Part shown: one piece after another, positions 1 through 54,249 of the stretch
How positions within the stretch are numbered: position 1 is the first letter of the stretch
How the letters are laid out: every line of letters begins with the position of its first letter
Assembly (NCBI GenBank): GCA_902528415.1
Contig: CABZSR010000011.1
Location: 1 to 54,249 of the forward strand
Direction: 5' to 3'
From: an uncultured SAR116 cluster alpha proteobacterium
GTDB lineage: Bacteria; Pseudomonadota; Alphaproteobacteria; Puniceispirillales; Marisalimonadaceae
DNA: 54,249 nt
Translations under genes and position numbers: made by a program
The notes under the pieces: model-generated
Database searches by the model: none
Seen by the model: the letters and a program-made list of their open reading frames with translations, nothing else
What the model was told of the DNA's origin: nothing

Positions 1-1020
1 TAAGTTAATTGTTTTAAATGATTTTAAATGCTCTTTTACATTTTTTGTTGTTAAGTACAATTCTTTAATTGAAATTAAATTATATTCTGGATTTTGTATT
101 TTTCTTTCATCACTGAAATGTTTTATTTCTGATTCTCTTTCAGCAATTAATTTAAAAAAATTTTTAGTTAATAAAAAAGTAATCTCTTGATCTTTTGGCA
201 AAAATTCAAAAATTGAACATAAAGGTTCTTTATGAAGTAATGGTAAATAATGTTCTATTCCATTAAATCTAATGCCTGATGAAACTTTTTCGTAAATAGA
301 ATTCTTAATGCTTTGATTAGCGTATAAACTTCTAAATTTTTTTCTAAAATTTTCAATATTTTCTTCACTCAATAAATATTCATTAGAGGAATAAATATTA
401 ATACTTTCAACGTGAACGCTAGATCTTTGTGTGAGTGGATCCATTACTTTTATTGTTTCAATAGTTCGACCAAAGAAGTCGATCCTAAAAGCTTTGGAGT
501 ATCCAATTGGAAAAACATCTAAAATACTTCCCCTTAAACTAAATTCACATAATTCCCGTACCGTTTGAACTCTTTTATATCCAGTATTGATTAAAAAATT
601 AGTTAATGTGTTTAGAGAATGTTCACTTTTATTAGATAAGGAAATAAAATTTTTTTTATAAAAATCTCTTGGAGCAGTTTTAGTTATTAAAGCGTTAATA
701 GTTGTTAAAAAAAATTTTTTTTCTTTATTTTTTTTTAAAAAGCAAAGTTTTGAAAAAGATTTTATACGTTCACTTGTAATACTAAAATTGGGCGATGAAA
801 TGTCATATGGAAGACAGTCCCATGCAGGAATTTTGAAAATATTAATATCTGCAAAATTATGTGATAAAAAGCTATGAATATTAGATAGTTCAAAATCATT
901 CTTTGCAATGTAAAAAATATTATCGTTTTTTAATAGTGCCGATATTAAAAATGGAATTATACTATCTCGAACCCCATTAATATTATTAATTTTTTTTACT
1001 TCATATTTTAAATTAAACAA
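1..1020 (-). CDS. mfd: Mfd transcription-repair coupling factor (N-terminal part, cut by window edge)
   Basis: Mfd is a DNA translocase that removes RNA polymerase stalled at lesions and recruits UvrA. The frame is open without a stop from base 1020 to base 1, giving 340 residues of the UvrB-homology/N-terminal region. The family signature WDCLPYDISSPN lies near residues 66-77, followed by SERIKSFSKL, which matches the Mfd pattern after that motif. The start is taken as TTG at 1020-1018, because the frame has an upstream stop and no ATG or GTG between that stop and the conserved region. An AAAGG ribosome-binding site lies 8 nt upstream, inside the end of sdhE, so the two genes are probably translationally linked. 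The order recG / sdhE / mfd is common in alphaproteobacteria. The ATPase motor domains lie outside the window. Confidence 0.9.
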   Translation of the reverse strand, partial: MFNLKYEVKKINNINGVRDSIIPFLISALLKNDNIFYIAKNDFELSNIHSFLSHNFADINIFKIPAWDCLPYDISSPNFSITSERIKSFSKLCFLKKNKEKKFFLTTINALITKTAPRDFYKKNFISLSNKSEHSLNTLTNFLINTGYKRVQTVRELCEFSLRGSILDVFPIGYSKAFRIDFFGRTIETIKVMDPLTQRSSVHVESINIYSSNEYLLSEENIENFRKKFRSLYANQSIKNSIYEKVSSGIRFNGIEHYLPLLHKEPLCSIFEFLPKDQEITFLLTKNFFKLIAERESEIKHFSDERKIQNPEYNLISIKELYLTTKNVKEHLKSFKTINL

Positions 1021-1021
1021 T

Positions 1022-1279
1022 TTAAAAACCTTTAAATTCTCTAATCAAATTAATAATATAATTTTCTTTATCAGAATTAGTTTTTTCAACATCAATTGAT
1101 AAACGCCATATTCTTGGATCTCCAGACTCAAGTAGTTTTTGATAAGATATGAGGCATTCATCACTTAAGTTGTGTAAATTACTCTCTGCAAAGTTACCAA
1201 GTAAAATATCTGTTTCACGTGTTCCTGTATATTTAGATCTGTATAATAGCTTTTTTATAAAAACACTTCTATTGTTCAA
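1022..1279 (-). CDS. sdhE: SdhE-family FAD assembly factor (succinate dehydrogenase assembly factor 2)
   Basis: SdhE is a small helical protein (85 aa, normal length) that helps attach FAD covalently to SdhA. The core reads LLYRSKYTGTRETDILLGNFAE, split here as LLYRSKYTGT and RETDILLGNF; the later helix carries YQKLLESGDPRIW. The family motif is RGxxE. Here it reads TGTRE at residues 18-22, so the first arginine is replaced by threonine while the key glycine (G19) and the glutamate (E22) remain. The start is TTG at 1279-1277, with a weak GAG-type ribosome-binding site. The gene is divergent from recG over a 65-bp spacer and one base upstream of mfd. Function is inferred from family and position. 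Confidence 0.82.
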   Translation of the reverse strand: MNNRSVFIKKLLYRSKYTGTRETDILLGNFAESNLHNLSDECLISYQKLLESGDPRIWRLSIDVEKTNSDKENYIINLIREFKGF

Positions 1280-1344
1280 TTTTTTCTCGTTTTATATAAA
1301 GTAAATTTAAGTGAGTATAATTATAAATAAAGGATTTTAATTTC

Positions 1345-3471
1345 TTGTCTAATTTAATCATCAAAAGACCTGAAAATATTTTTCAATTGTTTTCTTCATT
1401 ACTTAATATAGATGGAGTTGGGAAAAAAAAATTAAAGTTGTTAGAAAAAAAAATTGGTCCTTATATTATTAATCTACTATTTTATTTACCAATTAAATCT
1501 ATTAACCGTTTTCAAAATACATCTTTAAAAAATATAAATCATGGTGAAATTATAACATGTGAAGTTGAGATAATAGAAGTTAATATTCCAAACTATAATT
1601 TTAGAAAAAGAAATAATATTTCAAAAATAGTAACTTTTGGCATAAATAAAGAAAAAAGTATAAGATTAGATATTATATATTTTGGCCAAAACACCCAGTA
1701 TTTGAAAAATATCTATAAGGTTGGAAATAGAATTCTTATAAGTGGTAAATTTGAAAGTTATAATGGTTTAGGTCAAGTTGTTCACCCTGATTATGTGGTT
1801 TCAAATAATACAAGTAATGAAATACCTAAGATTGAACCTGTTTATCCTTTATTTCATGGCGTTAATCAAAAGTTTATTTTTAAAATTATAAATCAATCAA
1901 TAAAAAAATTACCTGATGTAACAGAATGGTTATCAGATAGAGTCATAGAGAAATATAAATTTGAAAATTGGCAAAATTCTATAACTAAAATACATAATCC
2001 TGAAAATATTAAAGACGCAGAACTGAATAGTATTTATAGAAGACGACTTGCTTTTGATGAGTTAGTTGCAAACCAAATATCAATGTTATTAATTAAAAAT
2101 AAAATAACTAAAATTAATAATAATTTATCACCTAAGATTAATTCTGAAGTAATAGAAAATTTGTATAAAAATTTACCTTTTAAATTAACTAAAAATCAAA
2201 GAGAAGTTGTTAACGAAATTCAAAAAGATATTTATAACCAAAAGACAATGGTTAGAATGCTACAAGGTGATGTTGGCTCAGGTAAAACAATAGTAGCATT
2301 AATTTCAATGTTACACTCTATATCTGATGGATCCCAATCTGTACTTTTGGTACCTACCGAAATATTGGCTTTACAACATTACAACACTATAAAAAAACTC
2401 CTTGCTCCAATGAATATAAATGTTGCCTTATTATTAGGTGCATCTAGATCAAATCATAATAAAAAAGAAAGAATAGAAGTTATCAATAGTATAGCCAATG
2501 GTCATGTTAAACTTATAGTTGGCACGCATGCATTAATATCTAAAAATGTCACATATAAAAACTTGTCTCTAGCAGTAATAGATGAACAGCATAAATTTGG
2601 TGTAAAACAAAGATATGAAATCACTCAAAAAGGTACAAATGTTAACATATTAGTTATGACTGCCACCCCTATTCCAAGGTCCCTTGCCTTAACTGCTTAT
2701 GGGGATATGGATATGTCAATCATAAAAGAAAAACCAATTGGAAGGAGACATATAAAAACTTATGTTCTACCTCAAAGTAAAATAAATAAGGTTTTATTAT
2801 CTGTCGAAAGAGCAATTAAAAATGGCGCTTTAATTTACTGGGTTTGTCCTATGATTGAAAATTCAGAAAATGAAGATTTAATTGCAGTAAATGAAAGGTT
2901 TGATTTTTTAACAAGTTTTTTCCCAAATATTGATATATCTTTAGTTCATGGGAAACAAAATCAAATTGAAAAGGAAAAAGCAATTAATGACTTTAAGGTC
3001 GGTAAAAGTAAGATACTTGTAGCCACCACTGTTATTGAGGTTGGTGTTGATATTCCTGATGCAACTATTATGGTTATTGAATGTGCTGAAAGATTTGGAT
3101 TATCACAAATCCATCAATTAAGAGGAAGAGTAGGAAGAAGTAATAAAGAATCCTCTTGTATATTATTATATAAATCACAACTAAGCCCAATCGCATACTC
3201 AAGATTAAAGATCTTAAAAGAAACTGATGATGGTTTTAAAATTTCCGAAAATGACTTGATATTAAGAGGACCTGGTGAAGTTCTAGGAAGTAAGCAGTCA
3301 GGAAATATAGACTTCAAGTTCATAGACTTACATTTACATAGTGATTTAATACCTGCAGCAAGAGATGAGGCTATTAATTTATTAAAAAATAAAAATCAAC
3401 AATACAAGGTAAACACTCTCCTATCTATTTTTGAAAATAATGACGCTATTAAATTATTAAAAGGTGGATGA
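1345..3471 (+). CDS. recG: ATP-dependent DNA helicase RecG
   Basis: RecG reverses stalled replication forks and processes branched DNA. The 708-residue length is close to E. coli RecG. The N-terminal wedge/OB-fold region spans about residues 60-160. The helicase core follows: Walker A GDVGSGKT at 308-315, DEQH box at 413-416, TATPIPRSLALT from 439, and the C-terminal motif QLRGRVGRS. The DEQH box, rather than DEAD or DEAH, is typical of RecG. The start is TTG at 1345, preceded by AAAGGA about 10 nt upstream; there is no nearby ATG. It is convergent with the DUF502 gene over only 17 bp. Confidence 0.95.
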   Translation: MSNLIIKRPENIFQLFSSLLNIDGVGKKKLKLLEKKIGPYIINLLFYLPIKSINRFQNTSLKNINHGEIITCEVEIIEVNIPNYNFRKRNNISKIVTFGINKEKSIRLDIIYFGQNTQYLKNIYKVGNRILISGKFESYNGLGQVVHPDYVVSNNTSNEIPKIEPVYPLFHGVNQKFIFKIINQSIKKLPDVTEWLSDRVIEKYKFENWQNSITKIHNPENIKDAELNSIYRRRLAFDELVANQISMLLIKNKITKINNNLSPKINSEVIENLYKNLPFKLTKNQREVVNEIQKDIYNQKTMVRMLQGDVGSGKTIVALISMLHSISDGSQSVLLVPTEILALQHYNTIKKLLAPMNINVALLLGASRSNHNKKERIEVINSIANGHVKLIVGTHALISKNVTYKNLSLAVIDEQHKFGVKQRYEITQKGTNVNILVMTATPIPRSLALTAYGDMDMSIIKEKPIGRRHIKTYVLPQSKINKVLLSVERAIKNGALIYWVCPMIENSENEDLIAVNERFDFLTSFFPNIDISLVHGKQNQIEKEKAINDFKVGKSKILVATTVIEVGVDIPDATIMVIECAERFGLSQIHQLRGRVGRSNKESSCILLYKSQLSPIAYSRLKILKETDDGFKISENDLILRGPGEVLGSKQSGNIDFKFIDLHLHSDLIPAARDEAINLLKNKNQQYKVNTLLSIFENNDAIKLLKGG

Positions 3472-3488
3472 TTATTTACAATTTATAT

Positions 3489-4118
3489 TTAACTAATTTT
3501 AGGCGTTACTATTCCACCAGAAATAACCATTTTGACAGCATCCTCTACTTTCATTTTCATGAAAATTAAATCTTTCTTGGGTAAAAATAAAAGAAATCCA
3601 CTAGTTGGGTTAGGAGTGGTAGGTATAAAAACATTTATTAATGTTTCTTTATTTAAAGTTTTAACCTCGCCTTTAGTTTCACCGGTAACAAAACCTATGA
3701 CCCAAATACCCTTTCTAGGATATTCAACTAATACTACATCCCTAAAACTTTCAGAATTAGTTGACATAACAGTTTCCATAATTTGTTTTATGGCACTATA
3801 AATACTTCTCACAACAGGCATTTTATTCAGAACTCTTTCACCCGTTTTCAGTAATGTTCTTCCAATAAACCCGGGGGTAATTGCACCAATAAATGTTATT
3901 ACTACAATACTAATTATTAATCCTAATCCAGGTATTTGATGAGGTAATTGTTTTGTAAAGTCTAAACTATCAGGTAATAAGCCTGCCACTTGGGTATCAA
4001 TGAACGTAATTATAATCCAAGTTACATAAATCGTAATTAAAATTGGAGAAGTAACTAAAATACCTGCAAGAAAGTACCTTCTGAATCGAGCAAAAATACC
4101 TAATTTTTCTTCAGACAA
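3489..4118 (-). CDS. DUF502 family membrane protein
   Basis: A 209-residue inner-membrane protein of the DUF502 family. Two hydrophobic segments are clear, at about residues 15-38 and 57-82, followed by a conserved soluble part containing PVVRSIYSAIKQI and the stretch TTPNPTSGFLLFLP, which I recognise as DUF502 hallmarks. Its biochemical role is not known. The start is TTG at 4118-4116, chosen because AGGAGA lies 5 nt upstream. It sits next to recG, as in many alphaproteobacteria, and is divergent from mazG over 74 bp. Confidence 0.85.
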   Translation of the reverse strand: MSEEKLGIFARFRRYFLAGILVTSPILITIYVTWIIITFIDTQVAGLLPDSLDFTKQLPHQIPGLGLIISIVVITFIGAITPGFIGRTLLKTGERVLNKMPVVRSIYSAIKQIMETVMSTNSESFRDVVLVEYPRKGIWVIGFVTGETKGEVKTLNKETLINVFIPTTPNPTSGFLLFLPKKDLIFMKMKVEDAVKMVISGGIVTPKIS

Positions 4119-4192
4119 TAATATCTCCTAATAATATATTAATTTATAATTAAAATTAATTTGTTTATAATTAGCACAAAAAAGATTGTATT

Positions 4193-5023
4193 ATGAAAAA
4201 AATATCAAAAAAAAAATCTAATGAATTAAATAAACTTGTATCAATTGATAGAATTAGACGTGTAATTGAAATATTGAGAGATCCTGATGGTGGATGTCCA
4301 TGGGATTTAAAGCAAGATTATAATTCAATAGCACCGTATTCAATTGAAGAAGCTTATGAACTGGTAAGTGCAATTGAAAATAATGATATAAATGAAATCA
4401 AAAGTGAGTTAGGAGATTTGTTGTTACAAGTTGTACTTATATCTCAAATTGCATCTGACCGAGGTGACTTTAATTTTGACGATGTTGCAGATGAAATTTC
4501 ACAAAAAATAATAAGAAGACATCCTCAAATTTTTGATACAAATTATATGATTAATGACTTACCTCAAGAAAGTTGGGAAAGAATAAAAAATTTAGAAAAA
4601 AATAATAAAAATAATTTAAATAAAAGTATATTAGATCAAATTGAAAATAATATACCTACTATTCTGAAATCATTAAAAATTCAAAAGAAAGCAGCATCAT
4701 TAAATTTTGATTGGATTAATAAAGATCAGGTGCTTGCAAAAGTCGATGAAGAATTAAATGAATTAAAAGAAGCCTTAAAAGAAGAAAATAATAAAAATAT
4801 AGAAGATGAATTAGGTGATTTGTTTTTTACATTAATAAGTTTATCTAGACATTTAAATCTTGATCCAGATCAAACATTAAGAAAAGCTAATCAAAAATTC
4901 ATCAAAAGATTTAATAAAATGGAAAACATTATTGAAGATAAAAAATTAAAATGGCATAATTTAGATGTAATCAATTTTAAAAACTTATGGAATAACGCTA
5001 AAAGATTAATAAATGAGGATTAA
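4193..5023 (+). CDS. mazG: Nucleoside triphosphate pyrophosphohydrolase MazG
   Basis: MazG hydrolyses (d)NTPs to monophosphates and pyrophosphate, and acts in nucleotide-pool cleaning and stress. At 276 aa it has the full two-domain length. The N-terminal domain has GGCPWDLKQ (residues 33-41), the metal-binding EEAYELVSAIE (52-62) and ELGDLLLQV (72-80). The C-terminal domain repeats the pattern with VDEELNELKEAL and ELGDLFFTL. The stop codon abuts the ATG of the following dehydrogenase with no spacer, so the two are probably one transcript. MazG normally follows hflX in alphaproteobacteria; here it is near hflX but on the opposite strand. Confidence 0.93.
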   Translation: MKKISKKKSNELNKLVSIDRIRRVIEILRDPDGGCPWDLKQDYNSIAPYSIEEAYELVSAIENNDINEIKSELGDLLLQVVLISQIASDRGDFNFDDVADEISQKIIRRHPQIFDTNYMINDLPQESWERIKNLEKNNKNNLNKSILDQIENNIPTILKSLKIQKKAASLNFDWINKDQVLAKVDEELNELKEALKEENNKNIEDELGDLFFTLISLSRHLNLDPDQTLRKANQKFIKRFNKMENIIEDKKLKWHNLDVINFKNLWNNAKRLINED

Positions 5024-5788
5024 ATGAATTCTAATTTACCAAAAACAATTTTTATTACTGGTGCGACATCTGGTTTTGGAAAAGCTACGGCTACATTATT
5101 TAATAAGAATGGATGGCAAACTATAATAACTGGAAGAAGAGCCGATCGTCTTGAAGAACTTGCAAAAGAATTAGGACCGAAATCGTTACCTTTATCCTTT
5201 GACGTAAGTGACAAACAATCTGTTCAAACAGCAATTAAAAATCTACCTCCAAACTTTAATAAAATATCCGTACTATGCAACAACGCTGGTTTAGCGTTAG
5301 GATTAGAAGGTGCAGATAATGCTGACCTAGATGACTGGGACCAAATGATTGATACTAATATTAAAGGATTAGTTTATACGACAAGAACTATTTTGCCACT
5401 AATGATTGATAATGGAGAAGGTCATATTATTAATCTTGGCTCTGTTGCAGGATCTTATCCTTATCCTGGTGGAAATGTTTATGGTGGTACAAAAGCATTC
5501 GTAAGTCAATTTTCGTTAAATTTAAGAGCTGATCTAGTTGGTAAAGGAATTTATGTTACATCACTTGAACCTGGTCTTGCTGAAACTGAATTTTCAATTG
5601 TTAGATTTAAAGGAGATAGAGAAAAAGCATCTCAAATTTACAAAAATACTAAAGTAATAAGCCCAGAAGATATAGCTGAAACAATTTTTTGGATTTCTAC
5701 AAGACCAAAGAATATTAATATCAACAGAATTGAAATAATGGCTGGTGATCAAGCTTTTAATCCTTTTAATGTTGTAAAAAAAGACTAG
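5024..5788 (+). CDS. ydfG: NADP-dependent short-chain dehydrogenase, YdfG type
   Basis: A 254-residue classical short-chain dehydrogenase. The Rossmann motif TGATSGFG is at 12-19, NNAGLALG at 86-93, and catalytic Ser140, Tyr153 and Lys157 (YGGTK) are present. The stretches MIDTNIKGLVY, GGNVYGGTKAFV and VRFKGDREKA closely resemble E. coli YdfG, an oxidoreductase for 3-hydroxy acids such as serine or 3-hydroxypropionate/malonic semialdehyde. GRR at 37-39 after beta-2 suggests NADP preference. It is fused head to tail with mazG. The last bases form the palindrome CTAG, shared with the stop of the convergent gene. Exact substrate is not shown by the sequence. Confidence 0.85.
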   Translation: MNSNLPKTIFITGATSGFGKATATLFNKNGWQTIITGRRADRLEELAKELGPKSLPLSFDVSDKQSVQTAIKNLPPNFNKISVLCNNAGLALGLEGADNADLDDWDQMIDTNIKGLVYTTRTILPLMIDNGEGHIINLGSVAGSYPYPGGNVYGGTKAFVSQFSLNLRADLVGKGIYVTSLEPGLAETEFSIVRFKGDREKASQIYKNTKVISPEDIAETIFWISTRPKNININRIEIMAGDQAFNPFNVVKKD

Positions 5789-6663
5789 GATGCATCACTA
5801 AGATAAGGGTGATTTTTTGGAATTGCTATTTCCTTTATGTGGTTCCAAATATCATGATTAGAAGCGGCTAATATTGGACCTTTTGAATTTAAATTAAATT
5901 CTTCTTTATTTTTTACCATATACACAACCCCACCAGCTTCTCTTATAATCAAATCTAACGGTGAATGATCCCAAGGTGTTACTCTACCATGAAATAAAAA
6001 TTGAGTTTGATTTTTTGCTAACATGATAGTTTCGATGCCAGCACTGCCAATAAAGAACCTTCTAGTATTTTTCCTTAAATTATTCAAAATAGACTGTCTA
6101 TATGGATCTGGAATACCTTTAGTTCCTCCAGAACCTAAAATCTTGCCAGAACTAAAAGAATTTATTGATAGTTTAGTAATTTTTTTAGTTTCAATATCCA
6201 TAGAAAATGCACCGAAATGTTTAAATCCGTAAACAAAAATTTTTTTCAGTGGATAATATATAAATGTAGCGATAGGAATTGAAGAACATGCAAGCGAAAT
6301 CATTGTACAAAAATTATCTTTTCCATTTATATAATTTTTAGTTCCATCTATTGGATCAACAACCCAAACTAAAGGTTTATTTAATAGACTTAAATATTGT
6401 TTATTATCTTTATAAGAACTTTCTTCGCCGATACAATTTTTAATATTTAGAAACCCATTTAATTTATTAAAAATTAATTCCTCACTTTTTTTGTCAGCAA
6501 TACTAACAAAGTCATCATTAGATGTTTTAGTAGAAATGTCATTCGATTTAAGATTGTTAAAATATTTAAGAATAACTTTTTCATTAACATCTTTCAGTAA
6601 AATATTGATATATTTAACTATTTCGTTCCTTGTTTTTTTATCATTTATAAAGTTTTGAGTCAT
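5785..6663 (-). CDS. Inositol monophosphatase family phosphatase
   Basis: A 292-residue member of the Mg2+-dependent, Li+-sensitive phosphatase superfamily. The metal-binding signature DPIDGT is at 103-108, the upstream acidic pair GEES at 79-82, and the second signature PWDHSPLDLIIREAGG near 234-249. Family members act on inositol phosphates, histidinol phosphate, 3'-phosphoadenosine nucleotides or fructose-1,6-bisphosphate, and motifs alone do not separate these here. It starts the long minus-strand block with hflX (10-nt gap). Its TAG stop overlaps that of ydfG in a shared CTAG. Confidence 0.82.
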   Translation of the reverse strand: MTQNFINDKKTRNEIVKYINILLKDVNEKVILKYFNNLKSNDISTKTSNDDFVSIADKKSEELIFNKLNGFLNIKNCIGEESSYKDNKQYLSLLNKPLVWVVDPIDGTKNYINGKDNFCTMISLACSSIPIATFIYYPLKKIFVYGFKHFGAFSMDIETKKITKLSINSFSSGKILGSGGTKGIPDPYRQSILNNLRKNTRRFFIGSAGIETIMLAKNQTQFLFHGRVTPWDHSPLDLIIREAGGVVYMVKNKEEFNLNSKGPILAASNHDIWNHIKEIAIPKNHPYLSDAS

Positions 6664-6673
6664 AATTATTTCA

Positions 6674-7984
6674 TTACATCGAATTCATTCTTATATGAGG
6701 ATAATTAGATTTAAAATATTTTAATTTTTTAATAGAAATTTTTGTTTTTATTTTATTTCCAATAAAATTTATGTCGCAAAATATATCATTATACACTAAA
6801 GAATTTTTGTATATCCAAGAAGAAATTTTTGATGCATCTGCAGGTATATAGAATATTACATCTGAAAAATTTTTATCAACTAATTTTTCTAGATAATTTT
6901 TTAGAGCTTTTGTTCCTTCATTAGTTAATGCAGTTGTTTTAACGAATTTGTTTTTAAATTTAATATCAAAGTTGTCGACATTAGAATTCAAATCAGATTT
7001 ATTAAAAATATTAATAACTTTGTTTTCTAACATTTCTTCAGAAAAACCAATCTCTTTTAATGTGTCAAAAACTAGTTTAGCTTGATTTTCAATGTCGGGA
7101 TTAGATAAATCGTGCACAACCAATAAATAGTCTGAGGAAAAAAGTTCCTCTAAAGATGAATTAAATGAGTCAATTAATTCTGTGGGTAAAGCTGAAATAA
7201 AACCTACAGTGTCAGATAAAATAATTTTTTTTTTATTTGATAAATTAACCAAACTCATTTTTGTGTCTAAAGTTGCAAAAACCATATCTTTTACTAAAAC
7301 ATCAGAAGAGCTTAAATTATTAAAAATTGTTGATTTCCCACTGTTTGTATAACCTACAAGAGAAAAAATTAAGTTAGAATCATTTATTCTTGGTTTTCGT
7401 TGTACTTCTCTTGTCTTCTTTACTTTTAACAATAATTTTTTTAATTGCTTAATTTTAGTATTAATCATTCTCTTATCTAATTCTATTTGACTTTCTCCGG
7501 GTCCGCCAACTTTACTTAATCCTCCTCTTTGTCTTTCAAGATGAGTCCAAGACCTAACTAGTCTAGTTTTTTCAAAACTTAGATTAGCAAGTTCAACCTG
7601 TAATTTTCCCTCCTTAGTAACAGCACGTAGTCCAAATATTTCTATGATAAGTTGAGTCCTATCAATAATTTTTTTATTAAAAAATCTTTCTAAATTTCTA
7701 TGCTGAATTGGAGATAAAGAGCAATCGATGATAATAAGATCAATTTTATCAATATTAAAATTATCTTTAATCTCATTTGCAATAGTTTTACTTACTAGTA
7801 AAGGTGGTTTAGGGACATAAATATTTATAATTTTTTCAAAAATAATTGTACCATCTAAGGCTTGAACTAAGCTTCTTGTTTCTAGAGAACGTGAAATAAA
7901 ATTCTTCTGATTAAAAATTTGATTTTGACAAAATTTGTTATTTTTAAAAATTGGAAATAGTAAAAAAGTTTTATATTTATTCAT
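6674..7984 (-). CDS. hflX: Ribosome-associated GTPase HflX
   Basis: HflX binds the 50S subunit and rescues or splits stalled ribosomes under stress. It is 436 aa. The glycine-rich HflX signature GGPGESQIELDKR lies at 160-172 after a basic coiled stretch. The G domain has G1 GYTNSGKST (211-219), G2 FATLDT, G3 DTVGF (258-262) and G4 NKSD (328-331). In most alphaproteobacteria hfq lies immediately upstream. Here the upstream gene is the aminotransferase, only 7 nt away, so there is no room for hfq. Confidence 0.94.
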   Translation of the reverse strand: MNKYKTFLLFPIFKNNKFCQNQIFNQKNFISRSLETRSLVQALDGTIIFEKIINIYVPKPPLLVSKTIANEIKDNFNIDKIDLIIIDCSLSPIQHRNLERFFNKKIIDRTQLIIEIFGLRAVTKEGKLQVELANLSFEKTRLVRSWTHLERQRGGLSKVGGPGESQIELDKRMINTKIKQLKKLLLKVKKTREVQRKPRINDSNLIFSLVGYTNSGKSTIFNNLSSSDVLVKDMVFATLDTKMSLVNLSNKKKIILSDTVGFISALPTELIDSFNSSLEELFSSDYLLVVHDLSNPDIENQAKLVFDTLKEIGFSEEMLENKVINIFNKSDLNSNVDNFDIKFKNKFVKTTALTNEGTKALKNYLEKLVDKNFSDVIFYIPADASKISSWIYKNSLVYNDIFCDINFIGNKIKTKISIKKLKYFKSNYPHIRMNSM

Positions 7985-7991
7985 AAAAGTA

Positions 7992-8843
7992 TTAATTATT
8001 ATGTAATATACTAAAATATAAATTTCTTAAATTAATAGATGTTTGTCCAATTTTCCCACCATTAATTTCTGTGTCATCAACCTTAATTATTGGTGTAACA
8101 AACGAAGAAGCACTTGTTAAAAAAACTTCTTTAGACTTGTAAAGTTCTTCTTTTTTGAACTTTTCTTCTTTTACAATTAAATTATTTAATTTAGCAAATT
8201 GAGCAATTGTTTTTCTAGTAATACCTGACAAAATTTGACCATCAATAGCTCTAGTAATTATTTCGTTACTATCATTTATAATCCATATATTAGAACTAGA
8301 TCCTTCTGTAACAAAGCCATCTGAGTCAATAAAAATTCCTTCGAAAGCACCCTTTTTATTAGCTTCTGTTTTAGCTAATACATTTGGTAATAATTGAGTT
8401 GTTTTAATATCTGGCCTTGACCATCTATTGTCATCTAAAGTAATAGCCTTTACCCCTTTTAACTTACTATTTATATTATTTAATTTTTTTGTTACAATAA
8501 TAGATAATAAAGGTTTAATGTTCATTCCTTTATAACTATGATTTCTTTCAGCTATTCCCCTTGAGACTTGTATGTAAACAACTCCAAAAGTAATTCTATT
8601 TATTTTTATTAAATTACTTATTATTATTTTTAGGGACATCTTAGATAAATGGAACTTTATATTTATTAAGTTTAATGAATCAAATAATCTGTTTATATGT
8701 CCTTCAAAATCATAAAAAATTCCTTCATTAAATAAAACAACTTCATAAACAGCATCTCCAAAATGATACCCCCTGTCATTTATATTAACTTTTGCATTTT
8801 GATAATTATGATAAACTCCGTCTACGTATGATATATTAGGCAT
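7992..8843 (-). CDS. dat: Class IV (PLP) aminotransferase, D-amino-acid aminotransferase type
   Basis: A 283-residue fold-type IV PLP aminotransferase. It has the N-terminal DRGYHFGDAVYEVV motif (23-36), catalytic lysine K147 in DIKTTQLLPN, and the phosphate-binding region VTEGSSSNIW followed by ITRAIDGQILSGITR. Length and the DIKT/LLPN context favour D-alanine transaminase over branched-chain aminotransferase, but lyase members (PabC) cannot be excluded by eye. Its ATG overlaps the TAA of trkA by one base (TAATG), implying coupled translation. A dat-like gene between trkA and hfq/hflX is known from rhizobial gene order. Confidence 0.83.
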   Translation of the reverse strand: MPNISYVDGVYHNYQNAKVNINDRGYHFGDAVYEVVLFNEGIFYDFEGHINRLFDSLNLINIKFHLSKMSLKIIISNLIKINRITFGVVYIQVSRGIAERNHSYKGMNIKPLLSIIVTKKLNNINSKLKGVKAITLDDNRWSRPDIKTTQLLPNVLAKTEANKKGAFEGIFIDSDGFVTEGSSSNIWIINDSNEIITRAIDGQILSGITRKTIAQFAKLNNLIVKEEKFKKEELYKSKEVFLTSASSFVTPIIKVDDTEINGGKIGQTSINLRNLYFSILHNN

Positions 8844-10228
8844 TAAAAGAAATCCAAATTAACAGAAAGTAACTCTTCTACTTTCTTCAATGATTTTACA
8901 GGAACAAACATTACAACAATGTCCCCTGCTTCTATTATAGTGTCTCCTCTTGGCGATACAATACTTTTATCTTCTTTTACAATAGCTCCCAAAGCAACAT
9001 CTTTTGGTAACTTTGTATTTTTAAGTGGTTTACCTATTATTGAAGAAGATTTTAATGCTTCAAATGATATAACTTCTCCAAATTCTTCGATTATTGAATG
9101 CACATGTTCTATATGGCCACTTCTAACTTCCTGTAATATAGAAGATGCTGTTAAATTGGGTGGACTAACTACACCCTCAAGATCTAGTGAATTGAAAAGT
9201 GGAATAAAAACAGGCAAATTTATTAGAGCTACAGTGTGTGAGGCTCCCGATCTTTTAGATAACAAGGAAGAAAGTATGTTGACTTCATCATTATTTGTCG
9301 CTGCAATATATGTCTCACCTTGCCCTAGTCTTGCCTCTAAAATTATTTCGGGATCTAGAGAATCCCCTGAAATAATAGTTGCATATTCAAGCATTTCCGC
9401 AGCATGTCGCGCCTTTTCTTTATCTAATTCTAATATTGTCAAATTAGTTTCAGGGGATAACTTATGAATTTCTTCGGCAACTCTTATTCCAATAGCACCT
9501 GCTCCGGAGATTGTCACTTTTTCAGCAGTAGTTTCAGAATGACCAAAAGCAATTAATGTTCTATTAATTTGATCTGTAGGACAAGCCAAATAAACTCTAT
9601 CTCCAGATAAAATAATATCATCGCCTCCTCTTGGTACAACTAATTTAGTTCCTCTGATAATAGCCATAACGGTAACTGTTAAGTCAGGAAACAAATCAAC
9701 TAAATTTCTTAGTGGTGTATCAAGAATTGGACAGTCATTTTTACAAGAAACACCTAACATAGTAACTGAAGAACTAGCAAATTCGGCCACATCAAATGCT
9801 CCTGGTGTTCTCCATTGATTAACAATAGCAGTTGCAACTTCATCCTCAGGAGAAATAATCCTATTTACCCCTACATCCTTTAATAAATAATCGGAGAATT
9901 TTGGATCAAGATATGATTTAGATCTAATTCGAATAATCATCGTGGGAATTCCAAAAATCGATTTAGCAACATGACAAGCTGCAATATTAATTTCGTCTGA
10001 TTGCGTAACAGCAATTATCATATCAGCATCTTTAATTCCTGCATCTTCAAGAACATTTGGGTATGATGCAAGTCCAAGAACACCTTGAACGTCATATAAT
10101 TCAGTTACTCTGTGAATAGCTTCAGTGTCTGAATCAATGACAGTAATATCAAAACCTTCATTTGAAAGATGTTCTGTAATCGACGTCCCAACTCTACCCG
10201 CACCACATATTAAAATTTTTTGTTTCAT
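8843..10228 (-). CDS. trkA: Trk potassium uptake regulatory subunit TrkA
   Basis: TrkA is the cytoplasmic NAD(H)-binding gating subunit of the Trk K+ channel. The 461 residues form two RCK halves: a first Rossmann motif ICGAGRVGTSITEHL at 7-21 and a second ISGAGAIGIRVAEEI near 234-248, each followed by a C-terminal ligand-binding domain (the second ends in IEAGDIVVMFVP). No trkH or trkG membrane partner is in the window. The gene follows ntrX (23-nt gap), the usual alphaproteobacterial arrangement. Confidence 0.94.
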   Translation of the reverse strand: MKQKILICGAGRVGTSITEHLSNEGFDITVIDSDTEAIHRVTELYDVQGVLGLASYPNVLEDAGIKDADMIIAVTQSDEINIAACHVAKSIFGIPTMIIRIRSKSYLDPKFSDYLLKDVGVNRIISPEDEVATAIVNQWRTPGAFDVAEFASSSVTMLGVSCKNDCPILDTPLRNLVDLFPDLTVTVMAIIRGTKLVVPRGGDDIILSGDRVYLACPTDQINRTLIAFGHSETTAEKVTISGAGAIGIRVAEEIHKLSPETNLTILELDKEKARHAAEMLEYATIISGDSLDPEIILEARLGQGETYIAATNNDEVNILSSLLSKRSGASHTVALINLPVFIPLFNSLDLEGVVSPPNLTASSILQEVRSGHIEHVHSIIEEFGEVISFEALKSSSIIGKPLKNTKLPKDVALGAIVKEDKSIVSPRGDTIIEAGDIVVMFVPVKSLKKVEELLSVNLDFF

Positions 10229-10251
10229 GAATTTACCAATATCATATTGAA

Positions 10252-11652
10252 TTAATTAAATTTATTTATATTTATATTTAATTCTTTTAACTTTCTGTGC
10301 AACGCTGATCTATCCATACCAATAAAAGTCGAGGTTTTAGCAATATTTCCTTTAAACCTTTTTAATTGTTCATTTAGATAATTAGCTTCAAAAATTTTTC
10401 TTGCGTCTTTTAATGACAAACTAAAATTATTTATAATACTATCATGTTTTTTCTTTTCATTATAACCTAATATCTCTGGAGGTAGATGTGATGGCATGAT
10501 AAGAAGGTCTTTTTGATTACCATACATAATTATTAACCACTCTATTATATTTCTTAATTGCCTTACATTTCCTGGCCAATCATAATTTTGTAAAAGGACT
10601 AGAGTTTCCAAAGATAGTTGCAAATTTTTACTACCTAACTCTTTTGAAATAAATTTAAGAAAGTAATTTACTAAATCATTTATATCTTCTCCACGTTTAT
10701 TTAAGGGTGGAACTTCGATTGGTGCTACAGACAGTCTATAAAATAGGTCCTCTCTTAAGACACCCTCTTCCATAGATTTTAATAAGTTTTTATTACTTGC
10801 TGAAATTACTCTAACATCTACGTTAATTTTTTTATTTGAACCAAGTTTATAAAAACTTTGATCTTGTATCGCTTGAACTAACTTTCCTTGTGTTTCAATT
10901 GGCAAATCACAAATTTCATCAAAAAAAAGAGTTCCGTTATTTGCTTGTTCGAATAAACCAGTACTTAATTGATTGGATTGATCCTCTTTTATTTTCTCAT
11001 TCCAACCAAATAATACTTGTTCTACTCTTTCCGGAGACAGAGTCGCACAAGATGCAATAATAAATGGATATAAGCCTCTGTTTGACTTCTTGTGTATCCA
11101 TCTGGCTATTAACTCTTTTCCAGAACCTGACGGTCCAGAGAGTAGAACTCTACTATTAGTTTGTGAAACTTTATTTAATTGTTGTACAACATTTTTGAAG
11201 ACACTTGAACTTCCGACTAATTTCATGCGCTCATTTTCTTTTAATTCAAAGTCTAAAACTTTGATCTTTAGATTGCGTTCTTTGATAGCTTTATCAACCA
11301 AAAGAGTTAGTCTTTCAGATTTAAATGGTTTTTCTATAAAATCATAAGCTCCATTTTTTGCAGCTTTCATAGCAGTTTCTATGTTTCCGTGTCCAGACAT
11401 CATTATAACTGGTATAAATGAGTCATGCATTTTACTCCAAGATAGCAATTCTAAACCAGAATCTGTATTATTATTCATCCATATATCAGTAATTAATAAT
11501 GTAATGTTTTGATTTTTCAGAATTTCAATAGCCGTTTCATAACTATTAGCAATTATGGCATTATAACCTTCATCTTTAAGAATTTCAGCTACCATTTCAC
11601 AAATATCAAGCTCGTCATCTACGACAAGAATAGAAATTTTATTTTTTAACAT
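10252..11652 (-). CDS. ntrX: Response regulator NtrX (AAA+ type without GAFTGA loop)
   Basis: NtrX is the response regulator partner of the NtrY kinase, tied to nitrogen and redox/respiratory control. The receiver domain has acidic residues D12-D13, phospho-acceptor D56 (LLITD) and lysine in EKPF. The AAA+ domain has Walker A GPSGSGKE (173-180), an intact Walker B TLFFDEI (241-247) and arginine fingers in LREDLFYRL. The Fis-type helix-turn-helix is FKGNIAKTSTFIGMDRSALH. The GAFTGA loop expected between Walker A and B is absent: the segment at 213-231 reads VLFGWNEKIKEDQSNQLST. As I recall, NtrX proteins of alphaproteobacteria often lack this loop, so it may bind DNA without activating sigma-54. 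Confidence 0.92.
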   Translation of the reverse strand: MLKNKISILVVDDELDICEMVAEILKDEGYNAIIANSYETAIEILKNQNITLLITDIWMNNNTDSGLELLSWSKMHDSFIPVIMMSGHGNIETAMKAAKNGAYDFIEKPFKSERLTLLVDKAIKERNLKIKVLDFELKENERMKLVGSSSVFKNVVQQLNKVSQTNSRVLLSGPSGSGKELIARWIHKKSNRGLYPFIIASCATLSPERVEQVLFGWNEKIKEDQSNQLSTGLFEQANNGTLFFDEICDLPIETQGKLVQAIQDQSFYKLGSNKKINVDVRVISASNKNLLKSMEEGVLREDLFYRLSVAPIEVPPLNKRGEDINDLVNYFLKFISKELGSKNLQLSLETLVLLQNYDWPGNVRQLRNIIEWLIIMYGNQKDLLIMPSHLPPEILGYNEKKKHDSIINNFSLSLKDARKIFEANYLNEQLKRFKGNIAKTSTFIGMDRSALHRKLKELNININKFN

Positions 11653-11671
11653 TCAATATTACTCATAGTTA

Positions 11672-13831
11672 CTATTTTGAAATTAATGGGAATTTTAATA
11701 AAATAGACGTACCTTTTGAGCCTTTTAATGGTCGAATAAATATAGAACCATTATGATCATCTATTATTTTTTTTGTAATGGCTAGCCCTAACCCACTACC
11801 ACCTACCTTAGTTGTAAAATAAGGCTCTATAATTTGAGAAATTATAGATTTTTCAATACCAGTACCATTATCATTAACATAAATTTCAGCAAAATTATTT
11901 TGTATTTTAAAAATAATTGATATTCGGGCATTTTTTATATCGTTTGAATTGACATTTTCGTAAGAGTTTTTAATAAGATTTCCACATGCTTGCCTGATTT
12001 GTTTTTCATCACCCATAATCAGGGCATTCTCAATCACATCATCAACTTCAATCAAAACTTTTTCGAATGATGACATCATTGGATTTACATATTCTACAAT
12101 AACTTTATTAATATTAATTACTTTTAATTTTGGAGATGGCATTCTAGCAAAAGAGGAAAACTCATCTACCAAATGATGGATATCATCAACCTGTCGGGTT
12201 ATCATGTTTAAAGATTGCTCAAAAGTTTTTTTATCTATTTTTCTGTTACTACTTAATTTATTCATTAATCTTTCAGCAGCTAAACGAATTGGGGTAAGAG
12301 GGTTTTTTATTTCATGAGCTATTCTTCTTGCTATATCAGACCAAGCTCCCATTTTTTGAGCAGCTATTAAGCTAGTGACATCATCAAAGGTTAAAACATA
12401 ACCCAAGATTAGATCATCAGATTTTTGTACTACGAATCTTGTTATTAAATTTAAAACTTTATCATCTCTTACAATATAAATTTTATCTTCAACTACATTT
12501 TTTTTAGATATTAAAAGACTATTTATTACATCAGTAAATTCGGGAACTATATCTAAAATAGGTTTACCAAAATCTTTTCCAATAGTTATTCCTAATAAAT
12601 TAGTTGCAGTCACATTAGGAAGATTAATTTTAAGATTTTTATCTAATCCAATCACGCCTGAATAAACGCCTGATAGAACTGACTCTGAAAACTTTCTTCT
12701 TTTGTCCAATTGGTCATTTGCATGCTCTAAATCAACCCTATTGGATTTAAGGTCTGAAATCATTAAATTAAATGCTTGTACGAGTCTTTTGATTTCATTG
12801 ATATTAATTTTAGATAGAACTTCATCTGATATTTTGTAATCTAAGTTACCTCCACCTACTTCTTCTGCACCTTTTATAAGAGAAGTTATTGGTTCGAATA
12901 GTCTATTAGCTATATTCAATCCAATTATTAAGGAAGTAAATAGTAATATTAAGGTAATTAATAAAAATATCACTATAAATGAAATTTTAATGTCAAATTG
13001 CTTTATTTCTATTGATTGATAGTCCGAGACTGCAATAGATGTACTTTTAATTGCATTTAAAACCCTCTGATCTACAAAACTTGTTATAAGTAAATATGCA
13101 TCAATATACTGAGGTAACTTTATAAATGCCCTCATTTTATTAGAGTCATCTTCTTTAACGATTAAAATTTTTCCATTATTTGCAGTATCATAAAATTTAG
13201 GTGGAATTTCTGTATAGGTATATTCAAAAACAAATTCTGAAAATGCTAAAACATTTCCAATTGAATCTATAATAACTGCTTCTGATAAGTTATGTTGACG
13301 AGTATATTTATCTAAAAAGTTATTAAATTTTTTTTTATCTGTAGAAAAAATTTCTGAGTTAATATTTATTAAATTAACTAGTTCTAAAATATCCCCCCTC
13401 ATTCCACTTTGATGCTCATCAAGGTATTGATTGGCAACTTCTACAGATTGTGAGATAGCAGTTGAAATTTTCTTATTAAACCAACCGCTTAGGGCGGCAT
13501 CAAAAATAAATATTGAAAAAAACGAAATAATTAGAGTTGGAGTCAAAGCGATTATAGAAAAAATTAATAATATTTTTTTTTGTAATTCTTGACCAGCTTT
13601 CTCAAGTTTAATTTGATTTAAAATAAAGAAAATATTTTTTAAGAGAATAAAAAAAATAATAACTATTAATAAAAATGAAATAATTAGTGAAATTGTAAAG
13701 ATAGTTTCATGATCATTAATAAGTTTAAACTGATATAAAGATTTATATATAAAAAAACAAATTAATAGAGAAAGTAGTATAGAAAGTAGAAATAACTTTT
13801 GTCTAAATACATTTAATAAAAACATTTGCAT
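11672..13831 (-). CDS. ntrY: Sensor histidine kinase NtrY
   Basis: A 719-residue membrane histidine kinase. Hydrophobic segments lie at about 11-33, 43-68, 88-112 and 283-306, leaving a large periplasmic sensor region between the third and fourth. These are followed by a HAMP linker (about 305-360), a PAS-like domain (about 375-490), an H-box with phospho-accepting His506 in AHEIKNPLTPIRLAAERL, an N-box (ACGNLIKNSYENV) and G-boxes DNGTGIE and GGSGLGLAI. It lies directly upstream of ntrX (19 nt) and downstream of ntrC (54 nt). A run of six C on the plus strand at 13393-13398 does not disturb its frame. Confidence 0.94.
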   Translation of the reverse strand: MQMFLLNVFRQKLFLLSILLSLLICFFIYKSLYQFKLINDHETIFTISLIISFLLIVIIFFILLKNIFFILNQIKLEKAGQELQKKILLIFSIIALTPTLIISFFSIFIFDAALSGWFNKKISTAISQSVEVANQYLDEHQSGMRGDILELVNLININSEIFSTDKKKFNNFLDKYTRQHNLSEAVIIDSIGNVLAFSEFVFEYTYTEIPPKFYDTANNGKILIVKEDDSNKMRAFIKLPQYIDAYLLITSFVDQRVLNAIKSTSIAVSDYQSIEIKQFDIKISFIVIFLLITLILLFTSLIIGLNIANRLFEPITSLIKGAEEVGGGNLDYKISDEVLSKININEIKRLVQAFNLMISDLKSNRVDLEHANDQLDKRRKFSESVLSGVYSGVIGLDKNLKINLPNVTATNLLGITIGKDFGKPILDIVPEFTDVINSLLISKKNVVEDKIYIVRDDKVLNLITRFVVQKSDDLILGYVLTFDDVTSLIAAQKMGAWSDIARRIAHEIKNPLTPIRLAAERLMNKLSSNRKIDKKTFEQSLNMITRQVDDIHHLVDEFSSFARMPSPKLKVININKVIVEYVNPMMSSFEKVLIEVDDVIENALIMGDEKQIRQACGNLIKNSYENVNSNDIKNARISIIFKIQNNFAEIYVNDNGTGIEKSIISQIIEPYFTTKVGGSGLGLAITKKIIDDHNGSIFIRPLKGSKGTSILLKFPLISK

Positions 13832-13885
13832 TCTATAACCTAGTTTTATAGAAATTAAAGTTTATACAATACTTAATATAATTTT

Positions 13886-15325
13886 CTAAACTTTTCTTTT
13901 TTTAATTACTTCAATATTATACATATTTATTTTTGACCTCAAAGTATTTCTATTAAATCCAAGACATTTAGAGGTTTTAATCTGATTACCCCTGAATAAA
14001 TTTAAAGTTGTTTCTATTAACGGTTTTTCAATCTTTGAAATAAAATTATCGTGTAAATTATTTAGCGATAAATTTTCATCAAAATCTTTAAAATATCTTT
14101 TTAGATAATTTTTAAAATATGTCTCTAAGTTTTCCTCATGTTTGCTTTCAACAACTAACCTATCTTCAGATAAAACTTCCTTTATTAGAGAGGGCATTAT
14201 ACTTTCTGTTGATGATAACAAACATAATCTTTCAATTACGTTCTCTAGTTCTCTTACATTACCAGGCCAAGAATATTCCTTAAATAAGTTTATACCTTCA
14301 TAAGAAATAGTTTTATTAACAAATTTATTTTGAAAGTATTTTTTTAAATAATGTGAGGTTAAATCAGGTATATCTTCAAATCTATCTTTGAGAGATGGCA
14401 TTTTAATAGGTACTACATTTAGTCTGTAATAAAGATCTTCGCGAAAAAGACCTTTTTCAACATCACTATATATATTATTTTTTGTTGAAACAAAAAATCT
14501 TGGTTTTATAAATTGAGGGTTGTTTGATATAAGTTGTGTTAAGTCTGTTTCTAAAAAATTTAAAAAATTATTTTGTTGAGCTGCGGAAGATTCAGTTATG
14601 TTTTTTATATATATTGAGCAACCACTGAGATCTTCTATTGAGTTAACATCTATAGATGTAAAATTTTTAAATTTTTTAACTAAATCTTCAATTTTATAAT
14701 CATTGAAGAATTGCATATTCAATATTAAAAATGGTTTTTTATTTGACAAGCTTAAATCATGAATAGATTTAGCTATTAATTTTTTTCCTGTTCCACTTTC
14801 ACCTGATATTAAAACAGTCAAATCTGTATTTACAATACGAGAAATAATTTTATATATTTCTTGCATAACAACTGATTTTCCAATAACTGGTCCAGAATCA
14901 TAAATGGTTTTAGATGAGTTATCTGAATAGGAGTTATTAATTTCTGATTTTTGGAAAAGAAAAGTATTTGATACTAAGTTTAAAAGCTCATCTAGATCAA
15001 ACGGTTTTGGTAGATATTCAAAAGCACCTTTTTTCTCAGCTCTTACTGCAGTCAACAAAGTTGTTCTAGCTGACATAACAATTATTTTTAGATTTGGTTT
15101 CAATTTTTGTAATTTAGGTAAAACATCTAACGCGTCACCATCGGGTAATCCAACATCCGTTATTAATATATCAGCAAAATCTGATTCGACTAATCTCCAC
15201 ATTCCAGCAGCTGTGCCACTTGATTTTACATTATAACCAGCCCTACTTAATGCAGTGGAGATAACTACCCTAATACTTCTGTCGTCATCTACTACTATTA
15301 TATTTTTTACATTTTTAATTTCCAA
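13886..15325 (-). CDS. ntrC: NtrC-like nitrogen response regulator with degenerate AAA+ domain
   Basis: The 479-aa protein has the NtrC three-domain layout. The receiver has D13-D15, phospho-acceptor D57 (DILITD) and K107. The central domain has Walker A GESGTGKK (175-182) and retained arginines R295 and R301 in FREDLYYRL. The C-terminal Fis-type helix-turn-helix is RGNQIKTSKCLGFNRNTLRS. Two core features of sigma-54 activators are missing. The ELFG...GAFTGA segment is replaced by unrelated sequence at 204-233, and Walker B (normally GTLFLDEI) reads CSIYIKNI at 236-243, with both acidic residues replaced (K241, N242). I infer it works by phosphorylation-dependent DNA binding rather than sigma-54 remodelling. 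The start is TTG at 15325, fixed by AAGGAG 7 nt upstream. Confidence 0.88.
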   Translation of the reverse strand: MEIKNVKNIIVVDDDRSIRVVISTALSRAGYNVKSSGTAAGMWRLVESDFADILITDVGLPDGDALDVLPKLQKLKPNLKIIVMSARTTLLTAVRAEKKGAFEYLPKPFDLDELLNLVSNTFLFQKSEINNSYSDNSSKTIYDSGPVIGKSVVMQEIYKIISRIVNTDLTVLISGESGTGKKLIAKSIHDLSLSNKKPFLILNMQFFNDYKIEDLVKKFKNFTSIDVNSIEDLSGCSIYIKNITESSAAQQNNFLNFLETDLTQLISNNPQFIKPRFFVSTKNNIYSDVEKGLFREDLYYRLNVVPIKMPSLKDRFEDIPDLTSHYLKKYFQNKFVNKTISYEGINLFKEYSWPGNVRELENVIERLCLLSSTESIMPSLIKEVLSEDRLVVESKHEENLETYFKNYLKRYFKDFDENLSLNNLHDNFISKIEKPLIETTLNLFRGNQIKTSKCLGFNRNTLRSKINMYNIEVIKKRKV

Positions 15326-15348
15326 AATTTAACTCCTTTTGACACATG

Positions 15349-16407
15349 TTATTTTAAGGGAAAATTAATACAAAAATTTGTTAATCCTGGCTCTGATGAA
15401 ACATTAATTACTGCATTCATTTCTTCCAAACCATTTGCCACAATTGATAATCCTAACCCCTTACCATCTGATTTAGATGAAACAAATGGATCAAATATGT
15501 TTGGTAACATATGTTTTGAAATCCCTTTTCCATAATCAATAATTTCAATCTGGAGAGGTAAGGTAGAAGGAACGTCTTCTTTTGAAAAAGATGTAATTTT
15601 GTTTGAATTAAAACTAGTTTTAATTTTAATTTTACCATTAATAGAGCTGGCTTCGGAAGAGTTTTTTAAAAGATTTAAAATTATTTGAATTAGAAGATTT
15701 TTATTAGCAAAGAATTTAGGAAGAGATGGGTCAAAATCGTCAATATATTCTATTTTTACTCCAAAACTGTTTTGAGCAACTCTCCTACAATGATTAAGAA
15801 TTTCATGAATGTTTATATATTCACATTCTAATTTTGAATTATTGTTACTTATGTGCTCCATTCTGTCTAGCAATGATATAATTCTTTCGCTTTCAATTGT
15901 AATTAATTGAGTTAATTCCAACAAATTAGAGTTACCCTTCAAATCACTTTCTATTAATTGAGATGCACCTTTAATTCCTGCAAGTGGATTCTTTAATTCA
16001 TGCATCAGCATATCGACCATAGATGAAAACGATTTAGATATTTTACTATTTATCCTTTGAGATTGAAACATCTCAGAAAGTGCTAACTGACTAATTTGTA
16101 CAATTATTTGTTTGCTATCAAAAGAAAGTGGAACAACATGAACTCTAACTTTTCTGTTTGGAAAATTAATATTACTAAAATCTAGACTTTCTTCAGTTAT
16201 TCCAGATTTAGTTTTTCGAACTCTGGATAGTAAACTTAGTATAGGAGTGTCATCTGGAAAGAAATCATGAATTGGTTTTCCAATAATTAAGGTTGAGCTT
16301 ATTCCAAAAAACTCTTCGCCGATTGAATTAATATAATCAACAATATTATCTTTATTTATTAAAAATACTGGAGTTCTTAATTCGTTTAAAATATTATAAT
16401 ACATCAT
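15349..16407 (-). CDS. ntrB: Nitrogen regulation sensor kinase NtrB
   Basis: NtrB is the soluble kinase/phosphatase for NtrC, controlled in other bacteria by PII. An N-terminal PAS domain (VFLINKDNIVDYINSIGEEF) is followed by an H-box with its histidine in MHELKNPLAGIKGASQLI, an N-box LIQIILNLLKNSSEAS and G-boxes DYGKGI and GKGLGLSIV. There are no transmembrane segments, as expected for NtrB. The frame is open from a TTG at 16431; I prefer the ATG at 16407 (MMYYNILNEL), because the eight added residues are not family-like and neither start has a clear ribosome-binding site. The usual upstream neighbour dusB is absent; ispDF lies divergently instead. Confidence 0.9.
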   Translation of the reverse strand: MMYYNILNELRTPVFLINKDNIVDYINSIGEEFFGISSTLIIGKPIHDFFPDDTPILSLLSRVRKTKSGITEESLDFSNINFPNRKVRVHVVPLSFDSKQIIVQISQLALSEMFQSQRINSKISKSFSSMVDMLMHELKNPLAGIKGASQLIESDLKGNSNLLELTQLITIESERIISLLDRMEHISNNNSKLECEYINIHEILNHCRRVAQNSFGVKIEYIDDFDPSLPKFFANKNLLIQIILNLLKNSSEASSINGKIKIKTSFNSNKITSFSKEDVPSTLPLQIEIIDYGKGISKHMLPNIFDPFVSSKSDGKGLGLSIVANGLEEMNAVINVSSEPGLTNFCINFPLK

Positions 16408-16528
16408 AAAAGTAACTAATTTAAAGATCAAAATTAATCATTAAACGATTATATATTAACCAATATTTATAATAAATAAAATTAATTTTAGATTATTGCT
16501 TATTTTTTAATCGTATTTGGAGATTTGA
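16408..16528. promoter_or_regulatory. Divergent intergenic region ntrB / ispDF
   Basis: This spacer separates the start of the ntrB-ntrC-ntrY-ntrX-trkA block from the ispDF-pgpA-cinA operon and must hold promoters for both directions. It is extremely AT-rich. A TATAAT hexamer at 16468-16473 is a possible -10 element for ispDF, but I see no convincing -35 at the right distance. GGAG at 16519-16522 is the ribosome-binding site for the GTG start of ispDF. I see no sigma-54 GG-N10-GC element. Confidence 0.35.
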
Positions 16529-17731
16529 GTGAGAAAAATTTATGATAATTTAGTTATCGTACTACTTGCTGGAGGAGTTGGAAATAGATTACATAAACAA
16601 ACTAGCAAGCAATTGATAAACTATAATAATGAAACAATATTAGAGAAAAATATAATTAGATTTCAAAGATATCTAAAGGATGTACCAATTCAAGTTGTGT
16701 CTAATAAAAAAGATATAATAAAAGTAAATGAAATAAATAAAAAAAATAATATTTTATTACCAGTTTTAGGTGGTAAAGAAAGACACGATAGTGTTTATAA
16801 CGCTCTAGTTACAATAAAAAAATTTAATCCTAAATATGTATTAATTCACGACACAGCTAGACCATTGATATCAATTGACGTCATTGATAAATTACTTGAG
16901 TACTGTGATAAAAATATTACATGTGTTGTGCCAACATTAAATCTCACAGACTCCATAAGAACTGTGTCGAAAAAATTGATCAAAGACGTTGTTAATAGAC
17001 AGGATAAAGTATTAGTCCAAACTCCGCAGTTATGTAATTATAAGCTTTTAATTAATGCCCATAAAAAAAGTAAAAAAGTTTATGAAGATGAAAGTTCTCT
17101 TTTTTTAAGCAATGGAATGAAAGTTATTGCAATTGAAGGTGATCCTCTTACTTTAAAAATAACTTATGAAAAAGATTTAAAATTATTGGAGCCACATTTG
17201 TGTGATAGTAATGTTAAATATATAACAAAAATTGGGAATGGTTTTGATATACATAGATTTGATATTAAAAAAAGTACTGATAAAAACTTTATTCACTTAG
17301 GTGGCATTAGGATAAATAATATAAACTCATTAATAGGTCATTCAGATGCTGATGTGCTTCTACATGCAATAACTGATAGTATTTTAGGTTTAATAAACAA
17401 AGGAGATATCGGTAAGTTGTTTCCTCCATCAGACAAAAAATGGAAAAATGCTGATAGTGCACTTTTTTTAAAGCATGCATCAATAATGTTAAAAAAAGAA
17501 AAGGGTAGAATTAACAATATAGATACAGTAATAATTTGCGAAAAACCAAAAATATTAAATTACTCACAAAAGATTGTAGAAAATATTGGAAGAATTTTAG
17601 ATATCAATCCTAAAAGAATTAGTATTAAAGGAAAAACTTCTGAAAGTATTGGTTTTATAGGAAGACAAGAAGGAATTGCTGCTATGGCAATAACTTCAGC
17701 ACAAATACCTGAAATAATTTTAGATGATTAA
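16529..17731 (+). CDS. ispDF: Bifunctional IspD/IspF (MEP cytidylyltransferase / MEcPP synthase)
   Basis: It carries two non-consecutive steps of the MEP isoprenoid pathway: CTP-dependent formation of CDP-methylerythritol and cyclisation to MEcPP. The 400 aa split into IspD (about 1-225; nucleotide-binding LLAGGVGNRLHKQTSKQL at 12-29, DTARP, and VQTPQ) and IspF (about 233-400; metal-binding GFDIHRF, HSDADVLLHAITD, GDIGKLFPPSD). The C-terminal KGKTSESIGFIGRQEG matches the IspF end. The fusion is common in alphaproteobacteria. The start is GTG at 16529 with GGAG 6 nt upstream. It overlaps pgpA by 8 nt. Confidence 0.95.
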   Translation: MRKIYDNLVIVLLAGGVGNRLHKQTSKQLINYNNETILEKNIIRFQRYLKDVPIQVVSNKKDIIKVNEINKKNNILLPVLGGKERHDSVYNALVTIKKFNPKYVLIHDTARPLISIDVIDKLLEYCDKNITCVVPTLNLTDSIRTVSKKLIKDVVNRQDKVLVQTPQLCNYKLLINAHKKSKKVYEDESSLFLSNGMKVIAIEGDPLTLKITYEKDLKLLEPHLCDSNVKYITKIGNGFDIHRFDIKKSTDKNFIHLGGIRINNINSLIGHSDADVLLHAITDSILGLINKGDIGKLFPPSDKKWKNADSALFLKHASIMLKKEKGRINNIDTVIICEKPKILNYSQKIVENIGRILDINPKRISIKGKTSESIGFIGRQEGIAAMAITSAQIPEIILDD

Positions 17732-18236
17732 TAACAAAAGACTTTTGTTTTTTTTATCAAATCTTGCAGAAGTTTACCCTATTGGCCGTTTTAAATACGC
17801 ACCCGGAACATTAGCTTCTTTAATCGGGTTAGTTTTTGGTTACTACATTTTAATAATTTTAAAAGTTAAATTATTTTTATTGTTTGTATTTATTTTTGTT
17901 ATGATTAGTTATGTTCTTTGCGAAGCTCACATAAGATTGCATAACAAAAAAGATCCAAAAGAAGTTGTGGTAGACGAGTTTGCAGGGCAATTTGTGGCTT
18001 TATTAGGTATAATAGATACTAGTAGTATTGGTTACTTGATAACGTCTTTATTATTATCATTTCTTTTATTCAGGTTTTTTGATATTACAAAAATAGGTCC
18101 AATTAAAAAATTTGAGAAATTACCCGGTGGATTTGGTATTATAACTGACGACTTAGTTGCAGGTTTGTATGCATTTTTAACTCAAGCAGCTATTTTAACG
18201 TGTATAAGCCAACCTTTAATTATTAAAACTTTTTGA
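17724..18236 (+). CDS. pgpA: Phosphatidylglycerophosphatase A
   Basis: PgpA dephosphorylates phosphatidylglycerol phosphate to phosphatidylglycerol in the inner membrane. Over its 170 aa it shows the PgpA pattern: GRFKYAPGTLASLIG near the N-terminus, the acidic motif EVVVDEFAGQF, and the C-terminal RFFDITKIGPIKKFEKLPGG followed by DDLVAG. Hydrophobic helices lie between them. The start overlaps the end of ispDF by 8 nt, and cinA follows after 7 nt. The order ispDF-pgpA-cinA is conserved in alphaproteobacteria. Confidence 0.92.
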   Translation: MINNKRLLFFLSNLAEVYPIGRFKYAPGTLASLIGLVFGYYILIILKVKLFLLFVFIFVMISYVLCEAHIRLHNKKDPKEVVVDEFAGQFVALLGIIDTSSIGYLITSLLLSFLLFRFFDITKIGPIKKFEKLPGGFGIITDDLVAGLYAFLTQAAILTCISQPLIIKTF

Positions 18237-18243
18237 GCTTAAA

Positions 18244-18744
18244 ATGTGGTATAAAATTAACAAGCAATCTGAAATATTATTAAATCAATGTTTAGAAAAA
18301 AAATTAACCATTACTACTGCAGAAAGTTGCACAGGCGGTATGATAGCCTCATCAATTGTTTCAATAAGTGGATCGAGCACTATTTTTAAGTCTTCTGTTG
18401 TTACATATTCAAACGATATGAAAAGTAAAGTTCTAAACATTCCTTTAAAACTAATAAATGAAAATGGAGCAGTAAGTAAAATAATTGCTCATAATATGGC
18501 ATCTAATGTCTTAAATCTCATGAATGCAGACATATCAATTGCCGTTACCGGGATAGCAGGTCCAAGTGGAGGAAGTAAAAATAAGCCCGTGGGACTTGTA
18601 TATATTGGGATTGGCACAAAAACAAATACTATTACAAAAAGATATTTATTTAAAGGAAATAGACTTAAAATAAGACAAGAAACAACTTTGGAAGCATTAA
18701 AACTTTCAAATAATATTATTGAAAGTTTTAAAAAAGTTAATTAA
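18244..18744 (+). CDS. cinA: CinA-type nicotinamide-nucleotide amidohydrolase (PncC domain only)
   Basis: It deamidates NMN to nicotinic acid mononucleotide in pyridine nucleotide recycling. The 166 aa hold only the C-terminal CinA/PncC domain. TAESCTGGMIASSIVSISGSS is the signature (given as TAESCTGGMIAS plus SIVSISGSS), followed by AVTGIAGPSGGSKNKPVGLVYIG, whose core is AVTGIAGP and KPVGLVYIG. The COG1058 N-terminal domain is absent, as in E. coli YgaD. Its TAA lies in TTAATTAA (18737-18744), which also contains the stop of the convergent coq10-like gene. Confidence 0.9.
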   Translation: MWYKINKQSEILLNQCLEKKLTITTAESCTGGMIASSIVSISGSSTIFKSSVVTYSNDMKSKVLNIPLKLINENGAVSKIIAHNMASNVLNLMNADISIAVTGIAGPSGGSKNKPVGLVYIGIGTKTNTITKRYLFKGNRLKIRQETTLEALKLSNNIIESFKKVN

Positions 18745-19165
18745 ATAGTTCATTTGCTCTTTTTTCAAATGCACCTACCATTCTTCGGACAGCTTCAGAA
18801 AATAAAGTTTCCATTAATGTTTGTAGGAAAACAGATTTAAATTTAAAATCAACCATAAATTCAACTTCACAACCTTTCATGTTGTCTTTGAAAATCCAAT
18901 AATTATCAAGATGCTCAAATGGCCCATCTTTATAATTTACAATTATCTTTTTATTAACATGATCTAAAATAACTTGTGATGAATATATTTCTTTATATAT
19001 TTTAAAGCCAATAATCAAATCAGCATCAAAATTGTTTTTGCAATTGTTTTTAACTCTTGCGCCTAAGCACCAAGGTAAAAATTCTGGATATTTTTTAACA
19101 TCAGAAACTAATTTAAATAAATTTAATGGGGAATGATTTATAACCCTACGCTCTTTATGCCTCAT
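18737..19165 (-). CDS. Coq10/RatA-type START-domain polyketide cyclase family protein
   Basis: A 142-residue single START/SRPBCC domain protein. RHKERRVINHSPLNLFKLVSDVKKYPEFLPWC matches the Coq10 N-terminal beta-strand and helix; the diagnostic part is VSDVKKYPEFLPWC. In mitochondria and alphaproteobacteria Coq10-type proteins bind ubiquinone and support its use in respiration. E. coli RatA belongs to the same family and was described as a toxin, so the name alone does not set the role. The gene abuts lipA with no spacer and is the distal member of the PDH/lipoate block, which fits a respiratory role. Confidence 0.85.
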   Translation of the reverse strand: MRHKERRVINHSPLNLFKLVSDVKKYPEFLPWCLGARVKNNCKNNFDADLIIGFKIYKEIYSSQVILDHVNKKIIVNYKDGPFEHLDNYWIFKDNMKGCEVEFMVDFKFKSVFLQTLMETLFSEAVRRMVGAFEKRANELFN

Positions 19166-20131
19166 TTAATTATTTCTTTTTAACCCATTGTACAAATTAA
19201 CCCTTGCTTGTTTTAGTTTTTCAAAATCTTCGCTTGCATGGAAGCTGCTTCTTGTTAAGGGAGAAGAAGAAACAACAAGAAATCCTTTTGCAAGTGCTAT
19301 TTTTTGATAATTTTTAAACTCCAGAGGATCAACATACTTTTCGACCTTATGATGTTTGATAGTTGGTTGGAGATACTGTCCAATCGTTAAAAAATCAATA
19401 TTCGCTGATTTCATGTCATCCATTACTTGGTAAACTTCATTTTCATTCTCACCAAGTCCTACCATTATTCCAGATTTAGTGAATATCTTTGGGTCAATTT
19501 CTTTTACTTTTGCAAGTAAACTCAATGAATGAAAGTATCTTGCTCCCGGCCTTACAGTTGAGTATAATCTTGGTACAGTTTCAAGATTATGATTAAAAAC
19601 ATCAGGTTTTGCATTAACAACTTTTTCTAAAGCGCCATCTTTTCTTAAAAAATCTGGAGTTAGAATTTCAATAGATGTTTTTGGAGATAATTTTCTTATA
19701 TCAGTAATTGTATTAACAAAATGTTCTGCCCCACCGTCATTTAAATCGTCTCTATCAACAGACGTTATTACAACGTGACTTAAATTTAATCTTGCTACTG
19801 ACTTTGCAACTCTAATAGGTTCAGATAGATCAAGTCCTGTAGGTTTACCAGTCGCAACATTACAAAATGAACAAGCTCTAGTACAAACATCACCCATAAT
19901 CATCATCGTTGCGTGTTTTTTTGACCAACAATTACCTATATTAGGACAACTAGCTTCTTCACATACCGTTGTAATGTTTAAATCGTCTAATAGCCCTTTA
20001 GTTTCATCAAAAATTTTTCCCAATGGGGCTCTTACTTTAAGCCACTTTGGCTTTGGGGGTGAAATATTATCAGGCTTATGTATTTTTTCAGGATGTCTTA
20101 TTTTTTTTATTTCATTCATTGTCTTTATCAT
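19166..20131 (-). CDS. lipA: Lipoyl synthase
   Basis: LipA is a radical SAM enzyme that inserts two sulfurs into protein-bound octanoyl groups. The 321 aa contain the auxiliary cluster motif C57-x4-C62-x5-C68 ([12 protein letters not shown]) and the SAM cluster motif C83-x3-C87-x2-C90 (CTRACSFC). The C-terminal RSSFHA supplies the serine ligand of the auxiliary cluster. All cluster ligands are present. The ATG at 20131 is used; a second in-frame ATG lies four codons on. It supplies lipoate to E2 and to the lipoyl domain of E1-beta encoded just upstream. Confidence 0.96.
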
Positions 20132-20152
20132 TAAATATTTTATGAGCTTATT

Positions 20153-21562
20153 TTAATAATGAATAGCTTGATTATATGCAGCAAGAACAGATTCATGCAT
20201 GCTTTCAGAAAGAGTTGGATGAGGAAAAATAGTATGCATTAATTCCTGTTCAGTCGTTTCTAATTTTTTAGCTATTGAAAACCCTTGTATTAACTCAGTA
20301 ACTTCTGGTCCAACCATATGAGCACCTATCAATTCTCCTGTATCTTTGTTAAAAATTGTTTTTATCATTCCTTCAGAATCTCCTAAAGCAATAGCTTTCC
20401 CATTACCAATGAAGGGGAATTTACCTACCTTTACATTTAAGTTTTGAGACATTGCATTTTTTTCTGTTAATCCTATAGACGCCACCTGTGGTCTGCAATA
20501 TGTACAACCAGGTATAGAGTTTTTATCTATAGGTCTTAAATTTTTATGACCAGCTATTTTTTCCACACATAAAATGCCTTCGTGACTCGCCTTGTGTGCT
20601 AACCATGGTCCAGCAGTTACATCTCCGATAGCATATATGCCCTTTTCATCTGTTTCCAACCATTCGTTAGTTATAATATGACCTTTATCTATTTTAATAT
20701 TATAATTATTCAAACCTAGATTTTCAGTATTAGCGATAATACCAATAGCTAAGATTAATTTTTCAGAGTTAATTTTTTCAATTTTACCATTTACTGAAAC
20801 TTCAGCGGACACTGATTTATCGAGGGTTTTTACAGATTTTAAAGTTGCGTTTGTTTTAATGTTCATTCCTCTTTTTTTAAAATTATTTTCTACAATTTTG
20901 GATATGTCTTCATCCTCATTTGGTAAAATAGACGGCAATGCCTCTACAACAGTAACATCAACTCCTAAATCATTGTAAAAGGATGCAAACTCCATTCCTA
21001 TAGCGCCAGAGCCAATAATAATTAGTGAAGATGGTAACTTTGGAGGCGTCATTGCAGTCTTGTAGTCCCAAATATTTATGCCATCTGAAGACACAAAAGG
21101 TAGGTTCCTAGATCTTGCTCCTGTTGCGATAATAATGTTTTGTGCTTTTTTTCTAATAATCTCTTTTTCAGTTTTTATTATAATTATTTTTGAATCAATT
21201 GTGCCTTTATCTAAATATCCAAAACCTTCGAAAACATGAACTTTATTTTTTTTTAAAAGATGACTTATACCGCCCGATAACTGAGATGCTACTTTTCTTG
21301 AACGTTTTGTTATATTATTAATATCCATTTTTATGTTAGAAATAGTAAAACCAAACTCTCCAACATTATCAAGCATATGTCTAATTTCACTTGCTCTGAG
21401 TAAAGCTTTCGTTGGAATACAACCCCAATTTAAACAAATTCCGCCCAAATGTTTGTCTTCAACTAATGCAACAGACATTCCTAGTTGAGATGCTTTTATA
21501 GCAGCTACGTAACCTCCAGGGCCACCACCAATTACAATTAGGTCATAATCATTTTTTGTCAT
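20153..21562 (-). CDS. lpd: Dihydrolipoamide dehydrogenase (E3)
   Basis: E3 reoxidises dihydrolipoamide with NAD+ for pyruvate dehydrogenase and other 2-oxoacid complexes. The 469 aa have the FAD-binding IGGGPGGYVAA (11-21), redox disulfide C43/C48 in GGICLNWGCIPTK, the NAD-binding IIGSGAIGMEFA, the second FAD motif IYAIGDVTAGPWLAHKAS, and the interface His448-Glu453 (HPTLSE). It has no N-terminal lipoyl domain. It is 8 nt downstream of pdhC in the PDH operon. Confidence 0.96.
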   Translation of the reverse strand: MTKNDYDLIVIGGGPGGYVAAIKASQLGMSVALVEDKHLGGICLNWGCIPTKALLRASEIRHMLDNVGEFGFTISNIKMDINNITKRSRKVASQLSGGISHLLKKNKVHVFEGFGYLDKGTIDSKIIIIKTEKEIIRKKAQNIIIATGARSRNLPFVSSDGINIWDYKTAMTPPKLPSSLIIIGSGAIGMEFASFYNDLGVDVTVVEALPSILPNEDEDISKIVENNFKKRGMNIKTNATLKSVKTLDKSVSAEVSVNGKIEKINSEKLILAIGIIANTENLGLNNYNIKIDKGHIITNEWLETDEKGIYAIGDVTAGPWLAHKASHEGILCVEKIAGHKNLRPIDKNSIPGCTYCRPQVASIGLTEKNAMSQNLNVKVGKFPFIGNGKAIALGDSEGMIKTIFNKDTGELIGAHMVGPEVTELIQGFSIAKKLETTEQELMHTIFPHPTLSESMHESVLAAYNQAIHY

Positions 21563-21570
21563 ATTTATTC

Positions 21571-22836
21571 CTACAAAAGCATTAATGAGGGATTTTCAAT
21601 AAAATTTTTAAATTCTGATAAAAGTTCAGCTCCGACTGCGCCATCAACTACCCGATGATCACACGACAATGTAACTGTCATTATAGTAGCTATATTTATC
21701 TGTTCTTTAATAACAACTGGACTTTTTTCACCTGATCCAACAGCCAAAATACATCCTTGCGGTGGGTTTATAACTGCTGAAAACTCTTTAATACCATACA
21801 TACCAAGATTAGAAATTGAAAAACTGCCTCCGACATATTCTTCCGGTAACAATTTTCCACTCTTGGCTTTATCCACTAAACTCTTCATATCTTTAGATAT
21901 TTCTAGCAAGCCCTTGGATTGGACGTCTTTAATAATAGGCGTAATTAACCCACCCTCAATTGCAACAGCAACAGATATATCAGTAGTTTTAAAGTATTTA
22001 GTATTTTCATTTTCCCAACTAGCATTAGCTTTAGGTACCTTTATTAGAGCCGCACTAGATGCCTTTATAATCATATCATTTACTGATATTTTATATTTAT
22101 CTTTAGCTTTAGAGTTTAAAACGCTTCTGATATTTAAAAGTTCGTCTATGTTACAATCTATGGAAAGATAGAAATGAGGTGCTTCGTTTTTTGACTTAAC
22201 AAGCCTGTCTGCAATCGTTTTTCGCATTGCACTATTTTTAACTAGTTCATAATTCACTGGTGTGGCTGTATTTATATTTTTGACACTTTTATTATAATTG
22301 AATTTTTCAACATCTATTTTTAATATCCTACCATTAGGTCCAGAACCATTTAATAAACTTAAATCTATATCTCTTTGTTTTGCAATTCTTTTTGCAAGAG
22401 GTGTAATAAATATTCTTTTGTTAATTGTATCTAAAAATTCTTCTTTTTGTTCACAATTTAAAACAGGTTCAAGACTGATTACTATATTCTCTTCATTATC
22501 TTCCAATTTAGTTTCAAATATAGTCTCTTTTTCTATAGACATATTATCATTTTTTTCTTCATCTAATTCAGTATTTAAATCTGTTATATCTTCATCGTCT
22601 GTAAGCAAAATAGCAATTGGGACATTAACTTTTATTGCTTCTTGACCTTCATTAACTAAAATTTTACCAATAACTCCATCATCTATAGCTTCGACCTCCA
22701 TTGTGGCTTTGTCAGTTTCTATTTCAGCGATTAAGTCACCAGATACAACCTTATCACCTTCTTTTACCAACCATTTTGATAAAGTGCCTTCTTCCATTGT
22801 AGGACTGAGTGCTGGCATCAAGATATCTATACTCAT
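21571..22836 (-). CDS. pdhC: Pyruvate dehydrogenase E2, dihydrolipoamide acetyltransferase
   Basis: E2 is the acetyl-transferring core of the PDH complex. It is 421 aa. One lipoyl domain occupies 1-78, with lipoylated K43 in [14 protein letters not shown] low-complexity acidic linker follows, then a peripheral-subunit-binding domain (about 141-178, [20 protein letters not shown]). The catalytic domain starts near 200 and ends in the active-site motif [16 protein letters not shown] with H394 and D398. Its lipoyl domain is very similar to the one at the start of pdhB, an old in-operon duplication. Confidence 0.96.
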
Positions 22837-22845
22837 TTCATATAC

Positions 22846-24180
22846 TCAACTTTCATAACACACATCACTACATGCGTTAACAATATCATCAACTTGAGGT
22901 AGAGCTAATTTTTCTAAATTAGCCGCGTAAGGCATTGGCACATCTTTACCCGTTACTCTTTTAACAGGAGCATCTAGCCAATCAAAAGCATTTTCATTAA
23001 TGGCTGCAGAAATTTCTGCACCAATTCCCGCAAAAGGAAAACCTTCCTCACATGTTACGGCTCTGTTAGTTTTTTTAACTGAATTAATAATAGTTTCGAT
23101 ATCCAAAGGACGTAACGATCTTAGGTTAATGACTTCAGCTTTTATTCCTTTTTCATTCAAAATACCTGCTGCTTCAAGAGATTTTCCTACCATTATAGAA
23201 AACGCAATAATGGTAACATCTGAACCTTCTTTTTCGATATTAGCTTGTCCTATTGGTACCAAGAAATTATTATCATCTGGACAACTAAAGGATTGTCCAT
23301 ACATAACTTCATTTTCAAGAAAGATTACAGGGTCTGGATCTCTTATTGCAGATTTCAACAATCCTTTGGCATCTTTACTAGACCATGGTGAAACAACTTT
23401 TAAACCAGGACAATGGGAATACCAGCTAGCATAACATTGACTATGCTGTGCTGCAACACGAGAAGCTGCTCCATTAGGTCCTCTAAAAACAATTGGGCAA
23501 CCCATTTGACCACCAGACATGTAGAGTGTTTTAGCCGCTGAATTAATTATTTGATCCATTGCTTGCATTGCAAAATTAAAGGTCATAAATTCAACGATCG
23601 GTTTCAAGTTACCAAAAGCTGCTCCGATACCAATACCTGCAAAGCCATGCTCTGTGATTGGAGTGTCATATACTCTTTTGTTACCAAATTCATCAAGCAA
23701 ACCCTGAGTTACTTTATATGCACCTTGATATTCCGCAACCTCTTCACCCATTACAAAAACCTTTTCGTCGGATCTCATTTCTTCAGCCATTGCGTTTCTT
23801 AGTGCTTCTCTTACTGTGATAATACTTGAATTAGGCTCTAAGGTAATAAGTTTATCTGTTTTAAGCTCAGTTGTAATTTTTTCTTTTTCTAAATAAGGTT
23901 TATCAGCAATAGTTTTTATTGAAGTATGAGGTGATTCAGTTGAATCAATTAACAATGCTATTGGGGTGTTAACTTTGACACCCTCAGTTCCAGCTGGAAC
24001 TAGCAATTTACCTATTTTACCGTCATCTACTGCCTCCACTTCCATTGTGGCTTTATCTGTTTCTATTTCTGCAATTAAATCACCAGAAGAAATCGAGTCT
24101 CCTTCATTTACAAGCCACTTAGCTAAGGTGCCTTCTTCCATAGTAGGGCTTAAAGCAGGCATTAAAATTTCAATTGTCAT
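22846..24180 (-). CDS. pdhB: Pyruvate dehydrogenase E1 beta with N-terminal lipoyl domain
   Basis: E1-beta forms the thiamine-diphosphate decarboxylase with E1-alpha. Of 444 aa, residues 1-78 are a lipoyl domain with K43 in [13 protein letters not shown], joined by a short linker to a full transketolase-like beta chain from about residue 120 ([45 protein letters not shown]). The lipoyl-E1-beta fusion is characteristic of alphaproteobacterial PDH. Spacers to pdhA and pdhC are 10 and 9 nt. Confidence 0.96.
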
Positions 24181-24190
24181 TTAATCACCA

Positions 24191-25195
24191 CTAATTGATG
24201 GTTATGTCAGTATATAATTCGGATGCGGAGGGCTCCGGAGACTCTTGTGCAAATTTTGCTGCGTCTGCTATTATAGATTTTATTTCAACATCAATATCTT
24301 TAAGAACCTTATCTACAACACCCATATCATTTAACAAAACTTTAATATTTTCAATTGGATCAGATGTCTTTCTAATTTGCTCAACTTCGTCCCTAGTCCT
24401 ATATTTTGCTGGGTCTGACATTGAATGTCCTCTGTATCTGTAAGTCTTCATTTCTAATATATAGGGTCCCTTGCCTAATCTACAATATTCAATAGCCTTA
24501 ATTGCAGCTTCTCTAACAGCAATAATATCCATTCCATCAACAATTTCTGATTTGATGCCGTATGCTTTACCCCTATCAGATAAATTGTCACCTGCAGAAG
24601 ACCTATTTACAGATGTGCCCATACCATATTTGTTATTTTCAATAACAAAAATAACAGGAAGTTGCCAAAGCGATGCTATATTATAAGATTCATATACTTG
24701 ACCTTGGTTAGCCGCACCATCTCCAAAATATGTTATACAAACATTCTTGTTTCCATTATATTTATGAGCAAAAGCTAAACCTGCTCCAATTGGAACTTGA
24801 GCAGCTACAATACCATGTCCGCCAAAAAATCCTTTTTCACGGCTAAACATATGCATAGATCCACCTTTGCCTTTTGAATAACCCTCTGCTCTACCCGTTA
24901 ACTCCGCCATAACACCCTTAGGATCCATGTCACATGCTATCATATGACCGTGATCTCTGTAAGATGTAACAATACTATCTCCTTCAATTTGAGCTGACTG
25001 AATGCCCACTACAACTGCTTCTTGACCTATATATAAATGGCAAAAGCCACCAATCTTTCCCATACCATATAGTTGACCAGCTTTTTCTTCAAATCTTCTA
25101 ATAAGAAGCATTTTTTTATACATGTACTTTAATAAATCTAAATCATAATTCATTTTTGATTTATTTATTATTTTTGTAGATACATTTTTTTTCAT
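24191..25195 (-). CDS. pdhA: Pyruvate dehydrogenase E1 alpha
   Basis: E1-alpha is the thiamine-diphosphate-binding chain of PDH. Of 334 aa, the ThDP/Mg2+ motif runs from GDGAANQGQVYES (158-170) to its closing ENN (186-188). The active-site region GHGIVAAQVPIGAG and the loop RYRGHSMSDPAKYRTRDE are intact. It is the first PDH gene. The 89-bp spacer before it is the largest in this block, so a promoter may lie there; it also contains the inverted repeat listed separately. Confidence 0.96.
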   Translation of the reverse strand: MKKNVSTKIINKSKMNYDLDLLKYMYKKMLLIRRFEEKAGQLYGMGKIGGFCHLYIGQEAVVVGIQSAQIEGDSIVTSYRDHGHMIACDMDPKGVMAELTGRAEGYSKGKGGSMHMFSREKGFFGGHGIVAAQVPIGAGLAFAHKYNGNKNVCITYFGDGAANQGQVYESYNIASLWQLPVIFVIENNKYGMGTSVNRSSAGDNLSDRGKAYGIKSEIVDGMDIIAVREAAIKAIEYCRLGKGPYILEMKTYRYRGHSMSDPAKYRTRDEVEQIRKTSDPIENIKVLLNDMGVVDKVLKDIDVEIKSIIADAAKFAQESPEPSASELYTDITIN

Positions 25196-25251
25196 GAAAA
25201 ACCTACATTACTAACATACAAAATTCAAAATAACTAATATACCTTTTAACA

Positions 25252-25267
25252 AATAATCGAGATTATT
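25252..25267. repeat. Inverted repeat upstream of pdhA
   Basis: AATAATC-GA-GATTATT, a 7-bp perfect dyad with a 2-bp centre, sits 57 bp before the pdhA start and just after the DivIC-like gene. It could be an operator or a weak hairpin. No U-run follows on the minus strand, so it is a poor intrinsic terminator. Dyads of this size arise by chance in AT-rich DNA. Confidence 0.3.
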
Positions 25268-25284
25268 CCTAACAATATCTTAAT

Positions 25285-25596
25285 CTATTCGGGAATATCA
25301 ATGACTATTTGATCAGAATGTATAAGGCCTAGTAATTTATGTGCAATTTCAGTAATTATATCAGGGTCTAAGTTATCATCACGAAGAAGGTTTATTTCTG
25401 AAGAAATTTTAAATTTATCATTAAGCAATAAGTTATAATCTTTTTTGGCAATTGATATTTGATTGTTTAGTGAAAAAATTTTCCAAATTGATCTTTCTCC
25501 AAAAAAAATATGAGATACAAAAAAGATAAATATTAATAAAGAAAAAGCTGTCATTAGATTTAAAAGTAAATTTTTTCTATTTAAATATTTATACAT
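25285..25596 (-). CDS. FtsB/DivIC-family septum formation initiator
   Basis: A 103-residue bitopic membrane protein with a short basic N-terminus, one transmembrane helix at about 14-32, and a heptad-like extracytoplasmic coiled coil (about 42-75, including NNQISIAKKDYNLLLNDK). It ends in the family's short C-terminal domain (DPDIITEIAHKLLGLI). FtsB/DivIC proteins bridge FtsL and FtsQ in the divisome. In alphaproteobacteria this gene lies between eno and pdhA, exactly as here (11 nt after eno). Confidence 0.85.
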   Translation of the reverse strand: MYKYLNRKNLLLNLMTAFSLLIFIFFVSHIFFGERSIWKIFSLNNQISIAKKDYNLLLNDKFKISSEINLLRDDNLDPDIITEIAHKLLGLIHSDQIVIDIPE

Positions 25597-25607
25597 AATT
25601 TAGTATT

Positions 25608-26894
25608 CTAAATGTTAAAGTTTTTAAAAAAATTATTGCCATAATAATTAGCATCCTCTCCCATAATCTCTTCAATTCTTAAAAGCTGATTATATTTAGC
25701 TGTTCTATCACTTCTCGATAAAGACCCTGTTTTAATTTGACCAGCATTTAATGCAACACAAAGGTCACTAATAAAAACATCCTCTGTTTCACCGGATCTA
25801 TGAGAAACAATAACTCCAAAATTTGAATCTTTAGCCAATTCCATCGTTTCAAGTGTTTCTGAAAGTGTTCCAATTTGATTAAGTTTAATTAAAATAGAAT
25901 TTGCTGAGTTGTTATTTATTCCTTTTAAAAGTCTTTTTTTATTAGTAACAAAAAGATCGTCCCCCACTATTTGTACCTTTTTCCCAATTCTCTTAGTAAG
26001 CTCTTTAAATCCGTCCCAATCATTTTCATCAAATGGATCTTCAATAGAGACAATAGGAAATTTATTACAAATATTTTCCCAAAATGAAACTAATTCTTTA
26101 GAAGAATATTTTTTATTTTCTCCTTTTAATGTATAAATATCCTTTTCAAAAAATTCACTCGCTGCAGCATCAATTGAAATAAAAATTTGTTCTCCCAATT
26201 TGTATCCACTATTTTCTACAGATTCTGAGATATATGAAAGTGCTTCCTCAAGATTATTTATATTTGGAGCAAAGCCACCTTCATCACCAACAGCAATTGA
26301 AAACCCCTTTTTAGATAAAAGAGTTTTTAAATTAGAGAAAATTTCTACACCTGATCTTAGAGCATCGGAAAATTTAGTAAAACCTATTGGCATTATCATA
26401 CATTCTTGAAAATCTAATCCATTATTTGCGTGAGCACCACCATTAATAATATTCATCATTGGAATTGGTAAAGTGTTAGCTCTCATACCACCAATATATT
26501 GCCAAAGAGGTAAATTTAGAGATTTAGAAGCGGCTCTTGCAACAGCCATTGAAAATCCTAGTATAGCATTAGCACCTAATTTATTTTTATTTGCTGTACC
26601 ATCCAGCTCAATTAAATCGCGATCTATATTTCTTTGTTGAAATGGATTTCTTCCAGAAAAGGTATTGAAAATTTCAACGTTAATATTTTCAACAGCTTTA
26701 AGAACACTCTTGCCATTAAAAACATTTAAATTATTATCTCTAAGTTCGTAAGCCTCATATTCACCAGTTGAAGCTCCAGAAGGAACAGCGGCTCTCCCTA
26801 AACTTCCGTCAGATAATTTAACATCTACTTCTAAAGTAGGATTTCCTCTACTATCTAAAATTTGTCTAGCTAAAATATCAGATATATAAACCAT
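25608..26894 (-). CDS. eno: Enolase
   Basis: It interconverts 2-phosphoglycerate and phosphoenolpyruvate. The length (428 aa) is typical. Visible motifs: [12 protein letters not shown] and [12 protein letters not shown] at the N-terminus, [17 protein letters not shown], the acid residues in GDEGGFAPN, metal ligands in SIDAAASEF and [27 protein letters not shown] with the catalytic lysine, and [10 protein letters not shown]. It lies in the operon order tpiA-secG-pyrG-kdsA-eno-divIC. Confidence 0.97.
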
Positions 26895-26917
26895 AATTAC
26901 TCCAATAAAATAATGTA

Positions 26918-27742
26918 CTACACCTTAATTATTCTATCTATTTCAATTAATTTAGTAAGTAATTTTTTAAGTTCAGATAGTTTTACCATATTAGGTCCGT
27001 CACTCGGTGCTTTTTCAGGATTTTCATGAGCTTCAATGAATATTCCAGAAATGCCAACAGATACAGCTGCCCTTGATAATATTGAAACAAATTCTCTTTG
27101 ACCACCTGACGTTAAACCCAATCCTCCCGGTTGTTGTACCGAATGTGTAGCGTCAAATATTATTGGAAAACCAAATTTAGTCATTTGTGGAATTGAACGC
27201 ATATCTGAAACAAGTGTGTTATAACCGAAGGAGGTTCCTCTTTCTGTTAACATTATGTTATTGTTTCCAATATCTAAAACTTTATTTATCACATTTTCCA
27301 TATCCCAGGGCGCTAAAAATTGCCCTTTTTTTATATTTATAATTTTTTGCGTCTTAGCAGCAGCAGTTAATAAGTCAGTTTGTCTACACAAAAAAGCAGG
27401 TATTTGAATAATATCAACAACATTTGCAACTTCTTTACATTGATAGCTTTCATGAACATCAGTAAGAGTTGGAATATTAAATTCTTTATTAACATCTGAT
27501 AAAATATTTAAGCCTTTTTCTATACCGATGCCTCTTTCAGAGTATTTGCTAGATCTATTGGCTTTATCAAATGAAGATTTATAAACAAAATTAATACCTA
27601 GTTTTTGACAGATTTCATTTATTACACCTGCATGATTAATTGCATGATCTTTTGATTCAATAGAACATGGTCCTGCAATTAAAAAAAAAGGGTGTATATT
27701 AGAAACTTCAAATTCTGATATTTTAATAATGTTTTGTTTCAT
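26918..27742 (-). CDS. kdsA: 3-deoxy-D-manno-octulosonate 8-phosphate synthase
   Basis: It condenses arabinose-5-phosphate with phosphoenolpyruvate to Kdo-8-phosphate for lipopolysaccharide core, so the cell has an LPS outer membrane. Motifs in the 274 aa: [48 protein letters not shown] and [12 protein letters not shown]. It sits between pyrG (26 nt) and eno (23 nt); coupling to enolase makes sense because PEP is its substrate. Confidence 0.96.
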
Positions 27743-27768
27743 AATTTAAAACTCTTTATGGATTAATA

Positions 27769-29433
<1,665 letters not shown>

Positions 29434-29437
29434 TTAA

Positions 29438-29755
29438 TTAGTTACCAAGAGGAACAGTAGGCTCCGTTGTTGAGCTTTTTTCTATTGATTTTTCAACCTC
29501 GCTAGCAATAGAAGGAGCATTATTCGAAGATAATAAAGCAAGAATTATTGAAGTTAAGAAAAAACAAGCACCTAAAAATGCTGTCAATTTTGTCATAAAA
29601 TTTGCAGTGCCCCTAGCTGTCATGAAACCACCTCCAGCACCACCACTTGATCCCCCTATTCCTAATCCACCACCTTCACTTTTCTGAAGTAAAACAGCAC
29701 ATATGATACCTACAGCTAAAACAATGTGAATTATTAGAATTATAGTAATCATCAT
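29438..29755 (-). CDS. secG: Preprotein translocase subunit SecG
   Basis: SecG is the accessory subunit of the SecYEG channel. Of 105 aa, the first transmembrane helix (about 2-24) ends in VLLQKSEGGGLG, the SecG signature. A glycine-rich loop GGSSGGAGGGF follows, then a second helix (about 54-76) and a short polar tail. Two ATGs stand in tandem at 29755 and 29752. It lies 6 nt after tpiA in the conserved order tpiA-secG-pyrG. Confidence 0.95.
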   Translation of the reverse strand: MMITIILIIHIVLAVGIICAVLLQKSEGGGLGIGGSSGGAGGGFMTARGTANFMTKLTAFLGACFFLTSIILALLSSNNAPSIASEVEKSIEKSSTTEPTVPLGN

Positions 29756-29761
29756 TAATCC

Positions 29762-30505
29762 TTAAATATTATAATTTTTTAAATGTTTAACGGCTGAACC
29801 ATAAATTGCAAGAAAATCTTTTATTTTAAGACTGGCTCCTCCAACTAATACTCCATCTACATTATTTATAGACAAAATCTCTTGAATGTTTTGTTCATTT
29901 ACAGAACCACCATACAAAACTTTGACATTTTTTTTTGATTTTGAAAAAACTATATCTTTAATATTTTTGTGCATTTCTCTAATTTCGCTTTGGAGAGGAA
30001 TTTTTCCAGTTCCTATAGACCATATGGGTTCATATGCTATAGTTAGCTCGTTAAAATCTTCTGGTAAACAATCAGTAATTTGTTTTTCAATAAAATCTAT
30101 GGCTTTTCCATTCTCACGTTGATCTAAGTTTTCACCAACACAAATAATAGGTCTTAAGCTAGATTTAATTCCAAATTGAGCACATTTTTTAATATACTCA
30201 TTAGTTTCTTTATTATATATTCTTCTCTCTGAATGACCTAATATTACATAATCACAGCCAAATTCTTTTAACGAAATAGCTGATATTTCTCCAGTAAATG
30301 CTCCAAAAGATTGATGATGACAATTTTGTCCACCAATTGAAATCGGAATATTTTTGATAAGCTTACTTAAAAAGTCAATATAGATAGTAGGCGGAAAAAT
30401 ACACAATTGTACATTTTTCGAAAATTTGTAAATTTTTAAGTGTTCCACAAAGGATTTTATTGATTTTTTATTTAGATTCATTTTCCAATTGGCTGCAATA
30501 AACAT
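29762..30505 (-). CDS. tpiA: Triosephosphate isomerase
   Basis: It interconverts dihydroxyacetone phosphate and glyceraldehyde-3-phosphate. The 247 aa hold all catalytic residues: N6 and K8 (ANWKMN), H91 (LGHSERR) and E159 (AYEPIWSIGTG), plus the phosphate-binding LYGGSV and GVLVGGASL. It is the first gene of a long minus-strand run to lpd/lipA, and its ATG is preceded by AAGGAA. Its promoter must lie in the 106-bp spacer shared with ppiD. Confidence 0.97.
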   Translation of the reverse strand: MFIAANWKMNLNKKSIKSFVEHLKIYKFSKNVQLCIFPPTIYIDFLSKLIKNIPISIGGQNCHHQSFGAFTGEISAISLKEFGCDYVILGHSERRIYNKETNEYIKKCAQFGIKSSLRPIICVGENLDQRENGKAIDFIEKQITDCLPEDFNELTIAYEPIWSIGTGKIPLQSEIREMHKNIKDIVFSKSKKNVKVLYGGSVNEQNIQEILSINNVDGVLVGGASLKIKDFLAIYGSAVKHLKNYNI

Positions 30506-30611
30506 ATAATAATTATTCCTTCAATTAACTAAATAAAAAATTAAATTATTTATAAATATACCTAAATAGTATATTAATTTTAAAATATTAACAATCGTAC
30601 TAGGTATCAAA
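30506..30611. promoter_or_regulatory. Divergent intergenic region tpiA / ppiD
   Basis: At 106 bp this is the longest spacer in the window. It separates the divergently read tpiA operon and ppiD, so promoters in both directions are expected. It is nearly pure A/T; several TATATT-like hexamers are present (for example around 30569-30575), but no reliable -35/-10 pair can be picked. AGG at 30603-30605 may serve the ppiD start. Confidence 0.35.
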
Positions 30612-32477
30612 ATGTTAAGAGCTCTTCGTAATCAAACAAAGTCAATATTTTTTAAGTGTTTTCTTGTTTTGTTAATCTGTGGATTTGCATTGTGGGGAGT
30701 TGGGGATTTAACAGGAAGAGTTGGAGAAAAAAAAGTTTTATCTGTTGATAGTGATTATGTAACAGTTGAAAAAGTTATTAATGAACTTAATAGAATAAGA
30801 TATTCTTTACCTGAGAGACCAAGTTTACAGGAAGCTATTAAAAAAGGTATGCATCAAAGTGTGTTAAAAAAATTTGAACAAGAAATATTATTAAACTCTG
30901 AAGCTAAATCTCTAAAATTAAGTGTTCCAATGGTTGTAAAAACAAAAGCAATAAAGGGTGAAAATGCATTTAAGGATCCATTAGGTAGATTTTCTCAAAA
31001 TAAATTTCTGCAATCTTTAAAAAATGCAGGTTTGTCAGAAGCAAAATATTTAGAAATGATCAATACTGAAGCTAATTTTAAACAAATATCAATGCCATAT
31101 TCACTTAATGAAATTTATGATGATAAAATAATTAAAAAATTAATGGATTGGCAAAATGAAACTAGAACTTTAAATTATGAAATTTTTGAAATGATTAACG
31201 AAAATGAAATTTCCAAACCCACAGATAGTGTATTAGAAAAATTTTATAATGCTAATGGAGCAAATTATAAAGTACCCCTTACAAGAAATATTAAATTCTT
31301 AGAAATTGATCCTTCGATCTTTGAAGATCAAGTCGTTATAAATCAAAAACAAATTAATGATAAATATGAAATCGAAAAGTCTAACTATCTCGTTCAAGAA
31401 AAAAGAGAAATTCTACAAATAACTACACAAGATCAAGAAAAAGCAACAAAATTTATAGATTTAATCGATAAAGGCAATGATTTTAACGATCTTGCGAAAA
31501 AATATTTTGATTTATCAGAAAATGACACCAATATTGGCCTCCTTGAAAAATCAGAGCTACCGGTGGATAGCGCAGATAAAATTTTCGAGGCTAATTTAAA
31601 TGAAGTTTTAGGACCTTTAAAAACGAAGTTTGGTATAAGTATATATAAGATTATTAATATAGCTAAAGAAAAAAAAGTAAAATATGAAGATGCCATTAAA
31701 GATGTTGAAAAAAAATTAGTGAAAGAATTATCTGTTGAAATACTTTTTGAAAAATTAGACGAAGTTGAAGATTTGATAGCAGAAGGCAACAACTTAGACG
31801 AAATCTCTAAGTCTGAATTATTTAACAAAAAAAGTGTCCCTGTAAAAAATATAAAAATGATTTCTAAAGATGGAGTAATTTATTCCTATTCAACCGAAAA
31901 AAAATTTCTTAATAAGAATAAAGTTTTTTTGGAAAACGTTTGGAATACCGATGTGACTGAATTAAGTGAAATTTTTAATTCTAATGAAGACACATATAAT
32001 TTAATTGAAGTTATTAGTGAAAACCCAGATGAACTTCCACCTTTTGTTAAGGTTAAACCTAATGTTTATAATGACTGGTTAAATAAAGAATTAGTTTTGA
32101 AATCTAAAGAGAAAGCAGAAGAATCGGTTCTTAGAAAGAATAATTTATCATCAAAAGTTATTGTCGAAAGAACAAGCAAATCTATAGGTAAAATTAATGA
32201 CGCTTTTTTAGTTAATAAAATTTTTGATATCGAAAATAAAGAAATTAATTATTTACAATCCCAAAATTATATTTTTGCAGTTAAAGTATTAAAAACAATG
32301 ACAAAAAAATACACTTTTAATAGAGAAACTTATAATAATTTGCATAAAACATTTTCGCGCAGTTTTTTTAATGATTTTTCAAATTTTTATTTTCAAAATT
32401 TAGCATTAAAACATAAATTAAAGAGAGATTACACTGAAATAGATAAATTTTTAAATGAGCAAGAAATAAAAAATTAA
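30612..32477 (+). CDS. ppiD: Periplasmic folding factor PpiD/SurA-type peptidylprolyl isomerase
   Basis: PpiD is a membrane-anchored periplasmic chaperone near the Sec exit. Of 621 aa: LRALRNQTKSIFFK, then a single transmembrane helix (about 16-31) with the GVGDLTGRV stretch typical of alphaproteobacterial PpiD; a SurA-like N-domain (about 35-200); and a parvulin domain (about 255-355, from REILQITTQDQEKA to KTKFGISIYKIINI). A C-terminal helical domain follows. The parvulin active site is not strongly conserved by eye, so chaperone activity may dominate. Its stop shares TTAA with the convergent merR-type gene. Confidence 0.88.
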   Translation: MLRALRNQTKSIFFKCFLVLLICGFALWGVGDLTGRVGEKKVLSVDSDYVTVEKVINELNRIRYSLPERPSLQEAIKKGMHQSVLKKFEQEILLNSEAKSLKLSVPMVVKTKAIKGENAFKDPLGRFSQNKFLQSLKNAGLSEAKYLEMINTEANFKQISMPYSLNEIYDDKIIKKLMDWQNETRTLNYEIFEMINENEISKPTDSVLEKFYNANGANYKVPLTRNIKFLEIDPSIFEDQVVINQKQINDKYEIEKSNYLVQEKREILQITTQDQEKATKFIDLIDKGNDFNDLAKKYFDLSENDTNIGLLEKSELPVDSADKIFEANLNEVLGPLKTKFGISIYKIINIAKEKKVKYEDAIKDVEKKLVKELSVEILFEKLDEVEDLIAEGNNLDEISKSELFNKKSVPVKNIKMISKDGVIYSYSTEKKFLNKNKVFLENVWNTDVTELSEIFNSNEDTYNLIEVISENPDELPPFVKVKPNVYNDWLNKELVLKSKEKAEESVLRKNNLSSKVIVERTSKSIGKINDAFLVNKIFDIENKEINYLQSQNYIFAVKVLKTMTKKYTFNRETYNNLHKTFSRSFFNDFSNFYFQNLALKHKLKRDYTEIDKFLNEQEIKN

Positions 32478-32815
32478 TCTAAATTTTTTTTTAATATAGA
32501 CTTTCCTTCATTTAGAAGGGATTTTATCGCTGAAATGCTTTTATTTGCTCTGTCATATATAGAACTATTTTTATCTTTGTATTTATTATTTATAAAGTTG
32601 ATTGCTCCTTTAATTGTAAAACCCTCTTCATATAACAATTTCTTAATCATCAATAGATACTTAATATCTGAAGACGAATAATATCTTCTTCCAGTTGGAC
32701 TTTTTCTAGGTTTTATAAATAAAAATTTTTTTTCCCAAAACCTTAATACATGTGTTTGAACACCAACAAGATTTGCAGTTTTAGAAATTGTATAAAAATT
32801 ATCTTCTTCAAACAT
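32474..32815 (-). CDS. MerR-family transcriptional regulator
   Basis: A 113-residue regulator with an N-terminal winged-helix MerR domain: YTISKTANLVGVQTHVLRFWEKKF (core SKTANLVGVQTHVLRFWE), then PTGRRYYSSSDIKYLLMIKKLL. A short C-terminal helix follows with no effector-binding domain and no cysteine cluster. Genes of this type follow ihfA in alphaproteobacteria; the ligand and targets are unknown. It lies 17 nt downstream of ihfA. Confidence 0.88.
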   Translation of the reverse strand: MFEEDNFYTISKTANLVGVQTHVLRFWEKKFLFIKPRKSPTGRRYYSSSDIKYLLMIKKLLYEEGFTIKGAINFINNKYKDKNSSIYDRANKSISAIKSLLNEGKSILKKNLD

Positions 32816-32832
32816 AAGATTTAAGCTTTAAT

Positions 32833-33117
32833 TTATTTAAATTTAGATTTTAAAATATTTGAAGAATTAAAAGTGACAACATTTCTTGCTTTAATTGGCG
32901 CTTCAACTCCAGTTTTAGGATTTCTACCAATCCTTATTTTTTTATGCCTTACTGAAAAAGTTCCAAAAGAGGAAATTTTAACGTCTTCACCATTTTCTAA
33001 TCCATTTAATATTAATTCAAAAATTTCTTCAATTATAACGGAAGACTCCGATAGTGACAGACCTACATTGTCACTAATAGCTTCAATAATATCATTTCTA
33101 GTCCAAGTTTTTTTCAT
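32833..33117 (-). CDS. ihfA: Integration host factor alpha subunit
   Basis: IHF bends DNA at specific sites and acts in nucleoid structure, recombination and transcription. The 94 aa carry the DNABII fold. TWTRNDIIEAI at the start, SFGTFSVRHKKIRIGRNPKTG with the intercalating proline in GRNPKTG, and APIKARNVVTF at the end favour IHF-alpha over HU or IHF-beta. The place between fabH and the merR gene is the standard alphaproteobacterial ihfA locus. Confidence 0.92.
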   Translation of the reverse strand: MKKTWTRNDIIEAISDNVGLSLSESSVIIEEIFELILNGLENGEDVKISSFGTFSVRHKKIRIGRNPKTGVEAPIKARNVVTFNSSNILKSKFK

Positions 33118-33136
33118 TAAATAACCATAATATAAT

Positions 33137-34132
33137 TTAAATAATATAAAAGTTTTTTTTTAATTTTTTGGCTTTCCAATTCGAATTATTGAAGCTCCCC
33201 AACTTAATCCCCCCCCCAATTGCCTGAAATCCTAAAAGATTGCCATTTATAATTTTTTTCTCAGATATTGCATTATCTAATGCTAATGGTATTGAGGCTG
33301 CAGAAGTGTTGCCATGATGTTTGACAGTTGAAATTATTTTTTTTGAATTCATTTTCAATTTTTCAGCTACTGCTAATATAATCCTTTGATTAGCTTGATG
33401 TGGTACCAACCAATCAATTTGGTTAATCACTTTATTTGAAAGTAATAAGGCTTCCTCTAAAGATAAAGATAATTTATCAATAGCGTGTTTAAAAATTTCT
33501 TTACCAGACATTTCTATAAAACCAGAAATTTGGTTGTTAGAAACACCTCCGTTAGTTTTTAATAAATCATATAAGTTACCATCTGAATAAATTACATTAG
33601 ATAAAATTCCCCAATCATTTAATTTTTTATCAATATTTTCAAATTTTTGCAGTATAACAGCTCCAGCACCATCACCAAATAATACTGAAGTTGTACGATC
33701 TTTCCAATTTAAAAGTTTTGACATTGAATCAGCCCCAATAACTAAACAATTGCTATAATGATTCTCTTTCATCATAGATTTAGCTACGGATAGAGCAAAA
33801 ACAAAACCAGCACATACAGCTTGAACGTCAAAAGAAACTGAATTTATTCCTAATTTTTTTTGAACAAGAGTAGCTGTAGCTGGGAAAGTATTATCGGGTG
33901 TAGTTGTTGCAACAATAATTAAATCAATAACTTCTTTTTTGATTTTAGCATTTATTATGGCATTTAACGCAGCATTTACAGCCATATCTGAAGTTGTTTC
34001 ATTTTTGGAAACAAAATGTCGAAATTTTATGCCTGATCGTTTCGTTATCCATTCGTCAGAAGTATCTATGAATTTAGTGAGATCTTCATTTGAATATTTA
34101 TTTTTTGGTAAGTAGGAACCAACTCCCGTCAA
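33137..34132 (-). CDS. fabH: 3-oxoacyl-ACP synthase III (FabH), 3' end frameshifted in a 9-G run
   Basis: FabH starts fatty-acid synthesis by joining acetyl-CoA to malonyl-ACP. The triad is present: C107 (DVQAVCAGF), H245 (VPHQANQR) and N275 (HHGNTSAAS). As written, the C-terminus reads GGGIKLGSFNNSNW and runs on to 33137. That is not FabH-like. Removing one G from the nine-base run (plus-strand C run 33209-33217) gives GGGLSWGASIIRIGKPKN and a stop at 33160-33162, matching the normal FabH end (GGG-x-x-WGA-x-x-x-R). The true gene therefore probably ends at 33160. The N-terminus is also open: the TTG at 34132 has no ribosome-binding site, whereas GGAG at 34159-34162 precedes ATT codons at 34153 and 34150 that would restore a normal IISSKILLTGVGSYLP start. 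Confidence 0.9.
   Translation of the reverse strand: MTGVGSYLPKNKYSNEDLTKFIDTSDEWITKRSGIKFRHFVSKNETTSDMAVNAALNAIINAKIKKEVIDLIIVATTTPDNTFPATATLVQKKLGINSVSFDVQAVCAGFVFALSVAKSMMKENHYSNCLVIGADSMSKLLNWKDRTTSVLFGDGAGAVILQKFENIDKKLNDWGILSNVIYSDGNLYDLLKTNGGVSNNQISGFIEMSGKEIFKHAIDKLSLSLEEALLLSNKVINQIDWLVPHQANQRIILAVAEKLKMNSKKIISTVKHHGNTSAASIPLALDNAISEKKIINGNLLGFQAIGGGIKLGSFNNSNWKAKKLKKNFYII
33209..33217. repeat. Nine-base C/G homopolymer inside fabH
   Basis: Nine consecutive C on the plus strand (G on the coding strand) lie in the codons for GGG near the FabH C-terminus. Eight bases would keep the conserved C-terminus; nine do not. Such a long G/C run is exceptional in this AT-rich window. It is either a sequencing/assembly error, or a slippage site giving a mixed population or RNA-level variation. 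Confidence 0.9.
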
Positions 34133-34158
34133 TAATATTTTGCTAGAAATAATAATTT

Positions 34159-34162
34159 CTCC
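34159..34162 (-). promoter_or_regulatory. Ribosome-binding site suggesting a non-standard fabH start
   Basis: GGAG on the minus strand, between plsX and fabH. It is 26 nt from the TTG at 34132, too far, but 5 or 8 nt from ATT codons at 34153 and 34150. Those ATTs lead in frame into a family-like FabH N-terminus with no ATG, GTG or TTG in between until 34132. Confidence 0.5.
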
Positions 34163-34176
34163 GTTAATATTTAAAT

Positions 34177-35196
34177 TTACAAGCTTAGGTTAATTTTACT
34201 AATTTTATTTTTTAAATCATGAATGAAATTATATTTTACCATATCTACCGCAACGCAAATGGCATTGGCAAAACCAAAAGCATCTGTTCCACCATGACTT
34301 TTTACAGCTACAGCATTTAAACCTAAAAAAACAGCTCCATTATATTTTCGTGGATCCATTTGTAATCTAAAATCATTGATAGCTTTCTTAGCAAATAAAT
34401 ATCCTATTTTAGAACTCAAAGAGCTAGATAATGCTTTTTTCAAATAAGATGTAACTAATAAAGCCGTTCCTTCAGCTGTTTTTAAAGATACATTACCACT
34501 GAAGCCGTCAGCAATAATCACATCTGAAATACCACGAGCTATTTTATCACCTTCAATAAAGCCAGTATAATTAATTTGACTTTTTAAGTCAGTCAAAATT
34601 TGCGAGGCTTCTTTTATATAATCAAGACCTTTTTGTTCCTCTTCGCCAATATTTAGAAGTGATATTGAAGGATTATCAACTCCCATTACAATATTTGCAA
34701 AAGCCTGTCCCATAAAAGCAAATTGAACTAAGTTTTTAGCATCACAATCTATATTTGCACCTAAATCTAGCATGCAACTTTCACCTGTTATTGTTGGAAA
34801 ATACGCTGCAATTGCTGGCCTATTTATGCCTTCAATTGGCCTAAGAAATAATTTTGCCATTGCCATCAATGCACCTGTATTTCCAGCAGAAACTATAGCA
34901 TCAGCTTTACCTGATTTAACAGATTGAATAGCCATTCCCATAGAAGAGTTTCTACCTTTTCGTACTGCAATACTCGGTTTTTCGTTTGGATCAATAAATT
35001 CGTCAGTATGAATAATTTCAGATTCTTTAAGTACTTCTGAAGAACCTATTAATGGCAATAATTTTATTTTATTTCCATAAAAAGAAAATTTTACATAAGG
35101 ATGTCTTATTTTTGTTTGAGTTGCACCGTCAACTATTATTTCAGGAGCATTATCACCACCCATAGCATCCAAAGATAAGTGAATAGATTTTGTCAA
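34177..35196 (-). CDS. plsX: Phosphate acyltransferase PlsX
   Basis: PlsX converts acyl-ACP to acyl-phosphate for phospholipid synthesis. It is a soluble or peripheral enzyme that pairs genetically with fabH. Motifs: LSLDAMGGDNAPEIIVDGA near the start, SAGNTGALMA, DLGANIDCD, DGFSGNVSLKTAEGTA and a GLNAVAVKSHGGTDAFGFANAI end. The longer frame from a TTG at 35208 is rejected: GGAG at 35203-35206 lies inside it and is spaced 6 nt from the TTG at 35196, giving MTKSIHLSLDAMGGD (339 aa), the usual PlsX N-terminus. The DUF177 (YceD) gene that often precedes plsX is absent. Confidence 0.95.
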   Translation of the reverse strand: MTKSIHLSLDAMGGDNAPEIIVDGATQTKIRHPYVKFSFYGNKIKLLPLIGSSEVLKESEIIHTDEFIDPNEKPSIAVRKGRNSSMGMAIQSVKSGKADAIVSAGNTGALMAMAKLFLRPIEGINRPAIAAYFPTITGESCMLDLGANIDCDAKNLVQFAFMGQAFANIVMGVDNPSISLLNIGEEEQKGLDYIKEASQILTDLKSQINYTGFIEGDKIARGISDVIIADGFSGNVSLKTAEGTALLVTSYLKKALSSSLSSKIGYLFAKKAINDFRLQMDPRKYNGAVFLGLNAVAVKSHGGTDAFGFANAICVAVDMVKYNFIHDLKNKISKINLSL

Positions 35197-35300
35197 AAAT
35201 AACTCCAATAAAAGTTAACTGAATTTAAGGTATAAAATTATATATCATTAATAGCACATAACTAGAGCAAAGTAATAAGTATTATAATACTCTAAAAATA

Positions 35301-35840
35301 TTACTCATATTTAGGGAACTTGAATTCATTTGATAAAAAGTATTGTTCCTTTTTACTGTCAAACTCTAAGAAAATTTTTTCACAATATTTTACTAATAAA
35401 TTTGGAGCATTACCAAAATCAAAAACATTTCTATAAACGTTTTTAATAATATGTTTTTTTAATTTTTTTAAATCTTTATTATTTAAACAATCACAATACG
35501 CTTGTTGCCGTCCCATATATGAATTAATCATCTGCTTTATTTTAATATGAACACCCGCATCTCCTGCTCCTAATTCTCTAAGGCTTAAGTCTAAATCCAA
35601 AAAAATCTTGTCAAACAAATTTTGTGATAATTCTTGTCCTTTAGACCCACACCTTGAAAGATAATATGTCAAAAAAATTGAAAACAAAACCAATAAATCA
35701 AATCTACCGTCAATTGTATCAGGTACTAAAAGATCATCATAGAAAGCTCTATTTCTTGATACATTAACAATTTTAGAATAAAAGCTATCTATTAAATCTC
35801 TTTTTTGTAATTGAGAACTTGTATAAGAATTGAAAAACAT
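35301..35840 (-). CDS. Ubiquinol-cytochrome c chaperone family protein (CBP3-like)
   Basis: A 179-residue all-helical protein with the family stretch VPDTIDGRFDLLVLFSIFL at about 39-57 and the conserved LSLRELGAGDAGVHIKIKQM (core SLRELGAGDAGV). Mitochondrial Cbp3 in this family assists cytochrome b synthesis and bc1 assembly, so the presence implies a bc1 complex elsewhere in the genome. The gene sits divergently from bamE and upstream of plsX, the standard alphaproteobacterial place. Function in bacteria is inferred from homology. Confidence 0.85.
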   Translation of the reverse strand: MFFNSYTSSQLQKRDLIDSFYSKIVNVSRNRAFYDDLLVPDTIDGRFDLLVLFSIFLTYYLSRCGSKGQELSQNLFDKIFLDLDLSLRELGAGDAGVHIKIKQMINSYMGRQQAYCDCLNNKDLKKLKKHIIKNVYRNVFDFGNAPNLLVKYCEKIFLEFDSKKEQYFLSNEFKFPKYE

Positions 35841-35905
35841 TTACATATTACTTCTATTAAATTTAAATATATCTATATAACAAAAATTTCTAACTTGGAA
35901 CATTT
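35841..35905. promoter_or_regulatory. Divergent intergenic region chaperone / bamE
   Basis: A 65-bp AT-rich spacer between divergently transcribed genes, which should contain promoters for both. The GGAA at 35897-35900 is a plausible ribosome-binding site for bamE. No clear -35/-10 pair or operator is seen. Confidence 0.3.
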
Positions 35906-36337
35906 ATGTACTATCAATCTATTTTAATTTGCATTTTTTCAGTTATTTTAACATCCTGCTCTCCTACAATTCAAAACAATGGTATATCGGAAAATAAATT
36001 AAAAAAAATTGTGATCGAAATTGGAAAAACCTCTAAAAACGAATTAATAAAGAAATATGGACCCCCTGTTTTTGAAGGTGTGTTCAATGAAAATGTAATA
36101 TATTATGTATCACATAAAACGAGTTATAAATTATTAGATAAAGTAAAAACAAAAAAATTATTAGTTTATGAAATCACACTAAATGATAAAAATATTGTAG
36201 ATAATTTTAAAAAGTTCTCCGAAAAAGATTCCTTCAATATTTCAATCTCAGATAAGGGAAGTGAACACGAAAAGGACAGCGTATTTATTTGGAAAGAACT
36301 TTTGAACAACATGAGAAAAAATAACATTCAAAATTAA
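35906..36337 (+). CDS. bamE: Outer-membrane assembly lipoprotein BamE (SmpA/OmlA)
   Basis: BamE stabilises the BAM complex that inserts beta-barrel proteins. The 143 aa start with a lipoprotein signal peptide: a hydrophobic stretch and the lipobox LTSC with the lipidated C18. The SmpA/OmlA fold follows, with IGKTSKNELIKKYGPPVFEG, the conserved helix and glycine-proline turn, and YYVSHKTSYKLL. The protein is somewhat divergent and has an extra polar C-terminus. The stop overlaps that of thiL in a shared TTAA. Confidence 0.82.
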   Translation: MYYQSILICIFSVILTSCSPTIQNNGISENKLKKIVIEIGKTSKNELIKKYGPPVFEGVFNENVIYYVSHKTSYKLLDKVKTKKLLVYEITLNDKNIVDNFKKFSEKDSFNISISDKGSEHEKDSVFIWKELLNNMRKNNIQN

Positions 36338-37272
36338 AAATGTAAGTATGATTTATTTTGAAAAGATTGATGTTGATTTTGGAATAAAATATGTTCTTTT
36401 TTAAATTTTTGAAAAAAACCTATACGTGTCAATTTTATGTTTTGTTCTAATGATATTTTTTTTAAAAAATTTTCATGAATGGGTTTGCAAGAAAATAATA
36501 ATTCATAATCATCCCCACCATATAACGCAGCATTCAAGAGAATATTTTTTTCTATATTAATAAAAAAAGGCAAAGGTATCTTTTCAGTATCAAGTACAAT
36601 TGATAATCTTGAATTTTTAGCTAAATGAGATGCATCCTGAACTAGACCGTCTGATATATCAATCATAGAATTTGCTATTTTATTTAAAGATAAACCAAGA
36701 TCAACTCGTGGTTCTGGAAACAAATACTTTTTTTTAGCTAGAGAAAAACCTTTTAACTTTGTTTTAAAATTATCAAGGCCAATTTTTGAAAGCCCCAAAA
36801 CACCTGAAACAAATAATAAATCTCCTGATTTTGCTCCACCTCTTGAAATTGATTTCTTATTCAATGTTTCACCAAAGATAGTTATAGTTATATTAATATC
36901 TTGTAATGACGATGTTAAATCACCTCCAATTAACTTTAAACCAAATAGTATCTGATCTTCATCAAGTCCCTTAGCAAATTTTGGTAAAAAATACTTTACT
37001 TTATTTTTGGGAATACTTAACGACAAATTATAGAAAATTGGCTTTGCACCCATAGCTGCCATATCAGATAAATTTACTCTTAAACTTTTTTTTGCAATAT
37101 CTTTTGGATTTTCATTTCCAAAAAAATGTATTCCTTCGACTAAAGTGTCAGTGCTAACTACAAGATCATATTTAGACCTTTGTTTAAAAACCGCTGCATC
37201 ATCGGTTAAATTCCTAGCCACTTCATTAGTAAGAGGCTTAAAATATTTTTCTATATAATCAAACTCGTTCAT
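36334..37272 (-). CDS. thiL: Thiamine-monophosphate kinase
   Basis: ThiL phosphorylates thiamine monophosphate to thiamine diphosphate, the cofactor of E1. The 312 aa begin with NEFDYIEKYFKPL. The ATP/Mg2+ motifs LTDDAAVF, VVSTDTLVEGIHF, NLSDMAAMGAKP and IGGDLTSS are visible, and MIDISDGLVQDA and GGDDYELLFS follow. It is the last gene of the rib-nusB operon (20 nt after nusB), as in many proteobacteria. Confidence 0.94.
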   Translation of the reverse strand: MNEFDYIEKYFKPLTNEVARNLTDDAAVFKQRSKYDLVVSTDTLVEGIHFFGNENPKDIAKKSLRVNLSDMAAMGAKPIFYNLSLSIPKNKVKYFLPKFAKGLDEDQILFGLKLIGGDLTSSLQDINITITIFGETLNKKSISRGGAKSGDLLFVSGVLGLSKIGLDNFKTKLKGFSLAKKKYLFPEPRVDLGLSLNKIANSMIDISDGLVQDASHLAKNSRLSIVLDTEKIPLPFFINIEKNILLNAALYGGDDYELLFSCKPIHENFLKKISLEQNIKLTRIGFFQKFKKEHILFQNQHQSFQNKSYLHF

Positions 37273-37292
37273 TTGGTATATTTTTAAATTAG

Positions 37293-37757
37293 TTATTTAG
37301 ATATATTTTCTAGAATACCATTGGCAAAATTTGGATTTCCACCAAAAGATTCAATAATACTTATGTACTCATTAATAATAATAATTTTTTTAAATTTTTT
37401 ATCATAACACAATTCATAAGTGGCTAACCTGAGTACAGATTTTTCAGTTTCACTTAATCTATTAAAACTCCATTTTTCTGACAAGTGCTTAGAAATTATA
37501 TTATCAATACTTGATATATTTTTGTAAACACCTTTAGTGATTGAATTAAATAAATCAATATCAATTTGCTTTATGCCTAATTCAATTAATAAACTTGGTA
37601 AGTAATTATCTACATAAGATTTAATTAATAAATCAATTTCACTTTCTACAAAAGATGCACCATAAAGAACTTGGGTCGAACATATTCTTGAAGCAGTTTT
37701 TTTTAAAATTGAATTATGCCTTACATTATCTTTAATATTAATTTGTACTTTACTCAT
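37293..37757 (-). CDS. nusB: Transcription antitermination factor NusB
   Basis: NusB binds boxA RNA with S10 (NusE) in rRNA antitermination. The 154 aa are helical, with SRICSTQVLYG near the start, a KWSFNRLSETEKSVLRLATYEL stretch (core NRLSETEKSVLRLATYEL) and IIINEYISIIESFGGNPNFANGIL near the end (core NEYISIIESFG). The start overlaps ribH by 8 nt, so translation is coupled. Confidence 0.92.
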   Translation of the reverse strand: MSKVQINIKDNVRHNSILKKTASRICSTQVLYGASFVESEIDLLIKSYVDNYLPSLLIELGIKQIDIDLFNSITKGVYKNISSIDNIISKHLSEKWSFNRLSETEKSVLRLATYELCYDKKFKKIIIINEYISIIESFGGNPNFANGILENISK

Positions 37758-38199
37758 AAGAAATATTATTCTTGTGATTAATTAAAGACAAACAAGCCAA
37801 TGCAGCACCTGCTCCTTTATTAAGTTTTGTAGGATCTGATCTTTCAATAGCTTGATCTTTGTTTTCAACAGTTAAAATCCCATTGCCTATTGGCAAAGAA
37901 TATCTAATTGATAATTCAGTCAAGGCTCTAGCTGACTCATTGGAAACAATTTCAAAGTGAAATGTTTCACCTCTTATTATACATCCTAACGCGATAAAAC
38001 CGTCAAATAAATTATTGTGTGGTGATTTTTCAGAGAAAATTTTAATTGAAGGAGCTATTTCTAACGCTCCAGGAACATGAATGATTTTATATTCAACAGA
38101 ATTTGATTTAAGAACTTCTACTGCTCCATCCAACAAATTTTGAGTGATTTTCTTGTAATATGGAGAACATACTAAAAGAACTTTTTTATTTTTAAACAT
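37750..38199 (-). CDS. ribH: 6,7-dimethyl-8-ribityllumazine synthase
   Basis: RibH condenses the ribitylamino-uracil with dihydroxybutanone phosphate in riboflavin synthesis. Of 149 aa, VPGALEIAPSIK and LGCIIRGETFHFEIVSNESA are the substrate-binding signatures. The catalytic histidine is in TFHFE, and IGNGILTVENKDQAIERS closes the pocket. It lies 4 nt after ribBA. Confidence 0.95.
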   Translation of the reverse strand: MFKNKKVLLVCSPYYKKITQNLLDGAVEVLKSNSVEYKIIHVPGALEIAPSIKIFSEKSPHNNLFDGFIALGCIIRGETFHFEIVSNESARALTELSIRYSLPIGNGILTVENKDQAIERSDPTKLNKGAGAALACLSLINHKNNISYE

Positions 38200-38203
38200 A
38201 TAA

Positions 38204-39298
38204 TTAACCTAATTGTTTCCAACTTTTAATACTTAGGCCAAAACCATCCAAACCTATTGCAGTAGCTTTAGTATTTGATAAAATGGTCATATTTTTAACG
38301 CCTAGATCTAATAGAATTTGTGCTCCAACTCCATAATCTCTAATACTATTTAAATTTCTAGTTGAATTATTTTTTCTAGAAAATTTCTTGGATAAAGACT
38401 CTGATGATAAATCTCTTATAAGAATAATTATTCCACTTTTGTTATTTGAAATAGTTTCCATTGCAGAAGATAGTTCCGAACCTGTCCTATGACTTGACTG
38501 ATCTCCAAGAACATCCGATAATAAATCTAATGCATGCACTCTTACTAAAATAGTGTCTTTATTATTAATCACTCCCTTGACTAAAGCAACGTGTTCAGAA
38601 TTATCTATAATATTTTTGAAAACAATTACTCTCCACACACCTCCGAATTTACTTTCTAATATAGATTCTGAAACTCTCTTAATATAAAATTCGTTCTTTC
38701 GTCTATATGAAATTAAATCTGATATAGATGCAATTTTAATTTGATGTTTTTTTGAAAATTTTATAAGGTCCGGCAGTCTTGCCATCTCCCCGTTATCTTT
38801 CATTATTTCACAAATAACCCCAGAAGGGTTTGAGTTTGCTAGCTTAGCAATGTCTACTACAGCCTCGGTATGACCAGCTCTTATCAATGTTCCACCATCT
38901 TTTGCAATAAGAGGAAAAACATGCCCAGGTGTTGTTATCTCATTTTTAGAAACATTTAAATTTATTGCAGTTTTAATTGTTAAAGATCTATCACCCGCTG
39001 AAATACCAGTAGTAACACCGTCACTTGCTTCTATAGAAACTGTGAAAGCAGTTTCAAACCTACCTTCATTTCTTCGTTCCATTAGAGACAAACCTAATTT
39101 TTCAGATTGAATTCGAGTTAAAGATAAGCAGATAAGCCCTCTACCATATTTTGCCATGAAATTAATTGCTTCAGGAGACGCATGTTCACCTAACACACAT
39201 AAATCTCCTTCGTTTTCCCTATCTTCATCATCTACAAGGATAAAAATTTTACCATTTGAAGCATCTTCTATAACCTCTTCAATTTTAGACAAACCCAT
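38204..39298 (-). CDS. ribBA: DHBP synthase (RibB) fused to a degenerate GTP cyclohydrolase II-like domain
   Basis: The N-terminal domain (about 1-200) is an intact 3,4-dihydroxy-2-butanone-4-phosphate synthase: LVDDEDRENEGDL (21-33), SAGDRSLT, TPGHVFPL, RAGHTEAVVD. The C-terminal domain (about 205-364) aligns with GTP cyclohydrolase II by RVHALDLLSDVLGD (253-266) and RDYGVGAQILLDLGV, but the zinc-binding cysteines expected after RVHSECLTGD-type sequence are all absent. It should therefore supply only the RibB activity, and another GTP cyclohydrolase II would have to be encoded elsewhere. Degenerate RibBA fusions are known from alphaproteobacteria. Confidence 0.93.
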   Translation of the reverse strand: MGLSKIEEVIEDASNGKIFILVDDEDRENEGDLCVLGEHASPEAINFMAKYGRGLICLSLTRIQSEKLGLSLMERRNEGRFETAFTVSIEASDGVTTGISAGDRSLTIKTAINLNVSKNEITTPGHVFPLIAKDGGTLIRAGHTEAVVDIAKLANSNPSGVICEIMKDNGEMARLPDLIKFSKKHQIKIASISDLISYRRKNEFYIKRVSESILESKFGGVWRVIVFKNIIDNSEHVALVKGVINNKDTILVRVHALDLLSDVLGDQSSHRTGSELSSAMETISNNKSGIIILIRDLSSESLSKKFSRKNNSTRNLNSIRDYGVGAQILLDLGVKNMTILSNTKATAIGLDGFGLSIKSWKQLG

Positions 39299-39346
39299 AT
39301 CAACTCCAAGATAAAAAATTAAAATGTTGAGACATTAACATATTTA

Positions 39347-39955
39347 TTAATTAGCATTAATTCTCTCTAAATATCTAGCCAAAATGTCAATTTCAATATT
39401 AACAATTGTATTTACTTTAAAGTTTAAAAAACTTGTGTTAGCCCATGTATGTGGAATAATATTTACAGTAAATGTTTTAGATGACACTTCATTGACTGTT
39501 AAAGATACACCATCAACAGAAACAGAACCTTTGGGGGCGAAGTATTTGATAAATTCATCTTTAATAAAAAAAGTTATTTTATAAGATCCATTTATTTTTT
39601 CGATGGATTCAATTTTACCAGTAGTATCAACATGACCATAAACAAAATGACCACCTAATTCATCACCGACACTTAGTGATTTTTCTAAATTAATGATTGT
39701 TCCAACCTTCCAATTAAGAAAATTAGTCTTAGATGCAGTTTCATCGCTTACATCAAAAAATAATAAATTATCGTTAATTTTTTTTAACGTTAAACAGATA
39801 CCTGAGCATGCGATTGAAGCACCTATTATTAATTTGTCAAGATCAAAAGGGTTGTCTGATTGTGAAGATTTTACAATAGATATTGACAATTCCCAATCAT
39901 TAGGATGACTTATATTTTCAATTTTACCAATGCGGCTTACAATACCTGTAAACAT
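39347..39955 (-). CDS. ribE: Riboflavin synthase alpha chain
   Basis: It dismutates two lumazine molecules into riboflavin. The 202 aa form two lumazine-binding repeats: repeat one from MFTGIVSRIGKI to DVSDETASKTNF, repeat two from GHFVYGHVDTTGKIESI to TVNIIPHTWANTSF. The N-terminal MFTGIV and GHFVYGHVD motifs are diagnostic. It lies 9 nt after ribD and 48 nt before ribBA. Some databases call this gene ribC. Confidence 0.95.
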   Translation of the reverse strand: MFTGIVSRIGKIENISHPNDWELSISIVKSSQSDNPFDLDKLIIGASIACSGICLTLKKINDNLLFFDVSDETASKTNFLNWKVGTIINLEKSLSVGDELGGHFVYGHVDTTGKIESIEKINGSYKITFFIKDEFIKYFAPKGSVSVDGVSLTVNEVSSKTFTVNIIPHTWANTSFLNFKVNTIVNIEIDILARYLERINAN

Positions 39956-39964
39956 ATTTTATCC

Positions 39965-41068
39965 TCATTTAATCAATTTTCTTATTTCTAACACATCATC
40001 ATCGAAAGTTCTTAAATAAGATAATTTATGATTTTCAACACTATACATTGAATGAATATTTAAATTATCAATCATTGGAAGTCCGTCATTTCCAATAATT
40101 TTACCTGAACGAAATATAAGAAGTTTGTCAATTAAACCTAGGGACAATAATATAGTATTTATTTTTGAACCAGCTTCAATTAATAAATTATTTATACCTC
40201 TAGAAGCTAAATCATTAAAAATAGTATTAAAATATTTTTCATTACTTAGACCTTTTTCAATTTTAATATTTTTTAATTTTTTGTTTTTAGAAAAATTTTT
40301 AGCAGTTTCTAATAAAGAATAAATCAAAATGTCAGTATTCGGAGATGTATTATATATTTTAAAGTCATGAGTAACTTTTAAATATCTATCTAAAATTACT
40401 TTTGTAGGACTTCTGTTTTGTAACCCAGCTAATCTACAATTCATTTCTGGATTATCGGCAATAATAGTTGAACTCGTAGTCATTATCGCATCATTTTGAG
40501 ATCTAATTAAATGTGAGTAATTCCTACTTAAATCATTTGAAATCCATTTAGATACATTGTTGTTCAATGCAATTTTTCCATCCAATGAACAAGCAATTTT
40601 CAATGATATAAAAGGTTTTTTATTTAATATTCTAGAAAAAAAGCCATCGTAAATATCTAAACAATCGTCTTGCAAATAATTTCGATAAACTTTAATTCTG
40701 TTTCTTTCTAAGGTTGTAATTCCTTTACCAGCTGTTCTTGGATCAGGGTCAGTGCAGCCAATAAAAATTTCAGATATGCCAGATGCAGCTATTAATTTAG
40801 CACATGACATTCCAGTTAAATTTTTATGAGCACATGGTTCTAACGTAACGTACATAGTTGAACCAGAGAGATTATTTTTATCTTTTACACTATTGATTGC
40901 GTTCTCTTCAGCGTGAGGTCTTCCAGAGCTTGAAGTTCTTCCTGAAGATAATAAAATATCATTTTTTACAATTACACAACCTACCGGAGGATTTTGCCCA
41001 GTTATCCCTTTAGACCTTTTTGCAAGCAAAATCGCATAATTCATCCATTTATTATGATTAAATAACAT
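39965..41068 (-). CDS. ribD: Bifunctional riboflavin deaminase/reductase RibD
   Basis: Its 367 aa carry two riboflavin steps. The N-terminal deaminase (about 1-145) has zinc ligands H52 and the PCxxC-type C79 and C89 (RPHAEENAI, LEPCAHKN, MSCAKLI). The C-terminal NADPH reductase (about 150-367) has PFISLKIACSLDGKIAL, VILDR and LLIEAGSKINTILL. It follows nrdR by 17 nt in the classical nrdR-ribD-ribE-ribBA-ribH-nusB order. Confidence 0.94.
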   Translation of the reverse strand: MLFNHNKWMNYAILLAKRSKGITGQNPPVGCVIVKNDILLSSGRTSSSGRPHAEENAINSVKDKNNLSGSTMYVTLEPCAHKNLTGMSCAKLIAASGISEIFIGCTDPDPRTAGKGITTLERNRIKVYRNYLQDDCLDIYDGFFSRILNKKPFISLKIACSLDGKIALNNNVSKWISNDLSRNYSHLIRSQNDAIMTTSSTIIADNPEMNCRLAGLQNRSPTKVILDRYLKVTHDFKIYNTSPNTDILIYSLLETAKNFSKNKKLKNIKIEKGLSNEKYFNTIFNDLASRGINNLLIEAGSKINTILLSLGLIDKLLIFRSGKIIGNDGLPMIDNLNIHSMYSVENHKLSYLRTFDDDVLEIRKLIK

Positions 41069-41085
41069 TTTATAAACTTAATAAA

Positions 41086-41538
41086 TTAATCTTTGATTTC
41101 TGTTTCAACAAATTTACCAAAATCGCTTGCTTCTCTGAAATTTCTATAAACAGAAGCATATCTGATATAAGCAACATTATCAATTTCAGCTAAAGCATTC
41201 ATTACTAATTCACCTATAAACTTTGATTGTATTTCATTTTCACCTCTTGATTCTAACTGCCTAACAATTCCATTTACTGCGCGTTCAATAGACTCATCGT
41301 TTGCTTGACGCTTTCTAAGAGCCATTAGCATAGATTTTAATATTTTATCTCTTTCAAATTGAATTTTTTTTCCATTTCTTTTAATTACAATTAAATCTCT
41401 TAATTGTATTCTTTCAAACGTTGTAAACCTTGAGCCACAACTTGAACATAACCTACGCCTTCTAATTGTAGCTCCATCTTCACTTGCCCGAGAATCTTTT
41501 ACTTGCGTATCGTCTTTGCCACAAAAAGGACATCTCAT
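41086..41538 (-). CDS. nrdR: Transcriptional repressor NrdR
   Basis: NrdR senses (d)ATP and represses ribonucleotide reductase genes. The 150 aa contain the N-terminal zinc ribbon, with cysteines C3, C6, C31 and C34 in [10 protein letters not shown] and [10 protein letters not shown]. An ATP-cone follows ([16 protein letters not shown] onward). I see no ribonucleotide reductase gene or NrdR box pair in the window. It lies 15 nt after glyA. Confidence 0.96.
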
Positions 41539-41553
41539 AATAGTCTCCCTAAA

Positions 41554-42825
41554 TTAGTAAATTGGAAATTTTTCACATAATTCCTTTACTTTATTATAAG
41601 TTATTTGTTCTTGCTTTTCACTTGAACTATTATTAATAAATCGATCTAGGACATCTGCGATAAAATTTCCTACTAATTCAAATTCTTTCGCTTTAAATCC
41701 TCTAGTTGTAGCAGCAGCAGTTCCAAATCTAATTCCTGATGTAATAGTTGGTGGTAAGGGATCGAAGGGAATACCATTTTTGTTACAAGTTAAACCAGCG
41801 TTCTCAAGAGCTATTTCTGCACTTGATCCAGTTATATTTTTGTCTTTCAAACTTAGTAAAACTAGATGATTGTCTGTTCCTCCTGAAACTATATCATAAC
41901 CTCTATTAATTAAGGTATTAGCGAGACACTGAGCATTCAAAACAATATTTTTAGTATAAGTTCTGAATTCATCTGTTAAAGCTTCACCAAAACCTGCAGC
42001 TTTACCTGCTATAACGTGCATCAATGGACCACCTTGAAGACCGGGAAAGACAGCAGAATTTATTTTTTTAAAAAGTTCTTCATGATTCGTTAAAATCATT
42101 CCTCCTCTTCCAGATCGAAGAGTTTTATGAGTTGTAGTAGTAACAACATCTGCAAAATGAATAGGATTGGGATGAACTCCACCCGCTACTAAACCTGAAA
42201 AATGAGCCATGTCTACCAATAAAAATGCATCAACTTTATTGGCAATTTCTCTGAATTTTTCAAAATCAATTATTCTAGAATATGCTGATCCACCAGCTAT
42301 AATTAATTTTGGCTTATATTCTATTGACAGTTTTTCTATTTCTTCAAAATTTATTAGAGCATCCTCTTTTCTAACTCCATATTGAATTGCGTTAAACCAC
42401 TTACCTGAAATATTTGGTTTTGCTCCATGTGTCAGGTGCCCACCCGCATCTAAACTCATACCAAGTATTGTGTCACCCGGTTTTAATATGCTAAGAAAAA
42501 CAGCCTGATTGGCCTGAGCACCAGAGTGAGGTTGAACGTTTGCAAAATTAGCGTTAAAAAGTTTTTTTGCTCTATCGATTGCAAGCTTTTCTACTTCATC
42601 AACAAATTCACATCCACCATAATATCTTTTGCCTGGTAAACCCTCTGCATATTTATTAGTCAAAACTGACCCTTGTGCTTGTAAGACTGATTTAGAAACA
42701 ATATTTTCAGAGGCTATTAATTCAATTTGATTTTGCTGCCTAATGAGTTCTTGATCTATAAATTTAGATAAAATTGGATCGTAGCTATTTATATCATCAT
42801 TAAAAAAACCGTCTTTATAAAACAT
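41554..42825 (-). CDS. glyA: Serine hydroxymethyltransferase
   Basis: It interconverts serine and glycine and supplies one-carbon units. The 423 aa include [60 protein letters not shown] and the PLP lysine K234 in [14 protein letters not shown]. The order rpiB-glyA-nrdR-rib is conserved in alphaproteobacteria. No glycine riboswitch can fit in the 31-bp upstream gap. Confidence 0.97.
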
Positions 42826-42856
42826 TTATTATTCCTTAATCTTAATTATTCATTAA

Positions 42857-43285
42857 TTAAATTTTATTAACTCTTAAACTATGCCTTCCAGCCTCAAAAT
42901 CTGTATTTAAAAATTCATAAACTATATCCGTAGCCAAACTATCTGTTATAATTCTGCCACCTAAAGCGAGTACATTAGCATTATTATGCTTTCTACTTTT
43001 AGATGCCATTTCGACAGTTGTACATAGTGCTGCTCTAATATGCGAGTATCTATTCGCAGCCATAGAAATACCTATACCAGTGCCACAAAATAATATCCCT
43101 TGTGAATTTATATCAATTTTTAATTTATCCGATAAAAGTTTTGCGTAATCTGGATAATCAACTGCATCAAGGGAAAAGCATCCTAAATCTTCTATTGGTT
43201 GTTTTTTTTTAATTAAGAAATCTTTGACTAATTCCTTCAGTCTATAACCACCATGATCTGAAGCCAAAAAGATTTTTTTTAACAT
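42857..43285 (-). CDS. rpiB: Ribose-5-phosphate isomerase B
   Basis: It interconverts ribose-5-phosphate and ribulose-5-phosphate; ribulose-5-phosphate is the substrate of the RibB domain encoded downstream. The 142 aa show the RpiB pattern ASDHGGYRLKELV (8-20), YPDYA, the catalytic cysteine in GILFCGTGIGISMAANR and HNNANVLALGGR. A 102-bp spacer separates it from the upstream DUF1467 gene and may hold a promoter for rpiB-glyA-nrdR-rib. Confidence 0.93.
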   Translation of the reverse strand: MLKKIFLASDHGGYRLKELVKDFLIKKKQPIEDLGCFSLDAVDYPDYAKLLSDKLKIDINSQGILFCGTGIGISMAANRYSHIRAALCTTVEMASKSRKHNNANVLALGGRIITDSLATDIVYEFLNTDFEAGRHSLRVNKI

Positions 43286-43387
43286 ACAATTAATACCAAT
43301 AAACTTATCAATTTATAACCATAGACTTAACCTAGAAAAGTAGAAACTTCAATTTGAAAATAAATAAATAAGATAAATTTTGTATAG
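43286..43387 (-). promoter_or_regulatory. Spacer between DUF1467 gene and rpiB, possible internal promoter
   Basis: A 102-bp AT-rich gap within a same-strand gene series whose other gaps are mostly under 50 bp. This suggests a promoter or terminator here. I see no strong hairpin with a U-run and no clear promoter hexamers; the call rests on spacing only. Confidence 0.25.
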
Positions 43388-43630
43388 TTATATATTTATT
43401 ACAAAACTTTTTAATAAACCTTCCACTACAATCCAATAAGTAAATACTGAAGGAATAAATGCGATTATAAATGATAGAAAAAATTTAAGTTTAAGGTTAG
43501 TTTTTATTGGTGCCGAGTTTGCATTTCCTTGTCTAGGTTTTTCAGAAACTTCGACGCCAAAAGGAAGAGACATAAAAAATACGATTAACCACATCATTAA
43601 ATGAACTAAAATAAAAGATAAAGTACTCAT
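43388..43630 (-). CDS. DUF1467 family small membrane protein
   Basis: An 80-residue protein with two transmembrane helices (about 3-22 and 50-74) joined by a polar loop containing SLPFGVEVSEKPRQGNANSAP, the DUF1467 pattern (core LPFGVEV). The function is not known. It lies 10 nt after RNase J, exactly where alphaproteobacteria place DUF1467 (often followed by proS, absent here). Confidence 0.85.
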   Translation of the reverse strand: MSTLSFILVHLMMWLIVFFMSLPFGVEVSEKPRQGNANSAPIKTNLKLKFFLSFIIAFIPSVFTYWIVVEGLLKSFVINI

Positions 43631-43640
43631 TTAACAATCT

Positions 43641-45295
43641 CTAAACTCTATTAACATGTACTTCAACTATTGGTCTTTTAGAAAAAGTAAACTTGAATTC
43701 TCGTCTAACTAATTTTGAAATTTTATTAACAAGTTCTTCATCTAACATTTCTTTAAAAGAAGATATATTTTCTATAAAATCCTCTATTTTAAGAGATAAA
43801 TCAATTAAAACATTTTCAACTATACTACTGTCAGACACACCTGTTTGAGATATTTGCGGAGTAATAACAAGGTTTCCATCTTTATTGATAACGATAGAAA
43901 TAGTAACAAATCCATTCCACAAAGAATGTCTTCTAGTTGTGAACCTTTCATTATTAATTGGTATTATTTCGCCTGCATCAAATACATGTGTAGTAAAATC
44001 AATTTTAGATATTACATTTGGTGTGTTTGCATTTAATTTAATAATTTCTCCATTTTTTGGTTTTATAACATTTGGCACTTGACAATTACTCGCTAAATCT
44101 GCATGTGCTTCAATATGTTCTCTAGTTCCATGAACAGGGATTGAAATTTTAGGTTTAATATATGAGTACATCTCTATTAGTTCATCTCTTGATGGGTGTC
44201 CTGACACATGAACATTTTTATCATCATCCGTAATTATTTCTATATCTCTTTCTAGAAATCTATTTTGAACTTTTAAGATTGCATTTTCATTTCCTGGAAT
44301 TTTTCTACTAGAAAATATTATTGTATCACCTTTAATAAGTTTTATAAATTTATCAGTATCCTTAGAAATTCTAGATAATGCCGAATTTGGTTCTCCTTGT
44401 GAACCTGTGGAGATTATAAGAACATTTGACCTTGGAATTAGGCTTAAATCCTTTAAAGATAATAAATCTGGAATATCTGTTAAAAATCCAACCTCTTTTG
44501 CAGCATCTATGGCTCTCAATATTGCTCTCCCTACCACCAATACTGTTCTATCAGTTTTCCGTGCAATATCTAATATTGATTTAATTCTACTTATATTTGA
44601 AGAAAAACAAGTAACAAGAACTGTACCTTTTCTATTTTTAATCGTATCGAATAACCCGGCATATGCGATATTTTCAGACGGAGTTTTTCCATTAATTAAT
44701 GCATTCGTTGAATCACAAACCATTGCTAATATTCCACTTGCACCTATGGAACGAAAGTTTTCAATATTAGTTTTTTCACTTAGATTAAATGATTTTTCTA
44801 ATTTCCAATCTCCTGAATGAAAAATGTTACCTTCTTTTGTAGAAATTAATATTGAAACTGGATCAGGTATCGAGTGTGAAGTTTGAACAGCCTTAATTTG
44901 AAAAGGACCAATTTTTAATTTTTCATTGATAGTTAGGGTATTTAATTTTAATTTTTTTTCCTTATTAGTTTCTCTCAGCTTTCTTTTAATAAGGCCATAG
45001 TAAATGATGTACCCCAAATAGGACAATTTATATCATCTGCATAATAAGGTATTGCTCCGATATGATCTTCATGACCATGAGTTAAAAATATACCTAAAAA
45101 ATCATCCCCTAAAGATTTGATAAATTCAAAATCTGGTAGTAAAACATCTATGCCTAAGTCAGTTTCATCAGGAAATGAAATGCCTAAATCTATTAAAATC
45201 CATTTATCTTTATAATGATATAGATTTGCATTCATACCTATTTCTTCGGATCCCCCAACTGGTAGAAACAATAAATCAGATTTTTTCCAATGCAT
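43641..45295 (-). CDS. rnj: Ribonuclease J, interrupted by a one-base frameshift
   Basis: RNase J is a metallo-beta-lactamase/beta-CASP endo- and 5'-exoribonuclease for RNA maturation and decay. The first frame (45295 down to a TGA at 44975-44977, 106 residues) has SEEIGMNANLY and the zinc motif HGHEDH (H73, H75, D77, H78). It ends prematurely after CPIWGTSFTMALLKES. The second frame continues as IKRKLRETNKEKKLKL through SHSIPD, HSGDWK, STGSQGEPNSALSRI and IPVHGTREH to 43641. Adding one A to the four-A run on the coding strand (44984-44987) joins them as MALLKRKLRETNK with a normal full length of about 550 aa. Either a base is missing from the sequence or the gene is truly shifted; a -1 slip of tRNA-Lys on AAAA is a third possibility. 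Confidence 0.88.
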
Positions 45296-45314
45296 TTTAT
45301 TACTTTCTCATTAC

Positions 45315-46109
45315 TCAAATATGATTGTTTTTTAGAAATAAATTTACCAATCCAATTAAAATCAAATCGTCAATAATAAGATCAATTGTTTCTACAGAAT
45401 CTTTAAACAAATGGCTTAATCCACCTGTTGCTATAACTTTATAATCCGAAAATTGATCAATTGATTTAATTTTATGTATTAAGCCATCAATCATTGAAAC
45501 ATAACCCCAAAATATTCCTGACTCCATAGCATTTATAGTATTTTTACCTATTATTTCTTTAATATTAGTTAGTGATTTTATAGAAATTCTAGGAAGCCTT
45601 GCTGCTGCTAAATATAGAGCTTCCAAGGACAAATTAACACCAGGGGCAATTACACCTCCGTTATAACTTCCATCTTTACCAACTAAATCAAACGTTGTAG
45701 CTGTACCTAAATCAATTATAATTGCTGGAGATAAATTTAGTTTTGCTGCTGCATAAGAATTTACTAGACGATCAGCACCTGCTTCATTTGGATTGTCAAT
45801 ATTCACTTTTATTCCAATGTCAAAGTTTTTTTCTCCAACGACAAGTGACTTAACATTAAAATATTTTTTTATTAAAGATTTTATGTTTAAAAGTGTTTCA
45901 GGAACTACTGATGCAATGCATACACCTGTTATATCTTTCAACCGAAAATTTGATAATTTTAACATTTGTAATAACCAAGGGTAGTAAATATCATCAGTTC
46001 TTTTGGAGTCATTATTAATTCTCCAACAACTTTCTTGTCGTATATCTTTATTATAGGAGTACAATGCAAAGACGGTATTTGTGTTTCCACAATCAATAGC
46101 TAGAATCAT
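45315..46109 (-). CDS. coaX: Type III pantothenate kinase
   Basis: CoaX carries out the first step of coenzyme A synthesis. The 264 aa are an ASKHA-fold kinase: phosphate-binding ILAIDCGNTNTVFALY at the start, VVPETL, ADRLVNSYAAA, IDLGTATTFDLV and GGVIAPGVNLSLEAL. Type III enzymes use K+ and resist CoA feedback. It overlaps birA by 4 nt. Confidence 0.95.
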   Translation of the reverse strand: MILAIDCGNTNTVFALYSYNKDIRQESCWRINNDSKRTDDIYYPWLLQMLKLSNFRLKDITGVCIASVVPETLLNIKSLIKKYFNVKSLVVGEKNFDIGIKVNIDNPNEAGADRLVNSYAAAKLNLSPAIIIDLGTATTFDLVGKDGSYNGGVIAPGVNLSLEALYLAAARLPRISIKSLTNIKEIIGKNTINAMESGIFWGYVSMIDGLIHKIKSIDQFSDYKVIATGGLSHLFKDSVETIDLIIDDLILIGLVNLFLKNNHI

Positions 46110-46846
46110 AGTAAATCATCAACTGGAAAAGTAATTGACTCAACAGAATAATAATCCAAAGTACTATTTCCAACCTGCACTTGTAAACAACCATCATCTC
46201 CTAAGCCTAAGAAAACACCTTTTATTGGCTTTTTAAATGGATTAAAAGTTAAGATAATTGATTTTTCTTTATTCCTAATATGTGCATTAATTTTTTTTTT
46301 GAAATGAGAAAATCCCTCATCTTGCCAAATAAAATAATTATGAAAAATTTTATTTAAAATTTTGTATGAAATTTGCTCTAAAGACATTTTATTTTTAATA
46401 TAATCATTGAGTTTAGTTGTTTTCCATTTCATTTCATTTTTGGGCGTTTTTAAAATATTTAAACCTATACCTAAAATAATAAAATTATCAAAACCCTCTA
46501 ATAAAACACCAGAAATTTTTTTATTGTTAATTAATACATCATTTGGCCACTTCAATTCAATAAGATTTCTATTAATACCAAAATCTATTAAAGTTTCCAA
46601 TATTGTATATCCTATTAACAATGATAATTGGTGCCAATCTTTTTTGTCTTTTTTTGGTCTAAAAATAGTCGATAAAAATAAATTTCCTTCTAACGATTTC
46701 CATTTATTTTTATTCCTGCCTCTTCCATTACTTTGTGAGTAAGATAAATAAGAACTACCTTCTAAAGAACCCTTAATGGCTTCGTTTTTAGCAATATCGT
46801 TAGTACTAGAACAAGTTTCTAAAACATTTAAATCAATATTAATCAA
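46106..46846 (-). CDS. birA: Biotin--[acetyl-CoA-carboxylase] ligase (monofunctional BirA)
   Basis: It attaches biotin to carboxyl carrier protein. Of 246 aa, the biotin/ATP site is GRGRNKNKWKS followed by GNLFLS, then LKWPNDVLINNKKISGVLLEG and the C-terminal SH3-like domain GVFLGLGDDGCLQVQV. There is no N-terminal helix-turn-helix, so it is not a repressor. The start is TTG at 46846, with AAAAGGT 8 nt upstream. In other alphaproteobacteria it directly follows nuoN; here it follows the NuoL-like gene (33 nt). Confidence 0.92.
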   Translation of the reverse strand: MINIDLNVLETCSSTNDIAKNEAIKGSLEGSSYLSYSQSNGRGRNKNKWKSLEGNLFLSTIFRPKKDKKDWHQLSLLIGYTILETLIDFGINRNLIELKWPNDVLINNKKISGVLLEGFDNFIILGIGLNILKTPKNEMKWKTTKLNDYIKNKMSLEQISYKILNKIFHNYFIWQDEGFSHFKKKINAHIRNKEKSIILTFNPFKKPIKGVFLGLGDDGCLQVQVGNSTLDYYSVESITFPVDDLL

Positions 46847-46879
46847 AAATATTACCTTTTATATTTAAATTGATAAACT

Positions 46880-48574
46880 TTAACTTTTTAAAGCGAGATA
46901 TGATGAGTATTTTTTAAAAAGCTTATTACGTTTTATTCTAACATAATTTCCCATTTTTGGAATTACGACGTAATTAAAAATAGATAACAGTAAACTTGAT
47001 ATACAGATAATATTTATTAGCTTTGTAAACCAATTATGTGTTTGATATTCGTATTGGATAGAAAAATCTTCATTATTATTTAATGCTAAATTCCATAAAT
47101 ATTCTGAATTTGAACCAAAAAATAAATTATTAAAAAACCAACCCGAAAAAATTAAAAATATTGCCAGTATAAATAGAATTGTTTTAGTCAAAAACATTTT
47201 TTCATCAATTTTATTATATAAATGGATATTACAATTATTTTGACACAAAAATACAATAAAAATATTTTTAAACAGAGTATATGATAATAAAAAAATATAA
47301 CAAACATATATTATTATAAGAAAAAAGATAAATATTTCATTAAATGGTAAGATTAAAGAAAAAATTAACTTTTTAGAATAAAACCCCGAGAAAAAAGGAA
47401 ATCCGATTAATGACAAAGAACTAATTAATGTGAATAAAAATGTAGATGGAGTCTTAATTAAAAGCGATCCCATTCTATTTATTTGATGTTCACCATTAAG
47501 TTTAATCATTATAATTGCAAAGCATAAGAAAAGCATTGTTAAGGATAATGTTGATGTCAGCAAATAAAATAAAGCACCATTATATGCTTTTAGTCCAATT
47601 AAAAAGATTATTATTCCGAATTGAGAAGAAGCAACATAAAATGCTAAACTTTTTAAGTCTCTTGAAATGCAAAATAATAAAGTGAAAATTATTGTTATAA
47701 TAAGTCCTAGTAGAGTAATAATATTGAAAAAATTGTAAGAGAACTGAATTAATGGTAAAAACCTCAAAAGAAAATATATTCCAGCGGGTAAAAATACTAC
47801 TGAAAATAACAAAGCAAATGTGGAATGTTTATTTTTCAAAAAGTAATATTTTGAACCCTGTTTAAAAAATTGTCTGCATCTCAATAAAAAAGATAAAAAT
47901 AAAATAAATAAAATTAACTCAAAATTACTAATTTCTAAATCAAACAATATTAGTTTCTTGTTTGTTTCAAAGTAATTACTTTCAAATATGACGTCAAAAT
48001 TGACTGAATTTGTGTATGAGTAAAGAAAGAATAAACATAAAAAAATACCTAAATCTGATAGTCTGTTATATAGAAAAACTAGATTTTTGTCATTTGAATC
48101 CATTTGTTTTTTTGAATGATTTATTAAAAAATAGGAAGACATTATAATTATTTGCCAACCTACAAATAATTGAATTAAATTATTTGAAGACACCAGTGTT
48201 AATATACCGAATATTGATAGAGATGAGTTTTTAATTATTTTTAGATCAAGTTTATTTTCTTTATATATACTTATTAAATAAATAGTGAAGATAGTTGCAA
48301 AGAAGGTTATAAATATAATTAATCCCGATACAAATAAATCTAATCTTAAAGACCAATCTATTAAAAAGTGTTCGAATTTTAAAATTGAATAAAAATAAAG
48401 TGGCAGATCATTATCAAAATTTAATAATTTTAAAAATATAAATATACTTATTATAAATATTGAACCCATAAAAGCTGAGTGCAAAATAAACAAAAATTTT
48501 GTTTTTTTAATATTTTCCAAAAACTGAAAAATTAAAAAACTCAGCAAGGGAAAAACAAACAATAATATTTCCAA
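46880..48574 (-). CDS. NuoL-like membrane protein lacking most proton-pumping residues
   Basis: A 564-residue polytopic protein (about 14 hydrophobic helices) of the NuoL/NuoM/MrpA family. Recognisable NuoL landmarks are LFVGWQ (136-141), YNRLSDLGIF (169-178), the LAFYVASSQFG stretch near 310-320, NRMGSLLIKTP (366-376) and FPFFSGFYSKKLI (392-404). Aligned by eye with E. coli NuoL, the helix-5 glutamate is Q141, the helix-8 histidine is F257, and the HxxxHxxxK of helix 11 is Y337, S341 and L345. R232 stands near the helix-7 lysine. The lateral helix appears absent. The frame is intact, so it is probably still under selection. No other nuo gene is nearby; it lies between nqrF and birA. Relic, NQR-associated subunit or ion channel are all possible. 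Confidence 0.75.
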   Translation of the reverse strand: MEILLFVFPLLSFLIFQFLENIKKTKFLFILHSAFMGSIFIISIFIFLKLLNFDNDLPLYFYSILKFEHFLIDWSLRLDLFVSGLIIFITFFATIFTIYLISIYKENKLDLKIIKNSSLSIFGILTLVSSNNLIQLFVGWQIIIMSSYFLINHSKKQMDSNDKNLVFLYNRLSDLGIFLCLFFLYSYTNSVNFDVIFESNYFETNKKLILFDLEISNFELILFILFLSFLLRCRQFFKQGSKYYFLKNKHSTFALLFSVVFLPAGIYFLLRFLPLIQFSYNFFNIITLLGLIITIIFTLLFCISRDLKSLAFYVASSQFGIIIFLIGLKAYNGALFYLLTSTLSLTMLFLCFAIIMIKLNGEHQINRMGSLLIKTPSTFLFTLISSLSLIGFPFFSGFYSKKLIFSLILPFNEIFIFFLIIIYVCYIFLLSYTLFKNIFIVFLCQNNCNIHLYNKIDEKMFLTKTILFILAIFLIFSGWFFNNLFFGSNSEYLWNLALNNNEDFSIQYEYQTHNWFTKLINIICISSLLLSIFNYVVIPKMGNYVRIKRNKLFKKYSSYLALKS

Positions 48575-48659
48575 ATTATAACTCTAACAATTTAATATCA
48601 AAATATAATAAAACAGCTACTAGCTAATTTAAATAATTAATAAATAGTTAGATTAATGA

Positions 48660-49880
48660 TTATCCACCAAAATCGTCAAGCATAATATCTTCTCTATCAA
48701 CACCTAAGTCAAGAAGCATATTAATAACCGATTGGTTCATCATTGGAGGACCACACATATAAAACTCACAGTCCTCAGGAGCTGGATGATCTTTTAAATA
48801 TTGTTCGTACAACACATTGTGTATAAATCCAGTATGACCTTCCCATTTATCTTCAGGCATTGCGTCTGAAAGAGCAACATGCCAGCTAAAGTTTGGATTG
48901 TCTTTATCTAATTTGTTAAAATCTTCTACGTAAAACATCTCTTTCTTTGATCTGGCACCGTACCAAAAAGTTACTTTACGATTTGTCTTAATTCTATTGA
49001 ATTGATCAAAAAGATGACTTCTCATCGGAGCCATACCAGCTCCACCCCCAATAAAAACCATCTCTTTATCAGTTTCCCTCGCATAAAACTCACCAAAAGG
49101 ACCAGATATTACAACTTCATCACCCGCTTTTAAGTTAAAAATGTATGATGACATTTTACCTGCAGGAATACCTGAAGAACCCGGTGGAGGTGAAGCTATT
49201 CTTACATTTAACATTACAATGCCTTTTTCGGCAGGACAATTAGCCATTGAATAAGCTCTTTCAATAGGTTCATTACTTTCGGCATTGAAATCCCATATTT
49301 TAAATCTGTCCCAATCTTCATGATATTCTTTATCAACATCAAAATCTTTATAAGACAAAGAATATTTTGGAGCCTCAATTTGTATATAACCCCCTGCACG
49401 AAAATTTACATCTTCACCCTCTGGCAACTCTAATATTAATTCTTTTATAAATGTAGCCACGTTATCATTACTACGAACTTTACATCTCCATTTTTTTACA
49501 CCAAAAACTTCTTCTGGAACCTCAATTTGCATATCTTGTTTAACTGCAACTTGACAAGATAACCTGTCACCGCAAGATGCTTCCCTTTTATTAATATGCC
49601 CTAGTTCGGTTGGAAGTATCGACCCACCACCAGCGTGAACTTTAACTCTGCATTGAGCACATGTGCCTCCACCACCACATGCTGAAGGTACAAAAAGTTT
49701 TTCAGATGCTAATGTTTGTAATAATTTACCACCTGCAGGAACTGTGACAGTCTTTTCACCATTAATAGTGATATTAACATCTCCAGAAGAAACTAATTTA
49801 CTTCGAGCTAGTACTATTATCGAAACTAAAGTTAGTACGATCATTGTAAAAAGAGTTATACCGAGAATAAAAGTGTCCAT
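48660..49880 (-). CDS. nqrF: Na+-NQR subunit F (NADH dehydrogenase, FAD/2Fe-2S)
   Basis: NqrF is the NADH-oxidising entry subunit. Of 406 aa: one N-terminal transmembrane helix (about 4-24); a ferredoxin domain with cluster cysteines C68, C74, C77 and C109 ([12 protein letters not shown] ... LSC); a FAD motif RAYSMANCP (208-216); an NADH motif [12 protein letters not shown] (278-289); and the conserved end MLDDFGG. All cofactor ligands are present. It is the last nqr gene; the small nqrM gene that follows it in Vibrio is absent, and the NuoL-like gene comes next after 85 bp. Confidence 0.97.
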
Positions 49881-49892
49881 TTATTTAAATCC

Positions 49893-50501
49893 TTAAAGTT
49901 TAACACCAGAAAAACACATAAAAGCCATAGCCATTAATCCTGCAGTAATGAATGTGATACCCAGGCCTTGCAGTCCATCGGGAATATCACTATATTTTAG
50001 CTTTTCTCTTACACCAGCCATTGTAGCTATAGCTAAAGCCCAACCAAAACCAGATGCTATTCCATAGGTTGTTGCTTCAGAAAAATTATAATCTCTTTCA
50101 ACCATGAATAATGAACCACCTAAAATTGCGCAATTAACTGTTATTAAAGGTAAAAAAATACCTAGTGCGTTGTATAAAGGTGGAAAATACTTGTCTAAAA
50201 TCATTTCTAAAATTTGAACTAATGCTGCAATAACACCAATATAGGATATCAATCCTAAAAATGTCAAATCAACATCAGGAAAACCTGCCCACGCAAGTGC
50301 TCCAGGCTTAAGCAAATATGATAATATAATATTATTAGCTGGAACGGTTATAGATTGCACTATCATTACTGAAATGCCTAGACCAATAGCTGTAGAAATT
50401 TTTTTTGATACCGCAATAAACGTACACATACCAAGAAAGAATGACAGTGCAAGATTTTCAACAAATATTGCTTTTACGGCTAATGAAATTAAAGCTTCCA
50501 T
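49893..50501 (-). CDS. nqrE: Na+-NQR subunit E
   Basis: An integral membrane subunit (202 aa, six predicted helices) homologous to NqrD and RnfA. It carries the two conserved intramembrane cysteines C26 (FLGMCTF) and C124 ([10 protein letters not shown]) that help hold an iron-sulfur centre between NqrD and NqrE. Further landmarks are [15 protein letters not shown] (core GIFLPLI) and [19 protein letters not shown]. It overlaps nqrD by one base. Confidence 0.97.
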
Positions 50502-51154
50502 TAATGAATCTCTAGTGACTGTATTTTATATTCACGTTCTTCGACTTGTGATTTCTTCCAGGAACGCACACCCCAAATTAAAAAACCAATTATAAAAAAC
50601 GCAGATGGCGGCAATAATAATAAACCATTTGGAACATACCATCCACCATTGTTAACTGGGTCTAAAATGGTTATTCCAAATAATGTACCTGAACCAAAAA
50701 GTTCTCTTACTACCCCTACGCACATTAATAACAAGCTGTAACCTAATCCATTTCCAACTCCATCTACAAAAGAATTGAAAGGAGTGTTTTTCATAGCAAA
50801 AGCTTCTGCTCTTCCCATAACAATACAGTTAGTTATTATTAATCCAACAAACACGGATAACGTCTTAGATATTTCATAAGCATATGCTTTTATTATTTGA
50901 TCAACAAGGATAACAAGAGAAGCTATAATAACCATCTGGACAATTATCCTTATAGAGTTTGGAATATAATTTCTAAGAAAAGAAATAAATAACGAGGAAA
51001 ATCCCGTAACAGCAATAACAGCTAAAGACATGACGAAAGCTACATTCAAAGAAGAGGTTACTGCTAAAGCAGAACAAATACCCAAAACCTGAAGAGTTAT
51101 AGGATTATTGTCAACTAAAGGATCGACTAGTAATTGTTTTCTAGTCTGAGACAT
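50501..51154 (-). CDS. nqrD: Na+-NQR subunit D
   Basis: A 217-residue membrane subunit paired with NqrE in inverted topology. Conserved cysteines C27 ([11 protein letters not shown]) and C110 ([16 protein letters not shown]) are present. [17 protein letters not shown] and a [13 protein letters not shown] stretch are typical of NqrD/RnfE. It overlaps both nqrC and nqrE by one base, so the whole D-E-C group should be translated in a coupled way. Confidence 0.97.
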
Positions 51155-51945
51155 TAAGCTGCTCCATTTTTTAAATTATTAAGAAATTTTTTAAAGCCAT
51201 CTTTACCCATCCAAAACTTTACTAGATTATCTACGCCATTGGAAGTAAGTGTAGCACCTGCTAATGCATCAATATGGTGTTCTTTATATTTTTGGGTTTT
51301 AGCAACTTGTATCATTAATTCGCCATTTTCATTATTTAATTTTTTACCTTTCCACTGAGCTTTCCATTTAGGATTATCAACTTCAGCACCTAAACCAGGT
51401 GTTTCAGCATGTTGATAAAATTGAAGACCGAAAATATCATTAAGGTTATCCTCTAATGCAATAAAGCCATATAATGTAGACCATAAACCATATCCATGGA
51501 TAGGTAGAATAATTTTATCAAGAGATCCATCATCTTTTTTTAAAAGATAAATAGTTGCATAGTTAGTTCTTCTTCCAATAGAAGCAGGATCATTTTCTAG
51601 AGAAACACTTAGTAATGGATCCTGAGCTGCTTTTTTATCATCAAAAATAGATGGGTCAAATTTATCAGTAAACTTACCACTATTAAGGTCCACTACTAAT
51701 GGTTGGAAGGAAGAAAATGTTTTATTTACGTCAATACCCTCATGATAAACACCTGCTACTTGTAGAATATTTTTTTGCTTATCAATTGCTTTATTAACTT
51801 CCTGTATAGACTTAAGGTTTACAGCAGCAAAAGAGACAACCATAGAACAAACAAAGCATAAAGCAGTTGCAACTATAACTGTTTTAACAATACCATCGAC
51901 AGGCATATTTTTAAATTTAGTAAATATATTATTTGAATCATACAC
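51154..51945 (-). CDS. nqrC: Na+-NQR subunit C (FMN-binding)
   Basis: NqrC carries covalently bound FMN outside the membrane. Of 263 aa: one N-terminal helix (about 19-41), then the FMN_bind domain with [14 protein letters not shown] and the attachment motif AGATLTS (229-235), where T232 takes FMN. Attachment normally needs ApbE, which is not in the window. It overlaps nqrB by 8 nt. Confidence 0.96.
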
Positions 51946-53146
51946 TTAATTTAGCCCTTCTTTTGATGTTCGCCATTACTACAAAATGATCTATCAATGG
52001 GGCAAAAATATTTCCAAATAAAATCGCTAACATCATTCCCTCTGGAAATGCTGGGTTTAAAACTCTTATCATCACAACCATGAAACCAATCAAAGCTCCA
52101 TATATATAACGACCCATATTAGTGTGACTAGCAGAGACTGGCTCTGTGACCATAAATACTAAACCAAAGGCGTAACTACCAATTACTAAATGCCAATACC
52201 ACGGCATGCTAAACATAGGGTTGGTATCAGAACCAACCCAATTTAAAAAAGAAGAAAAGACTATCATACCTAATAAACAGCCAACTATCATTCTATAGTT
52301 AGCTATTTTTGTCATCAAAAGAAAAACTAAGCCCATACCTATGGCTAGCGTTGAAGTTTCGCCTAATGATCCTTGAATATTACCCAAGAATGCGTCTAGC
52401 CAAGTTATTCCGTAATTACTAAGACTTTCATAGCCTTCAGAAGCAGAGATACTTAAGGAAGTGGCAGCAGAGTAACCGTCAACTGGTGTCCAAATTGAGT
52501 CACCTGACATGTAAGCTGGATAAGCAAAATATAAAAAAGCACGACCTGTAAGGGCAGGATTAAGAAAATTTTTACCAGTCCCCCCAAACACTTCTTTTCC
52601 AACAACTACTCCAAAGGCTATTCCGAGAGCAACTTGCCATAAGGGAGTAGATGCGGGTAAAGTTAGCGCAAAAAGCATAGAAGAAACTAAAAAACCTTCA
52701 TTAACCTCGTGTCCTCTTATTGTAGCAAACGTTACTTCACATAAACCACCTGCAATTAGTGTTATTAGATAAATAGGAAGAAAATATAATAAGCCATGCG
52801 AAATATTTGATAATAGACTTTGTGGATCAAGTCCAATTCCTGTTAATTCTAAAAGAGCAATTCTCCAACCTATGTCACCACTTGATCCAACTGATGCTAA
52901 AGCTGAGTTGGTTTGAAAACCTGTATTATATAGAGCCCACAATATACAAGGTATAGTTGATATAACGACATAAGTCATCACCCTTTTCATATCAACAAAA
53001 CTTCTAGCGTGAGGAGCTACTTTTGTTACAGTATTACTCGTAAAAAATATTGTCTCAACCATTTCAAAGATCGGATAATATTTTTCATATTTTCCACCTC
53101 TTCCAAAATGAGGTTCAATAGAATTGAAATAACTACGTAATGACAT
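51938..53146 (-). CDS. nqrB: Na+-NQR subunit B (FMN, riboflavin, Na+ path)
   Basis: NqrB is the largest membrane subunit (402 aa) and carries the quinone site and the sodium path. PHFGRGGKYEKYYPIFEM near the start, VGKEVFGGTGKNFLNPALTGRAF (core GGTGKNFLNPALTGR) and the FMN attachment motif DGYSAATSLS with T229 are present. In the usual SGAT motif the glycine is here alanine (SAAT), a mild change. The C-terminal VTEPVSASHTNMGRYIYG is conserved. It lies 3 nt after nqrA. Confidence 0.97.
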   Translation of the reverse strand: MSLRSYFNSIEPHFGRGGKYEKYYPIFEMVETIFFTSNTVTKVAPHARSFVDMKRVMTYVVISTIPCILWALYNTGFQTNSALASVGSSGDIGWRIALLELTGIGLDPQSLLSNISHGLLYFLPIYLITLIAGGLCEVTFATIRGHEVNEGFLVSSMLFALTLPASTPLWQVALGIAFGVVVGKEVFGGTGKNFLNPALTGRAFLYFAYPAYMSGDSIWTPVDGYSAATSLSISASEGYESLSNYGITWLDAFLGNIQGSLGETSTLAIGMGLVFLLMTKIANYRMIVGCLLGMIVFSSFLNWVGSDTNPMFSMPWYWHLVIGSYAFGLVFMVTEPVSASHTNMGRYIYGALIGFMVVMIRVLNPAFPEGMMLAILFGNIFAPLIDHFVVMANIKRRAKLSV

Positions 53147-53149
53147 TAA

Positions 53150-54249
53150 TTAACCTTCTTTCTCAATTTTTTGAAGACTTTCTCTCAAAGCTACACCATA
53201 TTCATATTTAGCAGGACAAGCAAAAGTACATAAAGCGACGTCTTCTTCGTCTAATTCTAAAGCACCTAAAGACTGAGCAACGTCAGTATCCATAACCAAC
53301 AATGATCTTAATAATTGGGTAGGTAAAAGGTCTTGTGGCATTAAAGTTTCAAAGACACCTGTAGGGACCATTGCCCTTCTACCACCATTTAGATTTGATG
53401 TTAAATTAAATAACTTAAAAAAACTAAACGCTGATAGTAAAACTGGCATTACAGAAAATTTGCTAGGTTGTGGTTTAATCCAACCAAAAAAATGTTTTTC
53501 TTTATCTTCTTTTATGATAGTTATTTGACGAGAATATTTTCCTAAAAAAGCCAAATCATCAACAGCATGAAACCCAGACAAGACAGAACCTGAAATTACT
53601 CTGCAATTTTCAATTTTTGGGTATTCACCTTCAAGTATATCATCTAAAGATGCACCTAAAACTGTTTTAACTAATCTTGGGTTGTTGGCAAGGGGTCCAG
53701 CAATCGATACAATGCGATTAATATTAATGAAGCCTGTTAAAAATAATTTACCTATAGCTATAACGTCTTGATAACCAATTGACCATACAGTTTTGTCAGA
53801 GTTTGGAGGATCAAGAAAGTGCATGTGCGTTCCAGGCAAACCAGCTGGGTGTGGACCAGCAAATTCATATGTTTCAAATTCACTAAATTTAATACTGCTA
53901 TTTTCTTTTTTACAAACGAAAACCTTACCATCTGTGAGGGATGAAATCTTTTTGACGCCTTCATTAAAAGCTTTTAAATCATTACTAATAATTAATTCTG
54001 CGTCTGGGCATAACGGCTCAGTGTCCATAGCCGTAACAAAAATTGAAGAAGGTTTTGAATCACTTGCTGGAACCTTTGAATAAGGCCTTGTTAGAAATGA
54101 AGTCCATAAACCACTATCAAACAAGCAATTTTTAATAAATTCAGTCTTATTTTTAATCTTTGAATGTAATTTAGTAATTGCTATTCCTTTATGATCAAAA
54201 TCCTCAACTTCTATTACAACGCTTAAAAGAACTCTTTTTTCGCCTCTAT
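53150..54249 (-). CDS. nqrA: Na+-NQR subunit A (5' end outside the window)
   Basis: NqrA is a peripheral cytoplasmic subunit near the quinone site. The frame stays open to the window edge. Residues upstream of a TTG at 54124 read RGEKRVLLSVVIEVEDFD, which matches the interior of NqrA (GAKRVLQSVVIEV in Vibrio). The gene is therefore truncated by the window and does not start at 54124. Other landmarks are SGLWTSFLTRPYSKVPA, FVTAMDTEPL, GPHPAGLPGTHMHFL, RVISGSVLSG and LGALELDEEDVALCTFACP (core ALELDEEDVALC). It ends with the family tail ESLQKIEKEG. About 80 N-terminal residues are missing. Confidence 0.96.
   Translation of the reverse strand, partial: RGEKRVLLSVVIEVEDFDHKGIAITKLHSKIKNKTEFIKNCLFDSGLWTSFLTRPYSKVPASDSKPSSIFVTAMDTEPLCPDAELIISNDLKAFNEGVKKISSLTDGKVFVCKKENSSIKFSEFETYEFAGPHPAGLPGTHMHFLDPPNSDKTVWSIGYQDVIAIGKLFLTGFININRIVSIAGPLANNPRLVKTVLGASLDDILEGEYPKIENCRVISGSVLSGFHAVDDLAFLGKYSRQITIIKEDKEKHFFGWIKPQPSKFSVMPVLLSAFSFFKLFNLTSNLNGGRRAMVPTGVFETLMPQDLLPTQLLRSLLVMDTDVAQSLGALELDEEDVALCTFACPAKYEYGVALRESLQKIEKEG

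Follow-up and report, generated by a model that had tools for sequence, protein, structure and literature searches.

Na+-NQR genes in the complex I slot of marine SAR116 alphaproteobacteria, with an altered NuoL-like gene beside them

In one family of SAR116 alphaproteobacteria the nqrA-F genes lie in the slot that the complex I (nuo) operon fills in sister genera, complex I is absent from the near-complete genomes, and a NuoL-like gene (here NuoLx) beside nqr has lost residues of the proton path, is under purifying selection and is missing from some of the loci. We consider it probable that the whole is explained by entry of an nqr cassette, subsequent loss of nuo, operation of a canonical Na+-NQR and survival of NuoLx as a repurposed remnant of nuoL; the order of these events, the descent of NuoLx and, most of all, its present role are what we infer.

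The swap and its neighbouring "nuoL" have already been published, for SAR116 genera LGC2-C and LGC2-D (Roda-Garcia et al. 2021, mSystems, PMC8547437), so the interest of the present locus rests on the relic and on an intermediate arrangement (below). The clade, the replacement and the place of nuoL beside nqr are the same in that report, where two genera carry nqr and the others of the group nuo; its relevant passages are silent on the state of that NuoL, its partial absence, the two slot borders and apbE, which are described here. The cultured SAR116 strain IMCC1322 is described as having complex I only (PMC11813361). Marinimicrobia are likewise a marine lineage that has switched between NQR and NDH-1 (Getz 2018, PMC6143742), but in that case nuo was the acquisition and NQR the ancestral enzyme, and the pertinent part of that paper mentions neither a shared slot nor a NuoL relic. 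Within open-licence PMC full text, only PMC8547437 treats nuoL, the nqr operon and Alphaproteobacteria together, and no earlier account was found of the NuoLx relic, its residue losses, its selection or its absence from 4 of 16 loci, nor of alphaproteobacterial nearest NQRs or the G381 intermediate.

The nqr locus and its borders

The window (the whole stretch of DNA analysed) is contig CABZSR010000011.1 of a SAR116 marine alphaproteobacterium, 54,249 nt long, and its end falls within nqrA. Profile matches and recurrence in relatives bear out the gene content and order originally predicted, nqrA (cut)-B-C-D-E-F, NuoL-like gene, birA, coaX, rnj and DUF1467, all on the minus strand. Calls for nqrB to nqrF use NCBIfam equivalog cut-offs, and the genes are as follows:

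nqrA: 53150..54249, minus; truncated at 54249, where the contig stops, 365 codons present; Pfam NQRA_2nd and NQRA_SLBB
nqrB: 51938..53146, minus; NCBIfam 593 and 515 bits, above cut-offs
nqrC: 51154..51945, minus; NCBIfam, above cut-off
nqrD: 50501..51154, minus; NCBIfam, above cut-off
nqrE: 49893..50501, minus; NCBIfam, above cut-off
nqrF: 48660..49880, minus; NADH dehydrogenase subunit with 2Fe-2S domain, 681 bits (cut-off 295)
NuoLx (NuoL-like): 46880..48574, minus; 564 aa membrane protein, TIGR01974 NDH_I_L 214 bits, below the cut-off of 407.5
birA: 46106..46846, minus; right border of the slot, TIGR00121 128 bits, above cut-off
coaX: 45315..46109, minus; type III pantothenate kinase, profile matches
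rnj: 43641..45295, minus; RNase J, frameshifted here (ORFs 43641-45026 and 44975-45295)
DUF1467 protein: 43388..43630, minus; 80 aa reading frame, Pfam PF07330 match on the L031 copy
rpiB: 42857..43285, minus; conserved right flank continued, named by eye from the sequence, same position in relatives
glyA: 41554..42825, minus; conserved right flank continued, named by eye from the sequence, same position in relatives

In the near relative L031 nqrA is full length (447 aa) and rnj, split between frames in the window, is unbroken (551 aa).

Of the twenty nqr loci fetched, 16 continue past nqrF into neighbouring genes; birA follows either nqrF or the NuoL-like gene in every one of these 16, so this order is not chance. 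On the other side a divergent apbE adjoins nqrA in 20/20 loci and eamA lies left of apbE in 19/20 (Pfam scans of two copies established the identity of ApbE, and in the window the position of apbE would fall past the contig end). Family nqr loci thus read eamA, apbE (divergent), nqrA-F, in some cases the NuoL-like gene, then birA-coaX-rnj. The nuo loci fetched from the same family read eamA-nuoA...nuoN-birA-coaX-rnj in 7/7 cases, birA follows nuoN in all 20 nuo loci fetched, and no ORF of those 20 matches apbE. Relatives with nuo and relatives with nqr therefore share eamA on the left and birA-coaX-rnj(-rpiB-glyA) on the right, and the left and the right border each support the predicted in-place swap. 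No tRNA that might have served as an insertion site was found in seven SAR116 loci and the window.

Our proposal is that divergent apbE and nqrA-F would have entered together, as a cassette, between eamA and nuoA in the ancestor common to two SAR116 genera, and that nuoA-K, nuoM, nuoN and the 3' end of nuoL would afterwards have been lost, a loss that would have left Na+-NQR in the complex I slot ahead of birA-coaX-rnj. In G381, an alphaproteobacterial genome of another lineage, apbE (divergent) and nqrA-F stand directly ahead of an intact nuoA-N-birA-coaX-rnj, plausibly an intermediate state of such a swap. Four states of the replacement can thus be seen, all with the same right flank: nuo alone, cassette plus intact nuo (G381), nqr with the NuoL relic, and nqr alone.

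The nearest NQRs sampled are those of other alphaproteobacteria, whose cassettes share 69-71%; PMC8547437 gives HTCC2181 as nearest, at an average identity of 67.5%, but the averages were computed differently and HTCC2181 lies outside our comparison. A gammaproteobacterial donor, for which the original prediction had suggested looking in NQR trees, finds no support in our tree, in which donors are thinly sampled (14 non-alphaproteobacterial rows, where the phylum sample has 77 genomes with nqrB, 72 from outside the class) and the alphaproteobacterial locus L181 groups among the non-alphaproteobacterial rows.

Complex I and the NQR enzyme

Could complex I still be present, overlooked because the assemblies are incomplete? 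A full nuo operon elsewhere in the genome had been named as counting against the swap; neither NuoH nor NuoD was found in the window's own genome, though it is only 73% complete. In 58 genomes of the family (40 of the same genus, 2 of the second nqr genus, 13 and 3 of two nuo genera) NuoD occurs in 1/40, 0/2, 7/13 and 2/3, respectively, and NqrE in 29/40, 2/2, 0/13 and 0/3; absence of nuo from the genus was judged by subunits H, D and L, and no NuoD was found in 39 of its 40 genomes. Close relatives holding both enzymes had been named as a finding that would speak against the swap, and the sole genome with both nuoD and nqrE is G119. This assembly is contaminated, and its nuo does not resemble that of SAR116: its second NuoL, which is accompanied by a second birA-coaX-rnj set, is closer to other alphaproteobacteria (58%) than to any SAR116 (56% at best), while SAR116 NuoLs that were compared share at least 57% with NuoL of the nuo sister genus. 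Six family genomes reach 90% completeness or more with contamination of 5% or less, and among these NuoD occurs in 0/6 and NqrE in 6/6. The idea of an overlooked complex I is thus nearly refuted and we regard it as extremely improbable; an order-wide survey of nuo and nqr presence and absence also counted in favour of the swap.

The six genes nqrA-F are together (nqrA being cut in the window and full in L031), and their products resemble those of solved Na+-NQR structures (7xk3 and 8a1t), B to F matching along their length. NqrB aligns in this way with 7xk3_B (DGYSAATSL versus DGYSGATAL there) and NqrC keeps the motif GATLTSNGV of 7xk3_C, the threonines of both motifs presumably being the sites of covalent FMN attachment. 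The cysteines of NqrD (in LGICSAL and TNCIVMG) and NqrE (in GMCTF and VNCAI) are present as in 7xk3_D and 7xk3_E, and NqrF, with its 2Fe-2S and NADH domains, gives a full-length match to 8a1t_F (E 1.7e-190). ApbE, found in the relatives, would attach FMN to NqrB and NqrC, and from its sequence the enzyme is expected to act as a canonical Na+-NQR, passing electrons from NADH to NqrF and through iron-sulphur and flavin carriers to ubiquinone, with export of Na+. The placement of apbE differs: it is divergent and upstream of nqrA here, whereas it follows nqrF in 7/8 non-alphaproteobacterial loci fetched (no apbE was recognised in the remaining one).

It had also been predicted that Na+ took over from H+ as primary coupling ion, and for the whole chain this is overstated, because AtpE is nearly identical between the nqr genera and the nuo genera. 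We propose that the ATP synthase stays H+-coupled, so that the cell would run Na+ and H+ circuits in parallel.

The NuoL-like gene and its descent

The best-scoring family for NuoLx is NuoL, but the curated NuoL score is not reached, so "NuoL-like" is the correct label and "NuoL" is not. Its best solved match is the NADH dehydrogenase subunit L 8qby_L (E 1.4e-40), a NuoL/ND5 protein of the same family with which it aligns over ~450-530 residues. PMC7613608 names four residues, Glu-TM5, Lys-TM7, His-TM8 and Lys-TM12, as crucial when antiporter-like subunits pump protons. They are kept in 50/50 NuoLs, whereas in NuoLx Glu-TM5 is found in 0/16 copies, Lys-TM7 in 0/16 (Arg in 16/16), His-TM8 in 0/16 and Lys-TM12 in 5/16, the window's own copy among the latter. 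The C-terminus stops ~80 residues short of the NuoL end, and we take the missing part to be the lateral helix and TM16. NuoLx thus departs from NuoL in score, in the key residues, in its C-terminal end and in that neither NuoH nor NuoD was found in its genome (73% complete). Its loss of invariants is general, however: charged or His invariants are lost at 18/30 positions versus 78/152 for the others (Fisher p 0.43), so that selective loss of proton residues was rejected and general decay could account for the pattern.

Where did this gene come from? It lies between nqrF and birA, the former place of the nuo end, and on sequence grounds is likely the surviving in-place relic of the old nuoL. 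In a profile ranking against NuoLx, SAR116 NuoLs take ranks 1-18 of 51, the top four coming from the nuo sister genus; in a 49-row tree it nests within SAR116 NuoL (support 100/99) and next to the NuoLs of its own family (89/100); and it has the SAR116 state at 2/2 SAR116-diagnostic columns. The family-diagnostic columns count against this descent, with the family state at only 3/17 and the outside state at 2/17. The tree placement depends on a very long branch (~6 changes per column), and a tree with a NuoM outgroup puts NuoLx near the root, which we read as long-branch attraction. These two trees contain 11 of 16 distinct NuoLx rows and 22 of 30 other alphaproteobacterial NuoLs, and the tree with G119 NuoL (left out of the 49-row tree) 8 of 16 and 14 of 30; near-copies of SAR116 NuoL were omitted throughout.

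Arrival of NuoLx by transfer, with the cassette or later, draws on the fact that the trees do not force local descent. An arrangement of SAR116 NuoL without NuoLx is not rejected by the AU test in the 49-row sample (p 0.276), with the other alphaproteobacterial set and G119 NuoL the tree that keeps SAR116 NuoL together without NuoLx stands at +30.7 log units over the unconstrained search (p-AU 0.939), and a tree that unites NuoLx with the AT-rich, foreign NuoL of G119 is not rejected either (p 0.537). Against it, the best-scoring NuoLs are those of SAR116, the gene sits beside birA, and 11 other alphaproteobacterial nqr loci (L174-L184, two of which stop at or near the end of nqr) have no NuoL or NuoLx match after nqrF except in the intact nuo of G381. 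We therefore think transfer unlikely.

Retention of NuoLx

Loss or change of the key Glu, Lys and His, together with loss of the lateral helix, means that NuoLx cannot be a normal proton pump. It might still act, like Mrp-type subunits, as a functional Na+(K+)/H+ antiporter of one subunit, using the Na+ gradient built by NQR to make a proton gradient. In favour are its membership of the Mrp/NuoL fold family, its place next to a Na+ pump and six charged residues (D79, R171, D174, R232, K374 and K436) that are identical in 16/16 copies. The residue losses given above speak against this, as does the locus itself, whose neighbours are nqrF and birA with no Mrp subunits, and we judge it quite improbable.

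Or is NuoLx a dying, functionless gene in which stops have yet to accumulate? The breadth of its invariant losses, a dN/dS well above that of nqr and its clean absence from 4 of 16 loci would fit. The 16 loci are those that span the interval (contigs ending earlier, e.g., G004, G020, G045 and G049, are outside the count), and in them the gene is whole (12) or cleanly absent (4) but never broken. Among the 120 pairs, dS is <0.8 in 50. Once pairs containing either of the two most divergent rows are set aside, 46 of these remain, and their dN/dS is 0.21-0.38 (bootstrap upper bounds all <0.5), near that of birA (0.14-0.27 in chosen pairs without G119), and in the four pairs with those two copies it is 0.50-0.76. 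Between the window and L031, 22.8 stops would be expected under neutrality and 0 are seen. Decay without function is on this evidence rather doubtful, and the purifying selection indicates that NuoLx is retained for some other task. This would most likely be as a membrane scaffold or assembly aid beside NQR; that the terminal antiporter subunit of complex I no longer moves protons and has been exapted as an accessory membrane protein, either within Na+-NQR or next to it, is a possibility that we put forward tentatively. The 85-bp gap between nqrF and NuoLx folds no better than its shuffles (z -0.92), and AlphaFold2 run on a single NuoLx sequence gave an unusable model (mean pLDDT 48).

The prediction that the swap left one NuoL-family gene behind stands as to the presence of the gene, but its key proton residues and C-terminus are gone and part of the clade does not have it. 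As a natural experiment, the relic shows how much of an antiporter-like subunit persists when proton transfer has ceased to be demanded of it, and it bears on tasks of NuoL other than pumping. Two lineages manage without NuoLx, which to that extent is dispensable.

The eamA–birA interval in nqr and nuo genomes

The window is the entire contig C11 of a genome of 1.72 Mb (58 contigs, 73% completeness). Among named records, SAR116 cluster bacterium AG-390-L20 (locus L031, with a NuoLx 90% identical to the window's) is the closest. The features that concern us here are as follows:

from 54,249 downward, minus strand: nqrA (truncated where the contig stops), nqrB, nqrC, nqrD, nqrE, nqrF, NuoLx, birA, coaX, rnj, DUF1467, rpiB, glyA
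46,880–48,574, minus strand: NuoLx, a NuoL-like open reading frame of 564 codons
43,641–45,295, minus strand: rnj, split by a frameshift that is probably a sequencing or assembly error (the L031 copy is whole, 551 aa)

NQR matches the solved enzyme over the full length, and the NqrB and NqrC flavinylation motifs, the NqrD and NqrE cysteines and a complete NqrF are present; by these features the window's NQR looks functional.

We compared 20 nqr loci, picked by contig span from the 30 nqrB-bearing genomes of the order, with 20 nuo loci from its 69 NuoH-bearing genomes. The gene eamA lies directly upstream of nuoA in all seven nuo loci of the window's family (no ORF matched this family's eamA in the 13 nuo loci from other families) and on the left side of 19 of the 20 nqr loci, L101 being the exception. 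A divergent apbE adjoins nqrA in 20/20 nqr loci (54–100% identity to the L031 copy), and no ORF matched it across the 20 nuo loci. Four nqr loci stop short of the right border (L097 and L107 end after nqrF, L104 and L105 after nqrD); the other 16 all have birA there, followed by coaX and rnj where the contig continues. The proposed comparison upstream of birA thus finds nuoN in 20/20 nuo loci and nqrF or NuoLx in 16/16 nqr loci. Because eamA on the left and birA on the right are common to both types within the family, the apbE-nqrA-F cassette holds the interval that nuoA-N occupies in sister genera. The central claim of the original prediction, an in-place swap of nuo by nqr, is therefore correct. 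It was also already known: Roda-Garcia et al. (2021; PMC8547437) describe the swap in two genera, which our two nqr genera would fit.

Single genes were missed through ORF choice in L123 (nuoA and nuoK), L130 (nuoD) and L135 (nuoA and coaX). In L118 (genome G065) the neighbouring antiporter genes nuoM and nuoN are combined in one 329-aa ORF (5324–6313, minus strand) with a NuoM-like start and a best match to NuoN, as if joined by true fusion or assembly artefact; about 2 kb is apparently missing.

Absence of nuo, and relatives of the cassette

Within the order 30/121 genomes carry nqrB, and every one of these belongs to either of two genera in a single family; NuoH is found in 69/121. The swap also held up in the search for a nuo operon in the same genome as nqr, since only G119 has both nqrB and NuoH. 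That assembly has 5% contamination, 160 contigs and two sets of birA-coaX-rnj, and its NuoL is 58% identical to those of other alphaproteobacteria and at best 56% to those of SAR116; the SAR116 NuoLs compared are at least 57% identical to NuoL of the nuo sister genus (L116). For these reasons we take the G119 nuo as foreign contamination. Its contigs C96 and C68 (L092, L093) carry an extra nuo-birA-coaX-rnj set from a different, low-GC alphaproteobacterium.

Among the 58 genomes of the family, NuoD is found in 1/40 of the window's genus, 0/2 of the second nqr genus, and 7/13 and 2/3 of the nuo genera; the NqrE values are 29/40 (including G045 and G049, where the NqrE gene is just a fragment at a contig end), 2/2, 0/13 and 0/3. 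Six of these genomes have a completeness of 90% or more with contamination of 5% or less; among them NqrE is found in 6/6 and NuoD in 0/6. Contigs of the window's genus often end in or beside nqr/NuoLx (e.g. G016, G020, G045, G049, G053, G067 and the window), and strain variation there may cause these breaks.

In the class nqrB is rare (9/385 genomes, the window's own included). In the concatenated NQR tree called for by the original prediction, the sister group of the SAR116 cassette consists of six loci from other alphaproteobacteria (support of 99 by a quick method). Their identity to the cassette is 69–71%; that of eight non-alphaproteobacterial loci is 55–59%. A divergent apbE is also present in five of the six sister loci and was unrecognised in the sixth; apbE follows nqrF in 7/8 non-alphaproteobacterial loci. 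All six sister genomes have NuoH, in five of them more than 300 kb from nqr or on another contig. The order in the remaining one, G381 (INTERMEDIATE; L175, L257), is clpX, lon, an HU-like gene (these three identified by eye), tRNA-Val, two small ORFs, apbE (minus strand), nqrA-F, two tRNA-Asp, nuoA-N, birA, coaX and rnj, so that the NQR and complex I operons are adjacent and tRNA genes flank the NQR cassette on both sides. This is the pre-deletion state predicted by the swap model; as G381 belongs to another lineage, it is an analogue and no ancestor.

Distribution and origin of NuoLx

Sixteen nqr loci span the interval; NuoLx is present in 12 of them and absent from L096 and L113 (own genus) and L101 and L102 (second genus), where the nqrF–birA gap is 68–103 bp. 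In G016, G053, G067 and G083 a NuoLx end, cut by the contig end, lies upstream of birA. Two changes are needed on the NQR tree over 18 scored rows (G053 scored as present, three rows without score): two losses if NuoLx has been present since the swap (a condition of the relic model), otherwise a single gain and a single loss.

NuoLx, between nqrF and birA, stands in the former place of nuoL-nuoM-nuoN. Its profile, run against 51 NuoLs, ranks SAR116 proteins 1–18, all of the top four being from the nuo sister genus, and the two remaining SAR116 NuoLs at 21 and 27. The AT-rich foreign NuoL of G119 is at rank 29, and composition by itself would therefore be insufficient to explain this preference. 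A 49-row tree puts NuoLx within SAR116 NuoL (100/99) and beside its own family (89/100); it has the SAR116 state in 2/2 SAR116-diagnostic columns. Other results speak against this placement: among 17 family-diagnostic columns NuoLx has the family state in three and an outside state in two, the AU test on the 49-row sample does not reject exclusion of NuoLx from SAR116 NuoL (p 0.276), a NuoM outgroup shifts NuoLx toward the root, and a different sample does not place it firmly, a tree with SAR116 NuoL apart from NuoLx scoring better (p-AU 0.939). Taking these comparisons together, we consider that NuoLx quite probably descended from the local nuoL.

Coupling ion and the role of NuoLx

Seven genomes of the nqr genera (five own-genus, two second-genus) differ in few AtpE residues from three of the nuo genera, and no Na+-binding signature was seen in the seven. 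The original prediction had the primary coupling ion change from H+ to Na+. From the nearly unchanged AtpE, Na+ would be added at the entry enzyme, as predicted, but ATP synthesis most likely remains on protons. NQR would take over NADH oxidation, export Na+ for symport and osmotic balance, and pass quinol to the remaining respiratory chain.

NuoLx would not pump protons in the manner of NuoL. The two can be aligned until roughly where the lateral helix begins, and there NuoLx ends. We compared 16 distinct full-length NuoLx (one per genome; L063 equals L031 and was counted once) with 50 NuoLs (20 SAR116, 30 other alphaproteobacteria), assigning alignment columns to TM helices ourselves. Four residues invariant in NuoL (50/50 each) are replaced as follows: Glu-TM5 by Tyr (9), Gln (6) or His (1); Lys-TM7 by Arg (16/16); His-TM8 by Leu (9), Phe (4), Tyr (2) or Ile (1); and Lys-TM12 by Asn (10) or His (1), with Lys kept in five, the window's copy among them. 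PMC7613608 names all four as key to proton pumping. Selective loss of charged and His invariants was considered and rejected (18/30 lost vs 78/152 other invariants, Fisher p 0.43).

Among the 120 pairwise comparisons of NuoLx copies, dS is below 0.8 in 50; dN/dS is 0.21–0.38 in the 46 that lack the two most divergent rows (all bootstrap upper bounds < 0.5) and 0.50–0.76 in the remaining four. Values are 0.01–0.12 for nqrB, nqrC and nqrF and 0.14–0.37 for birA (ten chosen pairs each), and 0.07–0.13 for coaX (eight pairs). Between the window and L031 no stop is seen where about 23 are expected under neutrality. By these substitution patterns NuoLx does not drift freely; decay under weak constraint we hold to be rather unlikely, and antiport, in a protein with the replacements listed here, improbable. 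Our best guess, a tentative one that falls somewhat short of an even chance, is that NuoLx acts beside NQR as a scaffold or in assembly; other roles take what likelihood is left. Within the order, nuo and nqr genomes alike encode another antiporter-like protein of about 570 aa (L193–L198) that matches NuoLx weakly.
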